From assembly GCA_016932575.1 (NCBI GenBank), contig JAFGCO010000056.1, forward strand, positions 1-64,000: a stretch of 64,000 nucleotides of DNA. The letters are read 5' to 3'. Shown in pieces: positions 1-64,000 of this stretch; positions within the stretch are counted from its first letter, which is position 1, and the number at the start of each line of letters is the position of its first letter. Under the pieces are notes generated by a model. The model had not been told where the DNA came from, made no database searches, and saw only the letters and a list, made by a program, of their open reading frames with translations. Source of the stretch: a bacterium. Lineage in GTDB: Bacteria; Zhuqueibacterota; QNDG01; JAFGCO01. The position numbers and the translations under genes were made by a program.

Positions 1-1
1 A

Positions 2-877
2 CCGGTATTGACCACGGCTGATATTGGTTTAATAACACAAACAACCGCGCGATGCGGAGGTACAATTACCTCTGATGGCGGGGGAACGATAACCACGTGT
101 GGAGTATGCTGGAGTACAGACCAAAAACCTACGGTTTCTGACAATAAAACCAATGATGATACAGGGGCGGGTACATTTACGAGCGACATTGCTGGTTTAA
201 TACCTGAAACTACCTATTATGTAAGGGCTTATGCCACCAATATCGCCGGCACTGGTTATGGAAGCGCGAAGTCATTTACAACAAGAGGAACAGTAACAGA
301 CATAGACGGCAATGTGTATCAAACAGTAAAAATTGGTAATCAATGGTGGATGGCAGCAAACCTGAAAGCAACTCATTACCGCAATGGAGATGAAATACCT
401 AATGTCACTGGTGCCGTAGATTGGAAAAACCTTACTACTGGAGCCTACTGCAATTATGATAACAATGCAGATTATGGAACCACTTATGGGCGTCTCTACA
501 ACTGGTACGCAGTAAATGACAGCCGCAATATCGCTCCCCAAGGCTGGCATGTACCAACTGATGCCCAGTGGCAGACGTTGATTGATTACCTTGGTGGTGG
601 TAATGTTGCCGGCGGCAAGATGAAAGAAACCGAAACCACTCATTGGGTAAGCCCCAACAGAGGCGCTACCAACGAAAGCGGTTTTTCCGCGTTGCTTGGT
701 GGTTACCGTAATGGTTACTATTTCTATGATATGGGAAACGAAGCCAAGTTTTGGTCTTCTACTGCGTCCATGAGTACCCACGCGTTTTACCGGGCATTGT
801 ATAACTCTAATTCATATGTCATGAGACTCGACTTCTATAAGTCCTGTGGGCACTCAGTTCGTTGTATCAGGGATTGA
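2..877 (+). CDS. FISUMP-domain secreted protein, 5'-truncated by the window edge
   Basis: The reading frame is open from base 2 to the stop at 877. The first possible start (TTG at 8) has no ribosome site in view and falls inside a domain, so the gene most likely begins upstream of the window. The visible N-terminal ~95 residues form a fibronectin/Ig-like module of the type repeated in Bacteroidota and Fibrobacter surface proteins (TTADIGLITQTTARCGGTI, then TYYVRAYATNIAGTGYG). The remaining ~190 residues are a Fibrobacter succinogenes major paralogous (FISUMP) domain: DIDGNVYQTVKIGNQWWMA near its start, GRLYNWYAV, APQGWHVPTDAQW, the GFSALLGGYR segment, and the closing SVRCIRD. Such proteins are normally exported and cell-surface attached. 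Their function is unknown and no enzyme motif is visible. The gene ends at the domain and has no PNPFN-type C-terminal domain, unlike other secreted proteins in the window. Confidence 0.85.
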   Translation, partial: PVLTTADIGLITQTTARCGGTITSDGGGTITTCGVCWSTDQKPTVSDNKTNDDTGAGTFTSDIAGLIPETTYYVRAYATNIAGTGYGSAKSFTTRGTVTDIDGNVYQTVKIGNQWWMAANLKATHYRNGDEIPNVTGAVDWKNLTTGAYCNYDNNADYGTTYGRLYNWYAVNDSRNIAPQGWHVPTDAQWQTLIDYLGGGNVAGGKMKETETTHWVSPNRGATNESGFSALLGGYRNGYYFYDMGNEAKFWSSTASMSTHAFYRALYNSNSYVMRLDFYKSCGHSVRCIRD

Positions 878-1521
878 TTATTCATCAAAGGTTAATAAGC
901 ATTTGTAAAAATAATTTTATTATTTCTATTAGAAAACGCTAACGAAGGGCTTGTTTCCAGTTCAGATCAATGGATATGGTCGTATGCGTGGGCAAGAAAA
1001 CATAGATATGGTTTGATACCAGATGATTCCAATATTCCAATGCTGATGAAATGATATATGCACGACCACAAGGCTTGCCCCGGTAATTATTTAAGCCGTG
1101 GGATCGTGCCACACGACTTAGAGTATAGAATATAAATATCACTGGCACCCGCCCTGGATTTCATAATCCGAAGCGATTATAAAGAATGAATACTTCATGT
1201 CATGGTCACCATTTTATTAATGATCATTGCCTGATGTTTTTATTTGGATGGATCGATTCCAATGTTTATCTTATATATTATAAAGCAACTTTTCTTCTCG
1301 AAATTTTGAAGTTTCATTGCAGGCTTCTTTCTGTTGTTAATTGAGAACAGGGATGTTATTATTATCGCGATGGAAAGTCACATTATCAATGCAAATCTTA
1401 TAAATCAAAGATAAAAATCGTTGGGACCATAAATAACTATAAATTTTAAAAGCTGACATGACAGATTCATAAATTCTGAACTTTATAAAAACCTCTAACC
1501 ATTAAATATAAGGAGATCATT
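878..1521. other. 644-base spacer without a convincing gene
   Basis: The spacer is AT-rich. A minus-strand frame at 939-1148 is not supported by a ribosome site or family resemblance. On the plus strand, about 922-1044 reads as a protein-like stretch (SSSDQWIWSYAWARKHRYG) with no usable start and a TGA soon after, so it may be a decayed gene fragment. A promoter and ribosome site (AAGGAG about 10 bases before the next ATG) for the following gene must lie at the right end. Confidence 0.4.
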
Positions 1522-1836
1522 ATGAAAAATGACTTCAAGTACACAGGAAAATGGCCTGAACTGTTTGGTGTTCTTTTCGTTCAGGGTTTCCTCACCATGA
1601 TTACTCTCGGTATATATTATCCATGGGCCTATTGTAATATCCGAAAATGGACTTTGGAACATACACTTGCTGAGGGAAGACAACTGACTTTCACAGGCAA
1701 TGGTTCAGAGTTATTTGGCATAATTCTCGTTCAAATCCTGCTCACTTTTGTAACATTGGGAATATGGTCTTTACTCCAGCTTCCTGCTCATAAGATCCTT
1801 GAGTATGATGTGAATAATACAAAATTCACGGGATAG
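1522..1836 (+). CDS. Small DUF898 (YjgN-like) membrane protein
   Basis: A 104-residue membrane protein of unknown function resembling the DUF898/YjgN family. It is made of two copies of one unit. Residues ~6-50 (YTGKWPELFGVLFVQGFLTM, then ITLGIYYPWAY) and ~51-95 (FTGNGSELFGIILVQILLTF, then VTLGIWSLLQL) each contain a G-x-x-x-E-L-F-G entry, a hydrophobic helix and a T-L-G-I turn. Larger family members such as E. coli YjgN are several times longer, so this is a minimal version. The start is set by AAGGAG upstream of the ATG. The gene stands alone between long spacers, so context gives no hint of its role. Confidence 0.7.
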   Translation: MKNDFKYTGKWPELFGVLFVQGFLTMITLGIYYPWAYCNIRKWTLEHTLAEGRQLTFTGNGSELFGIILVQILLTFVTLGIWSLLQLPAHKILEYDVNNTKFTG

Positions 1837-1933
1837 AAAATTTCTTACAAAAAGACATTAATCTTTGATATAAACGTTTATAATCCGTGGAAAAAAACAG
1901 GAAAATTAAAGAGTTTTTTATAAAGCAGTTTTT

Positions 1934-1964
1934 TTTCGTCCAGGGGTTCTGCCCCTGGACGAAA
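1934..1964. repeat. Perfect 13-bp inverted repeat between convergent genes
   Basis: The arms TTTCGTCCAGGGG (1934-1946) and CCCCTGGACGAAA (1952-1964) flank a TTCTG loop. The element lies between the DUF898 gene (plus) and the LRR gene (minus). Neither strand has a T-run after the stem, so it is not a textbook intrinsic terminator. A run of T precedes it on the plus strand. The CAGGGG...CCCCTG core resembles a hairpin at 56292-56307. Confidence 0.6.
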
Positions 1965-2099
1965 TATGACGAGGGCTCCACTCTATCGATATGCATAATT
2001 ATTGACAACACAATAATGATTAAACGATTGATAACATATCATGTATACATGATTACTTCTCGTTATCAAAAAATGAATGAACCGTCCCTGGTGAATTGC

Positions 2100-5000
2100 C
2101 TATTCCAGAACCACCATCTTTCTCACAGCCTGATAATCCCCCATTTGAATATGATAAAAGTATAGGCCGGATTCAAGACCCTGTGCATCGAAAGGAACAT
2201 CATAAGTTCCGGGCTGATACTGTTGATCTATCAATCTCAACATTTCCTGCCCCATGAGATTATAAACCGTTAATTCAACACGACAGGGCTCCTTCACATC
2301 GAAACTGATCTGTGTCTCAGGATTGAAAGGATTGGGATAATTCTGCCTCAATGCGAATGTCTGTGGTGTAAGTGGCAACTTATCACTGGCTGTGCCCGGT
2401 TCAACCTGCACTGTGACAGGCCTCGTATACAGAGTGAGATCAGGCGCCATCGGATTTGTGATCATGCAAATATAGTCGCCCGCATCTGAGAGTGCTGCCG
2501 AATCAAACTGATAGGAATCCCCCTGGCCCGTTCCGATATCCACATCACCCTTCAACCACCGGTATTCATTGACCTGGCCGCCGACATCGACTGAAAGCAC
2601 AAGAACAGATCCTTCGGTCACCGATTTGCTTTGAGGCTCACCCACACTGTCCTGGGGTGCGTATGTAAAATCGGGGATATTCATGTTGGGTTCGACATCT
2701 TCAAACGTGAACCGGTTCCCCTGAATCTCTGCTCTGACAAGATACATATTCGATGAGAGATCCGGCAACTCTTTAAACTGATTGAATGCAATCTGAAATT
2801 CTTCAAGCTCTGTCAGATTTTCAATCTGTGCAGATATAGCACCCTCGAAATGATTGTTGTTAAGATGGATATTATGAAGGTTTGTACAATCATACAGTTC
2901 ATCCGGGAGAGAGCCCTCCAGTTGATTATTATACAGGTGCAAAGTTCTCAACAGAGAGAGCTGACCGATTTCAGCTGGGATAGAACCGGTAAGCGCGTTC
3001 CTCGCAAGATACAATCTTTCAAGAACAGGAAGCTGACCAATAGCCGCAGGTATGAGACCTGTAAATACGTTTCCAGTTAAACTCAGATGAGCCAGTTTAT
3101 CCAGTTTAAAAATCACAGCAGGGATTTCGCCGGCAATGTTGTTATCAGCCAGATCGAGACTGGTCAGCGCCGACAGATTCGAAAATGTCGCTGGAATAGT
3201 TCCGGATAAATTATTATTCCTCAGCTTAATACCCATTACACGATTTTGATCGACAGTGACTCCAATCCAGTCGGCAATCGGTCTGTTAAACCAGTTGCAG
3301 TTAATCCAGCTGGCTCCGTTCATGCTGTGATAGAAATCCACAACCGCCAGAGAATCAGTCACAAATGCCGGTATGGCATCCAAGACGGTTACGCAGATGG
3401 GACGGCTGTAAAGTGTTAAGTTGGTTGCCAGTGTATTTGTGATTACGCATATATAATTACCGGAATCAGCCGAAACGACAGGGTTCACGGTATAATCGGA
3501 TGCATCTGCATTCGTTAATAGCGTGCCGTCACGATACCACTGATATTGATTTTGCGTACCTCCGACTTCTACGGACAATGTCAGACTGTCCCCAAGAAAC
3601 GTGGTTATCATTTGTGCTTCCCCGACGCTGTCCTGTGGAAAATACCAGAAATCAAATATGTTAATATAGGGCTCAATATCCTCGAATGTAAATTGGTTGT
3701 TATAAATATGCAGTTGTCTCAGATTTGCAAGCCCTGAAAGATCGGGCAGGTCCGTAAACTGATTACCATCACAGGCGAAAACTTCCAATGTGGATATATT
3801 GCCCAGATTCACGATAATCGGACCGGACATTTGATTACTACCAACACTCAGATATGTGAGTTGGGTCAAATTCTCAAACTCGGAAGGTATGGATCCTGTG
3901 AATTGATTCGATGAAAGCATCAGTGTCTTGAGTGACGTACACTGACCGAGCACACCCGGTATTTCTCCTGACAGCTGGTTTGTATGAAGTCGTAAATAAG
4001 TCAGATTGCTTAAATTTCCAAAACTCTCGGGAATGGGCTCTGAAAGCTGGTTGTTAGATAAATAGCAGGTATACAGGTTGAAGCAGTTACCAAGTTCTAC
4101 AGGAATGGCTCCTGACAATTGATTCTCACTTAAAAAAAGATTCGCTAATTGCGTGCATCCTCCTATTTCTTCCGGTATCGGTCCGTCCAGCATATTTCTG
4201 CTTGCATTAAATTCAAACATATGATCCAGGTTCCCGATTTCAGAAGGAATACTTCCCGTTAAATAATTATTGTTGACTGAGATCTGCTCAATATTACCCA
4301 GGAGTCCGATTTCAGGAGGAATACTGCCAAAAAGCTGATTGGACCATACGGAAAGTTTTTCAAGTTGTGTCAGATTCCCAATATCCGCAGGTAGGATTCC
4401 ATCCAGATTATTTTCTCCCAGCTCAATTTTTTTTACCCTTCCCCCTTCCACAGTAATACCATACCACGTATCCACGGGACCTGTCAGCCAGTTGGTATTA
4501 TTAGTCCAGTTGGCTCCGCCTGTGCTGTTGTATAAAGCCACCAGGGCCATCGAATCCTGTTCCGAGTAATCGGGAGGAAGAGAGAATATTTTAAGATCTT
4601 TCAAATATCCTTTAAATGTATGACCATTTGAAAAATCAGTAATGCCGATTTTCTTTTCATTGCCATGTTCAATTTGAAAATTAATATGATCAGCCAGAAC
4701 GCCATCGAGATAACATTCTGCATCATGAGTTGTGCTGTCATAGGTAGCAGTCACAGTGTGCCATGTATTCGATGTATAGTGGTGTTCATTATTGTATCCA
4801 AAGCCAATCAAACTGTCTGAATCAAACTCTACACGAAGCCATCGCCAGTTTTCGCCACCCACAAAAAGCGGATTGCCGGCTGCCTCATCAGGGTCGGTCA
4901 CTTTGAACGTTGCACTGATTGCCAGTTTATTAAAAGTAAAATTGATTAACCGGGGAGTAATCGCCTGACATCCATTTTCATCATAAACATAAATACCATT

Positions 5001-5186
5001 ACAGGTTATCCCGCCCTGTTCGAATGGAGTATTGGTCAATGTCATGGGCAGCTGCTGCAAGGTCGTATCCTCATTATTCACTGAAAGTGGATAATGTGCG
5101 ATTAATACCAGATCGCTCAAATCCTGTGACCGAATGAAAACAGCACAGATTAGAATCGTGCTAAATACTGCCATTGTCTTTTTCAT
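2100..5186 (-). CDS. Secreted LamG / leucine-rich repeat / Ig protein with PNPFN C-terminal domain
   Basis: A 1028-residue exported protein starting at MKKTMAVF, chosen because GGGAG lies 8-9 bases upstream; an in-frame ATG 15 bases earlier lacks a site. Order of parts: signal peptide (~1-20), a concanavalin/LamG-like domain (~25-205), plant-type LRRs with the L-x-G-x-I-P pattern (~214-500), an Ig-like domain (~525-595), a second LRR block (~615-830), a second Ig-like domain (~850-928), and a C-terminal domain from ~945 with NYPNPFNPETQISF, ending in RKMVVLE. The LRR-Ig pair is an internal duplication: FTFEDIEPYINI and FTFEDVEPNMNI, and PQDSVGEAQ and PQDSVGEPQ, mark the equivalent joints. The terminal domain resembles the FlgD-Ig/type IX secretion sorting domain, so the protein is probably exported to the cell surface. 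A binding or adhesive role is inferred from the LamG and LRR parts; there is no enzyme domain. Confidence 0.88.
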   Translation of the reverse strand: MKKTMAVFSTILICAVFIRSQDLSDLVLIAHYPLSVNNEDTTLQQLPMTLTNTPFEQGGITCNGIYVYDENGCQAITPRLINFTFNKLAISATFKVTDPDEAAGNPLFVGGENWRWLRVEFDSDSLIGFGYNNEHHYTSNTWHTVTATYDSTTHDAECYLDGVLADHINFQIEHGNEKKIGITDFSNGHTFKGYLKDLKIFSLPPDYSEQDSMALVALYNSTGGANWTNNTNWLTGPVDTWYGITVEGGRVKKIELGENNLDGILPADIGNLTQLEKLSVWSNQLFGSIPPEIGLLGNIEQISVNNNYLTGSIPSEIGNLDHMFEFNASRNMLDGPIPEEIGGCTQLANLFLSENQLSGAIPVELGNCFNLYTCYLSNNQLSEPIPESFGNLSNLTYLRLHTNQLSGEIPGVLGQCTSLKTLMLSSNQFTGSIPSEFENLTQLTYLSVGSNQMSGPIIVNLGNISTLEVFACDGNQFTDLPDLSGLANLRQLHIYNNQFTFEDIEPYINIFDFWYFPQDSVGEAQMITTFLGDSLTLSVEVGGTQNQYQWYRDGTLLTNADASDYTVNPVVSADSGNYICVITNTLATNLTLYSRPICVTVLDAIPAFVTDSLAVVDFYHSMNGASWINCNWFNRPIADWIGVTVDQNRVMGIKLRNNNLSGTIPATFSNLSALTSLDLADNNIAGEIPAVIFKLDKLAHLSLTGNVFTGLIPAAIGQLPVLERLYLARNALTGSIPAEIGQLSLLRTLHLYNNQLEGSLPDELYDCTNLHNIHLNNNHFEGAISAQIENLTELEEFQIAFNQFKELPDLSSNMYLVRAEIQGNRFTFEDVEPNMNIPDFTYAPQDSVGEPQSKSVTEGSVLVLSVDVGGQVNEYRWLKGDVDIGTGQGDSYQFDSAALSDAGDYICMITNPMAPDLTLYTRPVTVQVEPGTASDKLPLTPQTFALRQNYPNPFNPETQISFDVKEPCRVELTVYNLMGQEMLRLIDQQYQPGTYDVPFDAQGLESGLYFYHIQMGDYQAVRKMVVLE

Positions 5187-5342
5187 AATCTGTTCTCCCA
5201 ATTATGATGCCGAAAGAAGCATGACCGATCGGTTCGGTAATGAATCATGCATTTATGATGGACGATCCTCTTGTCTTGTTTTCGGATAATGTCTTTAAAA
5301 AGTAATCCAGGCCAGCCATACGAATGTAACCATAAACCACCC

Positions 5343-6757
5343 TTATAATCCACTAGAATCCGACATTGTCTTAAAAATCAGCTGATACGGAATCAGGGGA
5401 TTGTCGGCGATATCCCGGAAACTTAAAAAGTCACCGCGGTTCATCCAGAGGATATAGGTTTGTTCCGGAGCCAATCGAACCGGTAAAACATGCGTGAAAT
5501 CATCGGTATAATACGGATCAGCGGTTACCTCAGGAAACATCCATGGATTCTGAGGATCTTTCATCCAGCTGTATCCTCCGGTATACATCATTTCATTAAA
5601 TACAATCCTGATCTCTTTAATCCCGGGATCAACGTTCTGACACCCGTTTTCCGGAAAGGTTGAGACTACAGCGGGAGGAATGGTATCAGGCTCCACCGCC
5701 GGTGTCGACTCAGGAGTTACCGGAGCCTTATTCTCATTTGCCCAGTGGATCGCAAAATCCAGGACCGGATCAATCTTCGCATAGAAATCAGCCTCTGTGC
5801 TTTTTACCAGAATATCCGGGCATATCCCGTTCCATTCAACCACGGTCATATCCACAGTATAATAAATGAATCGGGGAATATAATACGTGGTTCCGTCCTG
5901 AAAATAAAAGGGTGCGGGATTGCCTTTCGCACCCGCTGTGGTATCTCCAATCGATGTCACGTGGGGCAGTTCATGCATGGCATTAATAAAATGTTCTGTG
6001 CTGCTCGCACAGGTTCTGCCGCATAAAACAGCAACGGGACGGTGAAACGGCCAGGGACCTCTGGGCTGAATGTACTCACGGGACAAATCAGTCAAATCAT
6101 CATGATCGGGTCCGTTTCGTCTGCGTGAGTATAGAAATAATCGCACCTGATCGGCAAAACGTTCTGCTACTGCATCTGCCAGCAGACTTTCACCTCCGGA
6201 ATTCATGCGAACATCAATAATCATTGCGGGTGACAATTTAAACTGTTCAAAGATTTCATCAAATTTCTGAACATCCAGGCCTGTGCTGTCCCATTGCCGA
6301 ATCACAACATAGGGAATTTCATCGAAAAAACAATATCCCCAGATACCGTTGAACCATTTAAAATTCTTATTATTAAGATATTTCGTCAGTGTCTTCTGAT
6401 CATAATTGATCCAGTAATCGGGTTTATATGTCTGAATATATTTTTTTCAGGTGTAAGAAAATTCACATGAAGATCCCGCATGGGCCGAAGCATCTGCACA
6501 CAGAGATCGATTAAATCTAAATAATCAGACAGGTCCTCCAATTCCGGTCTGTACCGGTCATAGGCCGCATTCCAATCCATATTTTTATAAATAAAGTAAG
6601 GATATAATTCATCGAAATGAATCCATAGTGAATCAAAATCCTGAATGAGTTGTTCAACAGGAACGTTTTCCTGTTGTGCGGGATTCTGTTTTTGACAGGA
6701 CAAAACAAAAATTATCATGAAATAGGTAATTGCTAATTTCAGGATATTCCTTTTCAA
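5343..6757 (-). pseudogene. S41 (tricorn/CtpA-like) peptidase lipoprotein interrupted by a -1 frameshift
   Basis: Two open frames, 6757-6386 and 6305-5343, make one S41 peptidase. The first holds a lipoprotein signal (IIFVLSC) and the N-terminal helical domain (DFDSLWIHFDELYPYF, MRPMRDLHVNFLTP). Immediately after codons for PEK there is an A7 run (T7 at 6441-6447 on the plus strand). Reading on in the -1 frame from there gives YIQTYKPDYWINYDQ...GIWGYCFFDEIPYVVIRQW, which runs straight into the second frame with no stop. The second part has the core GGES segment, the serine region CASSTEHF, GDTTAGAKGNP and GICPDI, then a C-terminal SbsA Ig-like (Big_5) domain. The cause could be one lost A, a sequencing or assembly error in the homopolymer, or slippage at A AAA AAT. 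The start is a TTG with GGAG 7 bases upstream; an ATG at 6790 has no site. Confidence 0.85.
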
Positions 6758-6890
6758 GGTGATTCTCCATGATTCTTTATGTGCATTCATGCTGAACCAT
6801 TAAATATTCTGTTATTTTCTATGCATACAAACATCATATGGTCACTGTGTTTATTTTTATCTGTCACTGAATTAAAAAATACAAACATAA

Positions 6891-7913
6891 TCAAAATCCC
6901 AGATCAATCGATATCACATTCGCATTCAATTTTCTGTAATCATAAATACCTTTTCCATAATTCAGGGATAATCCGACGGGGATAATCATTCGAATTTTTC
7001 GGGGAGTTTTAAATCCGATTCCATACGTCATCCCCTGTATTCGCCGATTTTCATCACCTTCCGATAAATCGAAATGATAACCCAAACGCGCAAACAGATG
7101 ATTCAGAAAACAGACCTCAAGACCGGTTCCAAGATGACTCCAGGGCGCAATATAATCTGCATCATTGTAACTTTTTTGAAATTCCACTGTGCCCGTCATC
7201 CCTAAATCAGAATCCGGTGTATCATTCGTGCCGATTGCAGCTCCGATACGAAATAACTCCATCGGTCTTAATAACAACTGTTCATCCAGTTCAATCCGGT
7301 GTCCGAAATTTTCAGCAGAAATGCCGATCGAATACCAGATTTTCATACGGTTGATTCGATACCGGATGCCCGCATCCCCGAATACTTCACTATCATCGCA
7401 AATCGACATATAGAACTGTAAATATTTAAGCGTCAAACCAAACGACAATTCATTCTGATCCAGAGTAAAACGCCCTGCTCCAGTGATTTGAAATTCCCGA
7501 AGGCCGGTGCGTTTCTTACCCACCGGATTGCCGTGAGGATCACAAAATTCCCATTTGCCTAAATTGAGATTGTAAAATTGGGCTCCCAGTGTAACCGGAC
7601 CAAGCGGCACTCCTGCGCCGGCCGCTTCCTGATTGAACGGCATGGCATCAAACTCAGAAGCAAGGACCGGTATATGTGAGTAAGCAACATGAATATCATA
7701 AAGTCTCATTCCTGCGGGATTCGTATAGGTTGAAAGAAGGCCTTCCCGATAAGCGGCTCCTGTTAATCCAAGTGCGATACCAATCGGATCATTCGGCCGA
7801 AGTATCTGAGCCACGGCTGATAAAGGAATCGTTTTCGCGATTTGTGCGGATGTGTCTGCTCGAATGTTTTGTAAAAAAAAGATGAGACAGAGAATATATG
7901 TATAGTTTTTCAT
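6891..7913 (-). CDS. PorV/PorQ-like outer-membrane beta-barrel protein
   Basis: A 340-residue exported barrel. It has a signal peptide (YILCLIFFLQNIRA), then the early motif GAAYREGLLSTYTNPAGM, in which the N-P-A-G-M turn is typical of the PorV/PorQ and UPF0164 barrel families. Alternating hydrophobic strands follow, and the protein ends in an aromatic residue (ISIDLGF), as outer-membrane barrels do. In Bacteroidota, PorV shuttles cargo of the type IX secretion system. Seven proteins in this window carry a related C-terminal domain, so a PorV-like part in their export is possible, but this family also has members with other or unknown roles. It is the last gene of a tight run (9923 to 6891) and starts 28 bases after the preceding stop. 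No clear ribosome site is seen, which fits coupling to the upstream gene. Confidence 0.62.
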   Translation of the reverse strand: MKNYTYILCLIFFLQNIRADTSAQIAKTIPLSAVAQILRPNDPIGIALGLTGAAYREGLLSTYTNPAGMRLYDIHVAYSHIPVLASEFDAMPFNQEAAGAGVPLGPVTLGAQFYNLNLGKWEFCDPHGNPVGKKRTGLREFQITGAGRFTLDQNELSFGLTLKYLQFYMSICDDSEVFGDAGIRYRINRMKIWYSIGISAENFGHRIELDEQLLLRPMELFRIGAAIGTNDTPDSDLGMTGTVEFQKSYNDADYIAPWSHLGTGLEVCFLNHLFARLGYHFDLSEGDENRRIQGMTYGIGFKTPRKIRMIIPVGLSLNYGKGIYDYRKLNANVISIDLGF

Positions 7914-7941
7914 TTATATCTTTTGGATCTGAAATATCCGC

Positions 7942-8607
7942 TTACACAAATTGACTGCGCTGCTGCAATATCTGATAAACTTTCCGTACAGTTTCATATT
8001 GTTTAAAAAGCAAGTTCGGTTTGATTCGTTTCCCCGACCAGTAAATAATCAGGTCTTTGCCTGCGCTTTCCACGCACAGTTTTTTTTCATGCAGAAAGCA
8101 GGCAATCACATCCTGAGTAAAAATTTTATCAATTGCGGCTTCATCTTTCCCCCTCAGAATAAACTTTTTTGAAAATTCAGGATACTGTTTAAAATCGATG
8201 TCCTGATAACCGAATATCTGGCGGATTTTATGAAACACATGTTCCGGACGAACGGCGAACACCGGCAAATGGAGCCGATCTGAATGGAACAAATAGACCG
8301 TTTGACGATGGATGGAGCGGTTCTTTCCGCTCCCTGTGGTGTAAATATAATCAAATATGGCTTCTTCTGAATCGAGACCGGATTTTTGCATGAAATTCTG
8401 AACACGTTTGGAATGGCCGCGGGAAAAAAGATGGAATTCATTTGATAAAGGGATGACTTCCAGACCTGCTTTATCCTGAAACGTGAATCCACGCATGCCT
8501 GCCTTTTGCTTCAGCGTTTCTGTCCGCTTTTTCTCATTACGAATACTCGCGATAAAAATAATTACTAACAATGTTAAAATGGCAAATGATATAATTACGG
8601 GTTCCAT
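7942..8607 (-). CDS. Single-pass membrane protein of unknown function
   Basis: A 221-residue protein with one N-terminal transmembrane helix (ISFAILTLLVIIFIASI) and a soluble part that probably faces the cytoplasm. The soluble part contains the segments FHLFSRGHSKRVQNFM, DYIYTTGSGKN and QTVYLFHSDRLHLPVFAVRP, which look like a conserved alpha/beta domain, but I cannot name a family. AGGGA lies 7 bases before the ATG. It lies 20 bases downstream of the hydrolase gene and 28 bases upstream of the PorV-like gene, so the four are probably cotranscribed. Confidence 0.7.
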   Translation of the reverse strand: MEPVIISFAILTLLVIIFIASIRNEKKRTETLKQKAGMRGFTFQDKAGLEVIPLSNEFHLFSRGHSKRVQNFMQKSGLDSEEAIFDYIYTTGSGKNRSIHRQTVYLFHSDRLHLPVFAVRPEHVFHKIRQIFGYQDIDFKQYPEFSKKFILRGKDEAAIDKIFTQDVIACFLHEKKLCVESAGKDLIIYWSGKRIKPNLLFKQYETVRKVYQILQQRSQFV

Positions 8608-8626
8608 GGCTGTTCCCTAACCGGTT

Positions 8627-9214
8627 TTATGGATTAATGTGGTTTAGAAATGTCTCCAATGCCTGCCATCCCACGGCATCAGTAATATCCTCGATCATAT
8701 CAGTATGCTCTGTCCTGCCGCTGAGGATTGCACCTTTAATCATGAATGCTTTAAAATCGCGCTCAACCGCACCGTAATGAGTCGCCAGCACACATGCAGT
8801 GGCACTGAGACCGCAGAGAAACACCGTATTGCATCCTTTGTCCCTTAAAAGCTGTTCCAGATTTGTATTTTGAAATCCGCTCATATGATGTTTAATAATC
8901 CGGGGATCACCTTCTTTCACCTGCAGCGTTTTATGAAACATAAATCCTTCTGAATCCACAGGAGGTCCCCATTCCGGATCCGTGTGATAAATACGGATCA
9001 CCGGGAAGTTATACTGCCGGAATAATTGAATTGCCCCATTGATCATCTGCATTGCGAATTCCTGATGCTTGTCATCCATATACGGCAGATACTGATTCTG
9101 CATGTCTATGATCAGCAGAGCCGGTTTCATGGGTACATTTTCATTCTCTCCGGATTTGACCCCTGTTACTGTCAAGCCAAGGAGAATGCAAAAAAGTAAA
9201 AACCGATTTCTCAT
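8627..9214 (-). CDS. Exported isochorismatase-family cysteine hydrolase
   Basis: A 195-residue cysteine hydrolase of the isochorismatase/nicotinamidase superfamily. The D-K-C triad is visible: Asp in ALLIIDMQNQY, Lys in DPRIIKHHMSGF, and the nucleophile Cys in GLSATACVLATHYGA. The core is the usual ~165-residue size. Unlike most family members it begins with a clear signal peptide (RFLLFCILLGLTVTGVKSG), so the enzyme should work in the periplasm or outside the cell. The substrate cannot be predicted from sequence. AGGAGG stands 5 bases before the ATG, and the gene follows the dehydrogenase gene after 13 bases. Confidence 0.88.
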   Translation of the reverse strand: MRNRFLLFCILLGLTVTGVKSGENENVPMKPALLIIDMQNQYLPYMDDKHQEFAMQMINGAIQLFRQYNFPVIRIYHTDPEWGPPVDSEGFMFHKTLQVKEGDPRIIKHHMSGFQNTNLEQLLRDKGCNTVFLCGLSATACVLATHYGAVERDFKAFMIKGAILSGRTEHTDMIEDITDAVGWQALETFLNHINP

Positions 9215-9227
9215 ATTGCCTCCTGTT

Positions 9228-9923
9228 TTATTTGACTGGACAATTCAGACTCAATCTCATCATGAAACAGCGAAAATTCACCAAGGGTACGATTATTCGC
9301 GGTGCTGTGTAACGAACCGGCCGTTTCTCGATGCATTTCAGAATATGACTGACGGCTTTTTCCACGGAGATCATGAAGGGCTTGATCTCTCCCTTGGCCA
9401 TTTTGGTATCCACAAATCCGAAACGAATATTGGTAACATAAACACCTTTTTGCTTTAATGCAAGCCCTAAACTTTCCAGATAATTTGAAAATCCGGCCTT
9501 GGATGCATGATAACCCGGTGCTTCGGGAGACAACAATATATCAGCGACACTGGAAAGCCCGATAAAATGTCCCTGCCCCCTTTCTGCCATTACCGGAATG
9601 ACCTGAACAGCAGTCCGGATCAGGCCCATCAGATTAACCTGAAAAATATCAATCTCTTTTTGCATATTCTCCAAATCAAGTAATTCTCCGATACCGGCAC
9701 AATACACGCACAAATCCGGAGCACCATCATTTAAAATATTCCTCACGGTTTTCTGAAATGAGACCTGCCGCACATCTTCAATATAATGGGAATAGTTCCT
9801 GTTTTCTATCACGGACGGACTCTTTGAAATACCTACGGCTTTCCATCCCCGTTCCAGAAGTGCATGGGTGATTCCCAATCCAATGCCGTCCGAATTACCA
9901 ATGATTAAAGCGTTTCGGTTCAT
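9228..9923 (-). CDS. Short-chain dehydrogenase/reductase
   Basis: A 231-residue SDR oxidoreductase. It has the Rossmann glycine motif (NALIIGNSDGIGLGI), the N-A-G-like motif as YCAGIGE, the catalytic Ser in FIGLSSVAD and the YxxxK pair in PGYHASKAGF. The first motif reads G-N-S-D-G-I-G, a small deviation from T-G-x-x-x-G-x-G. The start is the ATG with AAAGGAG 5 bases upstream; an in-frame codon 15 bases earlier overlaps that site. It is the first gene of a tight run that continues with the exported hydrolase, the membrane protein and the PorV-like barrel. The substrate is unknown. Confidence 0.88.
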   Translation of the reverse strand: MNRNALIIGNSDGIGLGITHALLERGWKAVGISKSPSVIENRNYSHYIEDVRQVSFQKTVRNILNDGAPDLCVYCAGIGELLDLENMQKEIDIFQVNLMGLIRTAVQVIPVMAERGQGHFIGLSSVADILLSPEAPGYHASKAGFSNYLESLGLALKQKGVYVTNIRFGFVDTKMAKGEIKPFMISVEKAVSHILKCIEKRPVRYTAPRIIVPLVNFRCFMMRLSLNCPVK

Positions 9924-10212
9924 TATGTCTCCTTTCATATAGGATTAGGGCCATCTCAACTGATCAATACCACACACTGATATCATAAAAAAAACCAATG
10001 GCGTTGAATATTCGTTGTATTGCTTCAGAAGAAAAAAATATGGAACAGGAGGATTTAAATGGATGAAATCACACCTATGATGTACCGCAAAGTGAATTGT
10101 CGATCAAACGGTATTTTTCATCCATTAACCATGCATATTTGATTCATGTGAATTCAGATGCTTCAGCTTTATCGCAATTAATTTCGATTCAACATCTTAG
10201 ATAAAACAGACA

Positions 10213-11136
10213 CTACAATCCGAGTCGCTTTTTCAGGGGTTTGCCAAGTTTCTTTTTCTGTTTACTTAATTGGGATTTTGTATAATCACGTACTTTCTCT
10301 GCTGCCTGATCAACACCCTTTCTCTTGACTTCAGCCAGTGCCTGGTTGCTGAGCTTTAAAATCACCTGTGTGGCGATCTGTGCGGGAGTGCCCCTGAGAT
10401 TTCTCATTTCAATGGACCGCATTTTTAAATCATAGGTTTTATTCAAAGGGATAATATCAGCATAAAGCCTTGCTTTTTCAAAAAGAATTCTCCGAATAAA
10501 AAGCTGAGATTCTTTTTCTGCTTTTTCAGTTTTTCCTGATGATGATTGTTTCTGATCTCCAGCGGGCAGATTCTTCATCAGTTCTTTTAGATTGTTTTTA
10601 TTATCCTGATTCACCTCCACAAAAATTTCCGGTGCCCGAATCACAATTTCATCGATTCCGATTGTCTCACTTCTCAAGGAATGCAGATCGATATCTACGC
10701 CGATCTCGCCTAACGAAAATGCGTGCTTTGCATTGAAACCTGCCGGATTGGCCACTGTCAAACCCTCAATGCCTGCGGCACCCTCCTTCAAGCTTATATG
10801 AACGCCCTTGACCCGCACTGCTGTCTGTGTTGCTTGAGATCCGTATTTTTCAATGGCGTATTTGACCAGGAAATTCAAATTGGTCAGCAGATAGGCAAGC
10901 CCTCCGCCAATGATGACCAGTATGATGATCAAAAGTATTAAAATGACCTTTCCTTTTCCTCTTTTTTTCGAGGATTTCCCGGCAACGGATTTTTTGCCCG
11001 ATTTTTGAACAGACATTTTGCCCGACACTTTCAGCGGCTTTTTCGATGCAGTTTTGTTTCTTGATGTCTTCATTTGTTTTGCGCCCGACCCCCTGGACGC
11101 TTTCTTGGTTTTGGGTGTTTCTTTCTTCTTTGGCAT
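10213..11136 (-). CDS. AsmA-like membrane protein with a lysine-rich cytoplasmic tail
   Basis: A 307-residue protein beginning at MPKKKETPK, with GAGG upstream. Residues 1-63 are a low-complexity basic tail: 21 Lys and 3 Arg against a single Glu, with K-S-G and S-K-K patterns like histone H1 tails. A transmembrane helix follows (~64-84, VILILLIIILVIIGGG). The periplasmic part (~90-250) resembles AsmA/DUF748-type domains, with VRVKGVHISLKEGAAGIEGL, ANPAGF, GEIGVDIDLHSL and IDEIVIRAPEIFVE. AsmA-like proteins act in envelope lipid handling. The C-terminus is again very basic (QLSKQKKKLGKPLKKRLGL). The gene follows the GMP-synthase-like gene after 40 bases. The role of the tail is unknown; nucleic-acid or acidic-lipid binding are guesses. 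Confidence 0.7.
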   Translation of the reverse strand: MPKKKETPKTKKASRGSGAKQMKTSRNKTASKKPLKVSGKMSVQKSGKKSVAGKSSKKRGKGKVILILLIIILVIIGGGLAYLLTNLNFLVKYAIEKYGSQATQTAVRVKGVHISLKEGAAGIEGLTVANPAGFNAKHAFSLGEIGVDIDLHSLRSETIGIDEIVIRAPEIFVEVNQDNKNNLKELMKNLPAGDQKQSSSGKTEKAEKESQLFIRRILFEKARLYADIIPLNKTYDLKMRSIEMRNLRGTPAQIATQVILKLSNQALAEVKRKGVDQAAEKVRDYTKSQLSKQKKKLGKPLKKRLGL

Positions 11137-11176
11137 GATACACCTCGCAATTATAGACCGAATCAGGTCATAAGAT

Positions 11177-12139
11177 CTAAACCACCTCCATGGTCGAAGG
11201 CGGCTTCGACGCAATATGATAAGTCACACTGACCACACCGGGCACTTGACTGACAATGTCAGATGCCATTTTTTCAAGAACATCAAATGCAATCTGTGTG
11301 GGTTTGGCTTCCCGTGCATCCACACTGTCCCAACACCTCACTTCAACTTGCAGACCGAAATCCCGATTGCCATTACGGATGCCGGTCACCTTATCCTTGT
11401 GCAAAATAGCCATATATTGAAAAGCACCTGTATTTTTAAGCGATTCTTCCACTATGGCAGTTGCCTTGCGCACGATTTCGACACGTTGCGGTGTCACCTC
11501 TCCAATGATTCGAGCGGCAAGCGCCGGTCCCGGAAAAGGAATACGATTGAACACTGATGCCGTAAGTCCGAGGGCTTCTCCGACACGGCGCACACCGTCT
11601 TTTCTCAGCTGAATCAGGGGTTCGATAATGCGGTAACCGAATGCATGTTCTGGATTGATACCCAATTGTTCAAAAACATTGTGCTGTCGCTTAATCCCTG
11701 CAACGGTTTCGTCCACATCTGTCAGGATGGTTCCCTGCAGTAAATATTTTGCACCGCTTTCACGGACGAGTTTTCCAAATACATTCTTGTAAAACGTCTG
11801 TGTAACGGCTTCGCGTTTTTCTTCAGGATCTTCGATACCACGTAATGCATCAAAAAAATCCTTCCTGGCGTCGATAATTTCCACAGAAACTCCGATTTCT
11901 GAAAATATGGCCTGTACCTTTTTTGGTTCATTTTCCCGCATCAATCCATTTTCAATAAAAACAGTTTTCAGACGGCTGCCTATAGCCCGGTGCCCAAGTG
12001 CGGTCACGACCGAAGAATCGACGCCGCCTGACAGGGCATTAATGGCCACTCCATCACCAACGGTATCACAAATCTCCCGGATCTGCTTATCAATAAATTC
12101 CTGCGGATTCAGGCTCTGGCTGCTGATTTCTTTTATCAT
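11177..12139 (-). CDS. Stand-alone GMP-synthase-type ATP pyrophosphatase (GuaA C-terminal-like)
   Basis: A 320-residue N-type ATP pyrophosphatase resembling the synthetase half of GMP synthase, which converts XMP to GMP using ammonia. The PP-loop is plain (AINALSGGVDSSVVTALGH), and so are TVFIENGLMRENE, LLQGTILTDV and FPGPALAARIIGEV. The glutaminase domain normally fused in bacteria is absent, as in the two-subunit archaeal enzyme, and no glutaminase partner is in the window. The C-terminal third is diverged: the usual R-S-V-G-V-M-G-D segment reads DKVTGIRNGNRDFG, and the family ending K-P-P-A-T-I-E-W-E reads KPPSTMEVV. It may therefore be a GMP synthase or a related PP-loop enzyme with another substrate. 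AGGAG fits the second of two adjacent ATGs, used here. Confidence 0.72.
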   Translation of the reverse strand: MIKEISSQSLNPQEFIDKQIREICDTVGDGVAINALSGGVDSSVVTALGHRAIGSRLKTVFIENGLMRENEPKKVQAIFSEIGVSVEIIDARKDFFDALRGIEDPEEKREAVTQTFYKNVFGKLVRESGAKYLLQGTILTDVDETVAGIKRQHNVFEQLGINPEHAFGYRIIEPLIQLRKDGVRRVGEALGLTASVFNRIPFPGPALAARIIGEVTPQRVEIVRKATAIVEESLKNTGAFQYMAILHKDKVTGIRNGNRDFGLQVEVRCWDSVDAREAKPTQIAFDVLEKMASDIVSQVPGVVSVTYHIASKPPSTMEVV

Positions 12140-12216
12140 CATTCTCTCCTGATTTTTTATAGAACAGGGGGTTTATTTTTAAATAATAAAACTCTGTATT
12201 CTCTGTATCATCAATC

Positions 12217-13707
12217 TTAAAGAACAACTCTGAGTTGCGCATGATAGGCATAGCATTCGATAATAGAGTCCCACGCATAGGCTCCGTCAATAAGCACTTT
12301 ATTATAAATCGAAATACCCAAACCACCGCACAGATGTTCATCTCCAAAACCAAGACGGCCGGCTAGCGCTAATTTATTCCGCCAAATCGGCTGTTCGTAC
12401 TGACTTCCCAGACGGATACGGCCTGTTGTACTTTTATATCGTGTGTCATTTTCAAATACATCGATCCAGTCTAAACCTGCGGACCATTGACGACTGAATG
12501 CATGATGAATTCCAAAATTTGCACAGAATGGCAGTTTCAGTTCAAACGGCAGGGTTAACGTTACAGGACATTTATACCTTACCATCAGTGTATCTCCGTC
12601 CTCCACCTGTATTTCTCCGTTGATATTTTTATCATATTCTACTGTATGCTTTACAAAATCCATACTGATCTCATCATTGAGTGTCTGAAACGGTAAAATA
12701 TTCTTGAAACACAAACCCACATCAGTGCCAAAAGGCAGGCGGGTTTGCAGTCCGGCATCAAATGTAATGCCTGTCTTACTCTGATTAAGATCCGAAAATG
12801 CATTCTCAATAATTTCATCATACTGGACCACAGGAATTCGATTTAATGAAAACCGGCGGTTAATAATTTTAAAAACGGCACCGGCGTTAATCCCCTTCCA
12901 GACATGATTTCCATATCCAATACTGCCCACAATATCCATATATGAAAGATAAAATGCGACAGGGAATACTTCCTGAGAAAAAGAGCGCTTGTCTTTTATC
13001 AGACCTGCAGAAAGTATAGCCAAAATTTGCAGAATAGATCGTGTCGCTTCTTTTGTATCCTTTAAATTTTCAGGAACCTCAACATTAGCGAGTGCCTCCA
13101 AAGTCGGACTCTGCCGAACCATAAAATTGGCCTGCCCGTATCCATACACAGAAACGCCCCAATGCCCAAATTGTGCACCAAGACGTGGCAGTACAGAAAA
13201 ACCGTGTTTCTGAGGTGCTTCAGAAGATCCAGTCACTTCATTCATTAAATCAACAGTAAAGGACAATCCATCCTGTATTTCACGTAACGCAGTCCATCGG
13301 TCCTGCGGCGCTGCTTCTGGATCAAAAAAGGCCTCTGCACCGTCCAGGATCTGAACCATTGAAGCCGCATCAATAAACTCATCCATATGGTCTTCAAGAA
13401 ACCAGGCAGCTTCCCAGGTTGTGGGTGGAAATGCCGTCTGAATACTGAATGCATCGATCCGGTTCTCTCTGTGTGCCAAAAATGCGGGATTACCCATCAT
13501 GCCTTCTCCCCGGTTTCGCCATGCGGTCTGCACTTTTCCCAGGCCCAGTTGGCTGACATCGGCCACATCTGAAGAATAATGAAGTAAAATGGGTTGAGGA
13601 AAAATCGGATCAAGCGGTTTTTCATCTCTTCGAAACTGATAGTTGCCCTGTGCTGCAAGTGTTACTGAAAAGATTAGCAAACTAATTAGAACCATCGGGT
13701 ATTTCAT
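12217..13707 (-). CDS. Outer-membrane beta-barrel protein (TraF/PorV-like), unknown function
   Basis: A 496-residue exported protein. It has a signal peptide (YPMVLISLLIFSVTLAAQG), the early segment GEGMMGNPAFLAHRENRIDAF with the N-P-A turn of TraF_2/PorV-like barrels, then long alternating strands ending YHAQLRVVL. Residues ~90-150 (DHMDEFIDAASMVQILDGAE) are helical and acidic, probably a plug or periplasmic extension. The start is the ATG with AAGGAG 8 bases upstream; the GTG three codons earlier overlaps that site. It lies 77 bases upstream of the GuaA-like gene on the same strand. The cargo or function cannot be told from sequence. Confidence 0.62.
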   Translation of the reverse strand: MKYPMVLISLLIFSVTLAAQGNYQFRRDEKPLDPIFPQPILLHYSSDVADVSQLGLGKVQTAWRNRGEGMMGNPAFLAHRENRIDAFSIQTAFPPTTWEAAWFLEDHMDEFIDAASMVQILDGAEAFFDPEAAPQDRWTALREIQDGLSFTVDLMNEVTGSSEAPQKHGFSVLPRLGAQFGHWGVSVYGYGQANFMVRQSPTLEALANVEVPENLKDTKEATRSILQILAILSAGLIKDKRSFSQEVFPVAFYLSYMDIVGSIGYGNHVWKGINAGAVFKIINRRFSLNRIPVVQYDEIIENAFSDLNQSKTGITFDAGLQTRLPFGTDVGLCFKNILPFQTLNDEISMDFVKHTVEYDKNINGEIQVEDGDTLMVRYKCPVTLTLPFELKLPFCANFGIHHAFSRQWSAGLDWIDVFENDTRYKSTTGRIRLGSQYEQPIWRNKLALAGRLGFGDEHLCGGLGISIYNKVLIDGAYAWDSIIECYAYHAQLRVVL

Positions 13708-13837
13708 TATACTCACTCCTTATTTTGATCCATTATTCCCAGACAAGGACGAGGGAGCAGGCCGTTTGTTACACTCTCGATAGTCTGATTCAAAGGATTA
13801 ACAAAATACAGCCTGATTATCATCAATCATGGCCAAT

Positions 13838-14383
13838 TCAGAATAAATCCGGCTCATGCCTTGTTATGACAAAGGCTTCCGGATCATACCCCTGTTTTAC
13901 CAGAATGCCATTAATCAGGGCTATTGTTTCCTGCGGAAGTTGAGGTGTCCTGGAAAGTATCCAGCCGTATTCACGGTCCGGGGATCCCACAATTGCCCAC
14001 TGATAATTGTCATCCAGACCGATAATCCAGTAATCACCCCAGAACAGGCGAATCCCCAGCAGGCTGACAAAACTCACCTTGAGTTTGGCACAGGTTGTCA
14101 TGTCAGCGATTTTAGCCACGCCTTTGGCCGTGATGATCTCTCCGTCCTTACGCATGCAACGGTTCACCACATCGATTCTGCCGTCTTTTCTGAGAATATA
14201 TTCAGCCGTTGTATTTCCGGCACACTTTTTCTGAAACCGGTTGGGAATTTTGGCAATCTCGTACCATAGCCCTTTGTATTGATCCAGATTGACAAATTCC
14301 ACGACTTCCGGCTCCGTTTGTACCGATGTTTGTGTTAAAACAAAGGTTGTTAAACACACAAGTATTGATGCAACAAGTTTCAT
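13838..14383 (-). CDS. blc: Bacterial lipocalin (Blc-type)
   Basis: A 181-residue lipocalin. The first lipocalin signature is clear (YKGLWYEIAKIPNRFQKKC), followed by TAEYILRKDGRIDVVN, the second region FWGDYWIIGLDDNYQWAIVG and the third, YGWILSRTP. The cysteine in the first block and the later Cys in VNRCM and TTCAKL follow the bacterial Blc pattern. The N-terminus is a signal peptide (LVASILVCLTTFVLTQT) with no clear lipobox, unlike E. coli Blc, which is an outer-membrane lipoprotein, so this one may be soluble in the periplasm. Family members bind fatty acids and lysophospholipids, often under envelope stress. A strong sigma-70 promoter stands about 50 bases upstream. Confidence 0.93.
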   Translation of the reverse strand: MKLVASILVCLTTFVLTQTSVQTEPEVVEFVNLDQYKGLWYEIAKIPNRFQKKCAGNTTAEYILRKDGRIDVVNRCMRKDGEIITAKGVAKIADMTTCAKLKVSFVSLLGIRLFWGDYWIIGLDDNYQWAIVGSPDREYGWILSRTPQLPQETIALINGILVKQGYDPEAFVITRHEPDLF

Positions 14384-14428
14384 AATCCAAGATTCCTGAT
14401 TTTGTCATTTATATTTATGATGATAGTT

Positions 14429-14457
14429 AATATATCATTTATCCATATTCATGTCAA
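14429..14457 (-). promoter_or_regulatory. Sigma-70 promoter for the lipocalin gene
   Basis: On the minus strand, TTGACA (14457-14452) and TATATT (14434-14429) are separated by exactly 17 bases. The -10 lies about 45 bases before the lipocalin start at 14383. Confidence 0.7.
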
Positions 14458-14531
14458 TCACAGAATGGGAACCAATCAACAATTCATGCGTTAGAGTTTA
14501 AATATGAGAAAGGAAAAAAGGAGGTTGATTT

Positions 14532-14993
14532 ATGAAAATGAATAAATGGTTATCCGTACTGGCATCGATACTCCTTGTGGCATCCGGGTGGGCAGAGGAC
14601 GGCAATTGGTTTGAAGATTTCCAGGCAGCAAAAGTTCATGCTGAAAAAACAGGAAAATACATCCTGTTGAATTTCAGCGGATCTGACTGGTGCATCTGGT
14701 GCAAACGCTTATCTGATGAGGTATTTATCCAGGATGGATTTATTAATTATGCAAAAGACAATTTGGTACTCGCTGTGGCCGATTTTCCGAGGGCAGACAA
14801 GCAATCCAAAAAAATAAAAGCGCAAAACGAGGCCTTGCTTGAAAAATTTAAAATTCGGGGATTTCCAACAGTTCTTATTCTGGATCCGGAAGGAGGCCTT
14901 GTCTATCAGACCGGATATCTTCGCGGTGGAGCCGATGTATATGTGTCTCATGTCAAAGAAATCATTGAAAAGCATCAGTCACAAAATAAATAG
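14532..14993 (+). CDS. Exported thioredoxin-like protein
   Basis: A 153-residue thioredoxin-fold protein of the kind that keeps or transfers disulfides in the periplasm. A signal peptide (WLSVLASILLVASGWA) is followed by ILLNFSGSDWCIWCKRL, which contains the redox pair C-I-W-C, and by the cis-proline turn FKIRGFPTVLILDPEG. The S-D-W-C-x-W-C arrangement resembles the thioredoxin_7/DsbD-gamma-like group. GGAGG lies 7 bases before the ATG. The gene is alone on the plus strand and is followed by a terminator shared with the opposing efflux operon. Confidence 0.88.
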   Translation: MKMNKWLSVLASILLVASGWAEDGNWFEDFQAAKVHAEKTGKYILLNFSGSDWCIWCKRLSDEVFIQDGFINYAKDNLVLAVADFPRADKQSKKIKAQNEALLEKFKIRGFPTVLILDPEGGLVYQTGYLRGGADVYVSHVKEIIEKHQSQNK

Positions 14994-15093
14994 TTCGGAT
15001 TCCCACAGCAATGACCATATGATTTTCATATTGAAGGATATGAATCAAGGATCACTATAAAACAACAAACAAATAAAATCGATTGATAAAAAT

Positions 15094-15122
15094 AAAAAAC
15101 CCGCTTTTAAAGCGGGTTTTTT
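15094..15122. terminator. Bidirectional intrinsic terminator
   Basis: The stem CCCGCTTT/AAAGCGGG (15100-15116) is flanked by A6 on the left and T6 on the right, so it works in both directions. It lies between the thioredoxin gene (ending 14993, plus) and the RND gene (ending 15146, minus). Confidence 0.9.
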
Positions 15123-15145
15123 AAATGATAAGAACTCAATTTGTT

Positions 15146-18100
15146 TTATTTCGCATGCTTTACTTTTCGCTTTTGCAAATAGCGCTCAAAAACAGCATAG
15201 ATCACCGGCACCACGATCAATGTCAGAAGGGTTCCCACGAACAGACCGCCGATCACCGACCGGGCCATCGGGGCCCAGTTTTCACCCCCTTCACCCCAAC
15301 CTAGTGCCAAAGGCGTCATGGCCAGAATTGTCGTTAAGGCTGTCATCATCACAGGGCGCATTCTGGCTTCGCCTCCCAGTTCGATAGCTTCGTAAAGCGA
15401 ATGACCGCGTTCCCGAAGCTGATTCATATAATCCACCAGAACAATACCATTATTGACAATAATTCCCACCAGCATAATCACACCGATTAATGCCATCACA
15501 CTGAGTGTGGTCCCTGTTATGGTCAAACCCAGGGAGACACCGATGATGGAGAGGGGAATTGTAAATAAAATAATAAACGGATCCAAAAATGATTCAAACT
15601 GTGACGCCATAACCATATAAACCAAAATCATAGCCACTACAAATGCGATTCCCAGATACATGAATGATTTCTGCATCTCTTCTGCAGAACCGCCGATTTC
15701 AATTCGGAAATCATTCGGTATGTTGATATCTTTCAACACCTTCTGTACGTCCTTCATGGGCCCGCGCAAATCATTTCCATCCACATCCACACTGATCGTA
15801 ACTTTTCTGTCCTGATCTTCTCTGTCAATGTCAATGGGAGCCTGGCCATAGGTAACTGTTGCCACGGAGCGCAGGGGAATCTGCCGTCCGGTCGGGGTCA
15901 TCAACAGAATATTCTCAATATCATTTTTACTGGACCGGGATTCTTTCTGCAGCTGAACTCGAATATCATATTCATCTCCTTTTTCCCGGTACCTTGTGAC
16001 AACACTTCCAAGAATACTGGAGCTGATCACCTGTCCGACCTGAGCCGTACTGAGTCCAAAATCCGCGATCCGGTCCCGATCATACTGGACTCTCAGCTCA
16101 GGAGCCGATTCCTTCATGCTGAGCTCCGTACCGACAATTGTGTCTAGTGAGTCCAGCTTCGGAATGATTTCATTTGCCAATGCCTTGGCCATTTCCAGAT
16201 CATGACCGAAGATCTCAATGTCAATGTCGCCGCCTCCCATGAAAACCTGGGCGCCCCGGTCTTCAAACAGCACTCTTAAATCCGGAATTTTATTGGCACG
16301 CTGACGAAGATCTTCTTCGATCTGATCCAGGGTCCGTTTTCGTTCTGACCGGGGCTTGAGCCGGATCATCATTTCGCCCTGATTGGAACCGCTTGAAGAA
16401 AATGCCGCAAATACCCCCTCACCCTGTCCGAATGTGGTGTACACCATTTCTGCTTCAGGCACTTCTTCCTGTACAATTTCATACAATTTATCAATGCTGT
16501 TTTCCATCGCATCCAGACTGACACCTGCAGACCGGTCCAGCGCCATTTGAACGAATCCCATATCACTTTCCGGGATAAACTCGCCTCCGCGAGTAAACAG
16601 CAATCCAATTGAAATGACAAGCAGAATAAATGTTAAAATAATCACGCGCCAGCGGTGATGAATCGACCAGTGAAGCGTCTTGATATAGTTCTTCTGTAAT
16701 GAATGAATCGAATTACCGATTTTATCGGACAGCCAGTGCATCCATTGCCTGAATTGATGACTCCGGAGTTGAAAAGAATTCAATTCGGATAAATCCACCG
16801 GTTTGTCATGGCTTTTTTTATCGATTTTTAAAAAACGGGACGTCAAGAGCGGAACCAGAGTCAAGGCAACCACCAGAGAAACCCCCAGAGAAAAACAGAT
16901 TGTCACTACCATATCATTGAACATTTCCCCGGCGATTCCCGGTACGAATAAAATCGGAAGAAAAACCGAAACTGTCGTAAGTGTGGAAGCGGTAATCGCC
17001 ATCGCGACTTCCGATGTGCCGATATCGGCTGCTTTTCGGGCAGTCTCTCCCTGCTCCCGATGCCGGAATACACTTTCCAGCACCACAATGGAATTGTCCA
17101 CCAAAAGTCCGACAGCCAGGGCCAGACCGGCCATAGATATCATATTCAAAGTCAGACCCGCCTGGTCCATGACGGCAAACGTGACGATCATGGAAATCGG
17201 AATAGAAAGCGCGACAATAATAGCACTTCTGAAATGACGTAAAAAGAAAAGAAGTACGATAAACGCTAATAGAATGGCCTGGATGGCTGTTCCACCGAGA
17301 TTGGAAATTGATCTGTTAATAAATTCAGCCTGTTCATAAATCACTTCAAGATCCACCCCTTTGGGTATTTCAGACAGGATGTCCGGCAATCGCTGTTTCA
17401 ATTCCCGCGTCACATTTACCGTATTGGCATCAGATTGCTTCTGTACGATAAGTATAACAGCCGGATTCCCGTTGGTGAATACCCGCTGCCGCTGCTCTAC
17501 AAACCCGTCCACCACTTCAGCAACATCCTTCACGCGAATGACCGCATCGCCCATGGTGCTGATACCGGTGCGCTCGATATCCTCGATAGACTCATATTCC
17601 CCTTCGGCCTGAATGGTGTATTCCCGGTAGAGATCCTCGATCCATCCGGAAGGAAGCTGTAGATTGTTTCTCTGCAGGGCGGCTTCCACCTGCTGAATTG
17701 AAACATGATGCGCTTTCATTCGTGCAGGAGAGACCAGAACCTGAATTTCCCGCTGCAGCCCCCCGGAGGTTGACGCAGATGCCACACCGGGTATGCGCTC
17801 AAGACGGGGTTCCAGATCCAGTTCTGAAATTCTCCGTAATTCGGCCAGCCCGTGCACATCGGATCCAACGGCCATAAATAGAATAGGCTGCATGGACGGA
17901 TCGAACGCAAAAACCAGAGGATCGGTCACTTCGGTAGGCAGATAGTCTTCCACCCATTCCAGTGAATTCCGCACATCGATTTCCGCCTGGTCCATATCGG
18001 TTCCCCATTCGAATTCCAGCATAACCAGAGACAAACCCTGACGTGTGCTGGAATGCACGGTTTTTACATTTTGGACTGACGCCACTGTTTCTTCTATGGG

Positions 18101-18295
18101 ACGGGTTACCGTCGTCTCAATATCGAACGGTCCCACACCTGTATACTGGGTAATGACGGCAATGACGGGAAAATCAAGTTTGGGCCAGAGATCGACACGC
18201 AGACGTCCCAGTGAAAACAGGCCGAATCCGACCGCTATAATATATATCATCATAAATGTCACGCCACGCTTGATCGCGGCTTTCGTAATAACCAT
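15146..18295 (-). CDS. RND-family efflux pump inner-membrane transporter (AcrB/MdtB-like)
   Basis: A 1049-residue proton-driven exporter of the HAE1/AcrB type, the inner-membrane part of a tripartite pump. The length and two-fold repeat are standard. TM1 is preceded by MVITKAAIKRGVTFMM, and the first porter domain begins VDLWPKLDFPVIAVITQY. The TM4 proton-relay motif reads GLALAVGLLVDNSIVVLES, with one Asp where AcrB has two. The second half repeats the pattern with GVIMLVGIIVNNGIVLVDYM. A ribosome site (GAGGAGG) overlaps the end of the adaptor gene, and the ATG follows that stop after 2 bases, so the two are translationally coupled. Substrates cannot be predicted; drugs, bile-like compounds or lipids are usual. 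Confidence 0.95.
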   Translation of the reverse strand: MVITKAAIKRGVTFMMIYIIAVGFGLFSLGRLRVDLWPKLDFPVIAVITQYTGVGPFDIETTVTRPIEETVASVQNVKTVHSSTRQGLSLVMLEFEWGTDMDQAEIDVRNSLEWVEDYLPTEVTDPLVFAFDPSMQPILFMAVGSDVHGLAELRRISELDLEPRLERIPGVASASTSGGLQREIQVLVSPARMKAHHVSIQQVEAALQRNNLQLPSGWIEDLYREYTIQAEGEYESIEDIERTGISTMGDAVIRVKDVAEVVDGFVEQRQRVFTNGNPAVILIVQKQSDANTVNVTRELKQRLPDILSEIPKGVDLEVIYEQAEFINRSISNLGGTAIQAILLAFIVLLFFLRHFRSAIIVALSIPISMIVTFAVMDQAGLTLNMISMAGLALAVGLLVDNSIVVLESVFRHREQGETARKAADIGTSEVAMAITASTLTTVSVFLPILFVPGIAGEMFNDMVVTICFSLGVSLVVALTLVPLLTSRFLKIDKKSHDKPVDLSELNSFQLRSHQFRQWMHWLSDKIGNSIHSLQKNYIKTLHWSIHHRWRVIILTFILLVISIGLLFTRGGEFIPESDMGFVQMALDRSAGVSLDAMENSIDKLYEIVQEEVPEAEMVYTTFGQGEGVFAAFSSSGSNQGEMMIRLKPRSERKRTLDQIEEDLRQRANKIPDLRVLFEDRGAQVFMGGGDIDIEIFGHDLEMAKALANEIIPKLDSLDTIVGTELSMKESAPELRVQYDRDRIADFGLSTAQVGQVISSSILGSVVTRYREKGDEYDIRVQLQKESRSSKNDIENILLMTPTGRQIPLRSVATVTYGQAPIDIDREDQDRKVTISVDVDGNDLRGPMKDVQKVLKDINIPNDFRIEIGGSAEEMQKSFMYLGIAFVVAMILVYMVMASQFESFLDPFIILFTIPLSIIGVSLGLTITGTTLSVMALIGVIMLVGIIVNNGIVLVDYMNQLRERGHSLYEAIELGGEARMRPVMMTALTTILAMTPLALGWGEGGENWAPMARSVIGGLFVGTLLTLIVVPVIYAVFERYLQKRKVKHAK

Positions 18296-18297
18296 AA

Positions 18298-19368
18298 TTA
18301 TTCCTCCTCTTCCACAATCAGGACAGGCAGACCGTCACGAAGGTTATTTTGGCCGTTGACCACCATGTTTTCGCCTTCTTCAATTCCTCCCCGAACTGCG
18401 ACAAACCGATGATTCACATAAGACACATTCAGCTCTCTCTGTTCCGCAATAGAATCATTCGCCACGTAGACAAAATAATTGCGGATAACTGTATCCACAC
18501 CATCTATTTTTTTCAGGGATGTACTTTCCAGCACAGCATGACGGGGCACTACCAGAACATCCTTAATGGTTCCCACAGTGATCTCAATCGTGGCATACAT
18601 TCCCGGTCTGAGCAAACGTTTGGGATTGTCCACCAGAATTTCAACAGTGGCCATTCGGGTCATTGGATCCAGAACCGGACTTATTTTATCAACTTTCCCA
18701 TAAAAAACGAGGTCCGGGTAACTCACTACCTCGATTTCCGCATCCTGACCAACTTCCAGCAGACCCAGCTCTTTCTCAGGAACTTCGATGGTGATTTTTA
18801 CCTTGCCCATCTGAACAATGGAAACCACCGGCTGTGCGGGATTGGCCATATCGCCTTCTTCATAATACCGTTTTCCGATAATACCGGAAATCGGAGCCAG
18901 AACTCTGGCGTCATCCAATTGGCTCTTGATGGATTTATAGGCAGCCCGGGCCTGGGTCACCTGGGTTTCGATGACGTCGAACTGCTGCTGACTCATGGCA
19001 TTTTCCTGATAAAGTCGTTTTGCTCGTGCATATTCTGTTTCCATATTATTTTTCTGGGCTTCCGCCTGCAGAACGGCTTGTTCGATCGTTGTTGCAACAA
19101 TCTCTGCAATCAGTCCGCCCTTTTTGACATAATCCCCTTCATCTGCGTAAAATGCTTTGATACGATCCGGAATTTTGGAGAAGACTTTTACTTCTTGCTC
19201 TGCATGGATATCACCGTTGAATGCAAGTGTGCGCTCTACATTCCCCTTTTCTACTTCTTGAACACTGACCGGTATTTTTGCCTGTGATTCTTCATCGGCA
19301 GACTGCTGACACCCGATCAGAATGAAAAGCATAACCAAGGATAAAATTACAATCAATTGACGTTTCAT
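18298..19368 (-). CDS. RND efflux periplasmic adaptor (membrane fusion lipoprotein)
   Basis: A 356-residue HlyD/AcrA-type adaptor that joins the inner-membrane pump to the TolC-like channel. It has a lipoprotein signal with lipobox (LVMLFILIGCQQS), a biotinyl/lipoyl half-motif (KIPDRIKAFYADEGDYVKKG), a coiled-coil hairpin (~residues 75-135, EAQKNNMETEYARAKRLYQE), the second lipoyl half (VLAPISGIIGKRYYEEGDM) and beta-barrel and membrane-proximal domains. The start is the ATG at 19368, with GGAG 7 bases upstream; the frame is open further back but without a site. It lies 19 bases after the tolC stop. Confidence 0.94.
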   Translation of the reverse strand: MKRQLIVILSLVMLFILIGCQQSADEESQAKIPVSVQEVEKGNVERTLAFNGDIHAEQEVKVFSKIPDRIKAFYADEGDYVKKGGLIAEIVATTIEQAVLQAEAQKNNMETEYARAKRLYQENAMSQQQFDVIETQVTQARAAYKSIKSQLDDARVLAPISGIIGKRYYEEGDMANPAQPVVSIVQMGKVKITIEVPEKELGLLEVGQDAEIEVVSYPDLVFYGKVDKISPVLDPMTRMATVEILVDNPKRLLRPGMYATIEITVGTIKDVLVVPRHAVLESTSLKKIDGVDTVIRNYFVYVANDSIAEQRELNVSYVNHRFVAVRGGIEEGENMVVNGQNNLRDGLPVLIVEEEE

Positions 19369-19387
19369 TTTTTTCTCCATTCTTAAA

Positions 19388-20812
19388 TTACAAAATGTCA
19401 TTTAACTGGCCGGTAACTTTACGGATCTGATATCGGGCCATCTGGTACTCATAAAGCGCCGATGCATGGTTCAGTCTGGCTCGTGTCAATGCCAGCTGAG
19501 AATTCAGTACATCCAGTTGTGTACTGGCGCCCTCTTCATATGTCAGGTTTGCCAGGCGCATGGCTTCTTCAGCCATATCTATAGATTCTGTGGCCGCCTG
19601 ATATTTTTCTTTGGCTTCCTGAAATTTATTATAGGCAATTTCTACTTCCGCCTTAATACCATCCAAAAGCTGCTTTTCCATATCACTGGAAATTTTATAA
19701 TCCAGACGTGCTTTCTGGTATTGTTTGCAATTTTTAAATCCATGGAAAATCGGTATTTGCAAACTTAACGCAGATGTAAATCCTTTGCTGAAGTCATCCG
19801 GTGCAAAATCATAATTATTTCTCATCGCTAAAAATGAATAATCCGTTGAAAAGTACAGCTTCGGCATAAACTGACTGCGCACCAATGTCACACCGCTGGC
19901 AGCTATTTTTTTCTGAGCAAAAAGTACGCTGACTTCGGGACGGTTTTGCATGGCACGATTCTGGATTTCGCTTAACTCCAGGGTTCCATAATCATCATAG
20001 ACAAACTTCATTTCACCCTGAATATCGATCGGCAGTTTTTTCTCAATGCCCAGCAGCATTCGGATATGGGTTAACGAGGCCTGATAATTGTTTTTTGCAG
20101 TGATTAATTCCGGTTTCAGATTGGCCACTTCCACTTCAGCCCGCATTTTATCGAATCCCGATGCGCTGCCGACCTCATATCGTTTCTTCACCATATCGAG
20201 ATTCGTCATCGCCTGTTTGAATGCCTCTTCCTGAACCTCCACCAATTTCTTGGCCAGTAACGTTTGATAAAAAGCATCCGAGACCCGGTAAATCAGATTC
20301 TGTTTTATGGATTCATAATTCTCCCTGGCTGCCTTTTCCGTTGAATTAGCCATTTTAATTCCTGCGATACCTGCACCCCCGAGGAACAATGGCTGATTCA
20401 GTGTTGCCCCGTACATCAAGGTGTTTTCCAGTCCGAACGAAAGGGGAATGACATCAGGCATGGCATCCGTATAGATCGTTAACATGTCTCTAAATTCTTG
20501 AGTTATTGGGATTCCAGGAGATGGTTTTAATATTTCTTTAATAAAATTTGGGATAGCATTGGTCTGAATGTCCCACGACTTTTGAAAGGTGGCGTGCGCA
20601 TCCAGAGAGGGCAAAATCATGGAATAGGCCTCCCATATGCCTGCTTTGGCTTTTTTCCACTCTTTTTCGGCAATATTCAAATCGGGATTATTTTCCAGAG
20701 CAATATCCACGCATTGTTCAAGTGTTAGCATCTGATTCTCTTCTGATGCCATCGACAGGCCGGCAATAATAAAAATGCATATCAGAAATGAATATTTCAT
20801 TTTATGTTTCAT
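19388..20812 (-). CDS. TolC-family outer-membrane efflux channel
   Basis: A 474-residue outer-membrane efflux protein. It has a signal peptide (YSFLICIFIIAGLSMASE), the opening motif LTLEQCVDIALENNPDLNIA, and the two-fold helical repeat of the family (for example VKKRYEVGSASGFDKMRAEV and LTYEEGASTQLDVLNSQLAL). The trimer would form the exit duct for the adaptor and RND genes downstream. GGAGG stands 6 bases before the ATG. The first 11 bases overlap the end of the tetR gene, so the two are translationally coupled. Confidence 0.94.
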   Translation of the reverse strand: MKHKMKYSFLICIFIIAGLSMASEENQMLTLEQCVDIALENNPDLNIAEKEWKKAKAGIWEAYSMILPSLDAHATFQKSWDIQTNAIPNFIKEILKPSPGIPITQEFRDMLTIYTDAMPDVIPLSFGLENTLMYGATLNQPLFLGGAGIAGIKMANSTEKAARENYESIKQNLIYRVSDAFYQTLLAKKLVEVQEEAFKQAMTNLDMVKKRYEVGSASGFDKMRAEVEVANLKPELITAKNNYQASLTHIRMLLGIEKKLPIDIQGEMKFVYDDYGTLELSEIQNRAMQNRPEVSVLFAQKKIAASGVTLVRSQFMPKLYFSTDYSFLAMRNNYDFAPDDFSKGFTSALSLQIPIFHGFKNCKQYQKARLDYKISSDMEKQLLDGIKAEVEIAYNKFQEAKEKYQAATESIDMAEEAMRLANLTYEEGASTQLDVLNSQLALTRARLNHASALYEYQMARYQIRKVTGQLNDIL

Positions 20813-21503
20813 GTAAAACCTCCGTAACCTCTGCTTTTTTCACACCATTTAAAAATAAATCAATGATTAATTCTGTCTCCCCAGCCGGAGACATTGTTGA
20901 AGAGATAAAAATCTGATAATAGGTAAAATTATTTAAAATCCCTCCCAGCATTTTAACCATTGAAAAAATATCAACCGATCGTAAACAGTGATCAGCAACA
21001 CCTTTTTTAATCAATTCTGCAAGGATATCGTTAAATTGATTAAAAATTTCTTTTGCATAATCATGCATCTGATAATGTGCATCCATACTGGCCCGCGTTT
21101 TTTCAGAATGCATTAGCTTGAAATAGGCCTTATGTTTCTGAAAATATGTCAGAAAGGTGAACACAAAATCACGCAAACTGGCTTCAAATGACACTTCAGA
21201 TTGAATTGTATCTTTAAGAGAAAGCATCAATGATTTGGTGCGGTCAATAAGAATCGAAAAAAAGAGATTTTCCTTGGTTTCAAAATAAAGATAAACGGTT
21301 CCCTTAGATAGACCGACTTTTTCAGCGATTTCATCCATGGTGACGCCATGAAAATCTTTTTGAGCAAATAATTCAGCCGCGATTTCAAGGATGTCTTTTT
21401 TTCTCGCTTCTATTTCCTGTTCTTTTCTTGATAATGTCAATTCTATGATGTCCCGCTTTTTGTTCTTGTCGACGTATTGGTCAGAAAATGACTGTTTAGT
21501 CAT
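20802..21503 (-). CDS. TetR-family regulator of the efflux operon
   Basis: A 233-residue TetR-type repressor. The DNA-binding domain is clear: ILEIAAELFAQKDFHGVTMD, then the helix-turn-helix EIAEKVGLSKGTVYLYFETK and ENLFF. About 30 residues precede it, which is longer than usual. The C-terminal helical domain would bind the inducing ligand. The start is taken at the ATG of MTKQSF; the frame is also open from a GTG 21 bases earlier, but that codon sits inside a palindrome that could be the operator. It is the first gene of tetR-tolC-adaptor-RND and probably represses the whole operon, as is common for such arrangements. Confidence 0.92.
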   Translation of the reverse strand: MTKQSFSDQYVDKNKKRDIIELTLSRKEQEIEARKKDILEIAAELFAQKDFHGVTMDEIAEKVGLSKGTVYLYFETKENLFFSILIDRTKSLMLSLKDTIQSEVSFEASLRDFVFTFLTYFQKHKAYFKLMHSEKTRASMDAHYQMHDYAKEIFNQFNDILAELIKKGVADHCLRSVDIFSMVKMLGGILNNFTYYQIFISSTMSPAGETELIIDLFLNGVKKAEVTEVLHET

Positions 21504-21511
21504 ATTAGATA

Positions 21512-21524
21512 GTGATACGATCAC
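21512..21524. promoter_or_regulatory. Possible TetR operator A
   Basis: GTGATACGATCAC is a perfect 5+3+5 palindrome 9 bases upstream of the proposed tetR ATG. It is a candidate autoregulatory site. Confidence 0.35.
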
Positions 21525-21541
21525 AAACGTAAAAAAGTTTC

Positions 21542-21569
21542 AATATAATTTGATTTTCTTAATCAAATT
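21542..21569 (-). promoter_or_regulatory. Possible tetR promoter -10 with operator B
   Basis: A perfect 9-bp inverted repeat (AATTTGATT / AATCAAATT, 21547-21569, centre TTCTT) abuts a TATATT -10-like hexamer on the minus strand (21547-21542). A repressor bound here would cover the promoter. The -35 is uncertain. Confidence 0.4.
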
Positions 21570-21615
21570 CAAATTAAAATAAAGGTGTCATCAGGTATAT
21601 ATAAAATAAAGAAGC

Positions 21616-23847
21616 TCAACGCATTAAAATCATCTTACAAGAATGCAATTTTATATTATTTTTCAGCCTGCATTGCCCACCATATCCTCTCAGACGTACA
21701 AAGTAAACACCGGAAGACAGTTCATGATACCGATCATTTCTTCCATCCCACTGAATCTGTATCATTCCTTCCCTCGTATCAGGCAATGCCACAGATCGAA
21801 TCAATTGGCCATGGATATTATATATTTCGAGATATTTGACAGACGACACGGGATTTAAATCATTCAGAGAAACAGTGATTGTTGTACATCCATTAAACGG
21901 ATTGGGAAAATTCCTGATCAGGTATTGATGATCCGGCAAAACAGCTTTCCTCTCATGTTCAACCCTGCTGATTCCCATGGCAGCGGCAGCGTCCACTTTT
22001 CCATATCCCCATGCGTTGTTCCAGATATCCTCCCCCGTAAAATCATCTTTTCTGGTTTTTAAAAGACAGCCTTTGATGGCATTGGCTGTCAAATTCGGAT
22101 CTGCTTCAAACATACAGGCAATCAATCCGGTGATATGAGGCGCAGCAAAGCTGGTTCCCGCCCATGCACGGTGAACGCTGTCTGAAGCAATATACTGTTC
22201 TCCCGGACAGTAGTTAACGAAAGCAGAATGGGTTGAAACAATATATTCTCCCGGAGCGGTAATTTCCGGCTTATTTCGTGTATGATTATCCAGCGAATTG
22301 GATCGGGAGGGACCGGGACTCGATGTGGCAGATAATGCACCCAATGTCAATCCATCCGGTTTCCAGGACGAACTGTACAAGTTGGGCCACTGGGTACGGC
22401 TGATATAGGATCCAACCGCAACGACCAAAAGGGCATGCGCAGGTTCGTTGAGAAGTGTGGTTTCGTCGATTGTGCTTGTAATTTCTGCAGAAAGGGTTCG
22501 GTCTACCAGCCACAGATCCAGACGATCGCTTCCATCGTGAAACTGAATCGTCCATTTTCCATTGGACAATTCGTCGCCCTGTGCTCCATCCATAAGTTGC
22601 ACAAGAATTTGTTTGTCTCCATTATATTCATAGGCACCGCTTGAACCATTGTCCACAAAAATCCTGATCTCTCCATTCTCTGGCCAACGATACAGTGCAT
22701 CCGGCGCAATCGGGCCATACCTTTCTCCCTGCGGATCGATAATAGTAACACAAACCGGAGCAAGGCGATGAATCCAGCCTTCAAAGCTCACCTGATCGAT
22801 CGAGGCCGGATCATTATCACTCACCTGTACTTCAACTTTCAAGGTATCTTCAATAAACGGATTGAAGTCATGCTGTATATGAATTCGTTTTCCTCCGTCA
22901 TTGCCTGCGGATACCACAATGGCGCGTCCTGCAGTCGTCAGATAATTGTTCATTCCCAGCTCAAATGCGGATCTACCATCATGCGATCCGTTGCGTCTGC
23001 CCAGGCTCAGGTTAACCACGCAAGGCAAATCGTATTCTCCAGCTTTTTGAAAAATAAAATTCAAAGCATCCTCGACCTGTGAATCGGTCATGGAAACACC
23101 ATCGGAAACCTTAACAACAATCAGAAAAGCCTCCGGAGCTCCACCGACATAATTGCGATCTGATTTTCCATTTCCTCTTCCGCGACCGTTCCCTGCGGCA
23201 ATACCGGCCACATGGGTTCCGTGGCCGTACACATCGGTTCCGCCGATTGAAGAACCATCTTCCTGATCGAGAGCCGCCTGTATTTGGGCCTGTGTATAGA
23301 TATGTAGCGGTCCGCCGTATTCATCCAAAGTCTGGTCCCAGATTGTCAGAATTCTGGTATTCCCATCATCATCGATAAAATCCTCATGCGTCCAGTCAAT
23401 CCCCGTATCAATAATGCCGACAATAACATTTTTTCCGGTATATCCTGTCTGTCTGGTAATTGATCGAATGGCATCCATACCGATCTCAGGCATACTCTGA
23501 TCCAAATTGAGATGACATTTTGAAGCCTCTTTGACCCACCGAACACCGGAATGTCTGGCGAGTTCATTAATTCTGGATAGTGGAACAGTGGCAGTTGCAT
23601 AGAATCCGTTCACGGAACGAATCTTAAATCCGGCGCACTTCAGAGCCCAGGGATCTTCGGTACAAAGCCGGATATCCAGGAGAACATCCCGTGTTTTATT
23701 CAGTTTCACTCCTTCATCACCATCAAACTCCAACAGACGCCGTTTTAAGCAGGGGCCCAGATTCCCGGGGATATCCGCGGATACAATCATGTTATATAAA
23801 ACAAGAAGCCACAAAGTGACAATCATTTTAAATGATCGGATCATCAT
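21616..23847 (-). CDS. Secreted subtilisin-like serine protease (S8) with PNPFN C-terminal domain
   Basis: A 743-residue exported subtilase. After the signal peptide (~1-24) and a short propeptide-like part, the triad is clear: Asp147 in [14 protein letters not shown], His209 in [15 protein letters not shown] and Ser ~566 in [14 protein letters not shown] ~150-residue insertion between the oxyanion region and the Ser block ([20 protein letters not shown] onward) resembles the jelly-roll inserts of large subtilases. The C-terminal ~95 residues carry [14 protein letters not shown] and end CKMILMR, like six other proteins here, so surface export or anchoring is likely. The ATG overlaps the stop of the xer gene (ATGA), and a second ATG follows at once. 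Confidence 0.93.
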
Positions 23848-24761
23848 TGTTGTTCTCTCGGATGAAACGTTTGAATCACATCACGAAGATATTCACGATC
23901 GAGATGTGTATAAATTTGCGTTGTGGCAATATTGGCATGTCCAAGCATTTCCTGTACAGACCGGAGATCAGCGCCCCCCTCCAGCAAGTGGGTGGCAAAA
24001 CTATGCCGAAATGTATGCGGACTGACATTTTTTTTTATACCCGCTTCACCAACATATTGTTTAATAATCATCCATACAGCCACACGGGTCATGGGCATGC
24101 CACGAAGGTTCAAAAACAACCGATCATGGCCCATCCCCTTTCTTGCCAGTACATCACGCACATCACGCTGATAATGCCTGACAAACCTTAATGCTGTCTT
24201 TCCGACAGGAATCAGCCGTTCTTTGCTTCCCTTTCCAAAAATCCTCGTAAATCCTTCCTCCTGCATAATATTGGACTGTGTGACTGTCACCAATTCTGTG
24301 ACTCTGACACCGGTTGCATATAAAAATTCCAGCAGAGCTTTATCACGAATACCGCGATTTTCAGTTAAATCGGGACAATTCAATATTGTTTCAATTTCAT
24401 GAATATCCAGGACCACCGGTAATTTTCGTCTTTTCTTGGGAAGTTCGAGATTTATCGTCGGATTATGTGCCGACAAATTTTGTGCCACCAGGAAACGATG
24501 AAACATGCGAAGTGTGCTAATATTTCTTGCCAGACTCGAAGGCTTTAATCCTATCTCATCAAGTTGTTTGACAAGGTCAAGCACATGTTCCAGACGAACA
24601 TTATCGAACGCCCCGATTTGCCTATCCTGTAGAAACTGCAAATAACGCACCAGATCCCTTTCGTACGCCATTTGTGTATTGACGGACAAGCCTTTGTTCA
24701 TTAAAACATGATCGAGAAAACGACGTAATATTTGGTTAAAATATGGAGTTATTTCTTGCAA
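23844..24761 (-). CDS. xerD: Tyrosine recombinase XerC/XerD
   Basis: A ~305-residue tyrosine recombinase, probably the chromosome-dimer resolvase acting at dif with a partner. The N-terminal SAM-like domain ([20 protein letters not shown]) is followed by a catalytic domain with Arg in [11 protein letters not shown], Lys in [29 protein letters not shown] (H-x-x-R), His in [14 protein letters not shown] and the nucleophile Tyr two residues before that last His. The frame is open back to a TTG at 24791. I prefer the TTG at 24761, because it gives the usual N-terminal length. Either way the start overlaps the end of the metallo-hydrolase gene. Next to hslVU, as in the codV-clpQ-clpY order of Firmicutes, but here two other genes intervene. 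Confidence 0.9.
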
Positions 24762-25404
24762 GAAAAGGATTTTTCTCCCGTTCGTGGCCAATGGTTGTGG
24801 TCATTCCGTGACCTGGAAAAATTCGAACGTTGTCATCGAGGGGCATCAATTTCAGTTCAATGGATTCAATTAATTGTTCCGGATCCGCCTTTGGAAAATC
24901 CGTTCGTCCGATGCTGTTTCTGAAAATTGTATCACCCGAAATTAACTGATGGTCCCAATAAAAACAGACACTGCCCGGTGTATGTCCTGGTGTATGCAAA
25001 ATTGATATTTTTTGTTCGCCAAAATTAACAGGCTCACCAACTTCGAAATACTGAATATATGAATCGATCTGATAAGGGGCAGTGATCATCGAGGACAAAT
25101 TCAGCGTGGGGCTGCACGCCATTTCCACATCATCCGGATGGATCCACGCCTGAATATCAAGCATGTCCACCAATGCATTGACAGCACCAATATGATCATA
25201 ATGACCATGTGTCAGTAATATCCGATCAATCACCAATTGTTTTTTTTTGCAGAACAACAGGATTTTTTCAGCATCTCCGCCCGGATCAATACACATGGCC
25301 CGCCTTTGAGCCGGATCCTCGATCAGATAGCAGTTGGTTTCAAGCAGACCGACGACAATTGTGTGTATTTCTAGGTTTTTCATTACCATTCGATTTAAAT
25401 GCAT
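24736..25404 (-). CDS. Metallo-beta-lactamase-fold hydrolase (glyoxalase II-like)
   Basis: A ~220-residue metallo-hydrolase. The metal ligands are all present: [14 protein letters not shown] (H-x-H-x-D-H), His in [12 protein letters not shown], Asp in [18 protein letters not shown] and His in [10 protein letters not shown]. This is the short hydroxyacylglutathione-hydrolase-like (YcbL/GloB-related) type. Function as a thioester hydrolase is inferred from the family; the substrate is unknown. It begins 4 bases after the argF stop. An ATG 21 bases further in (MKNLEIHT) is an alternative start. Confidence 0.88.
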
Positions 25405-25408
25405 GCGG

Positions 25409-26326
25409 TTATTGATCCTGCATCAGCCGGAATAAAATGGCTTTCTGCAAATGCATTCGATTTTCTGCTTCATCAAACACAATAGAATGCGGGCCATCCA
25501 TCACATGATCAGTAATTTCATCACCCCGATGTGCCGGAAGGCAATGCATCACCTTGACCTGCGAACCGGCATGTTTCAGGATTTCATCGTTGACCTGATA
25601 ATTTTTAAACACCTTTTTACGTTTCTCTGCCTCTTTTTCCTGCCCCATACTTGCCCACACATCTGTATAGATAATATCCGCGTGTTCTACAGCTTTTTTC
25701 GGATCCCGAAATATTTGAATTTCACTTTTCCCGGCATCCTGAGCCAATTGTAAAACATCATTATCCGGATCATATCCTTCCGGAACAGCCATATGAAAGG
25801 TCATGGACAAACGTGAAGCCGCATTCAACCATGAATGCACCATGTTGTTTCCGTCTCCGATATAGGCAATTTTAAAATCCTGAAACCGTCCCAAATGTTC
25901 CTCAATCGTCATCAAATCACTCAGGACTTGACAAGGATGATTAAAATCAGTCAATCCGTTGATAACGGGCACAGACGCAAATTCAGCCAACTCAACGATG
26001 AAATGATGTTCGAACAATCTTGCCACAATTCCATCATTGTACCTCGAAAGCACACGGGCCACATCAGCAGGACTTTCCCGTTTTCCCAGGCCCACTTCGA
26101 TCGGACTTAAAAAAATAGTATAGCCACCCAGTTGATACATGGCAGTTTCAAAGGAAACACGGGTACGCGCTGAAGGTTTCTGAAAGAGCATAGCCAGTGT
26201 TTTTCCTTGCAGAGGATGAAAGGTTTCTCTATTTCTCAATCTTGCTTTTAAAGACTTTGCCAATTCAATCGTCTGCTGAATTTCCTCCGTTGTCCAATCT
26301 GTGATTGCTAAAAAATCTTTCTTCAC
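25409..26326 (-). CDS. argF: Ornithine carbamoyltransferase
   Basis: A 305-residue ornithine carbamoyltransferase, which makes citrulline from ornithine and carbamoyl phosphate in arginine synthesis. The carbamoyl-phosphate motif FQKPSARTRVSFETAMYQLG is present (S-A-R-T-R), as are DFNHPCQVLSDLMTI and the ornithine-site loop MHCLPAHRGDEIT. The H-C-L-P-A-H-R-G form separates it from aspartate and acetylornithine carbamoyltransferases. It starts at GTG with GGGGGAG immediately upstream and lies 12 bases after the hslU stop. No other arginine gene is near. Confidence 0.95.
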   Translation of the reverse strand: MKKDFLAITDWTTEEIQQTIELAKSLKARLRNRETFHPLQGKTLAMLFQKPSARTRVSFETAMYQLGGYTIFLSPIEVGLGKRESPADVARVLSRYNDGIVARLFEHHFIVELAEFASVPVINGLTDFNHPCQVLSDLMTIEEHLGRFQDFKIAYIGDGNNMVHSWLNAASRLSMTFHMAVPEGYDPDNDVLQLAQDAGKSEIQIFRDPKKAVEHADIIYTDVWASMGQEKEAEKRKKVFKNYQVNDEILKHAGSQVKVMHCLPAHRGDEITDHVMDGPHSIVFDEAENRMHLQKAILFRLMQDQ

Positions 26327-26338
26327 ATCTCCCCCATT

Positions 26339-27763
26339 CTATAGGATATATTTTGACAAATCTTCGTCTTCAACAATTTCTTTTAAACGTTCTTTTACAT
26401 CAGCAGCCGTGATTTTAATGATTCTCACTTCCGGATCCGGCACCTTAAACATCCATTCTTCGAGAAGAGTACTCATGATTGTATGCAATCTTCGCGCACC
26501 AATGTTTTCTGCTTTCTCATTGACTTCTGTCGCTGTTTTGGCGATTTCCTGAATTGCGCGCTTGTTGAAGGTAATTTTTACCTGTTCCGTCTCAAGAAGA
26601 GCAGTGTACTGCTTGATTAATGCGTTCTCCGGTTCGGTGAGTATTCGGACAAAATCTTCGGTACTGAGGTTGTCAAGTTCAACCCGTATAGGAAAACGTC
26701 CCTGGAGTTCAGGAATTAAATCAGAAGGCTTAGATACGTGAAACGCTCCTGAGGCAATAAACAGGATATGATCGGTTTTTACCATTCCGTATTTTGTCAC
26801 GACAGTCGTTCCTTCCACGACGGGTAAGATATCGCGCTGGACGCCCTCGCGGGAAACATCCGGACCCGCTCCGCCGTTATCTCCACTTGCGATTTTATCA
26901 ATTTCATCGAGGAACACAATACCTGACTCTTCTACCCGTTGAATCGCTTCCTGAATAATTTTGTCCATGTCGATCAGCTTCTGGGTCTCTTCGGAAATCA
27001 AAACCTGTCGCGCTTCGGAAACCGGCATCTTCTGCTTTTTTCGTTTCTGCGGCATCATATTACCGAATAGATCCTGAATATTTATACCCATTTCTTCCAG
27101 ACCGATCGGTGAAAATACTTGCATCATATGTACAGATTCAGATGTGACGTCCAGCTCCACGATCCGGTCTTCCAACTTTCCTTCCTGTAACTGTTTACGC
27201 AACTTGTTTCTGGTACGCAGGTTCCGTTGTTCAACCTCATCATCCACATCATGAGTGTCTGCAGGACCTACAATTTTTTCCGAAATTTTATTCGGTTTTG
27301 CAGGCGGATTGGGATATAATAAATCAAGCAATCGTTCTTCTGCTGAAATCACCGCCAAATCCTGAACCATCTCAGTATGTTCTGATTTTACCATAGAGAT
27401 TGCCAGATCAGTTAAATCCCGTATGACGGATTCGACATCCCGGCCCACATACCCAACTTCAGTAAATTTGGATGCTTCCACTTTAATAAATGGAGCCTCG
27501 GCCAGTCTGGCCAGCCGGCGTGCGATTTCAGTTTTGCCCACGCCTGTATTCCCAATCAGAATGATATTATTGGGCATAATCTCTTCTCTTAAGTCATCCG
27601 ATACCTGCCGGCGCCTCCAGCGGTTGCGCAAGGCAATGGCCACCATTTTCTTGGCTTTGTCCTGACCGATAATATATTTATCCAATTCTCTGACAATTTC
27701 CTTTGGTGTCAGCGTAATTGTCTCTAAATAGTCAAAATCTTGTGTATCATCAAACCGTGTCAT
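26339..27763 (-). CDS. hslU: HslU, ATPase subunit of the HslUV protease
   Basis: A 474-residue AAA+ unfoldase that feeds substrates to HslV. It has the start region [20 protein letters not shown], Walker A ([14 protein letters not shown]), Walker B ([13 protein letters not shown]), the pore-loop context [16 protein letters not shown], and the intermediate I-domain (~residues 115-245). The C-terminal EDLSKYIL resembles the tail that docks on HslV. Its ATG overlaps the hslV stop by 4 bases (ATGA), so the two subunits are coupled. Confidence 0.97.
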
Positions 27764-28296
27764 TCTATCTCCTCAATCACCAAATTATCGTTTGTATATA
27801 TGCATATATTGGATGTAATTTGCAAAGCCTCCTTCACAATTTCTCTTGCAGATAACTTGGTATGTTTCATCATGGCCCTGGCCGCTGCCAGGGCATAAGG
27901 CCCTCCAGATCCAATAGCCACAATATTGTCATCTGGCTGAATTACTTCACCGTTGCCTGAAATAATTAACATGGATTTATTGTCGGCCACGGCTAAAAGC
28001 GCTTCCAACTGTCGAAGATATTTGTCTGTGCGCCACTCTTTGGCGAGTTCAACAGCGGCTTTATACAAATTTCCGCGATACTGATCCAGTGCCTTTTCAT
28101 ACTTTTCAAACAGCGTAAATGCATCGGCAGCCGATCCCGCAAATCCGGCCAAAATACTGTCATTATAGAGACGACGGACCTTTTTCGCCTTTTCTTTCAT
28201 GACTGTATCGCCAAAAGTCACCTGCCCGTCCCCGCCCATGGCCATACTTTTTCCTCTTTTTATACCTAAAATTGTAGTTGCCCTGAATTGTATCAA
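27760..28296 (-). CDS. hslV: HslV, peptidase subunit of the HslUV protease
   Basis: A 178-residue proteasome-type peptidase. Alignment by eye with E. coli HslV puts the catalytic N-terminal Thr at residue 7 ([15 protein letters not shown]), with Asp in [13 protein letters not shown] and Lys in [13 protein letters not shown] six-residue leader (MIQFRA) therefore has to be removed, whereas E. coli has only Met before the Thr. IAGFAG-like [12 protein letters not shown] and [15 protein letters not shown] are conserved. The start is TTG with AAGGAG 8 bases upstream. Upstream lies a 139-base spacer after rpoN. Confidence 0.96.
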
Positions 28297-28435
28297 TGAA
28301 TTTTCTCCTTAAATTATCGCTAATTTAATCTTATATAAAACTTTAACTGTACTATCCAATCGATCCATTCCCTTTTTGCATTTGATAGACACGCCGAATA
28401 CCTGATTTCTTTTGAATGATAAATTGTTTTTTATA

Positions 28436-29863
28436 TCAAATCTCTCTTCGCAATCTTGCTACCGGAATCCTCATTTGCTCGCGATATTTGGCAACAGTTC
28501 GTCTGGCGACAATGAATCCATCCTTTTTTAAGAGTTCGGAAATATACTGGTCATTAAATGGCTTTTTAGGATTCTCACCATCAATGATCTCTTTTATCCG
28601 CTGCTTGATAAGCTTGTTGGAGACTTCATCTCCATCCGCGGTCTCCATTCGCTCACTAAAAAAGTATTTCAGCTCAAATACACCAAAATCGGTTTGTACA
28701 TATTTTCCGTTGGTTACGCGGCTTACTGTCGAAATATCCAGATTCACATCATCAGCAATGTCTTTAAGTATCATCGGCTTTAAAAATTCACGACCGTGCT
28801 CAAAGAATTCACGCTGATGATAAACAATCGATTCCATAACCCTAAGAATCGTCGATCGGCGCTGATAAATCGAATTAATCAGCCATCGGGCTGATTCCAG
28901 ACGTTGCCGGATATAATCACGGGTTTCTCTTGTAATCTTTTCTTTATTTTTTAACAATTGTTTGTAAGATTCGTTTATACGTAATCTGGGCATATTCCAG
29001 TCATTTAACACAATTCTGAAATCACCTTCGACTTTTTCAACCAGAACATCGGGTATAATATAATTTTCAGCATCTGAGATGTACCGCTCTCCGGGTTTTG
29101 GATTTAATTTTGATATCAGGTCCATCATGCGTTTAACTTCAGTAAGAGGAACTTCCAGACGTTTGGCGATCTTTTCATACCGTTTGTTTGTAAAATCATC
29201 GAAACATTCGGTAATCAAACGAATGGCATTCTCATCCTCACCATGGAATTCTTCCAATTGAATTAAAAGGCATTCCTGTAAATTCCTGGCACCAATACCC
29301 ACGGGATCAAACCTCTGAATGGATTTTAAAACCTTGAGTACAACATTTTCATCCACCTGAAAATTCTCAGCGATAGCCTCCATTTCGCATGCCAAATAAC
29401 CCGCATCATTCAAACACCACAGAATATATTCTCCGATTTCCATTTCCTTCTGGGTAAACGGAGCCAGATGAAGCTGCTCTAACAAATGATCCATTAATGT
29501 AACAGGCGCAGCCTCCGGACGATCGATTTCATCTTCAGATTGCTCACGCGGGGCTTTAATCTCGAAATTATCTTCATCATTCAAAATTGTATCCCAGTCG
29601 ATTTCCTCTTCATCCTCCCGATCCTCAAATTCTTCTTCCTCCTCCTCATCATCCTCTTCTTTTTCAAGTTTGGTATCAATCTCCTGTTCCTGAACTTGTT
29701 CGATATCTTCTTCCATATCCAATTCAAGCAGGGGATTGATCTCCAATTCCTGCTTGATCCGCTGCTCAAGCCGAAGTACCGGCAATTGAAGCAAAGTGGA
29801 TAAAAGAACCTGCTGCGGGCTTTGCTTTTGTTGCAGTGCCAAACGTTGGCTTATCTGTATCAT
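28436..29863 (-). CDS. rpoN: RNA polymerase sigma-54 factor
   Basis: A 475-residue sigma-54. Region I is glutamine- and leucine-rich (RLALQQKQSPQQVLLSTLLQ). Region II (~45-115) is extremely acidic, with runs of Glu and Asp. The core-binding domain, the helix-turn-helix and the C-terminal RpoN box (ARRTVAKYREQMRIP) are intact. It directs transcription from -24/-12 promoters with enhancer-binding activators, none of which is encoded here. It follows lptB after 9 bases, in the same order lptA-lptB-rpoN that Proteobacteria have. Confidence 0.97.
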   Translation of the reverse strand: MIQISQRLALQQKQSPQQVLLSTLLQLPVLRLEQRIKQELEINPLLELDMEEDIEQVQEQEIDTKLEKEEDDEEEEEEFEDREDEEEIDWDTILNDEDNFEIKAPREQSEDEIDRPEAAPVTLMDHLLEQLHLAPFTQKEMEIGEYILWCLNDAGYLACEMEAIAENFQVDENVVLKVLKSIQRFDPVGIGARNLQECLLIQLEEFHGEDENAIRLITECFDDFTNKRYEKIAKRLEVPLTEVKRMMDLISKLNPKPGERYISDAENYIIPDVLVEKVEGDFRIVLNDWNMPRLRINESYKQLLKNKEKITRETRDYIRQRLESARWLINSIYQRRSTILRVMESIVYHQREFFEHGREFLKPMILKDIADDVNLDISTVSRVTNGKYVQTDFGVFELKYFFSERMETADGDEVSNKLIKQRIKEIIDGENPKKPFNDQYISELLKKDGFIVARRTVAKYREQMRIPVARLRREI

Positions 29864-29872
29864 GGTGTCCGT

Positions 29873-30652
29873 TTACCCCCTGACTTCTGAATAACGATCC
29901 AGTCGAAATTGTTTTCCCAGATAAATTTTCCTAGCCTCTTCGTCGTTTGCCAGAAACTCTGAAGTTCCCGATTTCATAATTTTTCCATTTGATAATAAAT
30001 AGGAACGATCGGTAATAGACAGTGTCTCATGTACATTATGATCCGTAATTAAAACACCGATATTTCGATCTTTCAGATGCATCACAATATTTTGAATATC
30101 TTCAACAGCAATGGGATCAATACCGGCAAATGGTTCATCGAGTAAAATAAATTTTGGTTGTGTCACAAGGGCACGTGCAATTTCCACACGCCTGCGTTCG
30201 CCTCCGGAAAGTGTATATGCCTTCTGTTTTGCCACATGAGCCACAGACAATTCATTAATAAGCGTCTCCAGACGATTTTTGCGCTCATTTTCTGAAAGCG
30301 GCATCAATTCAAGAATAGCCATAATGTTTTCTTCAACCGTCAATTTTCGAAAAACCGAAGGTTCCTGGCATAAATAGCCAATACCCATGCGTGCACGTTT
30401 GTACATAGGAATCCGGGTAATCTCTTTATCATCATAATAGATTTTTCCTGCATTTGGTTGAATCATACCGGTAATCATGTAAAAAGTTGTGGTCTTTCCT
30501 GCACCGTTTGGCCCCAGCAGGCCCACCACTTCACCGCAATTGACATCAATAGAAACCTCGTCCACAACACGGCGTCCCCGGTAAATTTTAACCAAATGAT
30601 CGGCTTTTAAGGTTTTGCCGGCACTCGATGATTGATATTGAAATGCATTCAT
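29873..30652 (-). CDS. lptB: LptB, ATPase of the lipopolysaccharide export system
   Basis: A 259-residue ABC ATPase. It has Walker A ([16 protein letters not shown]), the signature [16 protein letters not shown], Walker B ([16 protein letters not shown]) and the switch His in [12 protein letters not shown]. The phrase [16 protein letters not shown] is typical of LptB. It would power extraction of LPS from the inner membrane with LptF/LptG, which are not in the window. The ATG overlaps the last base of the lptA stop. Confidence 0.96.
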
Positions 30653-31734
30653 TACAACTCTTCTTTTGCCTTTGGCATATTTGCAGGTATAAATTTACCC
30701 CGGCTTTCACCGGGATCGCTTTCAACTCGGACATAAGTCAATTTTTTACCGGAAAATTGCAAAACGATCCGGTCACCATTGATATTGTTCACTCCTTCCA
30801 TCTCACCTGCATCATTAAACACATGGTAGATATTCTCAGCCTGATGATCAACGGTGACGGTCCGAAGGCTGTCTTGTTTCGCCTGTATGGTGATAATTTT
30901 GCCATTCAGTACATTTTCATAGATACTGTCAACGGATGTGACAACCGCATTACCCCAAATAATACCGCTTTCAAAATTCGAAGCACTGAGCTGAACCTGG
31001 ATTGAGTCGCCCCGGATGTGACGATTTTGTTCGATCATCCTGGGTGATTTATAAAGTGACAATTGCTCTTTATCTGTAAAAAATTTGGCATATTTGCAAT
31101 ACGCTTTCATATCTCCCTTTTCGATTTGAACACTGTCTGTGACAGTAGCCAATTGACGTTTTCCCCATACCTCCATTCTTTCACCAATAATAATTAATGA
31201 ATCCAGGGAACTTGTATCTTGCTTGACGATTTTTGGATGACCAATGGCTGTACCATATTCTGCAACTCTGTCATACTGCACATCCTGCGCTATGAGCGTG
31301 GCCTTTTCAAGGTAATCGATCATATGAACGTTTCCAATGGCGTGGGCCTGCCGGGTTTCCTGATGATAAACCGCACTGTCTGCGGTTAAAATCTGCCCTT
31401 CCTGTTCAAGACGTACATTTCCGCAGGCTTTCTCGATTTTAACCTTTCCTTCATAAATAACACGGTCACCAAAAAGCCGGTGTTCTCCGTCATAAATTTC
31501 AACATTCTGATAGAGAGTCACATGATCTATATCGTCATCGAAAAGCGCGCGCTGACATCGTAAATAAGCCTCACCCTGACGAAAAAAAACATCACCTTTC
31601 AGCACGCGGATTTCACGCCCGTCCATCTTAATCAATTCACCGACTCCTGCATGTATCAGTTCAAGACGCTCAGCGGCCTTTATGAAAAATGCATTTGTGA
31701 TCAATAATATCAATATCCATCGGACAATATTCAT
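30652..31734 (-). CDS. lptA: LptA/OstA-like periplasmic LPS transport protein
   Basis: A 360-residue exported protein with a signal peptide ([16 protein letters not shown]) and repeated OstA-type beta strands ([40 protein letters not shown] and further copies). OstA domains build the beta-jellyroll bridge that carries LPS across the periplasm. It is about twice the length of E. coli LptA (~185 residues), so it has more jellyroll units, as seen in Bacteroidota. The ATG overlaps the lptC stop by 4 bases. Confidence 0.88.
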
Positions 31735-32354
31735 AAAGGCTCCATGCTGTCTGCAGGAATCGGCTTTGCTACTTCCCGTTCCCAGGATTCAAAATCCACC
31801 CCTTCTTCACGTGTACCCCGGGGATTTTCAATAATCATATGGCTTAAATCCGCATCCGATTGAAAAGCGGTTCCATAGATGGTATCATTTTCAATTGTGG
31901 TCACCATCACCGAAGTATCAGAAATTATTTTTTCCAAATGCTGATCCCATCGCCCTATAGGTGTAAACAGTATCACCCCGGTATCGGAAATAACAACTAC
32001 CTGGCCGATAGCCCAGATATCCTGGGTAAGTTCGTGATATTCGCCTTTTTCTGCTGTGAGCTTTGTTGTATGCTTCCCATGTTTATCAAACATATCCACC
32101 TTAACACCTTGATTAAAATAATTAATTTTATTCTTATCAAAATAGGTCATATGTCCATATTCGATTACGGCTTTTAACCTTCCTTCCGATGAAATTCGAA
32201 TAACTGCATCCCAGCCCTCTCGGTCCGGAACATCCGAAACATCCTTATGCACCAATTTACCTTCACCGTTTGTCGAAACACGGGATTGATCACAACCAGA
32301 AAAAAGAAGACATACCGTGAAAAATATAATGATATTTATACGCTGTTTTTGCAT
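31731..32354 (-). CDS. lptC: LptC-like LPS export protein, predicted lipoprotein
   Basis: A 207-residue protein with the LptC/OstA-type jellyroll (LTAEKGEYHELTQDIWAIGQ, VMVTTIENDTIYGTAFQSD). The N-terminus is a lipoprotein signal with lipobox (VCLLFSGCDQS) instead of the single transmembrane anchor of E. coli LptC, a form also common in Bacteroidota. The start is the ATG with GGGA upstream at 32354; the frame is open 12 bases further without a site. It lies 75 bases after kdsD. Confidence 0.86.
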   Translation of the reverse strand: MQKQRINIIIFFTVCLLFSGCDQSRVSTNGEGKLVHKDVSDVPDREGWDAVIRISSEGRLKAVIEYGHMTYFDKNKINYFNQGVKVDMFDKHGKHTTKLTAEKGEYHELTQDIWAIGQVVVISDTGVILFTPIGRWDQHLEKIISDTSVMVTTIENDTIYGTAFQSDADLSHMIIENPRGTREEGVDFESWEREVAKPIPADSMEPL

Positions 32355-32429
32355 TATCTGTCCCATTGCTTTTCAAACGACAAGTCCGCACCCGATCATT
32401 TTTATTTCGGTAATAGAAAATTGTTCATA

Positions 32430-33386
32430 CTATGCTAATCCTGACTTTAACAAATCATGAATATGAACCATACCCACAGGATCACCGTTTTTATTGACAA
32501 TGACCAGTTGATTAATACTATGTTCCTCCATGACCCGTAAAGCTTTTGCTGCCAAAATGCCTTCAGGAACCGTAATGGGACTGGCGCTCATCACATCCTT
32601 TGCCTTTAAATCATGAATATCATGTTTTTTTTCCATCAAGCGCCGAAGATCTCCATCTGTTATAATACCGCACATTCGTCCCTTATTGAAAACACATGTT
32701 GCACCCAGTCGTTTCGAAGTGATCTCAAGAATAGTTTTGCTTAAAGGCGTGTCTTTGTCAACCCTTGCGATATCATCTCCGGAACGCATGATATCATCCA
32801 CTCTTAAAAGCAGTTTACGGCCGATGTTGCCTGCAGGATGCAGTAATGCAAAATCTTCCATAGTCAATCCCCTGGCCTCAAATAGTGACAACGCCAGGGC
32901 ATCCCCCATGGCCAATGTCGCAGTCGTGCTGGCTGTGGGCACGACATCATACGGGCAGGCTTCGACTTCCACATGAATATCCAGAACAATATCACTGCTG
33001 GCAGCAAGAGGTGAATTCATATTTCCTGTCATGGCAATAATCGGCACATCTTTTCTTTTAAACAGCGGCAATAAACGAAGAATTTCTTCTGTCTGGCCGC
33101 TGTTTGAAATACAAATGACAATATCATCTTCCAATACGGCGCCCAGATCCCCGTGAACACCTTCCGCAGGATGAAGAAAAAGGGCAGCTGTTCCGGTACT
33201 GGTTAATGTCGATGCAATTTTTTGTCCGATAATACCAGATTTGCCCATACCGCATACAATCACACGTCCGCGACAGTTTAAAAGGAGTTCTACCACGCAT
33301 TGAAATGGTTCTCCGATACGTTCCTGCAAAGCGAGAACGGCTTTGCCTTCAATGCGGATCACCTCTTGTGCGCGCTTGATAATCAT
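32430..33386 (-). CDS. kdsD: Arabinose-5-phosphate isomerase (KdsD/KpsF)
   Basis: A 318-residue sugar isomerase that turns ribulose 5-phosphate into arabinose 5-phosphate, the first committed Kdo precursor. It has an N-terminal SIS domain (RVIVCGMGKSGIIGQKIAST, STGTAALFLHPAEGVHGDLG, CISNSGQTEEIL) and two C-terminal CBS domains (~residues 195-318). The ATG overlaps the stop of the upstream aldolase gene by 4 bases. Together with kdsA, kdsB and kdsC this completes the path from pentose phosphate to CMP-Kdo. Confidence 0.95.
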   Translation of the reverse strand: MIIKRAQEVIRIEGKAVLALQERIGEPFQCVVELLLNCRGRVIVCGMGKSGIIGQKIASTLTSTGTAALFLHPAEGVHGDLGAVLEDDIVICISNSGQTEEILRLLPLFKRKDVPIIAMTGNMNSPLAASSDIVLDIHVEVEACPYDVVPTASTTATLAMGDALALSLFEARGLTMEDFALLHPAGNIGRKLLLRVDDIMRSGDDIARVDKDTPLSKTILEITSKRLGATCVFNKGRMCGIITDGDLRRLMEKKHDIHDLKAKDVMSASPITVPEGILAAKALRVMEEHSINQLVIVNKNGDPVGMVHIHDLLKSGLA

Positions 33387-34030
33387 TGTCCGGAGGCATT
33401 CCAATCTTTTAAAAATTTTTCGATACCAATATCAGTTAACGGATGCCTGACCATTTGTTCAATCACCTTCAATGGCGCAGTCACTCCATCCGCACCGAGA
33501 GCTGCAGATTCAGTAATATGTCCGGGTGTCCGTACACTTGCGACTATGACTTCGGTATCCAGCTCAGGATAATTATCATAGATCTGCATAATATCTGCGA
33601 TCAACTCCATACCCGGTGTATCGATATCATCCAATCGACCGACAAAGGGACAAATATATTTGGCACCGGCTTTGGCTGCCAATAATGCCTGTGCAGAACT
33701 GAATACAAGTGTCAATGCTGTTTCAATATTTTCATGCTTCAGAATATGCGTGGCTTCGAGTCCGGCATGTGTCAGAGGGATTTTAACTACCACATTTGGT
33801 GCCCAGGAAGCCAGAATCTTACCCTCTTTGACAATATCTTTCACTGTTTCACTCACAGGTTCTGCCAGAACAGGTCCTTTCACAAGATTAGCAATTTCAG
33901 TAATAGCATCCTGAAAATCCTGGCCGGACCGGCGGATCAGAGTCGGGTTGGTAGTCACGCCATCTGCCAGCCCCAGAGCTTTGGCTTTTTTTATGTCTTC
34001 AATGACCGCGGAATCAACAAAAAATTTCAT
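33383..34030 (-). CDS. Transaldolase / fructose-6-phosphate aldolase family
   Basis: A 215-residue class I aldolase of the short transaldolase (TalC/FSA) subfamily. It has the opening MKFFVDSAVIEDIKKA, GVTTNPTLI, the Schiff-base Lys in VVKIPLT, TLVFSSAQALLAAKAGA, PFVGRLDDI and VASVRTPGHI. Phe in SSAQA/PFVGR context does not safely separate transaldolase from fructose-6-phosphate aldolase activity. Coupling to kdsD suggests that it supplies pentose phosphates for Kdo. A 136-base spacer separates it from kdsC. Confidence 0.9.
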   Translation of the reverse strand: MKFFVDSAVIEDIKKAKALGLADGVTTNPTLIRRSGQDFQDAITEIANLVKGPVLAEPVSETVKDIVKEGKILASWAPNVVVKIPLTHAGLEATHILKHENIETALTLVFSSAQALLAAKAGAKYICPFVGRLDDIDTPGMELIADIMQIYDNYPELDTEVIVASVRTPGHITESAALGADGVTAPLKVIEQMVRHPLTDIGIEKFLKDWNASGQ

Positions 34031-34166
34031 AAAACCAACTCCTGATATTCACTGTTCAAGTTTTCATTGATTATGCTTGCATCATCACCGGATTTCCGGC
34101 TCTCGATAATTGACTGTTTTAATATCTCTCATTAAATCCAAAAAAAATCAATCAAAGCCATTTCTT

Positions 34167-34727
34167 TTATTCTGACCGGCCCTCCTCTGCCCACCGGCAT
34201 TTTTTCACGGCTTCATCCCATTTGCCCTGCACCTTCAGGATTGTATCGATCACTTTTCGGACAGCTCCTTCTCCTCCCCGTTCCTGTGTTGCAAAATCGC
34301 ATACAGCCTTGATTTCAGGTCTTCCATTTGCGGGTGTCACAGATAAACCCACGCGTTCGAGAATATCAAGATCCAGAATATCATCACCGATATAACAGAT
34401 TTCATCATCTGTGACACGATAACTTTCCAGTATTTCAAGATATGCAGGCAGTTTATAAAATGATCCCTGCATGACAATATCCATTTTCAATTCACGAGCG
34501 CGCCTCGAAACAAGTTCCGAATGCCGTCCCGTGATGATGCCCATTCTCAAGCCTGCCATACGGGCCAGCGTTACTCCCATACCGTCCTGGATATTGAAAA
34601 TTTTTATTTCTTCACCCTGATTTCCGAGTATTATTCCCCCTCTGGTCAGCACACCGTCCACATCCATAAGAATCATTTTTATCTTGTCAATTTTATGTTT
34701 CAATTTTGGAGAAATCGGGGATTTCAT
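34167..34727 (-). CDS. kdsC: 3-deoxy-D-manno-octulosonate 8-phosphate phosphatase (KdsC)
   Basis: A 186-residue HAD phosphatase that removes phosphate from Kdo-8-P. It has the nucleophile motif IKMILMDVDGVLTRGG (D-x-D), IITGRHSELVSRRARELKM, and the metal-binding motif ICYIGDDILDLDIL followed by SVTPANGRPEI. The small size without a cap domain is typical of KdsC tetramers. Its ATG overlaps the kdsA stop by 4 bases. Confidence 0.95.
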   Translation of the reverse strand: MKSPISPKLKHKIDKIKMILMDVDGVLTRGGIILGNQGEEIKIFNIQDGMGVTLARMAGLRMGIITGRHSELVSRRARELKMDIVMQGSFYKLPAYLEILESYRVTDDEICYIGDDILDLDILERVGLSVTPANGRPEIKAVCDFATQERGGEGAVRKVIDTILKVQGKWDEAVKKCRWAEEGRSE

Positions 34728-35565
34728 GACAGAGTGATCTCCTTCATATTCCGGATCAGTTCGTCAACGGATTTCAACTGTGCCAAAAGAGATTCCAGAT
34801 GCTTCAAGGGCCACATGCTGGCCGCATCACATTTTGCATTTTTACAATCTGGATGCGTTTCGATAAACATCGCATCCACACCTGCCGCAACAGCCGCGCG
34901 TGCAATGGAAGGCACAAACTGTGGTGTTCCTCCTTTCGGATCCGAGCTTGATATACCGTATATCCGAATCGCGTGTGTTGGATCTGCTACCACCGGATAA
35001 CCGGTTTGCCGCATAATCTGAAAAGACCGCATATCCATCACCAAATTGTGGTACCCGAAAAACGTACCGCGGTCTGTAAGCAGAATCTGATGATTTCCTG
35101 CATATTCGATCTTCTTGACAATATGACTGACATCTTCAGGATGAAGAAATTGCCCCTTTTTGATGTTCAGCGGTTTGCCAGTTTTCGCAGCCGCCAGAAT
35201 CAGGCTGGTCTGCATGGATAAATAGGCAGGTATCTGAATCACATCCAAAACTTCGGCTGCAGGTGCGGCCTGATGCTGATCGTGAATATCGGAAAGTACG
35301 GGAACGCCGACCTCTGATTTTACTTTTTCTAAAATTTTTAATCCATCCTGCAAACCCGGTCCCTGATAAGAAGTGGCAGAGCTTCGATTATCTTTCAGGA
35401 AGGATGATTTATAAATCCATGGAATACTCAGCTGATTGGTGATTTTTTGAATGGCCTCCGCAGTTTCCAGTGCAACACTTTCCGATTCAATCACACAAGG
35501 TCCTGCAATCAAAACCAGTGGATGTGTTCCACCTATCGATATATTTTTCACATGAACGACAGGCA

Positions 35566-35566
<1 letters not shown>
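34724..35566 (-). CDS. kdsA: 2-dehydro-3-deoxyphosphooctonate aldolase (Kdo-8-P synthase)
   Basis: A 280-residue enzyme that condenses arabinose 5-phosphate with phosphoenolpyruvate. Motifs: LIAGPCVIESESVALETAEA, YKSSFLKDNRSSATSYQGPG, VLSDIHDQHQAAPAAEVLDV, IPAYLSMQTSLILAAAKTGK, NIKKGQFLHPEDV, LTDRGTFFGYHNLVMDMRS and DPTHAIR. The N-terminal loop has the usual K-x-N-R-S-S. The ATG overlaps the pyrG stop. Confidence 0.96.
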
Positions 35567-37209
<1,643 letters not shown>

Positions 37210-37213
37210 TTAC

Positions 37214-37981
37214 TTATGTATACATTTTTTTTGCATGGATTTCCCTGACCTTTTCAAGATCTTCGGGTGTATCCACGCAGAGTGTTTCCGAATCGGTCTC
37301 TGCCACTTTGATTAAAATTCCATGTTCCAAAACCCTGAGTTGTTCCAATTTTTCTGCCTGTTCAAGCGGTGTCGTATCCCACCCAGTCATTGTATGTAAA
37401 AAATTTTTCCTGTAGGCATAAATCCCAATATGTTTATAATAAGTATAAAATTTCAACCAGGTCCCAGGATCAGAATCGTTCCGGCAAAAGGGAATGGGCT
37501 GTCTTGAAAAATAAAGAGCATACCCATGTTGATTGACAATCACTTTGGCTGTATGGCTGCTGATTAATTCTTCAACATGAGAAATCCTTTTCACCAGCGT
37601 ACTCATCACTGCATTTGAATCATGAATTAAAATATCTGCCGCAAGGTCCACTTCTTTGGGATGAATAAACGGCTCGTCCCCCTGAATATTGATCACAATA
37701 TCGGCCTCCATATCCCGGACCGCTTCGGCTACCCTGTCTGTCCCCGACTGGCAGGTATGCGAAGTCATCACAACATTTCCGCCAAACTTCCGAACTGCGT
37801 TTTCAATACGGGAATCATCCGTCGCCACAAAAATTTTACTTAAACAAGCTGCCTTGCTTGCCTGTTCATATACCCATTGAATCATCGGCCTGGTCCCGAT
37901 CAGGGCCAATGATTTTCCCGGCAGACGGGAAGACTGATAGCGGGCAGGAATCACACCAATGATTTTAGTCAGGCGACTCAA
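37214..37981 (-). CDS. kdsB: CMP-Kdo synthetase (3-deoxy-manno-octulosonate cytidylyltransferase)
   Basis: A 255-residue cytidylyltransferase that activates Kdo with CTP. It has the nucleotide motif IGVIPARYQSSRLPGKSLAL, ATDDSRIENAV, VVMTSHTCQSGTDRVAEAV, INIQGDEPFI, and YFSRQPIPFCR. The start is a TTG that overlaps the gatC stop (TTGA). It stands directly upstream of pyrG, which provides its CTP substrate. Confidence 0.96.
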   Translation of the reverse strand: MSRLTKIIGVIPARYQSSRLPGKSLALIGTRPMIQWVYEQASKAACLSKIFVATDDSRIENAVRKFGGNVVMTSHTCQSGTDRVAEAVRDMEADIVINIQGDEPFIHPKEVDLAADILIHDSNAVMSTLVKRISHVEELISSHTAKVIVNQHGYALYFSRQPIPFCRNDSDPGTWLKFYTYYKHIGIYAYRKNFLHTMTGWDTTPLEQAEKLEQLRVLEHGILIKVAETDSETLCVDTPEDLEKVREIHAKKMYT

Positions 37982-38283
37982 ATCTGCCTGCCTTCATTTT
38001 GAATAACCTTTGGCACTCTGAAAAATCCTTGTCCTTGAGCAGGAGCATTCTTTAAAGCTTCATCCTGAGACAGTGATGATTCTGTTCTGTCATCACGCAT
38101 CGTGTCTCTGGATGACTGCACGGAATATGTCGGTTCGACCTCCTCTGTATCCAATTCCTGCAGTTTTTCCACATAGGTCAGAATTTTGTTAAGATGACCG
38201 CAATATGTACAAAGTTCCTCATCTGTAAAATTCAGGTTTGCAAGTTCAGCGATCTTTCGCGCCTCTTCCAAAGACACACTCAT
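37978..38283 (-). CDS. gatC: Asp/Glu-tRNA amidotransferase subunit C
   Basis: A 101-residue GatC, the small subunit that stabilises the GatA-GatB complex used to make Gln-tRNA(Gln) or Asn-tRNA(Asn). The family pattern ARKIAELANLNFTDEELCTY, then LNKILTYVEKLQELDTEEVEP and TMRDDRTESSLSQDEALKNAP is complete. GatA and GatB are not in the window. It is the first gene of the long minus-strand run; GGAG lies 12 bases before the ATG, which is slightly far. Confidence 0.93.
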   Translation of the reverse strand: MSVSLEEARKIAELANLNFTDEELCTYCGHLNKILTYVEKLQELDTEEVEPTYSVQSSRDTMRDDRTESSLSQDEALKNAPAQGQGFFRVPKVIQNEGRQI

Positions 38284-38325
38284 ATTAGAGCCAATCTCCT
38301 TTTTTATGTCGATAAATCATGAATT

Positions 38326-38354
38326 AATATACGTTTTCCCCCGCTCATTGTCAA
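38326..38354 (-). promoter_or_regulatory. Near-consensus sigma-70 promoter of the gatC-kds-lpt run
   Basis: On the minus strand, TTGACA (38354-38349) and TATATT (38331-38326) are spaced by 17 bases, which is as close to consensus as any in the window. The -10 lies about 43 bases before the gatC start. Because the following genes mostly overlap or touch, this promoter may serve many of them. Confidence 0.78.
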
Positions 38355-38553
38355 GGAGTAAAAGTTGATTTGGCACACTATTTGTAAGGAAGCATAAATT
38401 TTTAAACTGTAATGCCGCGTAAAACTAGAATACCGGTTATTTATGGCTGGAATATAAAAAAGACATGATATCTGTGATGCTTTAATAGTAATGTTGATAT
38501 AAAAATTCGGCAGAGTTCAGTATCTTTTTATTTCGAATGTTTCGAAATGGTTG

Positions 38554-38964
38554 TCAAGGGTTAAAAATACCTGGATCGAGTTCAGAAACAGCATTTTTTA
38601 TAAATGATCTTTTATATACATCCCTATCCACAATTTTACCATTCCACACAACAATATCCAGATCGATGGTTCTTGGACCGTTTTTGTTTGTAGCGGGTTT
38701 TCGATCCAGTTGTTTTTCAACCTTTTTTAACCATTGGTTTAACTCTTTTCGGGAAAGCCGAGTTTCTATCTGAACAGCACCGTTTAAAAAATCATTTTGA
38801 TCAGGATATCCTACAGGCTTTGTAAGGACAAATTGGCTTTGAGAAATCAGACGATGCTTTTTACTGATGATTTGTAATGCTTTCGGAACGTATATCTCAG
38901 GATGAATGTTTGAGCCGATTGCGATGATGACACGATGGTGACCATTTGCACGGAATGACGCCAT
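38554..38964 (-). CDS. folK: Hydroxymethyl-dihydropterin pyrophosphokinase
   Basis: A 136-residue FolK, which transfers pyrophosphate from ATP to 6-hydroxymethyl-7,8-dihydropterin in folate synthesis. It has IIAIGSNIHPEIYVPKALQI, SQFVLTKPVGYPDQNDFLNG, LEKQLDRKPATNKNGPRTID-type ATP and metal motif with PRTIDLDIVVW. The C-terminus is short compared with E. coli FolK (159 residues) and lacks the usual H-P-R-x-x-x-R-x-F-V-L segment, reading KRSFIKNAVSELDPGIF instead. It follows folB after 3 bases. A 270-base spacer holding the gatC promoter lies on its other side. Confidence 0.9.
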   Translation of the reverse strand: MASFRANGHHRVIIAIGSNIHPEIYVPKALQIISKKHRLISQSQFVLTKPVGYPDQNDFLNGAVQIETRLSRKELNQWLKKVEKQLDRKPATNKNGPRTIDLDIVVWNGKIVDRDVYKRSFIKNAVSELDPGIFNP

Positions 38965-38967
38965 TCA

Positions 38968-39315
38968 TTATCTTTCTTCGGAACATTCCACGGAAACAGA
39001 ATCCGCAAAACGCAGCGCTTGCGGTTTGTCGACTTCTACGCTCGCCCGAACGACTTTTGGATCATCCATAACAATATCCAATATGCTGCTGGCCAGTTTT
39101 TCGAGCAGATAGAATTGCGATGCCTCAACCTGCTTAATAACGCGTTTTTTCAGAGACTTATAGTCAATGGTATCCTGAATATGATCGGTTTTTAAAGCTT
39201 CTGAACCGTCGAATTCAAAATGAATATTTATCACAACGTCCTGTTTTGTTTTACGTTCCCACGCTTGAATTCCCACAACGGTTTGCAGGCGTAAATTTTT
39301 AATATGAATTTTCAT
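38968..39315 (-). CDS. folB: Dihydroneopterin aldolase
   Basis: A 115-residue FolB, which cleaves dihydroneopterin to the FolK substrate. The family pattern is visible: LRLQTVVGIQAWERKTKQDV, the DTIDYKSLKKRVIKQVE segment with the conserved Tyr, and FYLLEKLASSILDIV with the pterin-anchoring Glu; the C-terminal strand VRASVEVDKPQALRFADSV has the usual K-P-x-A. Its ATG follows the stop of the reductase gene directly, so the three genes are cotranslated. Confidence 0.92.
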   Translation of the reverse strand: MKIHIKNLRLQTVVGIQAWERKTKQDVVINIHFEFDGSEALKTDHIQDTIDYKSLKKRVIKQVEASQFYLLEKLASSILDIVMDDPKVVRASVEVDKPQALRFADSVSVECSEER

Positions 39316-40035
39316 TTATAAATGCTCTCCTCCATCCACGTACAGGCAATCCCCCGTAACAAATTCATTCTCAATCAGATAAATTACAGCGCGAATAATA
39401 TTCTCCGGGCTTCCCTTCCTTTTTACCGGCAGTTTCCGAATCATTTTTTCAAGCGCTTCCTGAGAAGTCTCGGTGCTGGGAAGTATAATGCCCGGACAAA
39501 TACCATTCACACGTATGGCCGGTCCCAGAGTACTCGCAGCCATCTTGGTGAATTCATGCAATAATTTTTTAGATAGGGTATAGGCAAAGAAATGCTTCGA
39601 ATGTTTTGATATTTTTGTATCTAACATATTGACAATCAGTCCTGAGGAGCAGCTTTGAGCAAACTTTTGAGACAGTAAAAAGGGCGCCATAAAATTGACA
39701 GTCAGATGCTTTTCAAGAAAAGCCAGATCCGTATTCTGAAATGACCCCCGCTTGAATACCGAAGCGCTGTTGATAAGCAGGCTGCATCCGGGAAATTCCT
39801 GAAATACACGGGAAACCAGCTTCTCCACTGCGGTCATATCGCTTAAATCACATTTAAACAGGGTACATTTTACGCTCTGCCTCTGAATCAATCCGGCAGT
39901 TTCTTCTGCTTCCTGCTCTGACTGTCCGTAATGCAGTGCAATATGGTACCCCTTTTCCGCCAGCGCGAGGCAAATGGCTTTTCCAAGGCGTTTCGCACCT
40001 CCAGTCACCAAAGCAGCTTTATGATTCGATTTCAT
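39316..40035 (-). CDS. SDR-family reductase, pteridine reductase (FolM/PTR1)-like
   Basis: A 239-residue short-chain reductase with the nucleotide motif AALVTGGAKRLGKAICLALA, LINSASVFKRGSF in place of the usual N-A-G motif, and AYTLSKKLLHEFTK with the YxxxK pair. T-G-G-A-K-R-L-G and N-S-A-S are typical of pteridine reductases such as PTR1 and FolM, and joining to folB and folK supports a pterin substrate. The catalytic Ser region reads VNMLDTKISKHSKHF. Role: reduction of dihydropterins or quinonoid forms, inferred. The start is the ATG with AAGG 9 bases upstream. Confidence 0.8.
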   Translation of the reverse strand: MKSNHKAALVTGGAKRLGKAICLALAEKGYHIALHYGQSEQEAEETAGLIQRQSVKCTLFKCDLSDMTAVEKLVSRVFQEFPGCSLLINSASVFKRGSFQNTDLAFLEKHLTVNFMAPFLLSQKFAQSCSSGLIVNMLDTKISKHSKHFFAYTLSKKLLHEFTKMAASTLGPAIRVNGICPGIILPSTETSQEALEKMIRKLPVKRKGSPENIIRAVIYLIENEFVTGDCLYVDGGEHL

Positions 40036-40214
40036 TATCGGCAACCTTATGAATAAACGAATAATTGTCAGTAATTCTGTTTTTCAGCATGTGTTTGGAC
40101 ACACATACGGGCATGAGAAGTATTACTCCGGCCCTGTTAATATATCGAACTTTTATCCGCGCTTCAATGTTTCAGTCAGATGCATGAGGAATCCACGCAT
40201 TAAATAAACAGGTT

Positions 40215-41105
40215 TTACATACCAATCCCGACTCCCAGTACCACCACGTTCTGATTTCCGATTGTATAATCGGCGTGGACTTTTAAAATGAGCATGCTCA
40301 GACAAACACCAACATTCATTCTGCCGCGATTGTCACTGTCGAATGTAAGTGGCTGAATGTTGAGCAATCCTTCCGCATTACCGATTGTTAAAGTGGTTTT
40401 TTCAATACCCAGTCCGCCGTAAATCGTCAGCGGTCCCAGCGAGCGACTGGCCTGAGCTCCGAAAAAATTCATCTGAGCTTTAAACACTCTTCCCAGTTCA
40501 AAATCCTGAATAAAAAATCCAAAGCAGATATCAATGGGCGACAGGGGTATATATTGACTTATACTGTGACGCAGGCCATAGCCCGTAATTTTTAAGAGAC
40601 CGAAATTCTTCGGCAGATCCAAACTTACCAATCGAAAGGATAATTCTGTCCCCATGACAGAGCCGATAGTCAACCGCGGAGCAATAACCGGCAGGGCGCG
40701 GATCTCTTTTCCACCGGGAATTGAAAATGTTTGATTGCCGATATCCACCGACCAGGCTTCATCAGAACCAAAAATTGTGGGTTTATCCGTAACTTCAAGA
40801 CTGGATGGGGGATCATCAATGAGTGAGGAATATTTTCGCTGTTTATTGCTGATGAATGCCCAGAGCGTTTCAACGCCGATATAGAAATGAAGTCCGTCTT
40901 TGTGCACTTTTGCCGTATGATATAATCCGCTGTTCATGTTGCCTCCGAATGCATCTGCAAAGGGTTGCATATAGGCCTGGAACGTTTCTTTGAGCGCCGG
41001 ATGATTGAAAGATTCCAGTCTTTCCTCGATATCGGATTTTGCATTTTGGGCAAATGTGAAGGATCCCGTCAACAAAACAAGCCCGGTAATCATGATTCGT
41101 TTCAT
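40215..41105 (-). CDS. Outer-membrane beta-barrel protein (DUF6588-like)
   Basis: A 296-residue exported protein with a signal peptide (IMITGLVLLTGSFTFAQ), then the block ALKETFQAYMQPFADAFGGN and MNSGLYHTAKVHKDGLHFYI that I associate with the DUF6588 barrel family of Bacteroidota-like bacteria, and a strand-rich remainder ending GVGIGM. No function is known. GAGGAGG precedes two adjacent ATGs; the second has the better spacing and is used here. A divergent promoter region separates it from the GPH transporter. Confidence 0.66.
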   Translation of the reverse strand: MKRIMITGLVLLTGSFTFAQNAKSDIEERLESFNHPALKETFQAYMQPFADAFGGNMNSGLYHTAKVHKDGLHFYIGVETLWAFISNKQRKYSSLIDDPPSSLEVTDKPTIFGSDEAWSVDIGNQTFSIPGGKEIRALPVIAPRLTIGSVMGTELSFRLVSLDLPKNFGLLKITGYGLRHSISQYIPLSPIDICFGFFIQDFELGRVFKAQMNFFGAQASRSLGPLTIYGGLGIEKTTLTIGNAEGLLNIQPLTFDSDNRGRMNVGVCLSMLILKVHADYTIGNQNVVVLGVGIGM

Positions 41106-41156
41106 CATATCCTCCTCAGAATTTGGAAATGACCGGCCAAAACAATACACTTTAAG

Positions 41157-41185
41157 ATGATAAAAATAATTTTCATTATTGACAA
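41157..41185 (-). promoter_or_regulatory. Sigma-70 promoter for the barrel gene
   Basis: On the minus strand, TTGTCA (41185-41180) and TATCAT (41162-41157) are 17 bases apart, about 52 bases before the start at 41105. A plus-strand TTGACA overlaps the -35. Confidence 0.6.
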
Positions 41186-41215
41186 GTAAAAAAGAGGTTG
41201 ATGTGCAATAATTTG

Positions 41216-41244
41216 TTGCATTTCATTTTGATAATATTTACATT
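41216..41244 (+). promoter_or_regulatory. Possible promoter for the GPH transporter
   Basis: TTGCAT (41216-41221) and TACATT (41239-41244) are 17 bases apart, about 100 bases before the ATG at 41347. The leader in between shows no clear structure. Confidence 0.35.
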
Positions 41245-41346
41245 AACAAACCAGTTTTCTGTAATTCATTATTTAATTATAAATATACGGTCACCAGTAC
41301 TGTGTTTACAACCTTTTAATTGTGCATTTCTCAAACGGAGGAAATA

Positions 41347-43599
41347 ATGGGCGATACCGATTATAAACTGCCATTTAAAGAAAAAATTGCCTACGGATTT
41401 GGAGATCTTGCCTCAGTTCTTTATTGGCAGACCTTTATGCTCTACTTTACATTCTTTTATACGGATGTATTTTTGATCCCGGCCAGCGCGGCAGCCACCA
41501 TGTTTCTTGTCAGCCGGTTATGGGATGGTTTTAACGATCCGATTATGGGAATGATTGCAGACCGGACAAACACACGATGGGGAAAATTTCGACCCTACCT
41601 GCTATGGCTGTGCATTCCCTTTGCCTTTATTGGTGTGCTGACATTTACTGTGCCCGATTTTGGTTTCACCGGAAAGATGATCTGGGCCTACACAACATTT
41701 ATTCTTATCATGATGCTGTACACCGGGATCAATATCCCATATACGGCACTTCTGGGGGTCATATCCCCGGATTCAAAAGAACGAACCACAGTCTCTTCTG
41801 TAAAATTCATGTTTGCTTTTACAGCGGGTATTATTGTGTCAGCCACACTTCTTCCTATGACCAAACAACTGGGAAAAGACAACAGTTCCATTATACATGC
41901 CGAAATTAATAATGATTCCGTTCAGATCACAGAAAAGGGAGTCGGCGCATCAAACATTATATTATTTGCAGAAGATCAAAACGGCATTAAAAATAAAACT
42001 GAATTCGGATTCAGGGTTTACCCCCGGGAAAGCAATAAACCGGTCGTTCAGAATCCTGTGGATCCGATTATGCTGATCAAGGGATTCAACACTCACAGGG
42101 TGCCAATATCTCAGGTGTTTGACTCTCAGCAAAAGCATGCTCTTGAATATAAAATAGAAAACAGTGATACGACCGTTGTTCACACACGCGTAGACAGCTC
42201 TTATCTGTATATTGATGAACTATCTGTCGGCATCGTTCAGCTGCAATTAAAGGCCATTGATATAGAATGGGGCGACTGTACCCATGAATTCTTCATCAGT
42301 GTCAATGATTCCCTCAATTCTTCACCGGTTTTAATCGATAGTGCAAATGAACTCAATCTTATGAACGGGTTTCAATCAAAACGCATTGATTTATCAGAAA
42401 TATTTCATGATCCCGACGGAGATACTCTGAAATACGAAATTCAGGTCAGTAATAAGGGAGTCATCATACCGGAAATTCACAATAATGAGCTTTTAATCAT
42501 CGAGGATGAACCTGGAATCACCCGTTTAACCCTGCGAGCCAAAGACGGACGCGGCGGTCTTTCTGAAACCCAGATACAAATCATTGTGTCAACGGATAAA
42601 AACAATCCGCCCTATTTAAGCGGGTCCATATCAAATCGCGTTGTATTTCAGGGATTTGAACGTCAGGATATTTCGCTGGCTGATCTGTTTACCGACCTGG
42701 AAGGCGATCAAATCACCTATTCCCTTCAGGTTGTTAATACTGCCAGAGGCTGGCAGCGTACATTTATTTTTTACGGTACTGCAGCCATCTTGTTCTTTTT
42801 AATCGCGTTTAAAGGAACACATGAACGGGTGAAGCTTCCCAAAACTCAAAAATCTTCCATTAAAAAAGATTTGTACGAACTGATAACCAATGTGCCCTGG
42901 CTGATACTTCTTGCCACAACAATTACCTTTATTCTTTTTGTTGCAGTACGAAGTAGTGTCACCGCACATTATTTTAAATATGTGATTGGATCTCAGAATG
43001 TCTCGTTACCATTTATTAAAACAAAAACTTATAGTTTTGAAACCCTGGTTTCCGCTTTCAATACAATGGGACAAATCGCCTCCCTGATTGGGGTTGCACT
43101 GGTCAGCTGGTTTGCGAAACAGGTTGGAAAAAAACGGGCGTTTATCATCATTTTCCTGGTTGCAATTTTCAGTACAGGCGCCTTTTACTTTTTAAGTGCC
43201 GAACAGATCGGTCTGATTTTCTTTTTTCAGATTACCGGCTCTTTAACCGGTGGGCCTCTCAGTGTTCTGCTCTGGGCGATGTACGCTGATACTGCGGATT
43301 ATGCGGAATGGAAGCGAGGTCGCAGAGCCACAGGCCTGGTTTTTTCTGCATCCACAATGTCTCAGAAATTCGGATGGGCATTCGGCGCTTTTGTGGCACT
43401 GAATCTAATGTCACAGGTCGGATTTCAGGCCAACAAAGCACAGACGCCGGAAAGTCTGAAGGGGCTGATTCTGCTTTTCAGTCTGATTCCTGCGGGCATG
43501 GGTGTGCTTTCCGTAATCATTTCATTCTTCTATCCGCTCAATGAGAAACATGTTAAAGAAATAGGAACCGAACTGGAATCGCGCAGAAAGAAAGAGTAA
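41347..43599 (+). CDS. GPH/MelB-type sugar symporter with a cadherin/Ig-like insertion between TM5 and TM6
   Basis: A 750-residue transporter; glycoside-pentoside-hexuronide (MFS) symporters are usually ~450-500. GGAGG precedes the ATG. Residues 1-178 are the normal first five helices (KIAYGFGDLASVLYWQTFML, SRLWDGFNDPIMGMIADRTN, NIPYTALLGVISPDSKERT). Residues 465-750 are the normal remainder (ARGWQRTFIFYGTAAILFF, then LLWAMYADTADYAEWKRGRR). In between, residues ~180-464 hold extracytoplasmic repeats: a C-terminal half (180-230), two full copies (231-325, 326-418) and an N-terminal half (419-464). Copies share N-G-F-x(5)-I-x-L-x-x-x-F-x-D, GD-x-L-x-Y-x-I-Q-V-x-N and a R-A-K-D-G-x-G-G strand, like cadherin-type repeats. 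The broken halves together give 97 residues, one full repeat, so the chain can leave and re-enter the membrane at one place. Sugar transport is inferred from the family; the insertion may bind glycan or a partner protein. Confidence 0.9.
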   Translation: MGDTDYKLPFKEKIAYGFGDLASVLYWQTFMLYFTFFYTDVFLIPASAAATMFLVSRLWDGFNDPIMGMIADRTNTRWGKFRPYLLWLCIPFAFIGVLTFTVPDFGFTGKMIWAYTTFILIMMLYTGINIPYTALLGVISPDSKERTTVSSVKFMFAFTAGIIVSATLLPMTKQLGKDNSSIIHAEINNDSVQITEKGVGASNIILFAEDQNGIKNKTEFGFRVYPRESNKPVVQNPVDPIMLIKGFNTHRVPISQVFDSQQKHALEYKIENSDTTVVHTRVDSSYLYIDELSVGIVQLQLKAIDIEWGDCTHEFFISVNDSLNSSPVLIDSANELNLMNGFQSKRIDLSEIFHDPDGDTLKYEIQVSNKGVIIPEIHNNELLIIEDEPGITRLTLRAKDGRGGLSETQIQIIVSTDKNNPPYLSGSISNRVVFQGFERQDISLADLFTDLEGDQITYSLQVVNTARGWQRTFIFYGTAAILFFLIAFKGTHERVKLPKTQKSSIKKDLYELITNVPWLILLATTITFILFVAVRSSVTAHYFKYVIGSQNVSLPFIKTKTYSFETLVSAFNTMGQIASLIGVALVSWFAKQVGKKRAFIIIFLVAIFSTGAFYFLSAEQIGLIFFFQITGSLTGGPLSVLLWAMYADTADYAEWKRGRRATGLVFSASTMSQKFGWAFGAFVALNLMSQVGFQANKAQTPESLKGLILLFSLIPAGMGVLSVIISFFYPLNEKHVKEIGTELESRRKKE

Positions 43600-43637
43600 A
43601 GAAACCAAATCGAACATCATTACAGCCATGTATGAAT

Positions 43638-43664
43638 CTCCGGAAGGTTTAAATCCTCCCGGAG
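43638..43664. repeat. Hairpin CTCCGGAAGG / CCTCCCGGAG after the GPH gene
   Basis: The arms (43638-43647 and 43655-43664, one mismatch) enclose TTTAAAT, and a T-rich stretch (GTTTACTTTT) follows on the plus strand, so it may terminate the transporter transcript. The CTCCGGGAGG core recurs in the large inverted repeat at 57766-57837. Confidence 0.5.
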
Positions 43665-43856
43665 GTTTACTTTTATGTGAAATAAATATTCTGCAGCCCT
43701 GATTTTTTTTCATCTCGAAATATCACGGTAATTTTTCTCCACAAACAAAATATCGCGTCTTTTTATCATAAGTATAATTTATATACCGGATCATTTCTGT
43801 TTTAAAAAAATTATGGAGTGTGACCTCCGTGATGTCGCAAATTGCCTTGCTTCATC

Positions 43857-45335
43857 TCATTTCAGTTTATTCGGAAACAGCTTGTCAATCATCTCTTTTT
43901 CAGGGGGTCGTGTAAATAAGCTGATTAAAATCAGCGATCCGATGGATACCAGCATCGCAGGAAAGATGGAGGGGATCCCCCACGGATCACCCTCTTGTAT
44001 CACGGAAGGCCAGATATGGGGCACCAGTTTGTCCAAAAACAGGGTGACAAGTGCACCGGACACAATGGCAGCCAATCCGCCTGCTCGGGTTGCACGTTTC
44101 CATGTTAATGCAGCAATCAGCACCGGTGTGATGGCCACACCATACATGGTGTAGGCAAAATATGCCGAATGCAACACAGAAATCGGTTTATTTAACAGCG
44201 TGGGAATAAATATCATGGCAAACGCACACAATCCCAAGAGAATCACAGCGATTTTTTGCCATACAACCTGTTTGCGTTCGGAAAGAGAAATGTTAAAAAA
44301 TTTCTGAATCAAATCCCGCATCACATTGGTGCTGGGCGATAACAAAAAATTGGTACCGGTGGACAGTAAAACCGCCCATGCTGCTGCCAGCAGCAAAACA
44401 CCGATCGGCGCCGGTACCATATACCGGGCCGCCAAAAGCACCATGGCGCCGCCTTCTTTACCCTGCCCCCAGAAATGGACAGCCGCAAAAATCGCAATGA
44501 TGACAACAACCACTTCAACAATAATGGTACCGAAAATCCATAAAGATACAGCCGATCGCGCATCTCTGGGCGATTTCGCACTGTAGAACTTCTGATACAT
44601 TGACTGTTCGCCCATTAAAAGCAGTAGAGTCGCAAAAAAATATCCGAACGCTTTTAATGCCGGCCTGGCGCCAAAATCGGGACTGAATATTTGGAAATGG
44701 CCGGCTGGCAATGTCGCAACGGCTCCGGAAAGACCGCCCGCCTTAATGATCACAAAAGGTGTGGCGATAAGGCAAGCCAGAAGAATTAGAATACCATTGG
44801 GCAAATCCGTATGGGCCACAGAGATCATACCGGCTGAGACGGTAAACGCGATAATAAAAAAAGCGCTGACGGCCTGCCCCCATGCAACTGAAATCTGACC
44901 ATCTGTAATGATATTCAGTATATACCCTCCCGCCCGGAATTGGTAGCTGACAATCGTGACAGAAGCAATAATCAATGCAATAGTGCCAAAAAGACGGGCA
45001 AACCTGCCGTAACGCACTTCAAGAATATCTCCAATCGTATACTGCCCGAATGTACGGATTTTGGCAGCCAGAAAGTAAATAACAATAATACCCAGCCAGG
45101 CGCCTGCCGGCAACCAGAGCGAACTGAAACCAGCCTTGTAGGCATATTCAGCGCCCGCAATGAATGTACCGGAGCCAATCCAGGTAGCAATCAGTGTAAA
45201 TACAATCACATGAATGGAAAGGGACCGTCCGGCCACCATGAAATCCTCATGGCTTTTGACCTGTCTGGAACGATATACATTGATCCCCAGAAGAATTAAA
45301 TTGTAGACCAGGATGATCGCTAGAAACCAATACAT
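43857..45335 (-). CDS. Sodium:solute symporter (SSS family)
   Basis: A 492-residue integral membrane protein with about 13 hydrophobic helices and an SSS-type core: DFMVAGRSLSIHVIVFTLIA, TWIGSGTFIAGAEYAYKAGF, RYGRFARLF, and LLAAAWAVLLSTGTNFLLSPSTN, which fits the sodium-site helix. It probably imports an organic solute with Na+. GGGAGG stands 4 bases before the ATG. It lies 13 bases after the M24 peptidase stop, so proline or a peptide breakdown product is a possible substrate, though this is inference. Confidence 0.9.
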   Translation of the reverse strand: MYWFLAIILVYNLILLGINVYRSRQVKSHEDFMVAGRSLSIHVIVFTLIATWIGSGTFIAGAEYAYKAGFSSLWLPAGAWLGIIVIYFLAAKIRTFGQYTIGDILEVRYGRFARLFGTIALIIASVTIVSYQFRAGGYILNIITDGQISVAWGQAVSAFFIIAFTVSAGMISVAHTDLPNGILILLACLIATPFVIIKAGGLSGAVATLPAGHFQIFSPDFGARPALKAFGYFFATLLLLMGEQSMYQKFYSAKSPRDARSAVSLWIFGTIIVEVVVVIIAIFAAVHFWGQGKEGGAMVLLAARYMVPAPIGVLLLAAAWAVLLSTGTNFLLSPSTNVMRDLIQKFFNISLSERKQVVWQKIAVILLGLCAFAMIFIPTLLNKPISVLHSAYFAYTMYGVAITPVLIAALTWKRATRAGGLAAIVSGALVTLFLDKLVPHIWPSVIQEGDPWGIPSIFPAMLVSIGSLILISLFTRPPEKEMIDKLFPNKLK

Positions 45336-45348
45336 GCTTCCTCCCTTT

Positions 45349-46533
45349 TTACAGATCCATTAATATCAGGCTTTCCTGCAGTTTTCCGGATACAAGCGCT
45401 TCACCTTTCGGGGAAATAAAAACATCGATCTCAGTCCGGACCGCCATCTCCCCTTTCAAATATATTCCGGGTTCAATGGAAAAACAGAGTCGCGGAATCA
45501 GCCGACGCTCCTCTTTGGTTTCAAGGTTATCAATATTCGCGCCATTACCATGCACTTCCCGGCCGATGGAATGGCCGGTGCGGTGAATAAAATATTCTCC
45601 GTATCCAGCCTTCTGAATCACGGCTCGCACAACATCATCCACCTGCCAGCCGTAACAGGGCTCGTTCTTGTGAATTTTATTCCTAATAAACTCCAATCCC
45701 GCGTTTCTGGCATCACGGGCAATATTGAATATTTTTACATATTTTGAAGGAGGATTCATCCCGGCAAATCCGCACCAGGTAATATCCACCCAAATCGCAT
45801 CCTTTTTATTGAACCTGGCCCACAAATCAATCAGGATCGTGTCTCCCTTCTGAATGGCATAGTGATTATCAGGTGTGGGTTCAAAATGGGGATTGGCCGG
45901 ATGGTCGTTCACGCCCACAATCGGATTCTCTCCCTCACAGGTCATGCCTTCTTCATGAAACCTGCGGACAATCCATTGCTGAATGTCGTATTCGGTGATT
46001 TTTTTACCTTGCTTCAGTGCAGATTCTATTTTCGTAAACGCCTCATCCTTGATCTGATATATTTTCTCACTGGCTTTCAGATGGGACTGAAAACCTGCTT
46101 CATCAATGACTGCTTCAAAAATCTGAATCAGATCGGCTGATGAAACCACCGTGTGGCCGAAACTGCGGATCAATTCTATCGTGCCGGCATCGACCATGGA
46201 AACATAGGGAATATGATTATCGGGCGAATACTGCATGGCAATTGTTTTCGCTGAACCAAGCATTTCTTTTAAAATTGTATGCAGCTCGTTCCAGGAAAGA
46301 TAATATAACAGTTCGCCGGGAAGAGAATCCAGTTTCGCCGGTTCCACGCGATGGCAAAGACGAACCGGTTCTCCTTCGGCCGGAACATAATAAAACCACC
46401 GCCGGCTGGTCAATTTACCAGAGTCCAGATCCAGCACTCGATATGCGATGGGATCGCGGTTATGAAAATCGTAAAACAGCCAGCCGTCCGATCCGGCCCG
46501 GCGAATTTCCTGCTGGATCATCCTGATATCCAT
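45349..46533 (-). CDS. M24-family metallopeptidase (Xaa-Pro aminopeptidase-like)
   Basis: A 394-residue M24 peptidase with creatinase-like N-terminal domain (~1-150) and a C-terminal pita-bread domain. All five metal ligands are seen: Asp in ILIDLWARF, Asp in IWVDITWCGF, His in FIHRTGHSIGREVHG, Glu in FSIEPGIYL and Glu in VRTEIDVFI. The RTGHSIG context fits prolidase and Xaa-Pro aminopeptidases. No signal peptide, so it acts in the cytoplasm. The start is the ATG with GGAG 5 bases upstream; two earlier codons are in frame without a site. It is followed by the SSS symporter. Confidence 0.92.
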   Translation of the reverse strand: MDIRMIQQEIRRAGSDGWLFYDFHNRDPIAYRVLDLDSGKLTSRRWFYYVPAEGEPVRLCHRVEPAKLDSLPGELLYYLSWNELHTILKEMLGSAKTIAMQYSPDNHIPYVSMVDAGTIELIRSFGHTVVSSADLIQIFEAVIDEAGFQSHLKASEKIYQIKDEAFTKIESALKQGKKITEYDIQQWIVRRFHEEGMTCEGENPIVGVNDHPANPHFEPTPDNHYAIQKGDTILIDLWARFNKKDAIWVDITWCGFAGMNPPSKYVKIFNIARDARNAGLEFIRNKIHKNEPCYGWQVDDVVRAVIQKAGYGEYFIHRTGHSIGREVHGNGANIDNLETKEERRLIPRLCFSIEPGIYLKGEMAVRTEIDVFISPKGEALVSGKLQESLILMDL

Positions 46534-46603
46534 ACACACTCCATTCTGATCAGATCCGAATCACCCCGGCAATCAAATCTCTCCTGGATTCCGGCAGACA
46601 TAG

Positions 46604-46615
46604 ATCACTAGTGAT
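46604..46615. promoter_or_regulatory. 12-bp perfect palindrome upstream of the M24 gene
   Basis: ATCACTAGTGAT lies about 71 bases before the M24 start, in the 135-base gap after the trehalase. It could be an operator for the peptidase-symporter pair. No promoter hexamers fit well next to it. Confidence 0.3.
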
Positions 46616-46668
46616 TGGTGAACTTATCGAAATTTTATTCTCCCGGATTTAAAAAATGCCGTCCGAAA

Positions 46669-48780
46669 TCAAGACTGGTCCTCAAACAGCCACTCCGGAG
46701 GAATCATCTGGTTTAATTCGTCATGTAAATCCTCTTTAAGCAATTTAAGACCAACTTGATAAGAAGCGTTCATCCATCCGAACCCTTCGCGAGTGATATA
46801 GGCGAATTTGGTGCCCACATTGCCGTATTCCGCAAACACCTGATGAGACCTTGTAACTACGTTGAACTTTTCCGGAATTGTACCATTGTAATCCACTGCA
46901 TTCCGGATAATCGTATACAGCCAGCGGTAAATCAGCCGCTGGGCATGAGAATCATGATGATAATTGCACAACGCCTGCCATGCGATCATCTGATGGGGCG
47001 CCCACCCGTGCGGATAATCCCATTGCCGCTGCGGACGCAATTCCGACACAGGGCCCCGCGATTTTTCAGAAGAAGCAGCCAGACCCCCTGGAAATTCAAG
47101 GTAATTCAGAAGACAGCGGATTAAACGGTCTGCTTCCGTATCCGTCAGAATTCGGGTATCTGGACGGTCAGGATCACAAGCCCACAGTGGATAAAACGCG
47201 GTTGCGCTTATATATGGATGAGAATATTCGTCAACAAAATTGTAATCATAAAATAAAGCATCTGCTTCGTTCCAGAAATATTGACGAATTGATTTTTTCC
47301 TGTTGTCTGCAAGCTTTTTCCATGCGGCTCCTGTCTCTTCTGATCCTCCCGGCATGACGAGGGTTCCCTCAAACAAATGATCAATGAAAAATGCCATATC
47401 AATCTCGGTTTTATACAGGAGCGCATTCAGATCAACAGGCACAAAATCCGCACAGCGGTCCTTACCCCCCGCCCACCATCGGTAAGTCGTGTCATGACCC
47501 GATTCACGAACGGCGCGGTCATGCACGAAAAATTGATCGAGCTCACTCTGCAGAACCTTCCCCTCTTTATACTGCCGCTCAAATTTACGGACCAGCATAC
47601 CCAGTGATTGTGCGTAAGGCTGATATATCGCATCAAAATGTCCGGATTCCACTTCCACCGGCGGTCCCAACCCCTCTCCGAAATACCGGCTCAAACCGGT
47701 TCCTGTAAGCCGTTTCGGATGCATCCAAACCTGTTGATATTCCCGGATGATCGCCTGGCAGACCTGTTTCATCCAAGCTTTTGATTCTGATGTTTTTGAC
47801 ATTTCATTGTAAACCGCCCTTGCCATACTGCTTAAAAAAGGCGGCTGAGATCGGGTTAAATAATAGGTTCGGTTGGCATTGAGAATTTTGCCATAATGAT
47901 TGATCTGATAGACATGATGATCGACCATACACTTTGCCAAATCCACTCGCCCGTCTGTAAGCAGACCCAGAACGATGAAATAGCTGTCCCAACCGTACAT
48001 TTCATTGAAACGTCCCCCCGGCACGACATAGGGTTTTCCCAGAATTTCTCCGGATGAATCCATGACTGAATCAAGTATGAGCAAACCATGACGGCCCTCC
48101 AGTGACTGAACGGCTTTGGGAGTGATTTCCGGAGGCAGCACCCGAATCTGTATATTTTGCGCATGCAGGTTATCTTTATGCGTCTTAAAATAGTTGCTGG
48201 CTGTCTTGTCCGAAAATGGAATATATAGGTTCAGGCCATCTGACTTGACTTTTTCGTCTGCAATCACCCCCGGCAGATTATGGAGTTCGATTTTTCGCGT
48301 TAATCCATCCCAGAAGAGAGTGCGTATCTGACGGGAAAAACGCTGCACAGGATCTTCAAAAATTCTCTGAAAATCCAGTTCACATATCACTTCACCCCGG
48401 TCCAGCGCCAATTTCAATTCCTGAAGGAGATTGGCCAGATAGTAATTGCCGCGCACTTCGTAACATTTTTGATCCACGGTTGTTATTAAAAATTGTTTAT
48501 CACCATGATGCTCTCCATCAAAATGATCATCAATGGTAATCTTCAGATCCTGATCCACATCCTCTTCATCAATCAGACGTTGAATCGTGTTTTTTACATG
48601 AACCTGAATTTTGGGTGTTTTTTTCATCATGCCGGTATTTGAATACAATGATAAATAAAACAGTAAGATAAAGAAACTCGCGATTTGAATCCGCCGTTCG
48701 GTTCTGTTTTTTTCCAACACGCAAGCCCTCTGTATCGGTAATCTTGCGACAGGATTTTTTCTGTTACCTGTAAAAAGCAT
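46669..48780 (-). CDS. GH37 trehalase
   Basis: A ~700-residue trehalase, which hydrolyses alpha,alpha-trehalose to glucose. Both family signatures are present: VVPGGRFNEMYGWDSYF (~residue 257) and QWDYPHGWAPHQM (~587). The catalytic Asp lies in VRESGHDTTYRWW, where most members have E-S-G-W-D; the partner Glu is in GTIPEKFNVV. The N-terminus is uncertain: the frame opens at 48780 without a good ribosome site, and the first ~50 residues hold one hydrophobic helix (IASFFILLFYLSLYS) that would export or anchor the enzyme. A start at the ATG pair near 48630 would leave a cytoplasmic enzyme. A sugar symporter (41347) is 3 kb away on the other strand. Confidence 0.9.
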   Translation of the reverse strand: MLFTGNRKNPVARLPIQRACVLEKNRTERRIQIASFFILLFYLSLYSNTGMMKKTPKIQVHVKNTIQRLIDEEDVDQDLKITIDDHFDGEHHGDKQFLITTVDQKCYEVRGNYYLANLLQELKLALDRGEVICELDFQRIFEDPVQRFSRQIRTLFWDGLTRKIELHNLPGVIADEKVKSDGLNLYIPFSDKTASNYFKTHKDNLHAQNIQIRVLPPEITPKAVQSLEGRHGLLILDSVMDSSGEILGKPYVVPGGRFNEMYGWDSYFIVLGLLTDGRVDLAKCMVDHHVYQINHYGKILNANRTYYLTRSQPPFLSSMARAVYNEMSKTSESKAWMKQVCQAIIREYQQVWMHPKRLTGTGLSRYFGEGLGPPVEVESGHFDAIYQPYAQSLGMLVRKFERQYKEGKVLQSELDQFFVHDRAVRESGHDTTYRWWAGGKDRCADFVPVDLNALLYKTEIDMAFFIDHLFEGTLVMPGGSEETGAAWKKLADNRKKSIRQYFWNEADALFYDYNFVDEYSHPYISATAFYPLWACDPDRPDTRILTDTEADRLIRCLLNYLEFPGGLAASSEKSRGPVSELRPQRQWDYPHGWAPHQMIAWQALCNYHHDSHAQRLIYRWLYTIIRNAVDYNGTIPEKFNVVTRSHQVFAEYGNVGTKFAYITREGFGWMNASYQVGLKLLKEDLHDELNQMIPPEWLFEDQS

Positions 48781-48835
48781 ACCAACAGTCGTTCACCAAT
48801 AAGCAAAATCATATGAAAGCATTGATATCATCAAT

Positions 48836-49252
48836 TTATATAGAAAACCGTTTTCCCATATTGACCACATCTTCCACCTGATAACCCAGTGTCTTGTAAA
48901 AATCAACCACGCGACGATTCGCGGCACGTACCTGCAGATTGATTTTGGGACATCCCATGGCCTTTAACTGCGCTTCTGCATATTCCATCAGCAATCGGCC
49001 TATTCCCTCACCCCGGTAATTCGGATCCACTGCGAGATAATTGATCCACCCGCGATGTCCTTCGTATCCGGCCATAACCGTGCCTATAACCTGATCACAG
49101 CGAACAGCCACCAGAAACAGGTCCGGTTGAAATGCCAGCTTGCGTTGAATATCCTGATTTGGATCATTCTGTGTCACAATCAACCCACAGGCCTGCCAAA
49201 GTGCGATGACCCGCTTTTCATCACCGGATTGAAAAGGACGAATATTAATCAC
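48836..49252 (-). CDS. GNAT acetyltransferase (YpeA-like)
   Basis: A ~139-residue N-acetyltransferase close to E. coli YpeA. The segments IRPFQSGDEKRVIALWQACG, NDPNQDIQRKLAFQPDLFLV, VIGTVMAGYEGHRGWINYLA, and the acetyl-CoA loop NYRGEGIGRLLME are conserved, as is the C-terminal INLQVRAANRRVVDFYKTLG. The frame opens at a TTG (49315) with no ribosome site. I place the start at the GTG at 49252, preceded by GGGA, because it matches the length of the family. The substrate is not known. It diverges from ychF. Confidence 0.9.
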   Translation of the reverse strand: MINIRPFQSGDEKRVIALWQACGLIVTQNDPNQDIQRKLAFQPDLFLVAVRCDQVIGTVMAGYEGHRGWINYLAVDPNYRGEGIGRLLMEYAEAQLKAMGCPKINLQVRAANRRVVDFYKTLGYQVEDVVNMGKRFSI

Positions 49253-49333
49253 CTGTATATTCCCGTTTTTTTCATAAATCACATGCAATGTACTGAATTG
49301 GTCGATATTTTTCAACCAAAATCAAGATAATCC

Positions 49334-49362
49334 TTGATTGCGTCCCGGATTTCAATTATTTT
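49334..49362 (+). promoter_or_regulatory. Possible ychF promoter
   Basis: TTGATT (49334-49339) and TATTTT (49357-49362) are 17 bases apart, about 55 bases before the ychF ATG. Confidence 0.35.
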
Positions 49363-49417
49363 TTATTGCTTCAGCTTTGACAATCAGAAAAAACCATTCC
49401 ATTTAAGGAGAATTTAC

Positions 49418-50506
49418 ATGGGTTTTCAATGTGGCCTGGTCGGACTTCCCAACGCTGGTAAATCCACAATATTCAACGCGATTACCCATCTTGGTGTGGA
49501 AGCTTCTGCGTATCCGTTTTGCACAATCGATCCTCATTTCGGAATCGTGCCGCTGGAAGATCCGCGTCTGGATTTTATCTTTGAAAATATTGGATCTGCC
49601 AAAAAATCACCCACCACACTGGAATTTGTGGATATTGCAGGACTGGTAAAAGGTGCGAGCCGGGGGGAAGGTCTGGGCAATCAATTTCTCTCTCATATCG
49701 GCCGTGTGGATGCTATCGCGCAAGTTATCCGGTGTTTTGAAGATGAGAATATATCGCATCCTTATGAGACACTGGACCCGGTTCGGGACGCGAACGATGT
49801 GAAAATGGAACTTCTGCTGAAGGATATGGAACTGATTGACCGGCGGCTTTCCAAAATACGAACAGCAGCGAAAACCGGAGATCCGGCATCAAAAAAAATG
49901 CTGGACACACTGGAGCCTTTGTATGATCAGGTCTCAAAAGAAAATGAGGTCCGGTCGTTAAATCTGTCGGAAACACAGCTTGAGCTCGTTCGGGAAATGA
50001 ACCTGCTCACAGCCAAACCGGTGATTCTGATCGCGAATGTGGATGAAGCACATTTGCATGACAGCCCCTGTGTCTGCTCGCTTACAGAATACGGAACAAC
50101 TATAAATGCGCCGTGCCTGCCGTTTTGCGGCAAAGCTCAGGCAGAAATCGCAGAGCTGGATCAGGCCGATCAGTTGGAATTTATGACGGCTATGGGTCTG
50201 GAAGAAACCGCTTTGCAGAAAATTGTGCGTGCCGGATATGATGTATTGCATCTGATTACATTTTTCACGGCCAATGAGAATGAAGCCCATGCCTGGACCA
50301 TTCCTGAAGGCACTAACGTGCATGAAGCCGCCGCCAGGGTGCATACAGATTTTAAAGAAAAATTCATCAAAGCAGAAGTGATCAAGACGGCCGATCTAAA
50401 AACATACGGTTCGATGAAGGTCTTGCATGATCATGGTTTAATTGAGGTTCATGGCAAAGACTACATTGTTGAAGACGGAGATTTGATTCTTTTTAAAGTG
50501 AGATAA
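49418..50506 (+). CDS. ychF: YchF, Obg-family ATPase
   Basis: A 362-residue YchF. It has the P-loop GLVGLPNAGKSTIFNAIT, D-x-x-G as FVDIAGLVKGASRGEGLGNQ, the base-recognition motif ILIANVDE (N-x-x-E replaces N-K-x-D, which is why YchF prefers ATP), a coiled-coil hairpin (~130-190) and a C-terminal TGS domain (LITFFTANENEAHAWTIPEG). YchF binds ribosomes and is linked to stress and translation control. AAGGAG lies 8 bases before the ATG. Confidence 0.97.
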   Translation: MGFQCGLVGLPNAGKSTIFNAITHLGVEASAYPFCTIDPHFGIVPLEDPRLDFIFENIGSAKKSPTTLEFVDIAGLVKGASRGEGLGNQFLSHIGRVDAIAQVIRCFEDENISHPYETLDPVRDANDVKMELLLKDMELIDRRLSKIRTAAKTGDPASKKMLDTLEPLYDQVSKENEVRSLNLSETQLELVREMNLLTAKPVILIANVDEAHLHDSPCVCSLTEYGTTINAPCLPFCGKAQAEIAELDQADQLEFMTAMGLEETALQKIVRAGYDVLHLITFFTANENEAHAWTIPEGTNVHEAAARVHTDFKEKFIKAEVIKTADLKTYGSMKVLHDHGLIEVHGKDYIVEDGDLILFKVR

Positions 50507-50683
50507 TTATTTTCAACAGATATTCCGGATATCCATACAGAATGACTTGGGGTCCTTGAGTCCTCTAGTCTTTGTGTCTTTGTGTCACAACTTTTAAAGC
50601 CGGAGATACAGAGAATCAAAAGAATTTATAAAAAAGCAACATTAAAACAGCCGGCAACCCCTTTTGTCTGACACCGGCAATCC

Positions 50684-50706
50684 TCACACAGTCTCAGACT
50701 GTGTGA
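50684..50706. repeat. Perfect 11-bp inverted repeat after ychF
   Basis: TCACACAGTCT (50684-50694) and AGACTGTGTGA (50696-50706) are separated by one base. No T-run follows on either strand, so I call it a hairpin or operator-like site, not a terminator. It lies between convergent ychF and the 306-residue gene. Confidence 0.5.
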
Positions 50707-50748
50707 ACGAGATCAATATATACCTGACCATTCTTTGAAACACAATGT

Positions 50749-51669
50749 TTATTGCTCACCCCATATCCATATCCACACTGTGATGAGATTCGAGATTGCC
50801 TGAGCAAATATTTCTCTGGTCATTTTTGGAAACAGCGATTTATTCCACTTCAATGGCGCTGCTATGGGAAATAACAGCAGTGCCCTTTCTTTTGATTGGA
50901 TACATAAATCAATCATATAGCGCATCAAGTCATTATCGGGAATCACATACGGCCTGATTTTACCACGATGCTCATCATTGATCACGTTAAATTGAATCTG
51001 TTCTGACAAGTCGGTGGGTTTGCTATCATCCTCTTTTCGCTTCGTTTTTATAATCCCTTCCTCTATGGCAACCGGTTTGACAGCATCTTCCCATAACTGT
51101 TCAATCTCACCATGTAATTCATTCGAATAATAGTGACCGTTTCTCGGTTTCTTTGTATCAGTGGCTGAAGGAGGATCATCCCGCAGGTCACAATGCATGG
51201 GAACATGAGCGTCAACAATATAATGGGATATCAGCAGGTACTGATACATAATCTGATTCATTGAGCAACGGTCATTGTACTTTCTTAATTTATCCATATC
51301 AGAAAGAACGCGTGCCAGATGGTCGACTTTATATGGAAGGCCCCCTCCCCCGGCCACACGATAATATTTGCCCTGATGGGTTTCTCTCGCATACCTGACG
51401 CTGTTCGGAAACTCCTTTTCAGTATAAAGCTTGAATGTATGATACTGCGCTTTATCATTCAGGATATCATCCGGAGCCCACGTCGCTTCACTGATGACAT
51501 CCTCATAATGCATCAGCATTCGCTGAAGAATTTTTCCTTCCCGCCTTCTTTTGGTAATTGTCGCAGAGGCAGCTTTCCTGTCTGATGCAGCATAGTGAAG
51601 ATTATCGAGACCTTCATATAAAAACTCTATGCCCTTTGCTGCTAGATAGATATGCGTATTATGCTTCAT
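50749..51669 (-). CDS. Putative Zn-dependent hydrolase of the phospholipase C / S1-P1 nuclease fold
   Basis: A 306-residue protein without signal peptide. The central motif YLLISHYIVDAHVPMHCD (H-x-x-x-D-x-H-x-P-x-H) together with NELHGEIEQLWED resembles the zinc sites of S1/P1 nucleases and Zn-dependent phospholipase C, where His and Asp residues on long helices hold three zinc ions. The N-terminus MKHNTHIYLAAKGIEFLYEG also fits, because these enzymes start with a helix carrying a His ligand. Function remains open: nuclease, phospholipase and a dead homologue are all possible. A G-rich ribosome site (GGGGGGAG) lies 10 bases before the ATG. It is a single gene between two spacers. Confidence 0.5.
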   Translation of the reverse strand: MKHNTHIYLAAKGIEFLYEGLDNLHYAASDRKAASATITKRRREGKILQRMLMHYEDVISEATWAPDDILNDKAQYHTFKLYTEKEFPNSVRYARETHQGKYYRVAGGGGLPYKVDHLARVLSDMDKLRKYNDRCSMNQIMYQYLLISHYIVDAHVPMHCDLRDDPPSATDTKKPRNGHYYSNELHGEIEQLWEDAVKPVAIEEGIIKTKRKEDDSKPTDLSEQIQFNVINDEHRGKIRPYVIPDNDLMRYMIDLCIQSKERALLLFPIAAPLKWNKSLFPKMTREIFAQAISNLITVWIWIWGEQ

Positions 51670-52188
51670 TTGAAATCACTCCCCCCCTTTTGGATGTTCA
51701 TTTAAATATCAGACTTTATTTGGTTGTCTCATTATTGCAGTTGTCCTTATTCTGGTAAGCGCAGACATATCAACACACAATGCATTTAAAAGCAGGATGA
51801 AATTAGAAATACATCCCAAATTGTTTTCCAAATTCCCTTAATTCTTTCCTACCGATAATTTGAATGGCTGTTTTATGTGGCTTCGAGAAACCGGAAACTG
51901 AGGAATCTTGATTTGATGAACATCATGAATATAGTTATGCGCTTAACTACCGGCTGTGGGACAGGTTCTTTCACAAATTCAACTGCGATTCACATCTTGC
52001 AGAAAAACAACATCATTTGTGAATTCACTTTTTGTGAAACTTGACGCAAAAAAAATCACTTGCGCAAAGGCAGATAAATGCAGAACAGTAACCAATCAGC
52101 CAACCCGGATAATGCACCAAAACATCAAATAACCAACCTTTGCGTCAAGTGATTTTTAATTATTTGCCGTTCATTTAAACATATTTGT
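51670..52188. other. 519-base spacer with a long inverted repeat
   Basis: No coding frame is supported. The right half contains the inverted repeat at 52051-52157 just after the end of the LamG gene. The left part is AT-rich and must contain the promoter of the 306-residue gene, but I see no clear hexamers. Confidence 0.5.
52051..52157. repeat. 21-bp imperfect inverted repeat with a 66-base loop
   Basis: The left arm AAAAATCACTTGCGCAAAGG (52051-52070) matches the reverse complement of 52137-52157 at 20 of 21 positions; the right arm has one extra base. The core TTGACGCAAA also occurs upstream at 52041-52050. It lies 3' of the LamG gene. It could fold as a hairpin in RNA or be a small non-autonomous mobile element. 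Confidence 0.55.
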
Positions 52189-53277
52189 TTACTTCATCAA
52201 CATTAATTTTCTGGTTTGCACTTGATTACCAACCTGCAAACGATACAGATAAATACCGGAACTTAACTGTTTTCCGGCATCGTCACGTCCATCCCAATTG
52301 ACCGATTGAAAACCGGATCCTAGTCTTTCTTTTACCAATGTACGTACCTTTTGACCGTTCTGAGTGTAAACATCCAAAACCACATCACTACTTTTCGCTA
52401 AACGATAACTTATGGTTGTCGCCGGATTAAAAGGATTGGGATAATTCTGATTTAAAACAAATTCTTGCGGCAGCGCTGCCGGATTATCGTTAACATGAAC
52501 TTCCATGCCCTGAGATAAGTAGTAAACATCCACATCAGTTAAAGCCTGTGAATAAATACGGAAATCATCGAGCACGCCCATATAGGTACGACCTCCCCCC
52601 GCCATCTTACCCAGAAAAATATTGGACAATTCATACATGGAGGATACATATGGCCATTCCATAATCAGTATGCCATCGATATACAATTTGGCAGCACCGG
52701 CCCCCCCATCCCATACACCTGCAATATGATGCCATAATCCATCACCCATTAATGTGGGATTAACAGGTACTGCGCCAGGATCATCTGCGCCGCTTTTATC
52801 CGGATCCGAATGAAGGTGCACATTTGGATTCGGATCGGCCCTCAAATAAAAAGACAGCTCGCCGCCGATCCAGACATTAGAAACTGCAGACTCGAGATGA
52901 ATATGCATTTCGTTCTCCGGTCCGAAACCACCACCCGTTATGTTGTCACCAGCCCAGAACATCGTATAAATACCTGTCGGCACGTCAGCCTTCATCCAAA
53001 ATGCGACCGAACCAATAAACGAGGTCATTCCCATTGCTTCAGCCGGAAAAGTCACATTTTCAGATCCCCAGAATTCCATAGCACCATCGAATTTTCCTTC
53101 GACAAAGCCTGGAGTGCCTTCAATAGTACCATCGAAGCCATTGCCGCTGGCATCGGCAGCCACAGTACCGGAAGTCTCATCGAGCTTGTAGTGAACCAAA
53201 AGTTGGGCTGATGCAGCGGTGGCCATTCCCAATACAAAAATACAACAAGCCAGACACAATAACCTTTTACACATCAT
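52189..53277 (-). CDS. Secreted LamG/concanavalin-like protein with PNPFN C-terminal domain
   Basis: A 362-residue exported protein with a signal peptide (LLCLACCIFVLGMATAASAQ), one LamG/concanavalin-A-like lectin domain (~25-255: YKLDETSGTVAADASGNGFD, DGLWHHIAGVWDGGAGAAKL, GVLDDFRIYSQAL) and a C-terminal domain (~275-362) with NQNYPNPFNPATTISY, NWDGRDDAGKQLSSGIYLY and the end RKLMLMK. No enzyme motif is present, so it is likely to bind polysaccharide or act as a surface protein. AAAGGAGG precedes two adjacent ATGs. Relatives of its lectin domain are found in the 276- and 1028-residue proteins here. Confidence 0.88.
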   Translation of the reverse strand: MMCKRLLCLACCIFVLGMATAASAQLLVHYKLDETSGTVAADASGNGFDGTIEGTPGFVEGKFDGAMEFWGSENVTFPAEAMGMTSFIGSVAFWMKADVPTGIYTMFWAGDNITGGGFGPENEMHIHLESAVSNVWIGGELSFYLRADPNPNVHLHSDPDKSGADDPGAVPVNPTLMGDGLWHHIAGVWDGGAGAAKLYIDGILIMEWPYVSSMYELSNIFLGKMAGGGRTYMGVLDDFRIYSQALTDVDVYYLSQGMEVHVNDNPAALPQEFVLNQNYPNPFNPATTISYRLAKSSDVVLDVYTQNGQKVRTLVKERLGSGFQSVNWDGRDDAGKQLSSGIYLYRLQVGNQVQTRKLMLMK

Positions 53278-53472
53278 TGTCCTCCTTTCAAAAAGTGATA
53301 ACTGGTAATTAAATGATTTAATGGTTTACAATATACCATCAATTTATTTATTTAATATACGCAACAATTGAATAATAATAAATAACATTAAAAAAATGTT
53401 AAGTAAAAGTCAAGGAAATAATTTAATCAAAAGGATCCGGTCATTGTTCGTTGGTGTGGATTAGGAAACATA

Positions 53473-53497
53473 CGTCCCGGGTATGATACCCGGAACG
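53473..53497. repeat. Hairpin 3' of the GH43 gene
   Basis: 12-base arms (53473-53484 and 53486-53497, one mismatch) with core CCGGGTAT/ATACCCGG. It is 29 bases beyond the GH43 stop. There is no T-run, so terminator function is unproven. Confidence 0.5.
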
Positions 53498-53525
53498 ATT
53501 GAACCCTCCTGCCCGGTTATACCAA

Positions 53526-56210
53526 TTATTTTAAAAGAACACATTTATTTATTTGAATATAATCACCTGCAGTAAAACAAATAAGATATGTTCCCGATGA
53601 ATACTTTGATGCATCCCAGGTGGTATGATATTTTCCTGCATCCCTCTGACCTGAAAATAATACTTCTACAATTTCTCCAACAACATTAAATATCGAAATA
53701 TTGATTTTTGAATTCGTTGGAAGCGTATAGGCAAATCGTGTTGTCGGATTAAACGGATTCGGATAATTCAGTTCCAATGAATACGCTTCAGGTATTTCTA
53801 ATGCATTGGTTATACTTGTCGGTTCACAAAGATTGACAGCTTCTTCACCCATTCCTTCCGGGGATTCGAGAACATTTGAGATACATATTTTATCCAGTTT
53901 TGCGCCGTCTTCTCGATAGCCTATGGTCAGCGTGTGTTCACCTGCTGTCAATGAATAATCGTCAAATTTAACCCATTTCCATCCGCTGGTTACCAATCCA
54001 TTGTGCATCTGGAATGATCCATCATCCATTTTTACCCAGAAAGAATCGTCATCATAGGTTGGACAGTTCAAACGGCCGAATACAGAATAACTGTCGCTGG
54101 AAATCACAGAAAAATAAATCAAAATGCAGCCATCATCAACGGAAGGTGCCTGGTTTACGCTTTGTATACCGGATTTCACTGTGACATAGTGATCATTTGA
54201 AGCTCCGGCATCATTGACTATGTCCCAATTGCCGCCCATTGTACCGCATTCCGCTTCCAGCCAGACACCCGTACCTTGACCCACGACAACATGAATTGTT
54301 GTTGATTTTGCTTCGCCGAGTTCACCTTGATAACTCGCGGTGATATCCACTTCGCCTTCGCTCATTCCGGTAATAACTCCGTTTGATACAGTTGCAATTT
54401 CCGGGCTGGGATTATCATAGGTGGCTTTGTCGGCGACATCTTCAACATGTCCATCGTCAAATTCTGCTAAAATTTTTATTGATGTTGAACTACCGATAAA
54501 TAATTCAACATCACTTTCATCAGTATAAAGCCGGGATATGGCAAGCTCGCTTTCCAGGTTTTTTACCACTACTTTTATATTATCCATATTATCATTATAA
54601 CTGGCAGTTACTGTAACAATGCCATAACTGACGCCTGTAACAAGATCATCGGTTATAGAAATTATATTTTCCTGATCGAAAGTAAAAGTGGTTTCTGAAG
54701 TAACGACATCACTGGCACCATCTGTATAAATAGCAGTGACTGTAATGTTTGTATTGTTGGTCCCGGCAACCGTATCAATTTTGGAATCATCAACAGAAGC
54801 ATTGATTGCAAGAAGATCGTGTTCACTTGTTTTTTGAATAAATTGCCAGTAATCAAAGTTAAAAAGGTTGTCGACATGCTCACCTGTAAACAGAAAATAC
54901 ACATCGTGCACACCGGTTACATTTTCAATGGCAATTGTTTCTGATTTCCACACATCCAATCCGCCTGTATATAAAACCGGAACGATTCCGATTCGTGTTC
55001 CGTTTATATCATCGATTCGAATTTCAATGGATCCGTCTTTCGAAGTTCCTACTTTCAAATCACTGGCTATGCTGGCGGTAAAAGCGGCTGCCCCGGCCGA
55101 TCCGAAGTCAACACCACGAACCTTTATCCAGTCGCCGTCTTCCAGACTGGTAACATTCATGCCTCCTTCACTGCATACTTCCGTCTCTATGCCGTTTTGT
55201 CTATTCATTGTTTCAGCTTCCGTATGGCCAAATGGATTGACATTTCCAATTTGCTTGACTCCGTCAACGGTGTTCACCATGGTTTCGATCGACCCATCCG
55301 GGTTATGGTAAATACTGTCCAGGCAAAGGTTGCGTTTATACACAGGAGGAATGCCTGCATGCCGCGACACATATCGGTTGTGATAAGCCTCATACCACGC
55401 TCCATTGAATTCAAAAATTGCCTGATGATTATTGTTGCTGTTTTCGGGGGGTTGCGGAGACACGATCCCGCCGTAAGTAAAATCCGATGTGGGATTATCG
55501 CTTGTCATATAATCAATACGCATTCCGTTACCCGGATTGGTAGAATAAGAAAAATAGTAGGTGCCGTTATGCTTGTGCATCCATGCGGCCTCAAAAAAAT
55601 AGTCAACATGAAATTGAGTTGCAGGGCCATCCACGCTGATCATATTGTCGTTCAGCCTGATAACCCGCAAGTTATCTTCGCCATTCCCGCCAAAGTACAT
55701 GTAGGCTTGTCCGTCGTCATCAATAAACGTCATGGGATCAAATAACCACATGTTAACAGCCGGCAGAACACCCGGCGTGCTTGAGCTGACCAATGGTTTG
55801 CCTATGGGATCGGTAAAAGGACCTGTCGGGCTATCGGCAGACGCCACACCGATTCCGCTGGCTCCATTGCCAAAGTACAAATAAAATTTACCATTCCGTT
55901 CAACGGCAGAGGGTGCCCAACTAAATTGAGCCCACGCAGCATCACGGGGCACCTTGAAAACAATACCGTGGTCGGTCCAGTTTTTCAGATCACGGCTCGA
56001 AACACAGACAATTGACTGCATCTCATATCCCGAATCATCACCGGCAGGATTTTCATCATCATTGGAACAGTAGAGATAGACACTTCCATTGTACACCAGT
56101 GCACCCGGATCTGCCAGATATCTGTAAGAAACTATAGGGTAGTCGGCGAATGCATGATTCGTTATCCCGGTTAAAATGAAGCAAACCAGCAATTTGATTT
56201 CTCTTTTCAT
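53526..56210 (-). CDS. Secreted multidomain GH43 glycosidase with PNPFN C-terminal domain
   Basis: An 894-residue exported enzyme. A signal peptide (~1-22) is followed by a five-bladed GH43 domain (~25-330) with the triad Asp34 (YLADPGALVYNGS), Asp158 (WLFDPMTFIDDDG) and Glu207 (DYFFEAAWMHKHNG). Then come a CBM6-like domain (~333-462, HTEAETMNRQNGIETEVCSE), two bacterial Ig-like (Big_2) domains (~470-655, TAIYTDGASDVVTSETTF), a second carbohydrate-binding-like jellyroll (~660-790, VWLEAECGTMGG) and a C-terminal domain with LNYPNPFNPTTRFAY. The layout resembles arabinoxylan arabinofuranohydrolases and beta-xylosidases. Action on plant or algal hemicellulose is an inference. Downstream and upstream spacers carry hairpins. 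Confidence 0.92.
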   Translation of the reverse strand: MKREIKLLVCFILTGITNHAFADYPIVSYRYLADPGALVYNGSVYLYCSNDDENPAGDDSGYEMQSIVCVSSRDLKNWTDHGIVFKVPRDAAWAQFSWAPSAVERNGKFYLYFGNGASGIGVASADSPTGPFTDPIGKPLVSSSTPGVLPAVNMWLFDPMTFIDDDGQAYMYFGGNGEDNLRVIRLNDNMISVDGPATQFHVDYFFEAAWMHKHNGTYYFSYSTNPGNGMRIDYMTSDNPTSDFTYGGIVSPQPPENSNNNHQAIFEFNGAWYEAYHNRYVSRHAGIPPVYKRNLCLDSIYHNPDGSIETMVNTVDGVKQIGNVNPFGHTEAETMNRQNGIETEVCSEGGMNVTSLEDGDWIKVRGVDFGSAGAAAFTASIASDLKVGTSKDGSIEIRIDDINGTRIGIVPVLYTGGLDVWKSETIAIENVTGVHDVYFLFTGEHVDNLFNFDYWQFIQKTSEHDLLAINASVDDSKIDTVAGTNNTNITVTAIYTDGASDVVTSETTFTFDQENIISITDDLVTGVSYGIVTVTASYNDNMDNIKVVVKNLESELAISRLYTDESDVELFIGSSTSIKILAEFDDGHVEDVADKATYDNPSPEIATVSNGVITGMSEGEVDITASYQGELGEAKSTTIHVVVGQGTGVWLEAECGTMGGNWDIVNDAGASNDHYVTVKSGIQSVNQAPSVDDGCILIYFSVISSDSYSVFGRLNCPTYDDDSFWVKMDDGSFQMHNGLVTSGWKWVKFDDYSLTAGEHTLTIGYREDGAKLDKICISNVLESPEGMGEEAVNLCEPTSITNALEIPEAYSLELNYPNPFNPTTRFAYTLPTNSKINISIFNVVGEIVEVLFSGQRDAGKYHTTWDASKYSSGTYLICFTAGDYIQINKCVLLK

Positions 56211-56260
56211 CTTTCATTTCGCCTTTCTTTTTTAATTCGATCCAGGACCATTATGATCGT

Positions 56261-56340
56261 CCTGGGGTTAATAACCCAGGATGCATTTCTTAGGGGCCTC
56301 TGCCCCTGTTTATGATCTACAGCGGCTTTGGAAACCCGCT
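56261..56340. repeat. Three consecutive hairpins between secreted-protein genes
   Basis: CCTGGG...CCCAGG (56261-56280), AGGGGC...GCCCCT (56292-56307) and AGCGGCTTT...AAACCCGCT (56321-56340) follow one another in the 172-base gap between the LamG lipoprotein stop and the GH43 start. The middle one resembles the core of 1934-1964. They may mark the end of the lipoprotein transcript or be REP-like elements. Confidence 0.45.
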
Positions 56341-56382
56341 GGTTTTCCGTCCCGCGCATGATACGTGACGATCGAAAAATTG

Positions 56383-57213
56383 TTAGTTTTTATTTACATA
56401 ATAATTGTAAATTTCTTTATATTCATTCTCTTTTAAAATTCGATTATATATTCGCACTTCATCAATACAGCCTTTAAAACGTGTAGAATCCGACAGATCT
56501 GAATCATTAGTTGAACCTATATAAAAGGGAATTTTACCAAGTATTTCACCATTTTTTGACTTAAAATAATCAGGGAAAAGTCCACCCCCTCCGATATTAT
56601 CATTTAATATTATCCAATGATAGGGATAGTCAGGTTCTTCAAATGGTCCTTCTCCGTATGCGAAATAATAAGTGACCATGATCCATTGATCTTTCATGCC
56701 TTCATTAAATCCAAAACCACCTCCACTTCCATCAATTTCACACCCAATTGACTCCGAGATTCCAGAAACTCCGGGTAAATCTATGATACCATTAAATATT
56801 CCAAGATTTGGAAATTGATAATCATGATATGTATGATCAGATCCCATTATATATCTTCTCGCTGTCCAGGAATCAGTATTTTCAGTTCCAGGAGATTTTA
56901 TCCATAAGACAATTGTATATGCTGTGATTGGAAAAGGAGAATTATCAATATCATATTTGATATAACTGTTTGATCCGTCCAAATATAAGCACCCATTACT
57001 TATTCCTTGAGTATAGTTGACATTACCAATTTCAGTACCATTGTAATTATTTACACTGTGATCGTCAGCATCGTCATCAAAAGGATAATATGCAATTAAT
57101 CCTTCGTTTAAAACATCAGGACTAATGTGATTTGTTGCAGAATATGGACTCGTAACATTATTTGAACAATGTAGGAAAAAAATCAAAATAAATATTGAAG
57201 TAAATTGTTTCAT
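56383..57213 (-). CDS. LamG-domain lipoprotein
   Basis: A 276-residue predicted lipoprotein (signal SIFILIFFLHCSNN with Cys17 as the lipid site). The rest is one concanavalin/LamG-like domain: LIAYYPFDDDADDHSVNNYN near the start, YTIVLWIKSPG, a Gly-rich loop (EIDGSGGGFGFNEG) and the closing RFKGCIDEVRIYNRILKENE. There is no PNPFN domain, because the lipid would anchor it. It is more AT-rich in codon use than the neighbouring secreted proteins. Probable role: surface binding; no catalytic residues are seen. Confidence 0.82.
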   Translation of the reverse strand: MKQFTSIFILIFFLHCSNNVTSPYSATNHISPDVLNEGLIAYYPFDDDADDHSVNNYNGTEIGNVNYTQGISNGCLYLDGSNSYIKYDIDNSPFPITAYTIVLWIKSPGTENTDSWTARRYIMGSDHTYHDYQFPNLGIFNGIIDLPGVSGISESIGCEIDGSGGGFGFNEGMKDQWIMVTYYFAYGEGPFEEPDYPYHWIILNDNIGGGGLFPDYFKSKNGEILGKIPFYIGSTNDSDLSDSTRFKGCIDEVRIYNRILKENEYKEIYNYYVNKN

Positions 57214-57765
57214 TCCCTTTACTTCCTTCGTTCCCAGCCTTCGAGACTGTTTGAAAACGACTTGAATATGTCATCATAATTATCTAATACGAATTACTTT
57301 GCGTAGATAATTTAGAGCGTGTTCGATTGTTTTCCATTCTTCATTCATATATCACTTATATTTTTTTATTAACTGACAAAATATGATATCGAAAAATTCT
57401 CCTTTAAAATGTTTTCAATGACAGGAATAAATGTTGATTATTGGTAATAATTCCCAATAATCGGAATTTAAAATTTCTATTATTGGAAATTATTAGGGAC
57501 AGTTTAAAATACCTGATATTAGCCATTTAAATTCTTCCGATCATTTTTGCATAGCGCGAAAGATGTTGTATTTTAGCGGAAATATAATCAGAAGCAGTAT
57601 ACTTATAATCATCTATAAAATCAAATAAAAAAACCGAAGGTTGAAAAATATCGAATCCGACAAACCGCCCTATACGCAGCCACTGTAACAAGACCTGTCC
57701 CGGTCGTTTCTTCGCGAAAGAATAAAATTCAGATTCATGATTGATACAGGAAGATGAGAGAACAG

Positions 57766-57837
57766 ACCCCTCCGGGAGGTTTGATAAATTCAAAATTTTC
57801 AATGTCAATATTTTCTCAAGCAACCTCCCGGAGGGGT
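57766..57837. repeat. Perfect 16-bp inverted repeat with a 40-base loop
   Basis: ACCCCTCCGGGAGGTT (57766-57781) is repeated in reverse as AACCTCCCGGAGGGGT (57822-57837). Each arm is itself nearly palindromic around CCTCCGGGAGG. The same core is seen at 43638-43664, which suggests a dispersed family. Confidence 0.65.
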
Positions 57838-57983
57838 TATTGAACCCTTTTTCAACAGTCATGCCAGGCAGACTCTATTGAGGCATTCTTCCTGAGTCAG
57901 ACAAAATTTCAGGCAATTTATCAATATCGGCTGCCATTCAAAAATGTTTACCTGCTTATACGAAAGATCTGCCGGTATATAAA

Positions 57984-58017
57984 AAGCCCCATTCCGAAAT
58001 ATATCGGAACGGGGCTT
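57984..58017 (-). terminator. Intrinsic terminator of the 671-residue repeat protein
   Basis: On the minus strand AAGCCCC-G-TTCCGA and its partner TCGGAA-T-GGGGCTT form a 14-bp stem with one internal mismatch and a 6-base loop, followed by TTTTTAT. It lies 70 bases after the stop at 58088. Confidence 0.88.
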
Positions 58018-58087
58018 ACCCCTCTCCCTCTCTTGAATACGGGTACGGCCGGTACAGTCCGACCAACCGAAATGGAGAGAGTACTTT

Positions 58088-60103
58088 TTATTTCATCAGC
58101 ATCATCTTGGCAGACCGCACTTGTTTACCGCTCTGTATACAGTACATGTAAATTCCGGATGCCGCTTCCATACCGTCGCTGTTCCTGCCGTTCCACTGAA
58201 CCGTATGCGCTCCTGCAGGCATGGAACTGTCCATAAGCACTGTAACGGTTCTGCCCTGAAGGTCAAGGATGCGAACCTTCACATCCGCCCTGGCGGACAG
58301 ATAAAATGCAATAGTCGTCGAAGGATTGAACGGATTGGGGTAATTGGACGACAAGGAAAACCGCCCGATTGCAACAGCCGGTTTATCTTCCACCAAGGAA
58401 CCCACATATTCATCAGGATAAAAAGATGCCTGGATATCGACATTGGCGTCTGTCGGGCCTGAATCGAATTCATAGGCAATCAGAAATTCATTCTGCATCA
58501 CACCGCAATCAATGCCCGGATACATCATATCGCCTTCATCATTTTCGGTCTGGACAATCGGCATATTGACCGCTGGATCCGCGTACCAGTTACCGTCCGC
58601 ATCAATCCAGACCAGATGTGAATCCACCGGATTGATATAAAGACGCTGTGCATATAAATCGGCCTGCGGATCCGGCCCCACTGCCGTGGTAGCATCCCAT
58701 TGGGTCACCCTCCAGTCATTCCAGATCACCAGATATTCTCCGGTATTTTGATTAAACGCTAAATCATTCCAGCTCTGATAATTGGGATGACTCGTCACTG
58801 CGTAATTGGTCCATTCAATCCAATTCGTCGCAACAGCGGGCGGATTTCCGAGACTGTCCAGCAGAACCGCCGTAAATTGACTGTCTGCCCCCGCTTCAGT
58901 TTTCAGACCCATGCGAACAGCAGTATCATCAGGAAAATAGGCGATACGCTGGCCGTAAATATCTGTATTCTCAGCCATTTCTGAATCGCGGTAATCCGTC
59001 CACACCACCAGAAATTCCGGTACAGGGTAGTTTTCATTGATATCCGCCGAGGGCTTGAGCAGCCCGTCCGCAAACCAGACGCTGTTGCTGATCACATGCG
59101 GACAGTACTGTCCCGCATATCCCTGAAAAGGCGCATCGGGATTGGTCGGCAATTCCGGAAAACCAATTGGCATGCCTTCGCACCAGAATGGCAGCCAGAA
59201 TATCGAACCTGTTGTACTGGATTTTTTTGCCATACCGGATTCATCAACTTTCGAAAATTCTTCACCAAAACTGTTCAGATGATAGCCTCCCCATCCGCTG
59301 ATCCGGGTTCCCCAGATGCGGGATCCGGTTTGCGTGGTATATCGTTCAAAAACAACCAGCCATTCATTCAGCTCTGTTTCATCGCTGCCGTGATAGGCCA
59401 CATCAGGATGCGATTCCTTCGCATAGACATAATCTTGTCCAAGCGGAACCATTTCAGAAGCAACCGGATAGTTGACAGATGGCTGCAATGTAATAGACGG
59501 CGCTAAAATCTCACCCTCATGATCAATACGCTGGCTGTATATATCCGTATTCATCACTGGATCCTCTGTGATATAACGATGATCTTCCCATACAACCAGA
59601 TAGCAGTTGTCAGTATAATTATGAGCCACCTTCGCACGGATTTGTTTGTCTTCCTGATTCGAAATAATAATCGTCCAATCCGATTCGTTCCGATGGGTAA
59701 TCTCGGGATAAATTTTTTCGCCTGTCGCGCTGATTCTTGCACCCATTATATCGGAATTACCGTTGCGTTCATCCTGCCAGACCACCAGATATTCGTTGTC
59801 GATACGGTTATAATCCACATCCGGATTCAACTGGGCTTCCGGGGTGTCAGTTATTTGGAAAGCCTCCGTAACAAGGATGCCCGAAGAGCTGACAATACGA
59901 CCGTAAATATCAGTCCCGTTTCCGAGCCCCCGGTCCTCATGCCAGACCACAAGAAACTGATCATCCAGCCGGTTGTAGGCAGTGGCCGGCGCTTCTTCAT
60001 TGTTATGCCTGTGTGCAATATCCACAGGATTCTTGGCGCCATAAAGGGCAACAGCTGAAAATACAGACAACCATATTAAAGAAGTTAATATTTTTGTATT
60101 CAT
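58088..60103 (-). CDS. Secreted seven-repeat protein with PNPFN C-terminal domain (paralogue 1)
   Basis: A 671-residue exported protein. After the signal peptide (~1-22) come seven copies of a ~60-90 residue unit with the consensus Y/F-L-V-V-W-x-D-x-R ... D-I-Y-G-Q-R-I, for example NEYLVVWQDERNGNSDIMGA, PEFLVVWTDYRD with NTDIYGQRIA, and GEYLVIWNDWRV with ADLYAQRL. Seven such beta-rich units suggest a seven-bladed propeller, by inference. The C-terminal domain (~585-671) contains SNYPNPFNPSTTIAFYL, VQWNGRNSDGMEAASGIYMY and ends AKMMLMK. AAGGGA lies 5 bases before the ATG. No catalytic motif is seen; surface binding is likely. Two paralogues follow in tandem. Confidence 0.86.
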   Translation of the reverse strand: MNTKILTSLIWLSVFSAVALYGAKNPVDIAHRHNNEEAPATAYNRLDDQFLVVWHEDRGLGNGTDIYGRIVSSSGILVTEAFQITDTPEAQLNPDVDYNRIDNEYLVVWQDERNGNSDIMGARISATGEKIYPEITHRNESDWTIIISNQEDKQIRAKVAHNYTDNCYLVVWEDHRYITEDPVMNTDIYSQRIDHEGEILAPSITLQPSVNYPVASEMVPLGQDYVYAKESHPDVAYHGSDETELNEWLVVFERYTTQTGSRIWGTRISGWGGYHLNSFGEEFSKVDESGMAKKSSTTGSIFWLPFWCEGMPIGFPELPTNPDAPFQGYAGQYCPHVISNSVWFADGLLKPSADINENYPVPEFLVVWTDYRDSEMAENTDIYGQRIAYFPDDTAVRMGLKTEAGADSQFTAVLLDSLGNPPAVATNWIEWTNYAVTSHPNYQSWNDLAFNQNTGEYLVIWNDWRVTQWDATTAVGPDPQADLYAQRLYINPVDSHLVWIDADGNWYADPAVNMPIVQTENDEGDMMYPGIDCGVMQNEFLIAYEFDSGPTDANVDIQASFYPDEYVGSLVEDKPAVAIGRFSLSSNYPNPFNPSTTIAFYLSARADVKVRILDLQGRTVTVLMDSSMPAGAHTVQWNGRNSDGMEAASGIYMYCIQSGKQVRSAKMMLMK

Positions 60104-60163
60104 TGGATCCCTTCTTTGTCAATTGTGTGATCAACAATAGGCAACTTTTTTTCTCAAATCGGA

Positions 60164-61954
60164 TTATCTCATCAGCATCATCTTTGTCGATTTCATGTCC
60201 CGACCGTGCTGCACACGGCAAACATAAATTCCGGATGGTACCTGCATGCCCTGATCATCTGTTCCATCCCACTGAACCATATGCAACCCGGCACTCATAG
60301 ACTCTTCACACAGTTCCGCGATGGTTCTTCCCTGTATATCGTATATACGGACAGAAACCTCTGCCTGCGAGGGAATTTCAAATGAAACAGTCGTCGAAGG
60401 ATTGAAAGGATTGGGATAATTGCCTGACAACTCAAATGCATCCGGTGCGAATTCGTGTGAACCCACATCGGTGAACATCTCGGTACCGTAGAAAATGTGG
60501 CCGTAGATATTCCGATCGGTTGAAGCATCGTTGTATTGATAGGCAACCAGAAATTTGTTTGTCGATGGATTATGTGCCACACCCAGAGGACTTGTTTCTG
60601 ACACTTCAGTGATATCGATCGGAATATTCTCTGTATGCGTGACTGTATTTATACGGTCATCATCCAGAAAACTCATATTGTCTGCGGAATCAATCCCCAG
60701 CCTCTGGGCATATAAATCCATATTCTCCCATCCGCCGTTTCGCGGATCCCCCCAGGCCACCAGAAATTCTTCATCATAGGTACTGTAGGCCAGATCAGGC
60801 GGATTGACCCAGTCAGGCTGGAGGCTGAGCGGAAAGTTGGATACATCGGCATTCTCTGTGCCATCGAGGGCAAGGTAAACTGTCTGATATTTTTCGCCGT
60901 CATGTTTAAAACCAATGCGTTGACCATATATATCATTGTAATAATCGGGTAATGTGTTTGCATTCTGTCCTTTCCAGACCACCAGAACCTCCGTGTCCCG
61001 GGTCGCATCGGTTTTGGCGATAGCAGAGGGTAAATATTCGATACGCGCGCAGACTCTGGCCTGCAGACAATCAGGACCGTTATTAAACAGGATGGAAATA
61101 AACAAAGCGGGCCAGACAGAAGTCGTTTTGGAGGGCTTGGCCAATCCACCGATCGTCCCGTCCGGATTGACGCGCTGTGCCTGATGATTCACACGCTGAC
61201 CCAGCACATAACCGCCGTTTGCAAAAGAGGTGCCGTAAGCCACAAAGAATTCATTGGTATATTCATTGTAGGTCACATCCGGAACACTGGCTTCATACCA
61301 GTCTGCATCATCTACCGCAAAATTCACTTCGGGATCCGCAGGCAGTATGAGCGATCCGTCTGCAGCAACAAGCTGTCCGTAAATATCAACGCCCCACTGT
61401 TCACCCTGCACATCTCCGAGTGAACGATTATCGCCCCACACCACCAGATAGACCTGCTCCAGATAATTATAAGCCACAGAACAGGTGTAAATATCATGGG
61501 ATTCTGTACAGATACCATATGTATGATCCGCACGGGAAGTAGGTGAGTCTACAAAATCTCCGTTACTGTCAATAAAAACACCGCTAATATCCCCCTGATC
61601 CATGCCGTTCCGGTTGTCCTCAAAGACCACAAGAAAACGCTGGTTCGCTGGATCAAAAGCCAAACGGGGCCACCACTGATCTCCCTGTGCGTCGCAAATT
61701 ATAAAATTTTCACCTTTCAGACTGCCGTCATCAGTCACAAACTGTCCGTAAATATCCGATTCCACGGGATTATTCCGGTAGTCTTCCCAGACCACCAGGT
61801 ACTGATTGTTGACAGGATCACATTCAGCCTGGGCAATATGCTGTATATTGCCCGCCGTTGCGATTTGAATGATATCACTGTGTCCCTGGGCGTTTAAAAG
61901 AGCGGCACCCATAATACAAAAAAATCCGAACCAGACAATCGCATTTTTCTTCAT
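60164..61954 (-). CDS. Secreted seven-repeat protein with PNPFN C-terminal domain (paralogue 2)
   Basis: A 596-residue paralogue of its two neighbours. It has a signal peptide (IVWFGFFCIMGAALLNAQG), seven repeat units (NNQYLVVWEDYRN with SDIYGQFV, NQRFLVVFEDNRNGMDQGDI, EQVYLVVWGDNRS, through NKFLVAYQYNDASTDRNIYG) and a C-terminal domain from ~510 with SGNYPNPFNPSTTVSFEIPS, ending TKMMLMR. AAAAAGGAGG stands 8 bases before the ATG. The spacing to paralogue 1 is only 60 bases, so the two may be cotranscribed. The repeat number is the same as in paralogue 1, while the sequences have diverged. Confidence 0.86.
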   Translation of the reverse strand: MKKNAIVWFGFFCIMGAALLNAQGHSDIIQIATAGNIQHIAQAECDPVNNQYLVVWEDYRNNPVESDIYGQFVTDDGSLKGENFIICDAQGDQWWPRLAFDPANQRFLVVFEDNRNGMDQGDISGVFIDSNGDFVDSPTSRADHTYGICTESHDIYTCSVAYNYLEQVYLVVWGDNRSLGDVQGEQWGVDIYGQLVAADGSLILPADPEVNFAVDDADWYEASVPDVTYNEYTNEFFVAYGTSFANGGYVLGQRVNHQAQRVNPDGTIGGLAKPSKTTSVWPALFISILFNNGPDCLQARVCARIEYLPSAIAKTDATRDTEVLVVWKGQNANTLPDYYNDIYGQRIGFKHDGEKYQTVYLALDGTENADVSNFPLSLQPDWVNPPDLAYSTYDEEFLVAWGDPRNGGWENMDLYAQRLGIDSADNMSFLDDDRINTVTHTENIPIDITEVSETSPLGVAHNPSTNKFLVAYQYNDASTDRNIYGHIFYGTEMFTDVGSHEFAPDAFELSGNYPNPFNPSTTVSFEIPSQAEVSVRIYDIQGRTIAELCEESMSAGLHMVQWDGTDDQGMQVPSGIYVCRVQHGRDMKSTKMMLMR

Positions 61955-62459
61955 GAGGCTGTCCTCCTTTTTGTTTGATACAAAATGAATTCCATGTTAA
62001 TTATCAGCCATTTTACAATCAATGCAGGACATGACAAGATCATGACCCATAAGGCATAATCCCAGCAGAATCCATACCAGACACAGTTCAGCGATCGATT
62101 TCAGGTCAGCAAAAGATGCCTGCTTATGATGCATTTCATATTTGAATCCCGGACCCGTTCAAATGGAAATGATGGAAAAATCATCGATATAAAAATCAAG
62201 ATGAGTTACAGGATTTGATAAATCACTCAAAAATCCCCTGGCAGGATCAACACTCATGGTTATTCCAATCGAAAATAACCGACTGTACTTGGATGGTTTT
62301 CCATCCGATTATTCAAAAATCCTTACTGAAGAATAATATAAAGAAATCCGAAAAAACACAAGAAAAAAAAGCCCTTATTAAAAAGGGCTTTTGGACTAAT
62401 TATATTTTTCTGACCGGGCTTTGTAAAATTTCAGTGTCTAGCATAACCGATATTGCCAT
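61955..62459. other. 505-base spacer
   Basis: It holds the promoter region of paralogue 2 and the terminator of paralogue 3 (62363-62392). A plus-strand frame at 62215-62523 crosses that terminator and is not credible. I see no other structure. Confidence 0.5.
62363..62392 (-). terminator. Intrinsic terminator of paralogue 3
   Basis: On the minus strand AAAGCCCTT and AAGGGCTTT (62391-62383 and 62376-62368) enclose a 6-base loop and are followed by a run of T (A-run 62363-62370 on the plus strand). It lies about 70 bases after the stop at 62460. Confidence 0.9.
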
Positions 62460-64000
62460 TTATCGGATCAGCATCATCTTGAATGATTTCATATGCGCAC
62501 CACTTTGCATACGGCATACATAAATGCCGGAAGCCGCATCCACGCCCCGGTCATCTTTTCCGTGCCACCGAACCCGGTGCGATCCGGCAGGCATGGATTT
62601 TTCAACAAGTTTTGCAATCATTTTACCCTGCAGGTCATATACATGAACGGCCATCTGTGTCTGAACTGAAAGAGAAAAGACAATGGCCGTAGAGGGATTG
62701 AACGGATTGGGGTAATTGCCTTGCAAATCGAATGTTTCAATGTTTTGAATTGTTTTAGAAACCACATCAGACGGAGACGGCGGTTCTGCAAGACCTGCAA
62801 TTCTGCGCCCATGGATATCACAAGTCGATTTATCCTCAGAATCAGTTCCATGACCATTGACCAGCAAGAATTCATTCTGCCAGTATCCATGAGCGAGCCC
62901 TGTATAGAAATGACTGCCGTCAAAGAAATCCGGATTTACAGAAACAGGTATGTTTTCGTTCGACATTGCGGGCGCGACATGTGTCAGGTCCACCAGTTCA
63001 AGAATATCGTCTTGATTGATTTTCAACAGCTGGCAGTACAGGTCCATGTCGGTCCAGTTATCATAATTGCGGCCGTCACCGAATCCGACCATAAATTCAT
63101 TATCCAGGGAGCTGTATGCAATATCAAAATGGTTCTGGTCTTTCGCTGCATTGGCAACGGCAAAACCGGATCGTGTTCCGGCATCGGGCACAGCATCTTT
63201 GCTGTAATAAGCGGCAAAATAGATCCCTTCAGCAGCGGGCCCTGTTTTCCACCCCAAATTAACAGCCTGCTGATCTGTATAAAAGGCAATGCGCTGGCCA
63301 TAAATATCCGTTTGTGTCTCCATTTTATAGGTACGCCACCCGACCAGTGACTCACATACCGGTTTTTCACCTGCAGCCGTTTTATCAAGCGTCGTCTGTT
63401 TATATTCATAATTGGCCTGAACGGTCGGCCAGCCGCAGCTGGTTCCTGTATCTGTCACGCCAGAGCAATTGATTGGCCCGTATCCTCCGGTACCGTTCTG
63501 CTGGACAAGCTGACCTAGAGCATTGACGCGCTGACCCATAATTTGAGTCTCATATGTATCGACCTGCATGAATGCATAAACCACAAACCACTCATTGATC
63601 AAATAATTATACGTCACATCCGTTACGTCTTCATAAATATGGGAAATTTCGGCGATCGGAAAATTGTCCACGCCCACAGCAGCCTTGGCCAGACCGGTCC
63701 TGCTGAGTAAATTTCCGTCTTCCTGAAGCAGCTGTCCGTAAATATCCGGATACACATCTGAAGATATCTGATTCGACCAGACCACCAGATAGCGCCTGTC
63801 AATATGGTTAAATGAAACCGAGGGCCAGTTTGTTTTTACACCGCTCGAGTTAAATGATATTCGAAAAGAGCTGTCAGGTTCTGAATGAATGACCGGTATT
63901 TTTTTCCCGGTACTGGACAGCAGACATCCAAATATCTCAAAATATTCGCCAATATGATTACGTTCATCCTTGAAAACAACCATATATTGATTGTTGAAAG
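62460..64000 (-). CDS. Secreted seven-repeat protein (paralogue 3), 5' end beyond the window
   Basis: The frame is open to the window edge. An internal ATG at 63983 follows codons for FNNQY, which matches the NNQYLVVWED start of the first repeat in paralogue 2, so the true start lies outside. Six repeat units are visible (RRYLVVWSNQ with PDIYGQLL, CESLVGWRTY with TDIYGQRIA, NEFMVGFGDGRNYDNW with MDLYCQLL, NEFLLVNGHG), the first cut short; a seventh would fit upstream. The C-terminal domain has QGNYPNPFNPSTAIVFSLSV, VRWHGKDDRGVDAASGIYV and ends FKMMLIR. With the two genes to its left it forms a tandem family on the same strand. Confidence 0.85.
   Translation of the reverse strand, partial: FNNQYMVVFKDERNHIGEYFEIFGCLLSSTGKKIPVIHSEPDSSFRISFNSSGVKTNWPSVSFNHIDRRYLVVWSNQISSDVYPDIYGQLLQEDGNLLSRTGLAKAAVGVDNFPIAEISHIYEDVTDVTYNYLINEWFVVYAFMQVDTYETQIMGQRVNALGQLVQQNGTGGYGPINCSGVTDTGTSCGWPTVQANYEYKQTTLDKTAAGEKPVCESLVGWRTYKMETQTDIYGQRIAFYTDQQAVNLGWKTGPAAEGIYFAAYYSKDAVPDAGTRSGFAVANAAKDQNHFDIAYSSLDNEFMVGFGDGRNYDNWTDMDLYCQLLKINQDDILELVDLTHVAPAMSNENIPVSVNPDFFDGSHFYTGLAHGYWQNEFLLVNGHGTDSEDKSTCDIHGRRIAGLAEPPSPSDVVSKTIQNIETFDLQGNYPNPFNPSTAIVFSLSVQTQMAVHVYDLQGKMIAKLVEKSMPAGSHRVRWHGKDDRGVDAASGIYVCRMQSGAHMKSFKMMLIR

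Follow-up and report, generated by a model that had tools for sequence, protein, structure and literature searches.

In the window, the whole 64,000-nucleotide stretch of DNA that was analysed, a long open reading frame (Table 1) encodes a protein that is, by its sequence, a GPH (MelB-type) symporter with predicted sugar/cation transport. The gene stands alone, with a DUF6588 gene on one side and a sodium:solute symporter gene on the other; this second symporter is followed by an M24 peptidase and a trehalase-family glycosidase, the three downstream genes lying on the minus strand (43857-48780) and convergent with the transporter. The GPH profile TIGR00792 matches the protein with 360.5 bits, above its curated cut-off of 231.35, and does so in two pieces, the first of which stops at residue 181; the Pfam MFS_2 match (PF13347) is interrupted at profile positions 163/165, that is, at the same break. 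In 12-TM MFS proteins with a cytoplasmic N-terminus the TM5-TM6 loop is periplasmic (the established MFS/MelB topology), and it is exactly in this loop that the window protein carries an insert of 286 residues (179-464), so that the sequence-only reading, which had placed about 285 extra residues at this point of a GPH protein, was right. Around the insert the likeness to the MelB/GPH family extends from the profile score to the fold and the cation site. The predicted model superposes on the MelB structure 9old (VIA Z 36.9, 441 residues, 3.6 A), giving a MelB-like 12-TM fold, and D60, N63, D64 and T126, which are invariant among 14 insert-bearing homologs, align with the Na+-site residues of MelB (D55, N58, D59 and T121; PMC11259710). 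What sets the window protein apart from MelB is the predicted folded insert.

Table 1. Window positions of the transporter gene and of the parts of its product
Feature	Positions	Strand	Residues and remarks	Basis
GPH:cation symporter ORF	41347..43599	+	750 aa; ATG at 41347, stop 43597-43599, upstream ggaggaaata	
TM1-TM5	41347..41880	+	1-178	MelB alignment, invariance in homologs, MelB site from PMC11259710
C-half of split domain	41881..42033	+	179-229; predicted strands D-G	AF2, profile tests
Whole repeat 1 (R1)	42034..42315	+	230-323; cadherin-like; W308 kept in 12/16	profiles, AF2, structure matches
Whole repeat 2 (R2)	42316..42600	+	324-418; CADG/Big_9-like; DPDGD motif 355-359	profiles, AF2, structure matches
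N-half of split domain	42601..42738	+	419-464; predicted strands A-C	AF2, profile tests
TM6-TM12	42739..43596	+	465-750	profile matches and predicted model

The insert consists, in this order, of a C-half (51 residues), R1 (94), R2 (95) and an N-half (46). The earlier claim that the two halves are complementary and that 51 + 46 residues make up one repeat is borne out (97 residues), and the split repeat is confirmed in its open reading frame, its coordinates and its repeat bookkeeping. When the N-half is placed before the C-half a single near full-length match to the repeat profile is obtained in 16/16 proteins (46-82 bits), whereas in the natural order, with the C-half first, the match breaks up into two half-matches. 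With profiles trained solely on R1 or solely on R2 and then scored on the joined halves, the median scores were 59.4 and 59.2 bits, respectively, over 90-92 of 94-95 positions, which is the level of the R1 versus R2 cross-scores (medians 61.4 and 60.6 bits). Shuffled halves score about -1 bits with the same profiles and the joined ones score like whole repeats, so the complementarity is not due to chance. The half lengths are 51 + 46 in 15 of the 16 proteins (the exception, L081, has 47 + 46), while the length of R1 varies from 93 to 118 across the same set. The number of whole repeats between the halves also varies: there are two in the window protein and 15 others, three in L018, where both halves are intact around them, and none in four proteins of rumen Bacteroidales (L050-L052 and L059), which have the two halves alone in about 94 residues (joined halves 27-38 bits, profile positions 12-78). 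Constant halves together with a variable number of repeats match the prediction of a base domain with optional guests.

Predictions with AF2, for which a single chain was modelled from alignments of only 14-16 sequences, gave a mean pLDDT of 79.6 for the full protein, with most blocks of the insert at 76-91, and of 91.4 for the insert alone (90.3-91.4 over five models), with no residue below 50. Both terminal halves are ordered in the model of the insert alone, at a pLDDT of about 90 or above. Together with the strand pattern and the profile scores this agrees with the proposal of the sequence-only reading that the two ends fold together into a third domain, the pairing being predicted from these indicators rather than read off as contacts. 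The models have seven strands in each whole repeat, the last four of which are found in the C-half and the first three in the N-half, which puts the break in the C-D loop. In the CADG/cadherin-like fold strand C pairs with strand F; as F lies in the C-half, the strand predicted at 457-463 needs a partner in the other half. These models favour a base formed by a circularly permuted domain, with two further repeats as the bridge, and the module would leave and re-enter the membrane at one place, as had been proposed. The individual domains are predicted to be dystroglycan-type cadherin-like (CADG) sandwiches: modelled R2 is a seven-strand CADG sandwich and matches the juxtamembrane domain of dystroglycan (8uf4; Z 10.4, 2.6 A, 94 residues) and a Saccharophagus domain (2yhg; Z 10.0, 2.3 A, 91 residues), although structural aligners follow the sequence order, so that a permuted domain is unalignable and such comparisons mainly test R1 and R2. 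Straight cadherin pairs fit the R1-R2 pair at about 16-18 A only, over about 180 residues, suggesting that the chain is sharply bent between the two repeats, and such a bend is what closure of the chain onto the base would require. With a pTM of 0.72 the angles between domains are uncertain, so the closed ring that we infer for the domain chain stays a predicted shape. Pfam Big_9 scores 17.9 bits on R2, below its cut-off of 23.6, and has no match to R1 or to the joined halves; the insert is therefore called CADG-like by fold and is not filed as Big_9.

Repeats of the CADG/Big_9 type are found in bacterial surface and carbohydrate-active proteins, and Bacteroidales proteins carry long arrays of the very repeat seen here. 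The window repeats share with them the fold and the motif (an N-P start, DxDGD and closing strands) but are placed in the loop of a transporter, with a permuted register and on what is predicted to be a closed path. Split Ig-like domains are known from RTX adhesins, where a module projects from the domain that it interrupts (PMC12077191); there, however, the order is N-half, guest, C-half, whereas in the window insert it is C-half, R1, R2, N-half, and the guests would bridge the natural ends of the domain. The nearest precedent is provided by the mammalian MFS peptide transporters PepT1 and PepT2 (POT family), whose MFS fold houses two tandem Ig-like domains that bind trypsin and that in PepT2 can be removed without a change in KM (PMC4597091). 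They resemble the window protein in having tandem Ig-like sandwiches in a non-cytoplasmic MFS loop, but differ in the loop used (TM9-TM10 rather than TM5-TM6), in the number of domains (two) and in the transporter family (POT rather than GPH), so the comparison is one of how the modules might work; a base domain made from both insert ends is not described in the passages of PMC4597091 that were consulted. The earlier statement that MFS transporters with large folded domains in the TM5-TM6 loop are rare has to be corrected, given the well-studied PepT1/PepT2 precedent for folded domains in extracellular MFS loops and the fact that the window protein is no singleton: at least 17 proteins, itself included, share its layout. 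Its companion, that no cadherin-like array of permuted order is known from an MFS loop, holds in the literature searched, where nothing relevant linking cadherin with the GPH transporter family was found either.

The same architecture is present in more than a dozen further genomes. Relatives with the module come from KSB1/Calditrichaceae (Calditrichota), Bacteroidales (Bacteroidota), Balneolaceae and Planctomycetota (Phycisphaerae, Sedimentisphaerales); with four or more bacterial lineages sharing the layout, it is genuine, yet it is an optional addition to a known family. Within the groups searched it is uncommon, full-length insert matches being found in 3/82 genomes of its own phylum, 4/393 of the order of G082 and 3/298 of the class of G085. 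A misassembly, which the sequence-only reading had allowed for, or a frameshift is excluded because many independent genomes carry this architecture; with no composition break and nothing found in its favour, an assembly or annotation artefact can be practically dismissed. The GC content of the insert (41.1%) makes no marked break with that of its flanks (43.8/43.7%), so composition gives no sign of a foreign origin, and recent capture from another protein of the same genome was rejected since the insert profile has no other match there at 1e-8.

Relatives lacking the insert reach as much as about 80% identity over the membrane part. When presence and absence of the insert are mapped on a membrane-part tree made by a quick method, 10 changes are required, of which at least six are forced by well supported branches, a count that does not tell gain from loss but that eliminates a single origin followed by simple vertical descent. 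Distances between inserts correlate with those between membrane parts (rho 0.78), which indicates that the two share much of their history, and the window protein and L007 are 83% identical in the membrane part as against 38% in the insert; the insert tree is poorly resolved, with 3/12 branches starred. In three Prolixibacteraceae proteins without the insert (L026, L029 and L032) the loop has seven extra residues, in the context GVINEAKGF, and inserts usually end in VINEAKG, so that this is likely, by sequence, to be the deletion scar of a lost insert. Clean insert-less TM5-TM6 loops are seen as well.

Genes for GH94 and/or GH130 phosphorylases lie close to the insert-bearing genes L007-L010, L012-L016, L018 and L127, joined by a second GH130 and an AGE-family epimerase in the neighbourhoods of L014 and L015 and by an epimerase-cellulase fusion in that of L016. 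A carbamoyltransferase-family gene is placed divergently upstream of the insert-bearing transporter in L009 (2858-4744) and L018 (2962-4821). No glycoside phosphorylase adjoins the transporter gene in the window; elsewhere in the same genome there are both GH130 types, at 54% and 59% identity to the pair next to L014, as well as two GH94 genes that are more distant (34-37%). The company kept by its relatives points to a beta-1,4-linked gluco/mannodisaccharide as the probable cargo, which would make it a beta-linked glucoside or mannoside rather than melibiose. Insert-less relatives whose membrane parts are about 80% identical keep the same GH94/GH130 neighbours, so the insert is an accessory module, which would leave the pathway unchanged.

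We give a probability of about 0.6 to the reading in which a Na+-coupled beta-disaccharide GPH symporter carries a split-base CADG module as a docking or capture platform. The inner-membrane symporter would import beta-linked disaccharides of the cello- or mannobiose type, for example mannosylglucose, and its TM5-TM6 hairpin would hold an accessory periplasmic module of three CADG sandwiches. The membrane-proximal one would be permuted, with strands D-G right after TM5 and A-C right before TM6, and R1 and R2 would bridge its natural ends, the chain returning to its starting point next to the N-terminal transport bundle. The ends of an Ig-type array are far apart and those of a TM hairpin are adjacent; a split base would reconcile the two and would allow whole repeats to be gained or lost in any number with the anchor undisturbed. 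The module would be dispensable for transport and would gather, close to the importer, enzymes that produce oligosaccharides, or the products of these enzymes, docking or capture being our best guess in view of the PepT1/PepT2 analogy and of the optional nature of the module. The rigid cap, glycan receptor or docking site put forward in the sequence-only reading are likewise hypothetical roles. The more specific picture of a closed ring of three cadherin-like domains (four in L018) on a permuted base, standing at the periplasmic mouth of the symporter as a platform for hand-over from enzyme to importer, we regard as doubtful.

The repeated absence and fast divergence of the insert also fit a passenger, an array captured long ago that is merely tolerated as a harmless periplasmic fold and easily lost. 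The patchy distribution on the membrane-part tree, the clean loops, the likely scar in Prolixibacteraceae and the unaffected KM of PepT2 after removal of its extracellular domains (PMC4597091) agree with this, but neutral inserts should decay, whereas these have kept open frames, invariant fold positions and constant half lengths across several phyla at identities down to 25-30%, and we consider it rather unlikely. To about the same degree improbable is a function of the CADG domains as carbohydrate-binding modules that retain oligosaccharides by the entrance: cadherin domains of Saccharophagus degradans are reported as such modules (a title cited in PMC3124978), W308 is conserved in most inserts (Table 1) and phosphorylases and an epimerase are neighbours, yet CADG repeats are also frequent as structural spacers and no candidate site was identified in the insert. 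The profile tests are compatible, too, with a domain swap in which the paired N-half and C-half come from neighbouring molecules, linking symporters into dimers or chains, and AF2 modelled one chain only; but in the monomer prediction the two halves are already ordered (pLDDT about 90), and the short linker that joins the halves in the L050 group, where whole repeats are lacking, favours closure within one chain, making a swap very improbable.

On the preferred reading of a docking or capture platform the insert points to a possible coupling between the breakdown of periplasmic glycans and their uptake in little-studied phyla. Its predicted layout would show how an array with distant ends can enter a tight membrane hairpin, one repeat being split and the others bridging it, and a ring with a permuted base, if true, would be a reusable way of plugging Ig-type arrays into such hairpins. 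The role of extracytoplasmic domains in secondary transporters is unsettled even for PepT1 and PepT2, and the symporters with and without the insert (membrane parts about 80% identical) form a natural pair for its study.

In other GPH proteins the TM5-TM6 loop accommodates inserts unrelated to this one, which were checked as intermediates. Those of L003 (G000:C46:90040-91689, 570 aa) and L068 (4986-6800) are about 110-130 residues long and helical by eye; those of L159 (G410:C149) and L160 (G238:C85), about 85 and 135 residues, respectively, have no match to the repeat profile, the one in L160 being a beta-rich-looking domain without a Pfam match. Additions on the extracytoplasmic side are thus a recurrent feature of GPH transporters in these bacteria; the distinctive one is the array that is split and, as predicted, closed. 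In a second GPH transporter of the same genome, encoded outside the window, the TM9-TM10 loop holds propeller-type repeats of the FG-GAP/VCBS kind (PF13517, 44.6 bits); the gene for this transporter is split over two contig ends (L002, G000:C13:1-1329, and L004, G000:C62:81742-82681), each of which stops inside near-identical repeats.
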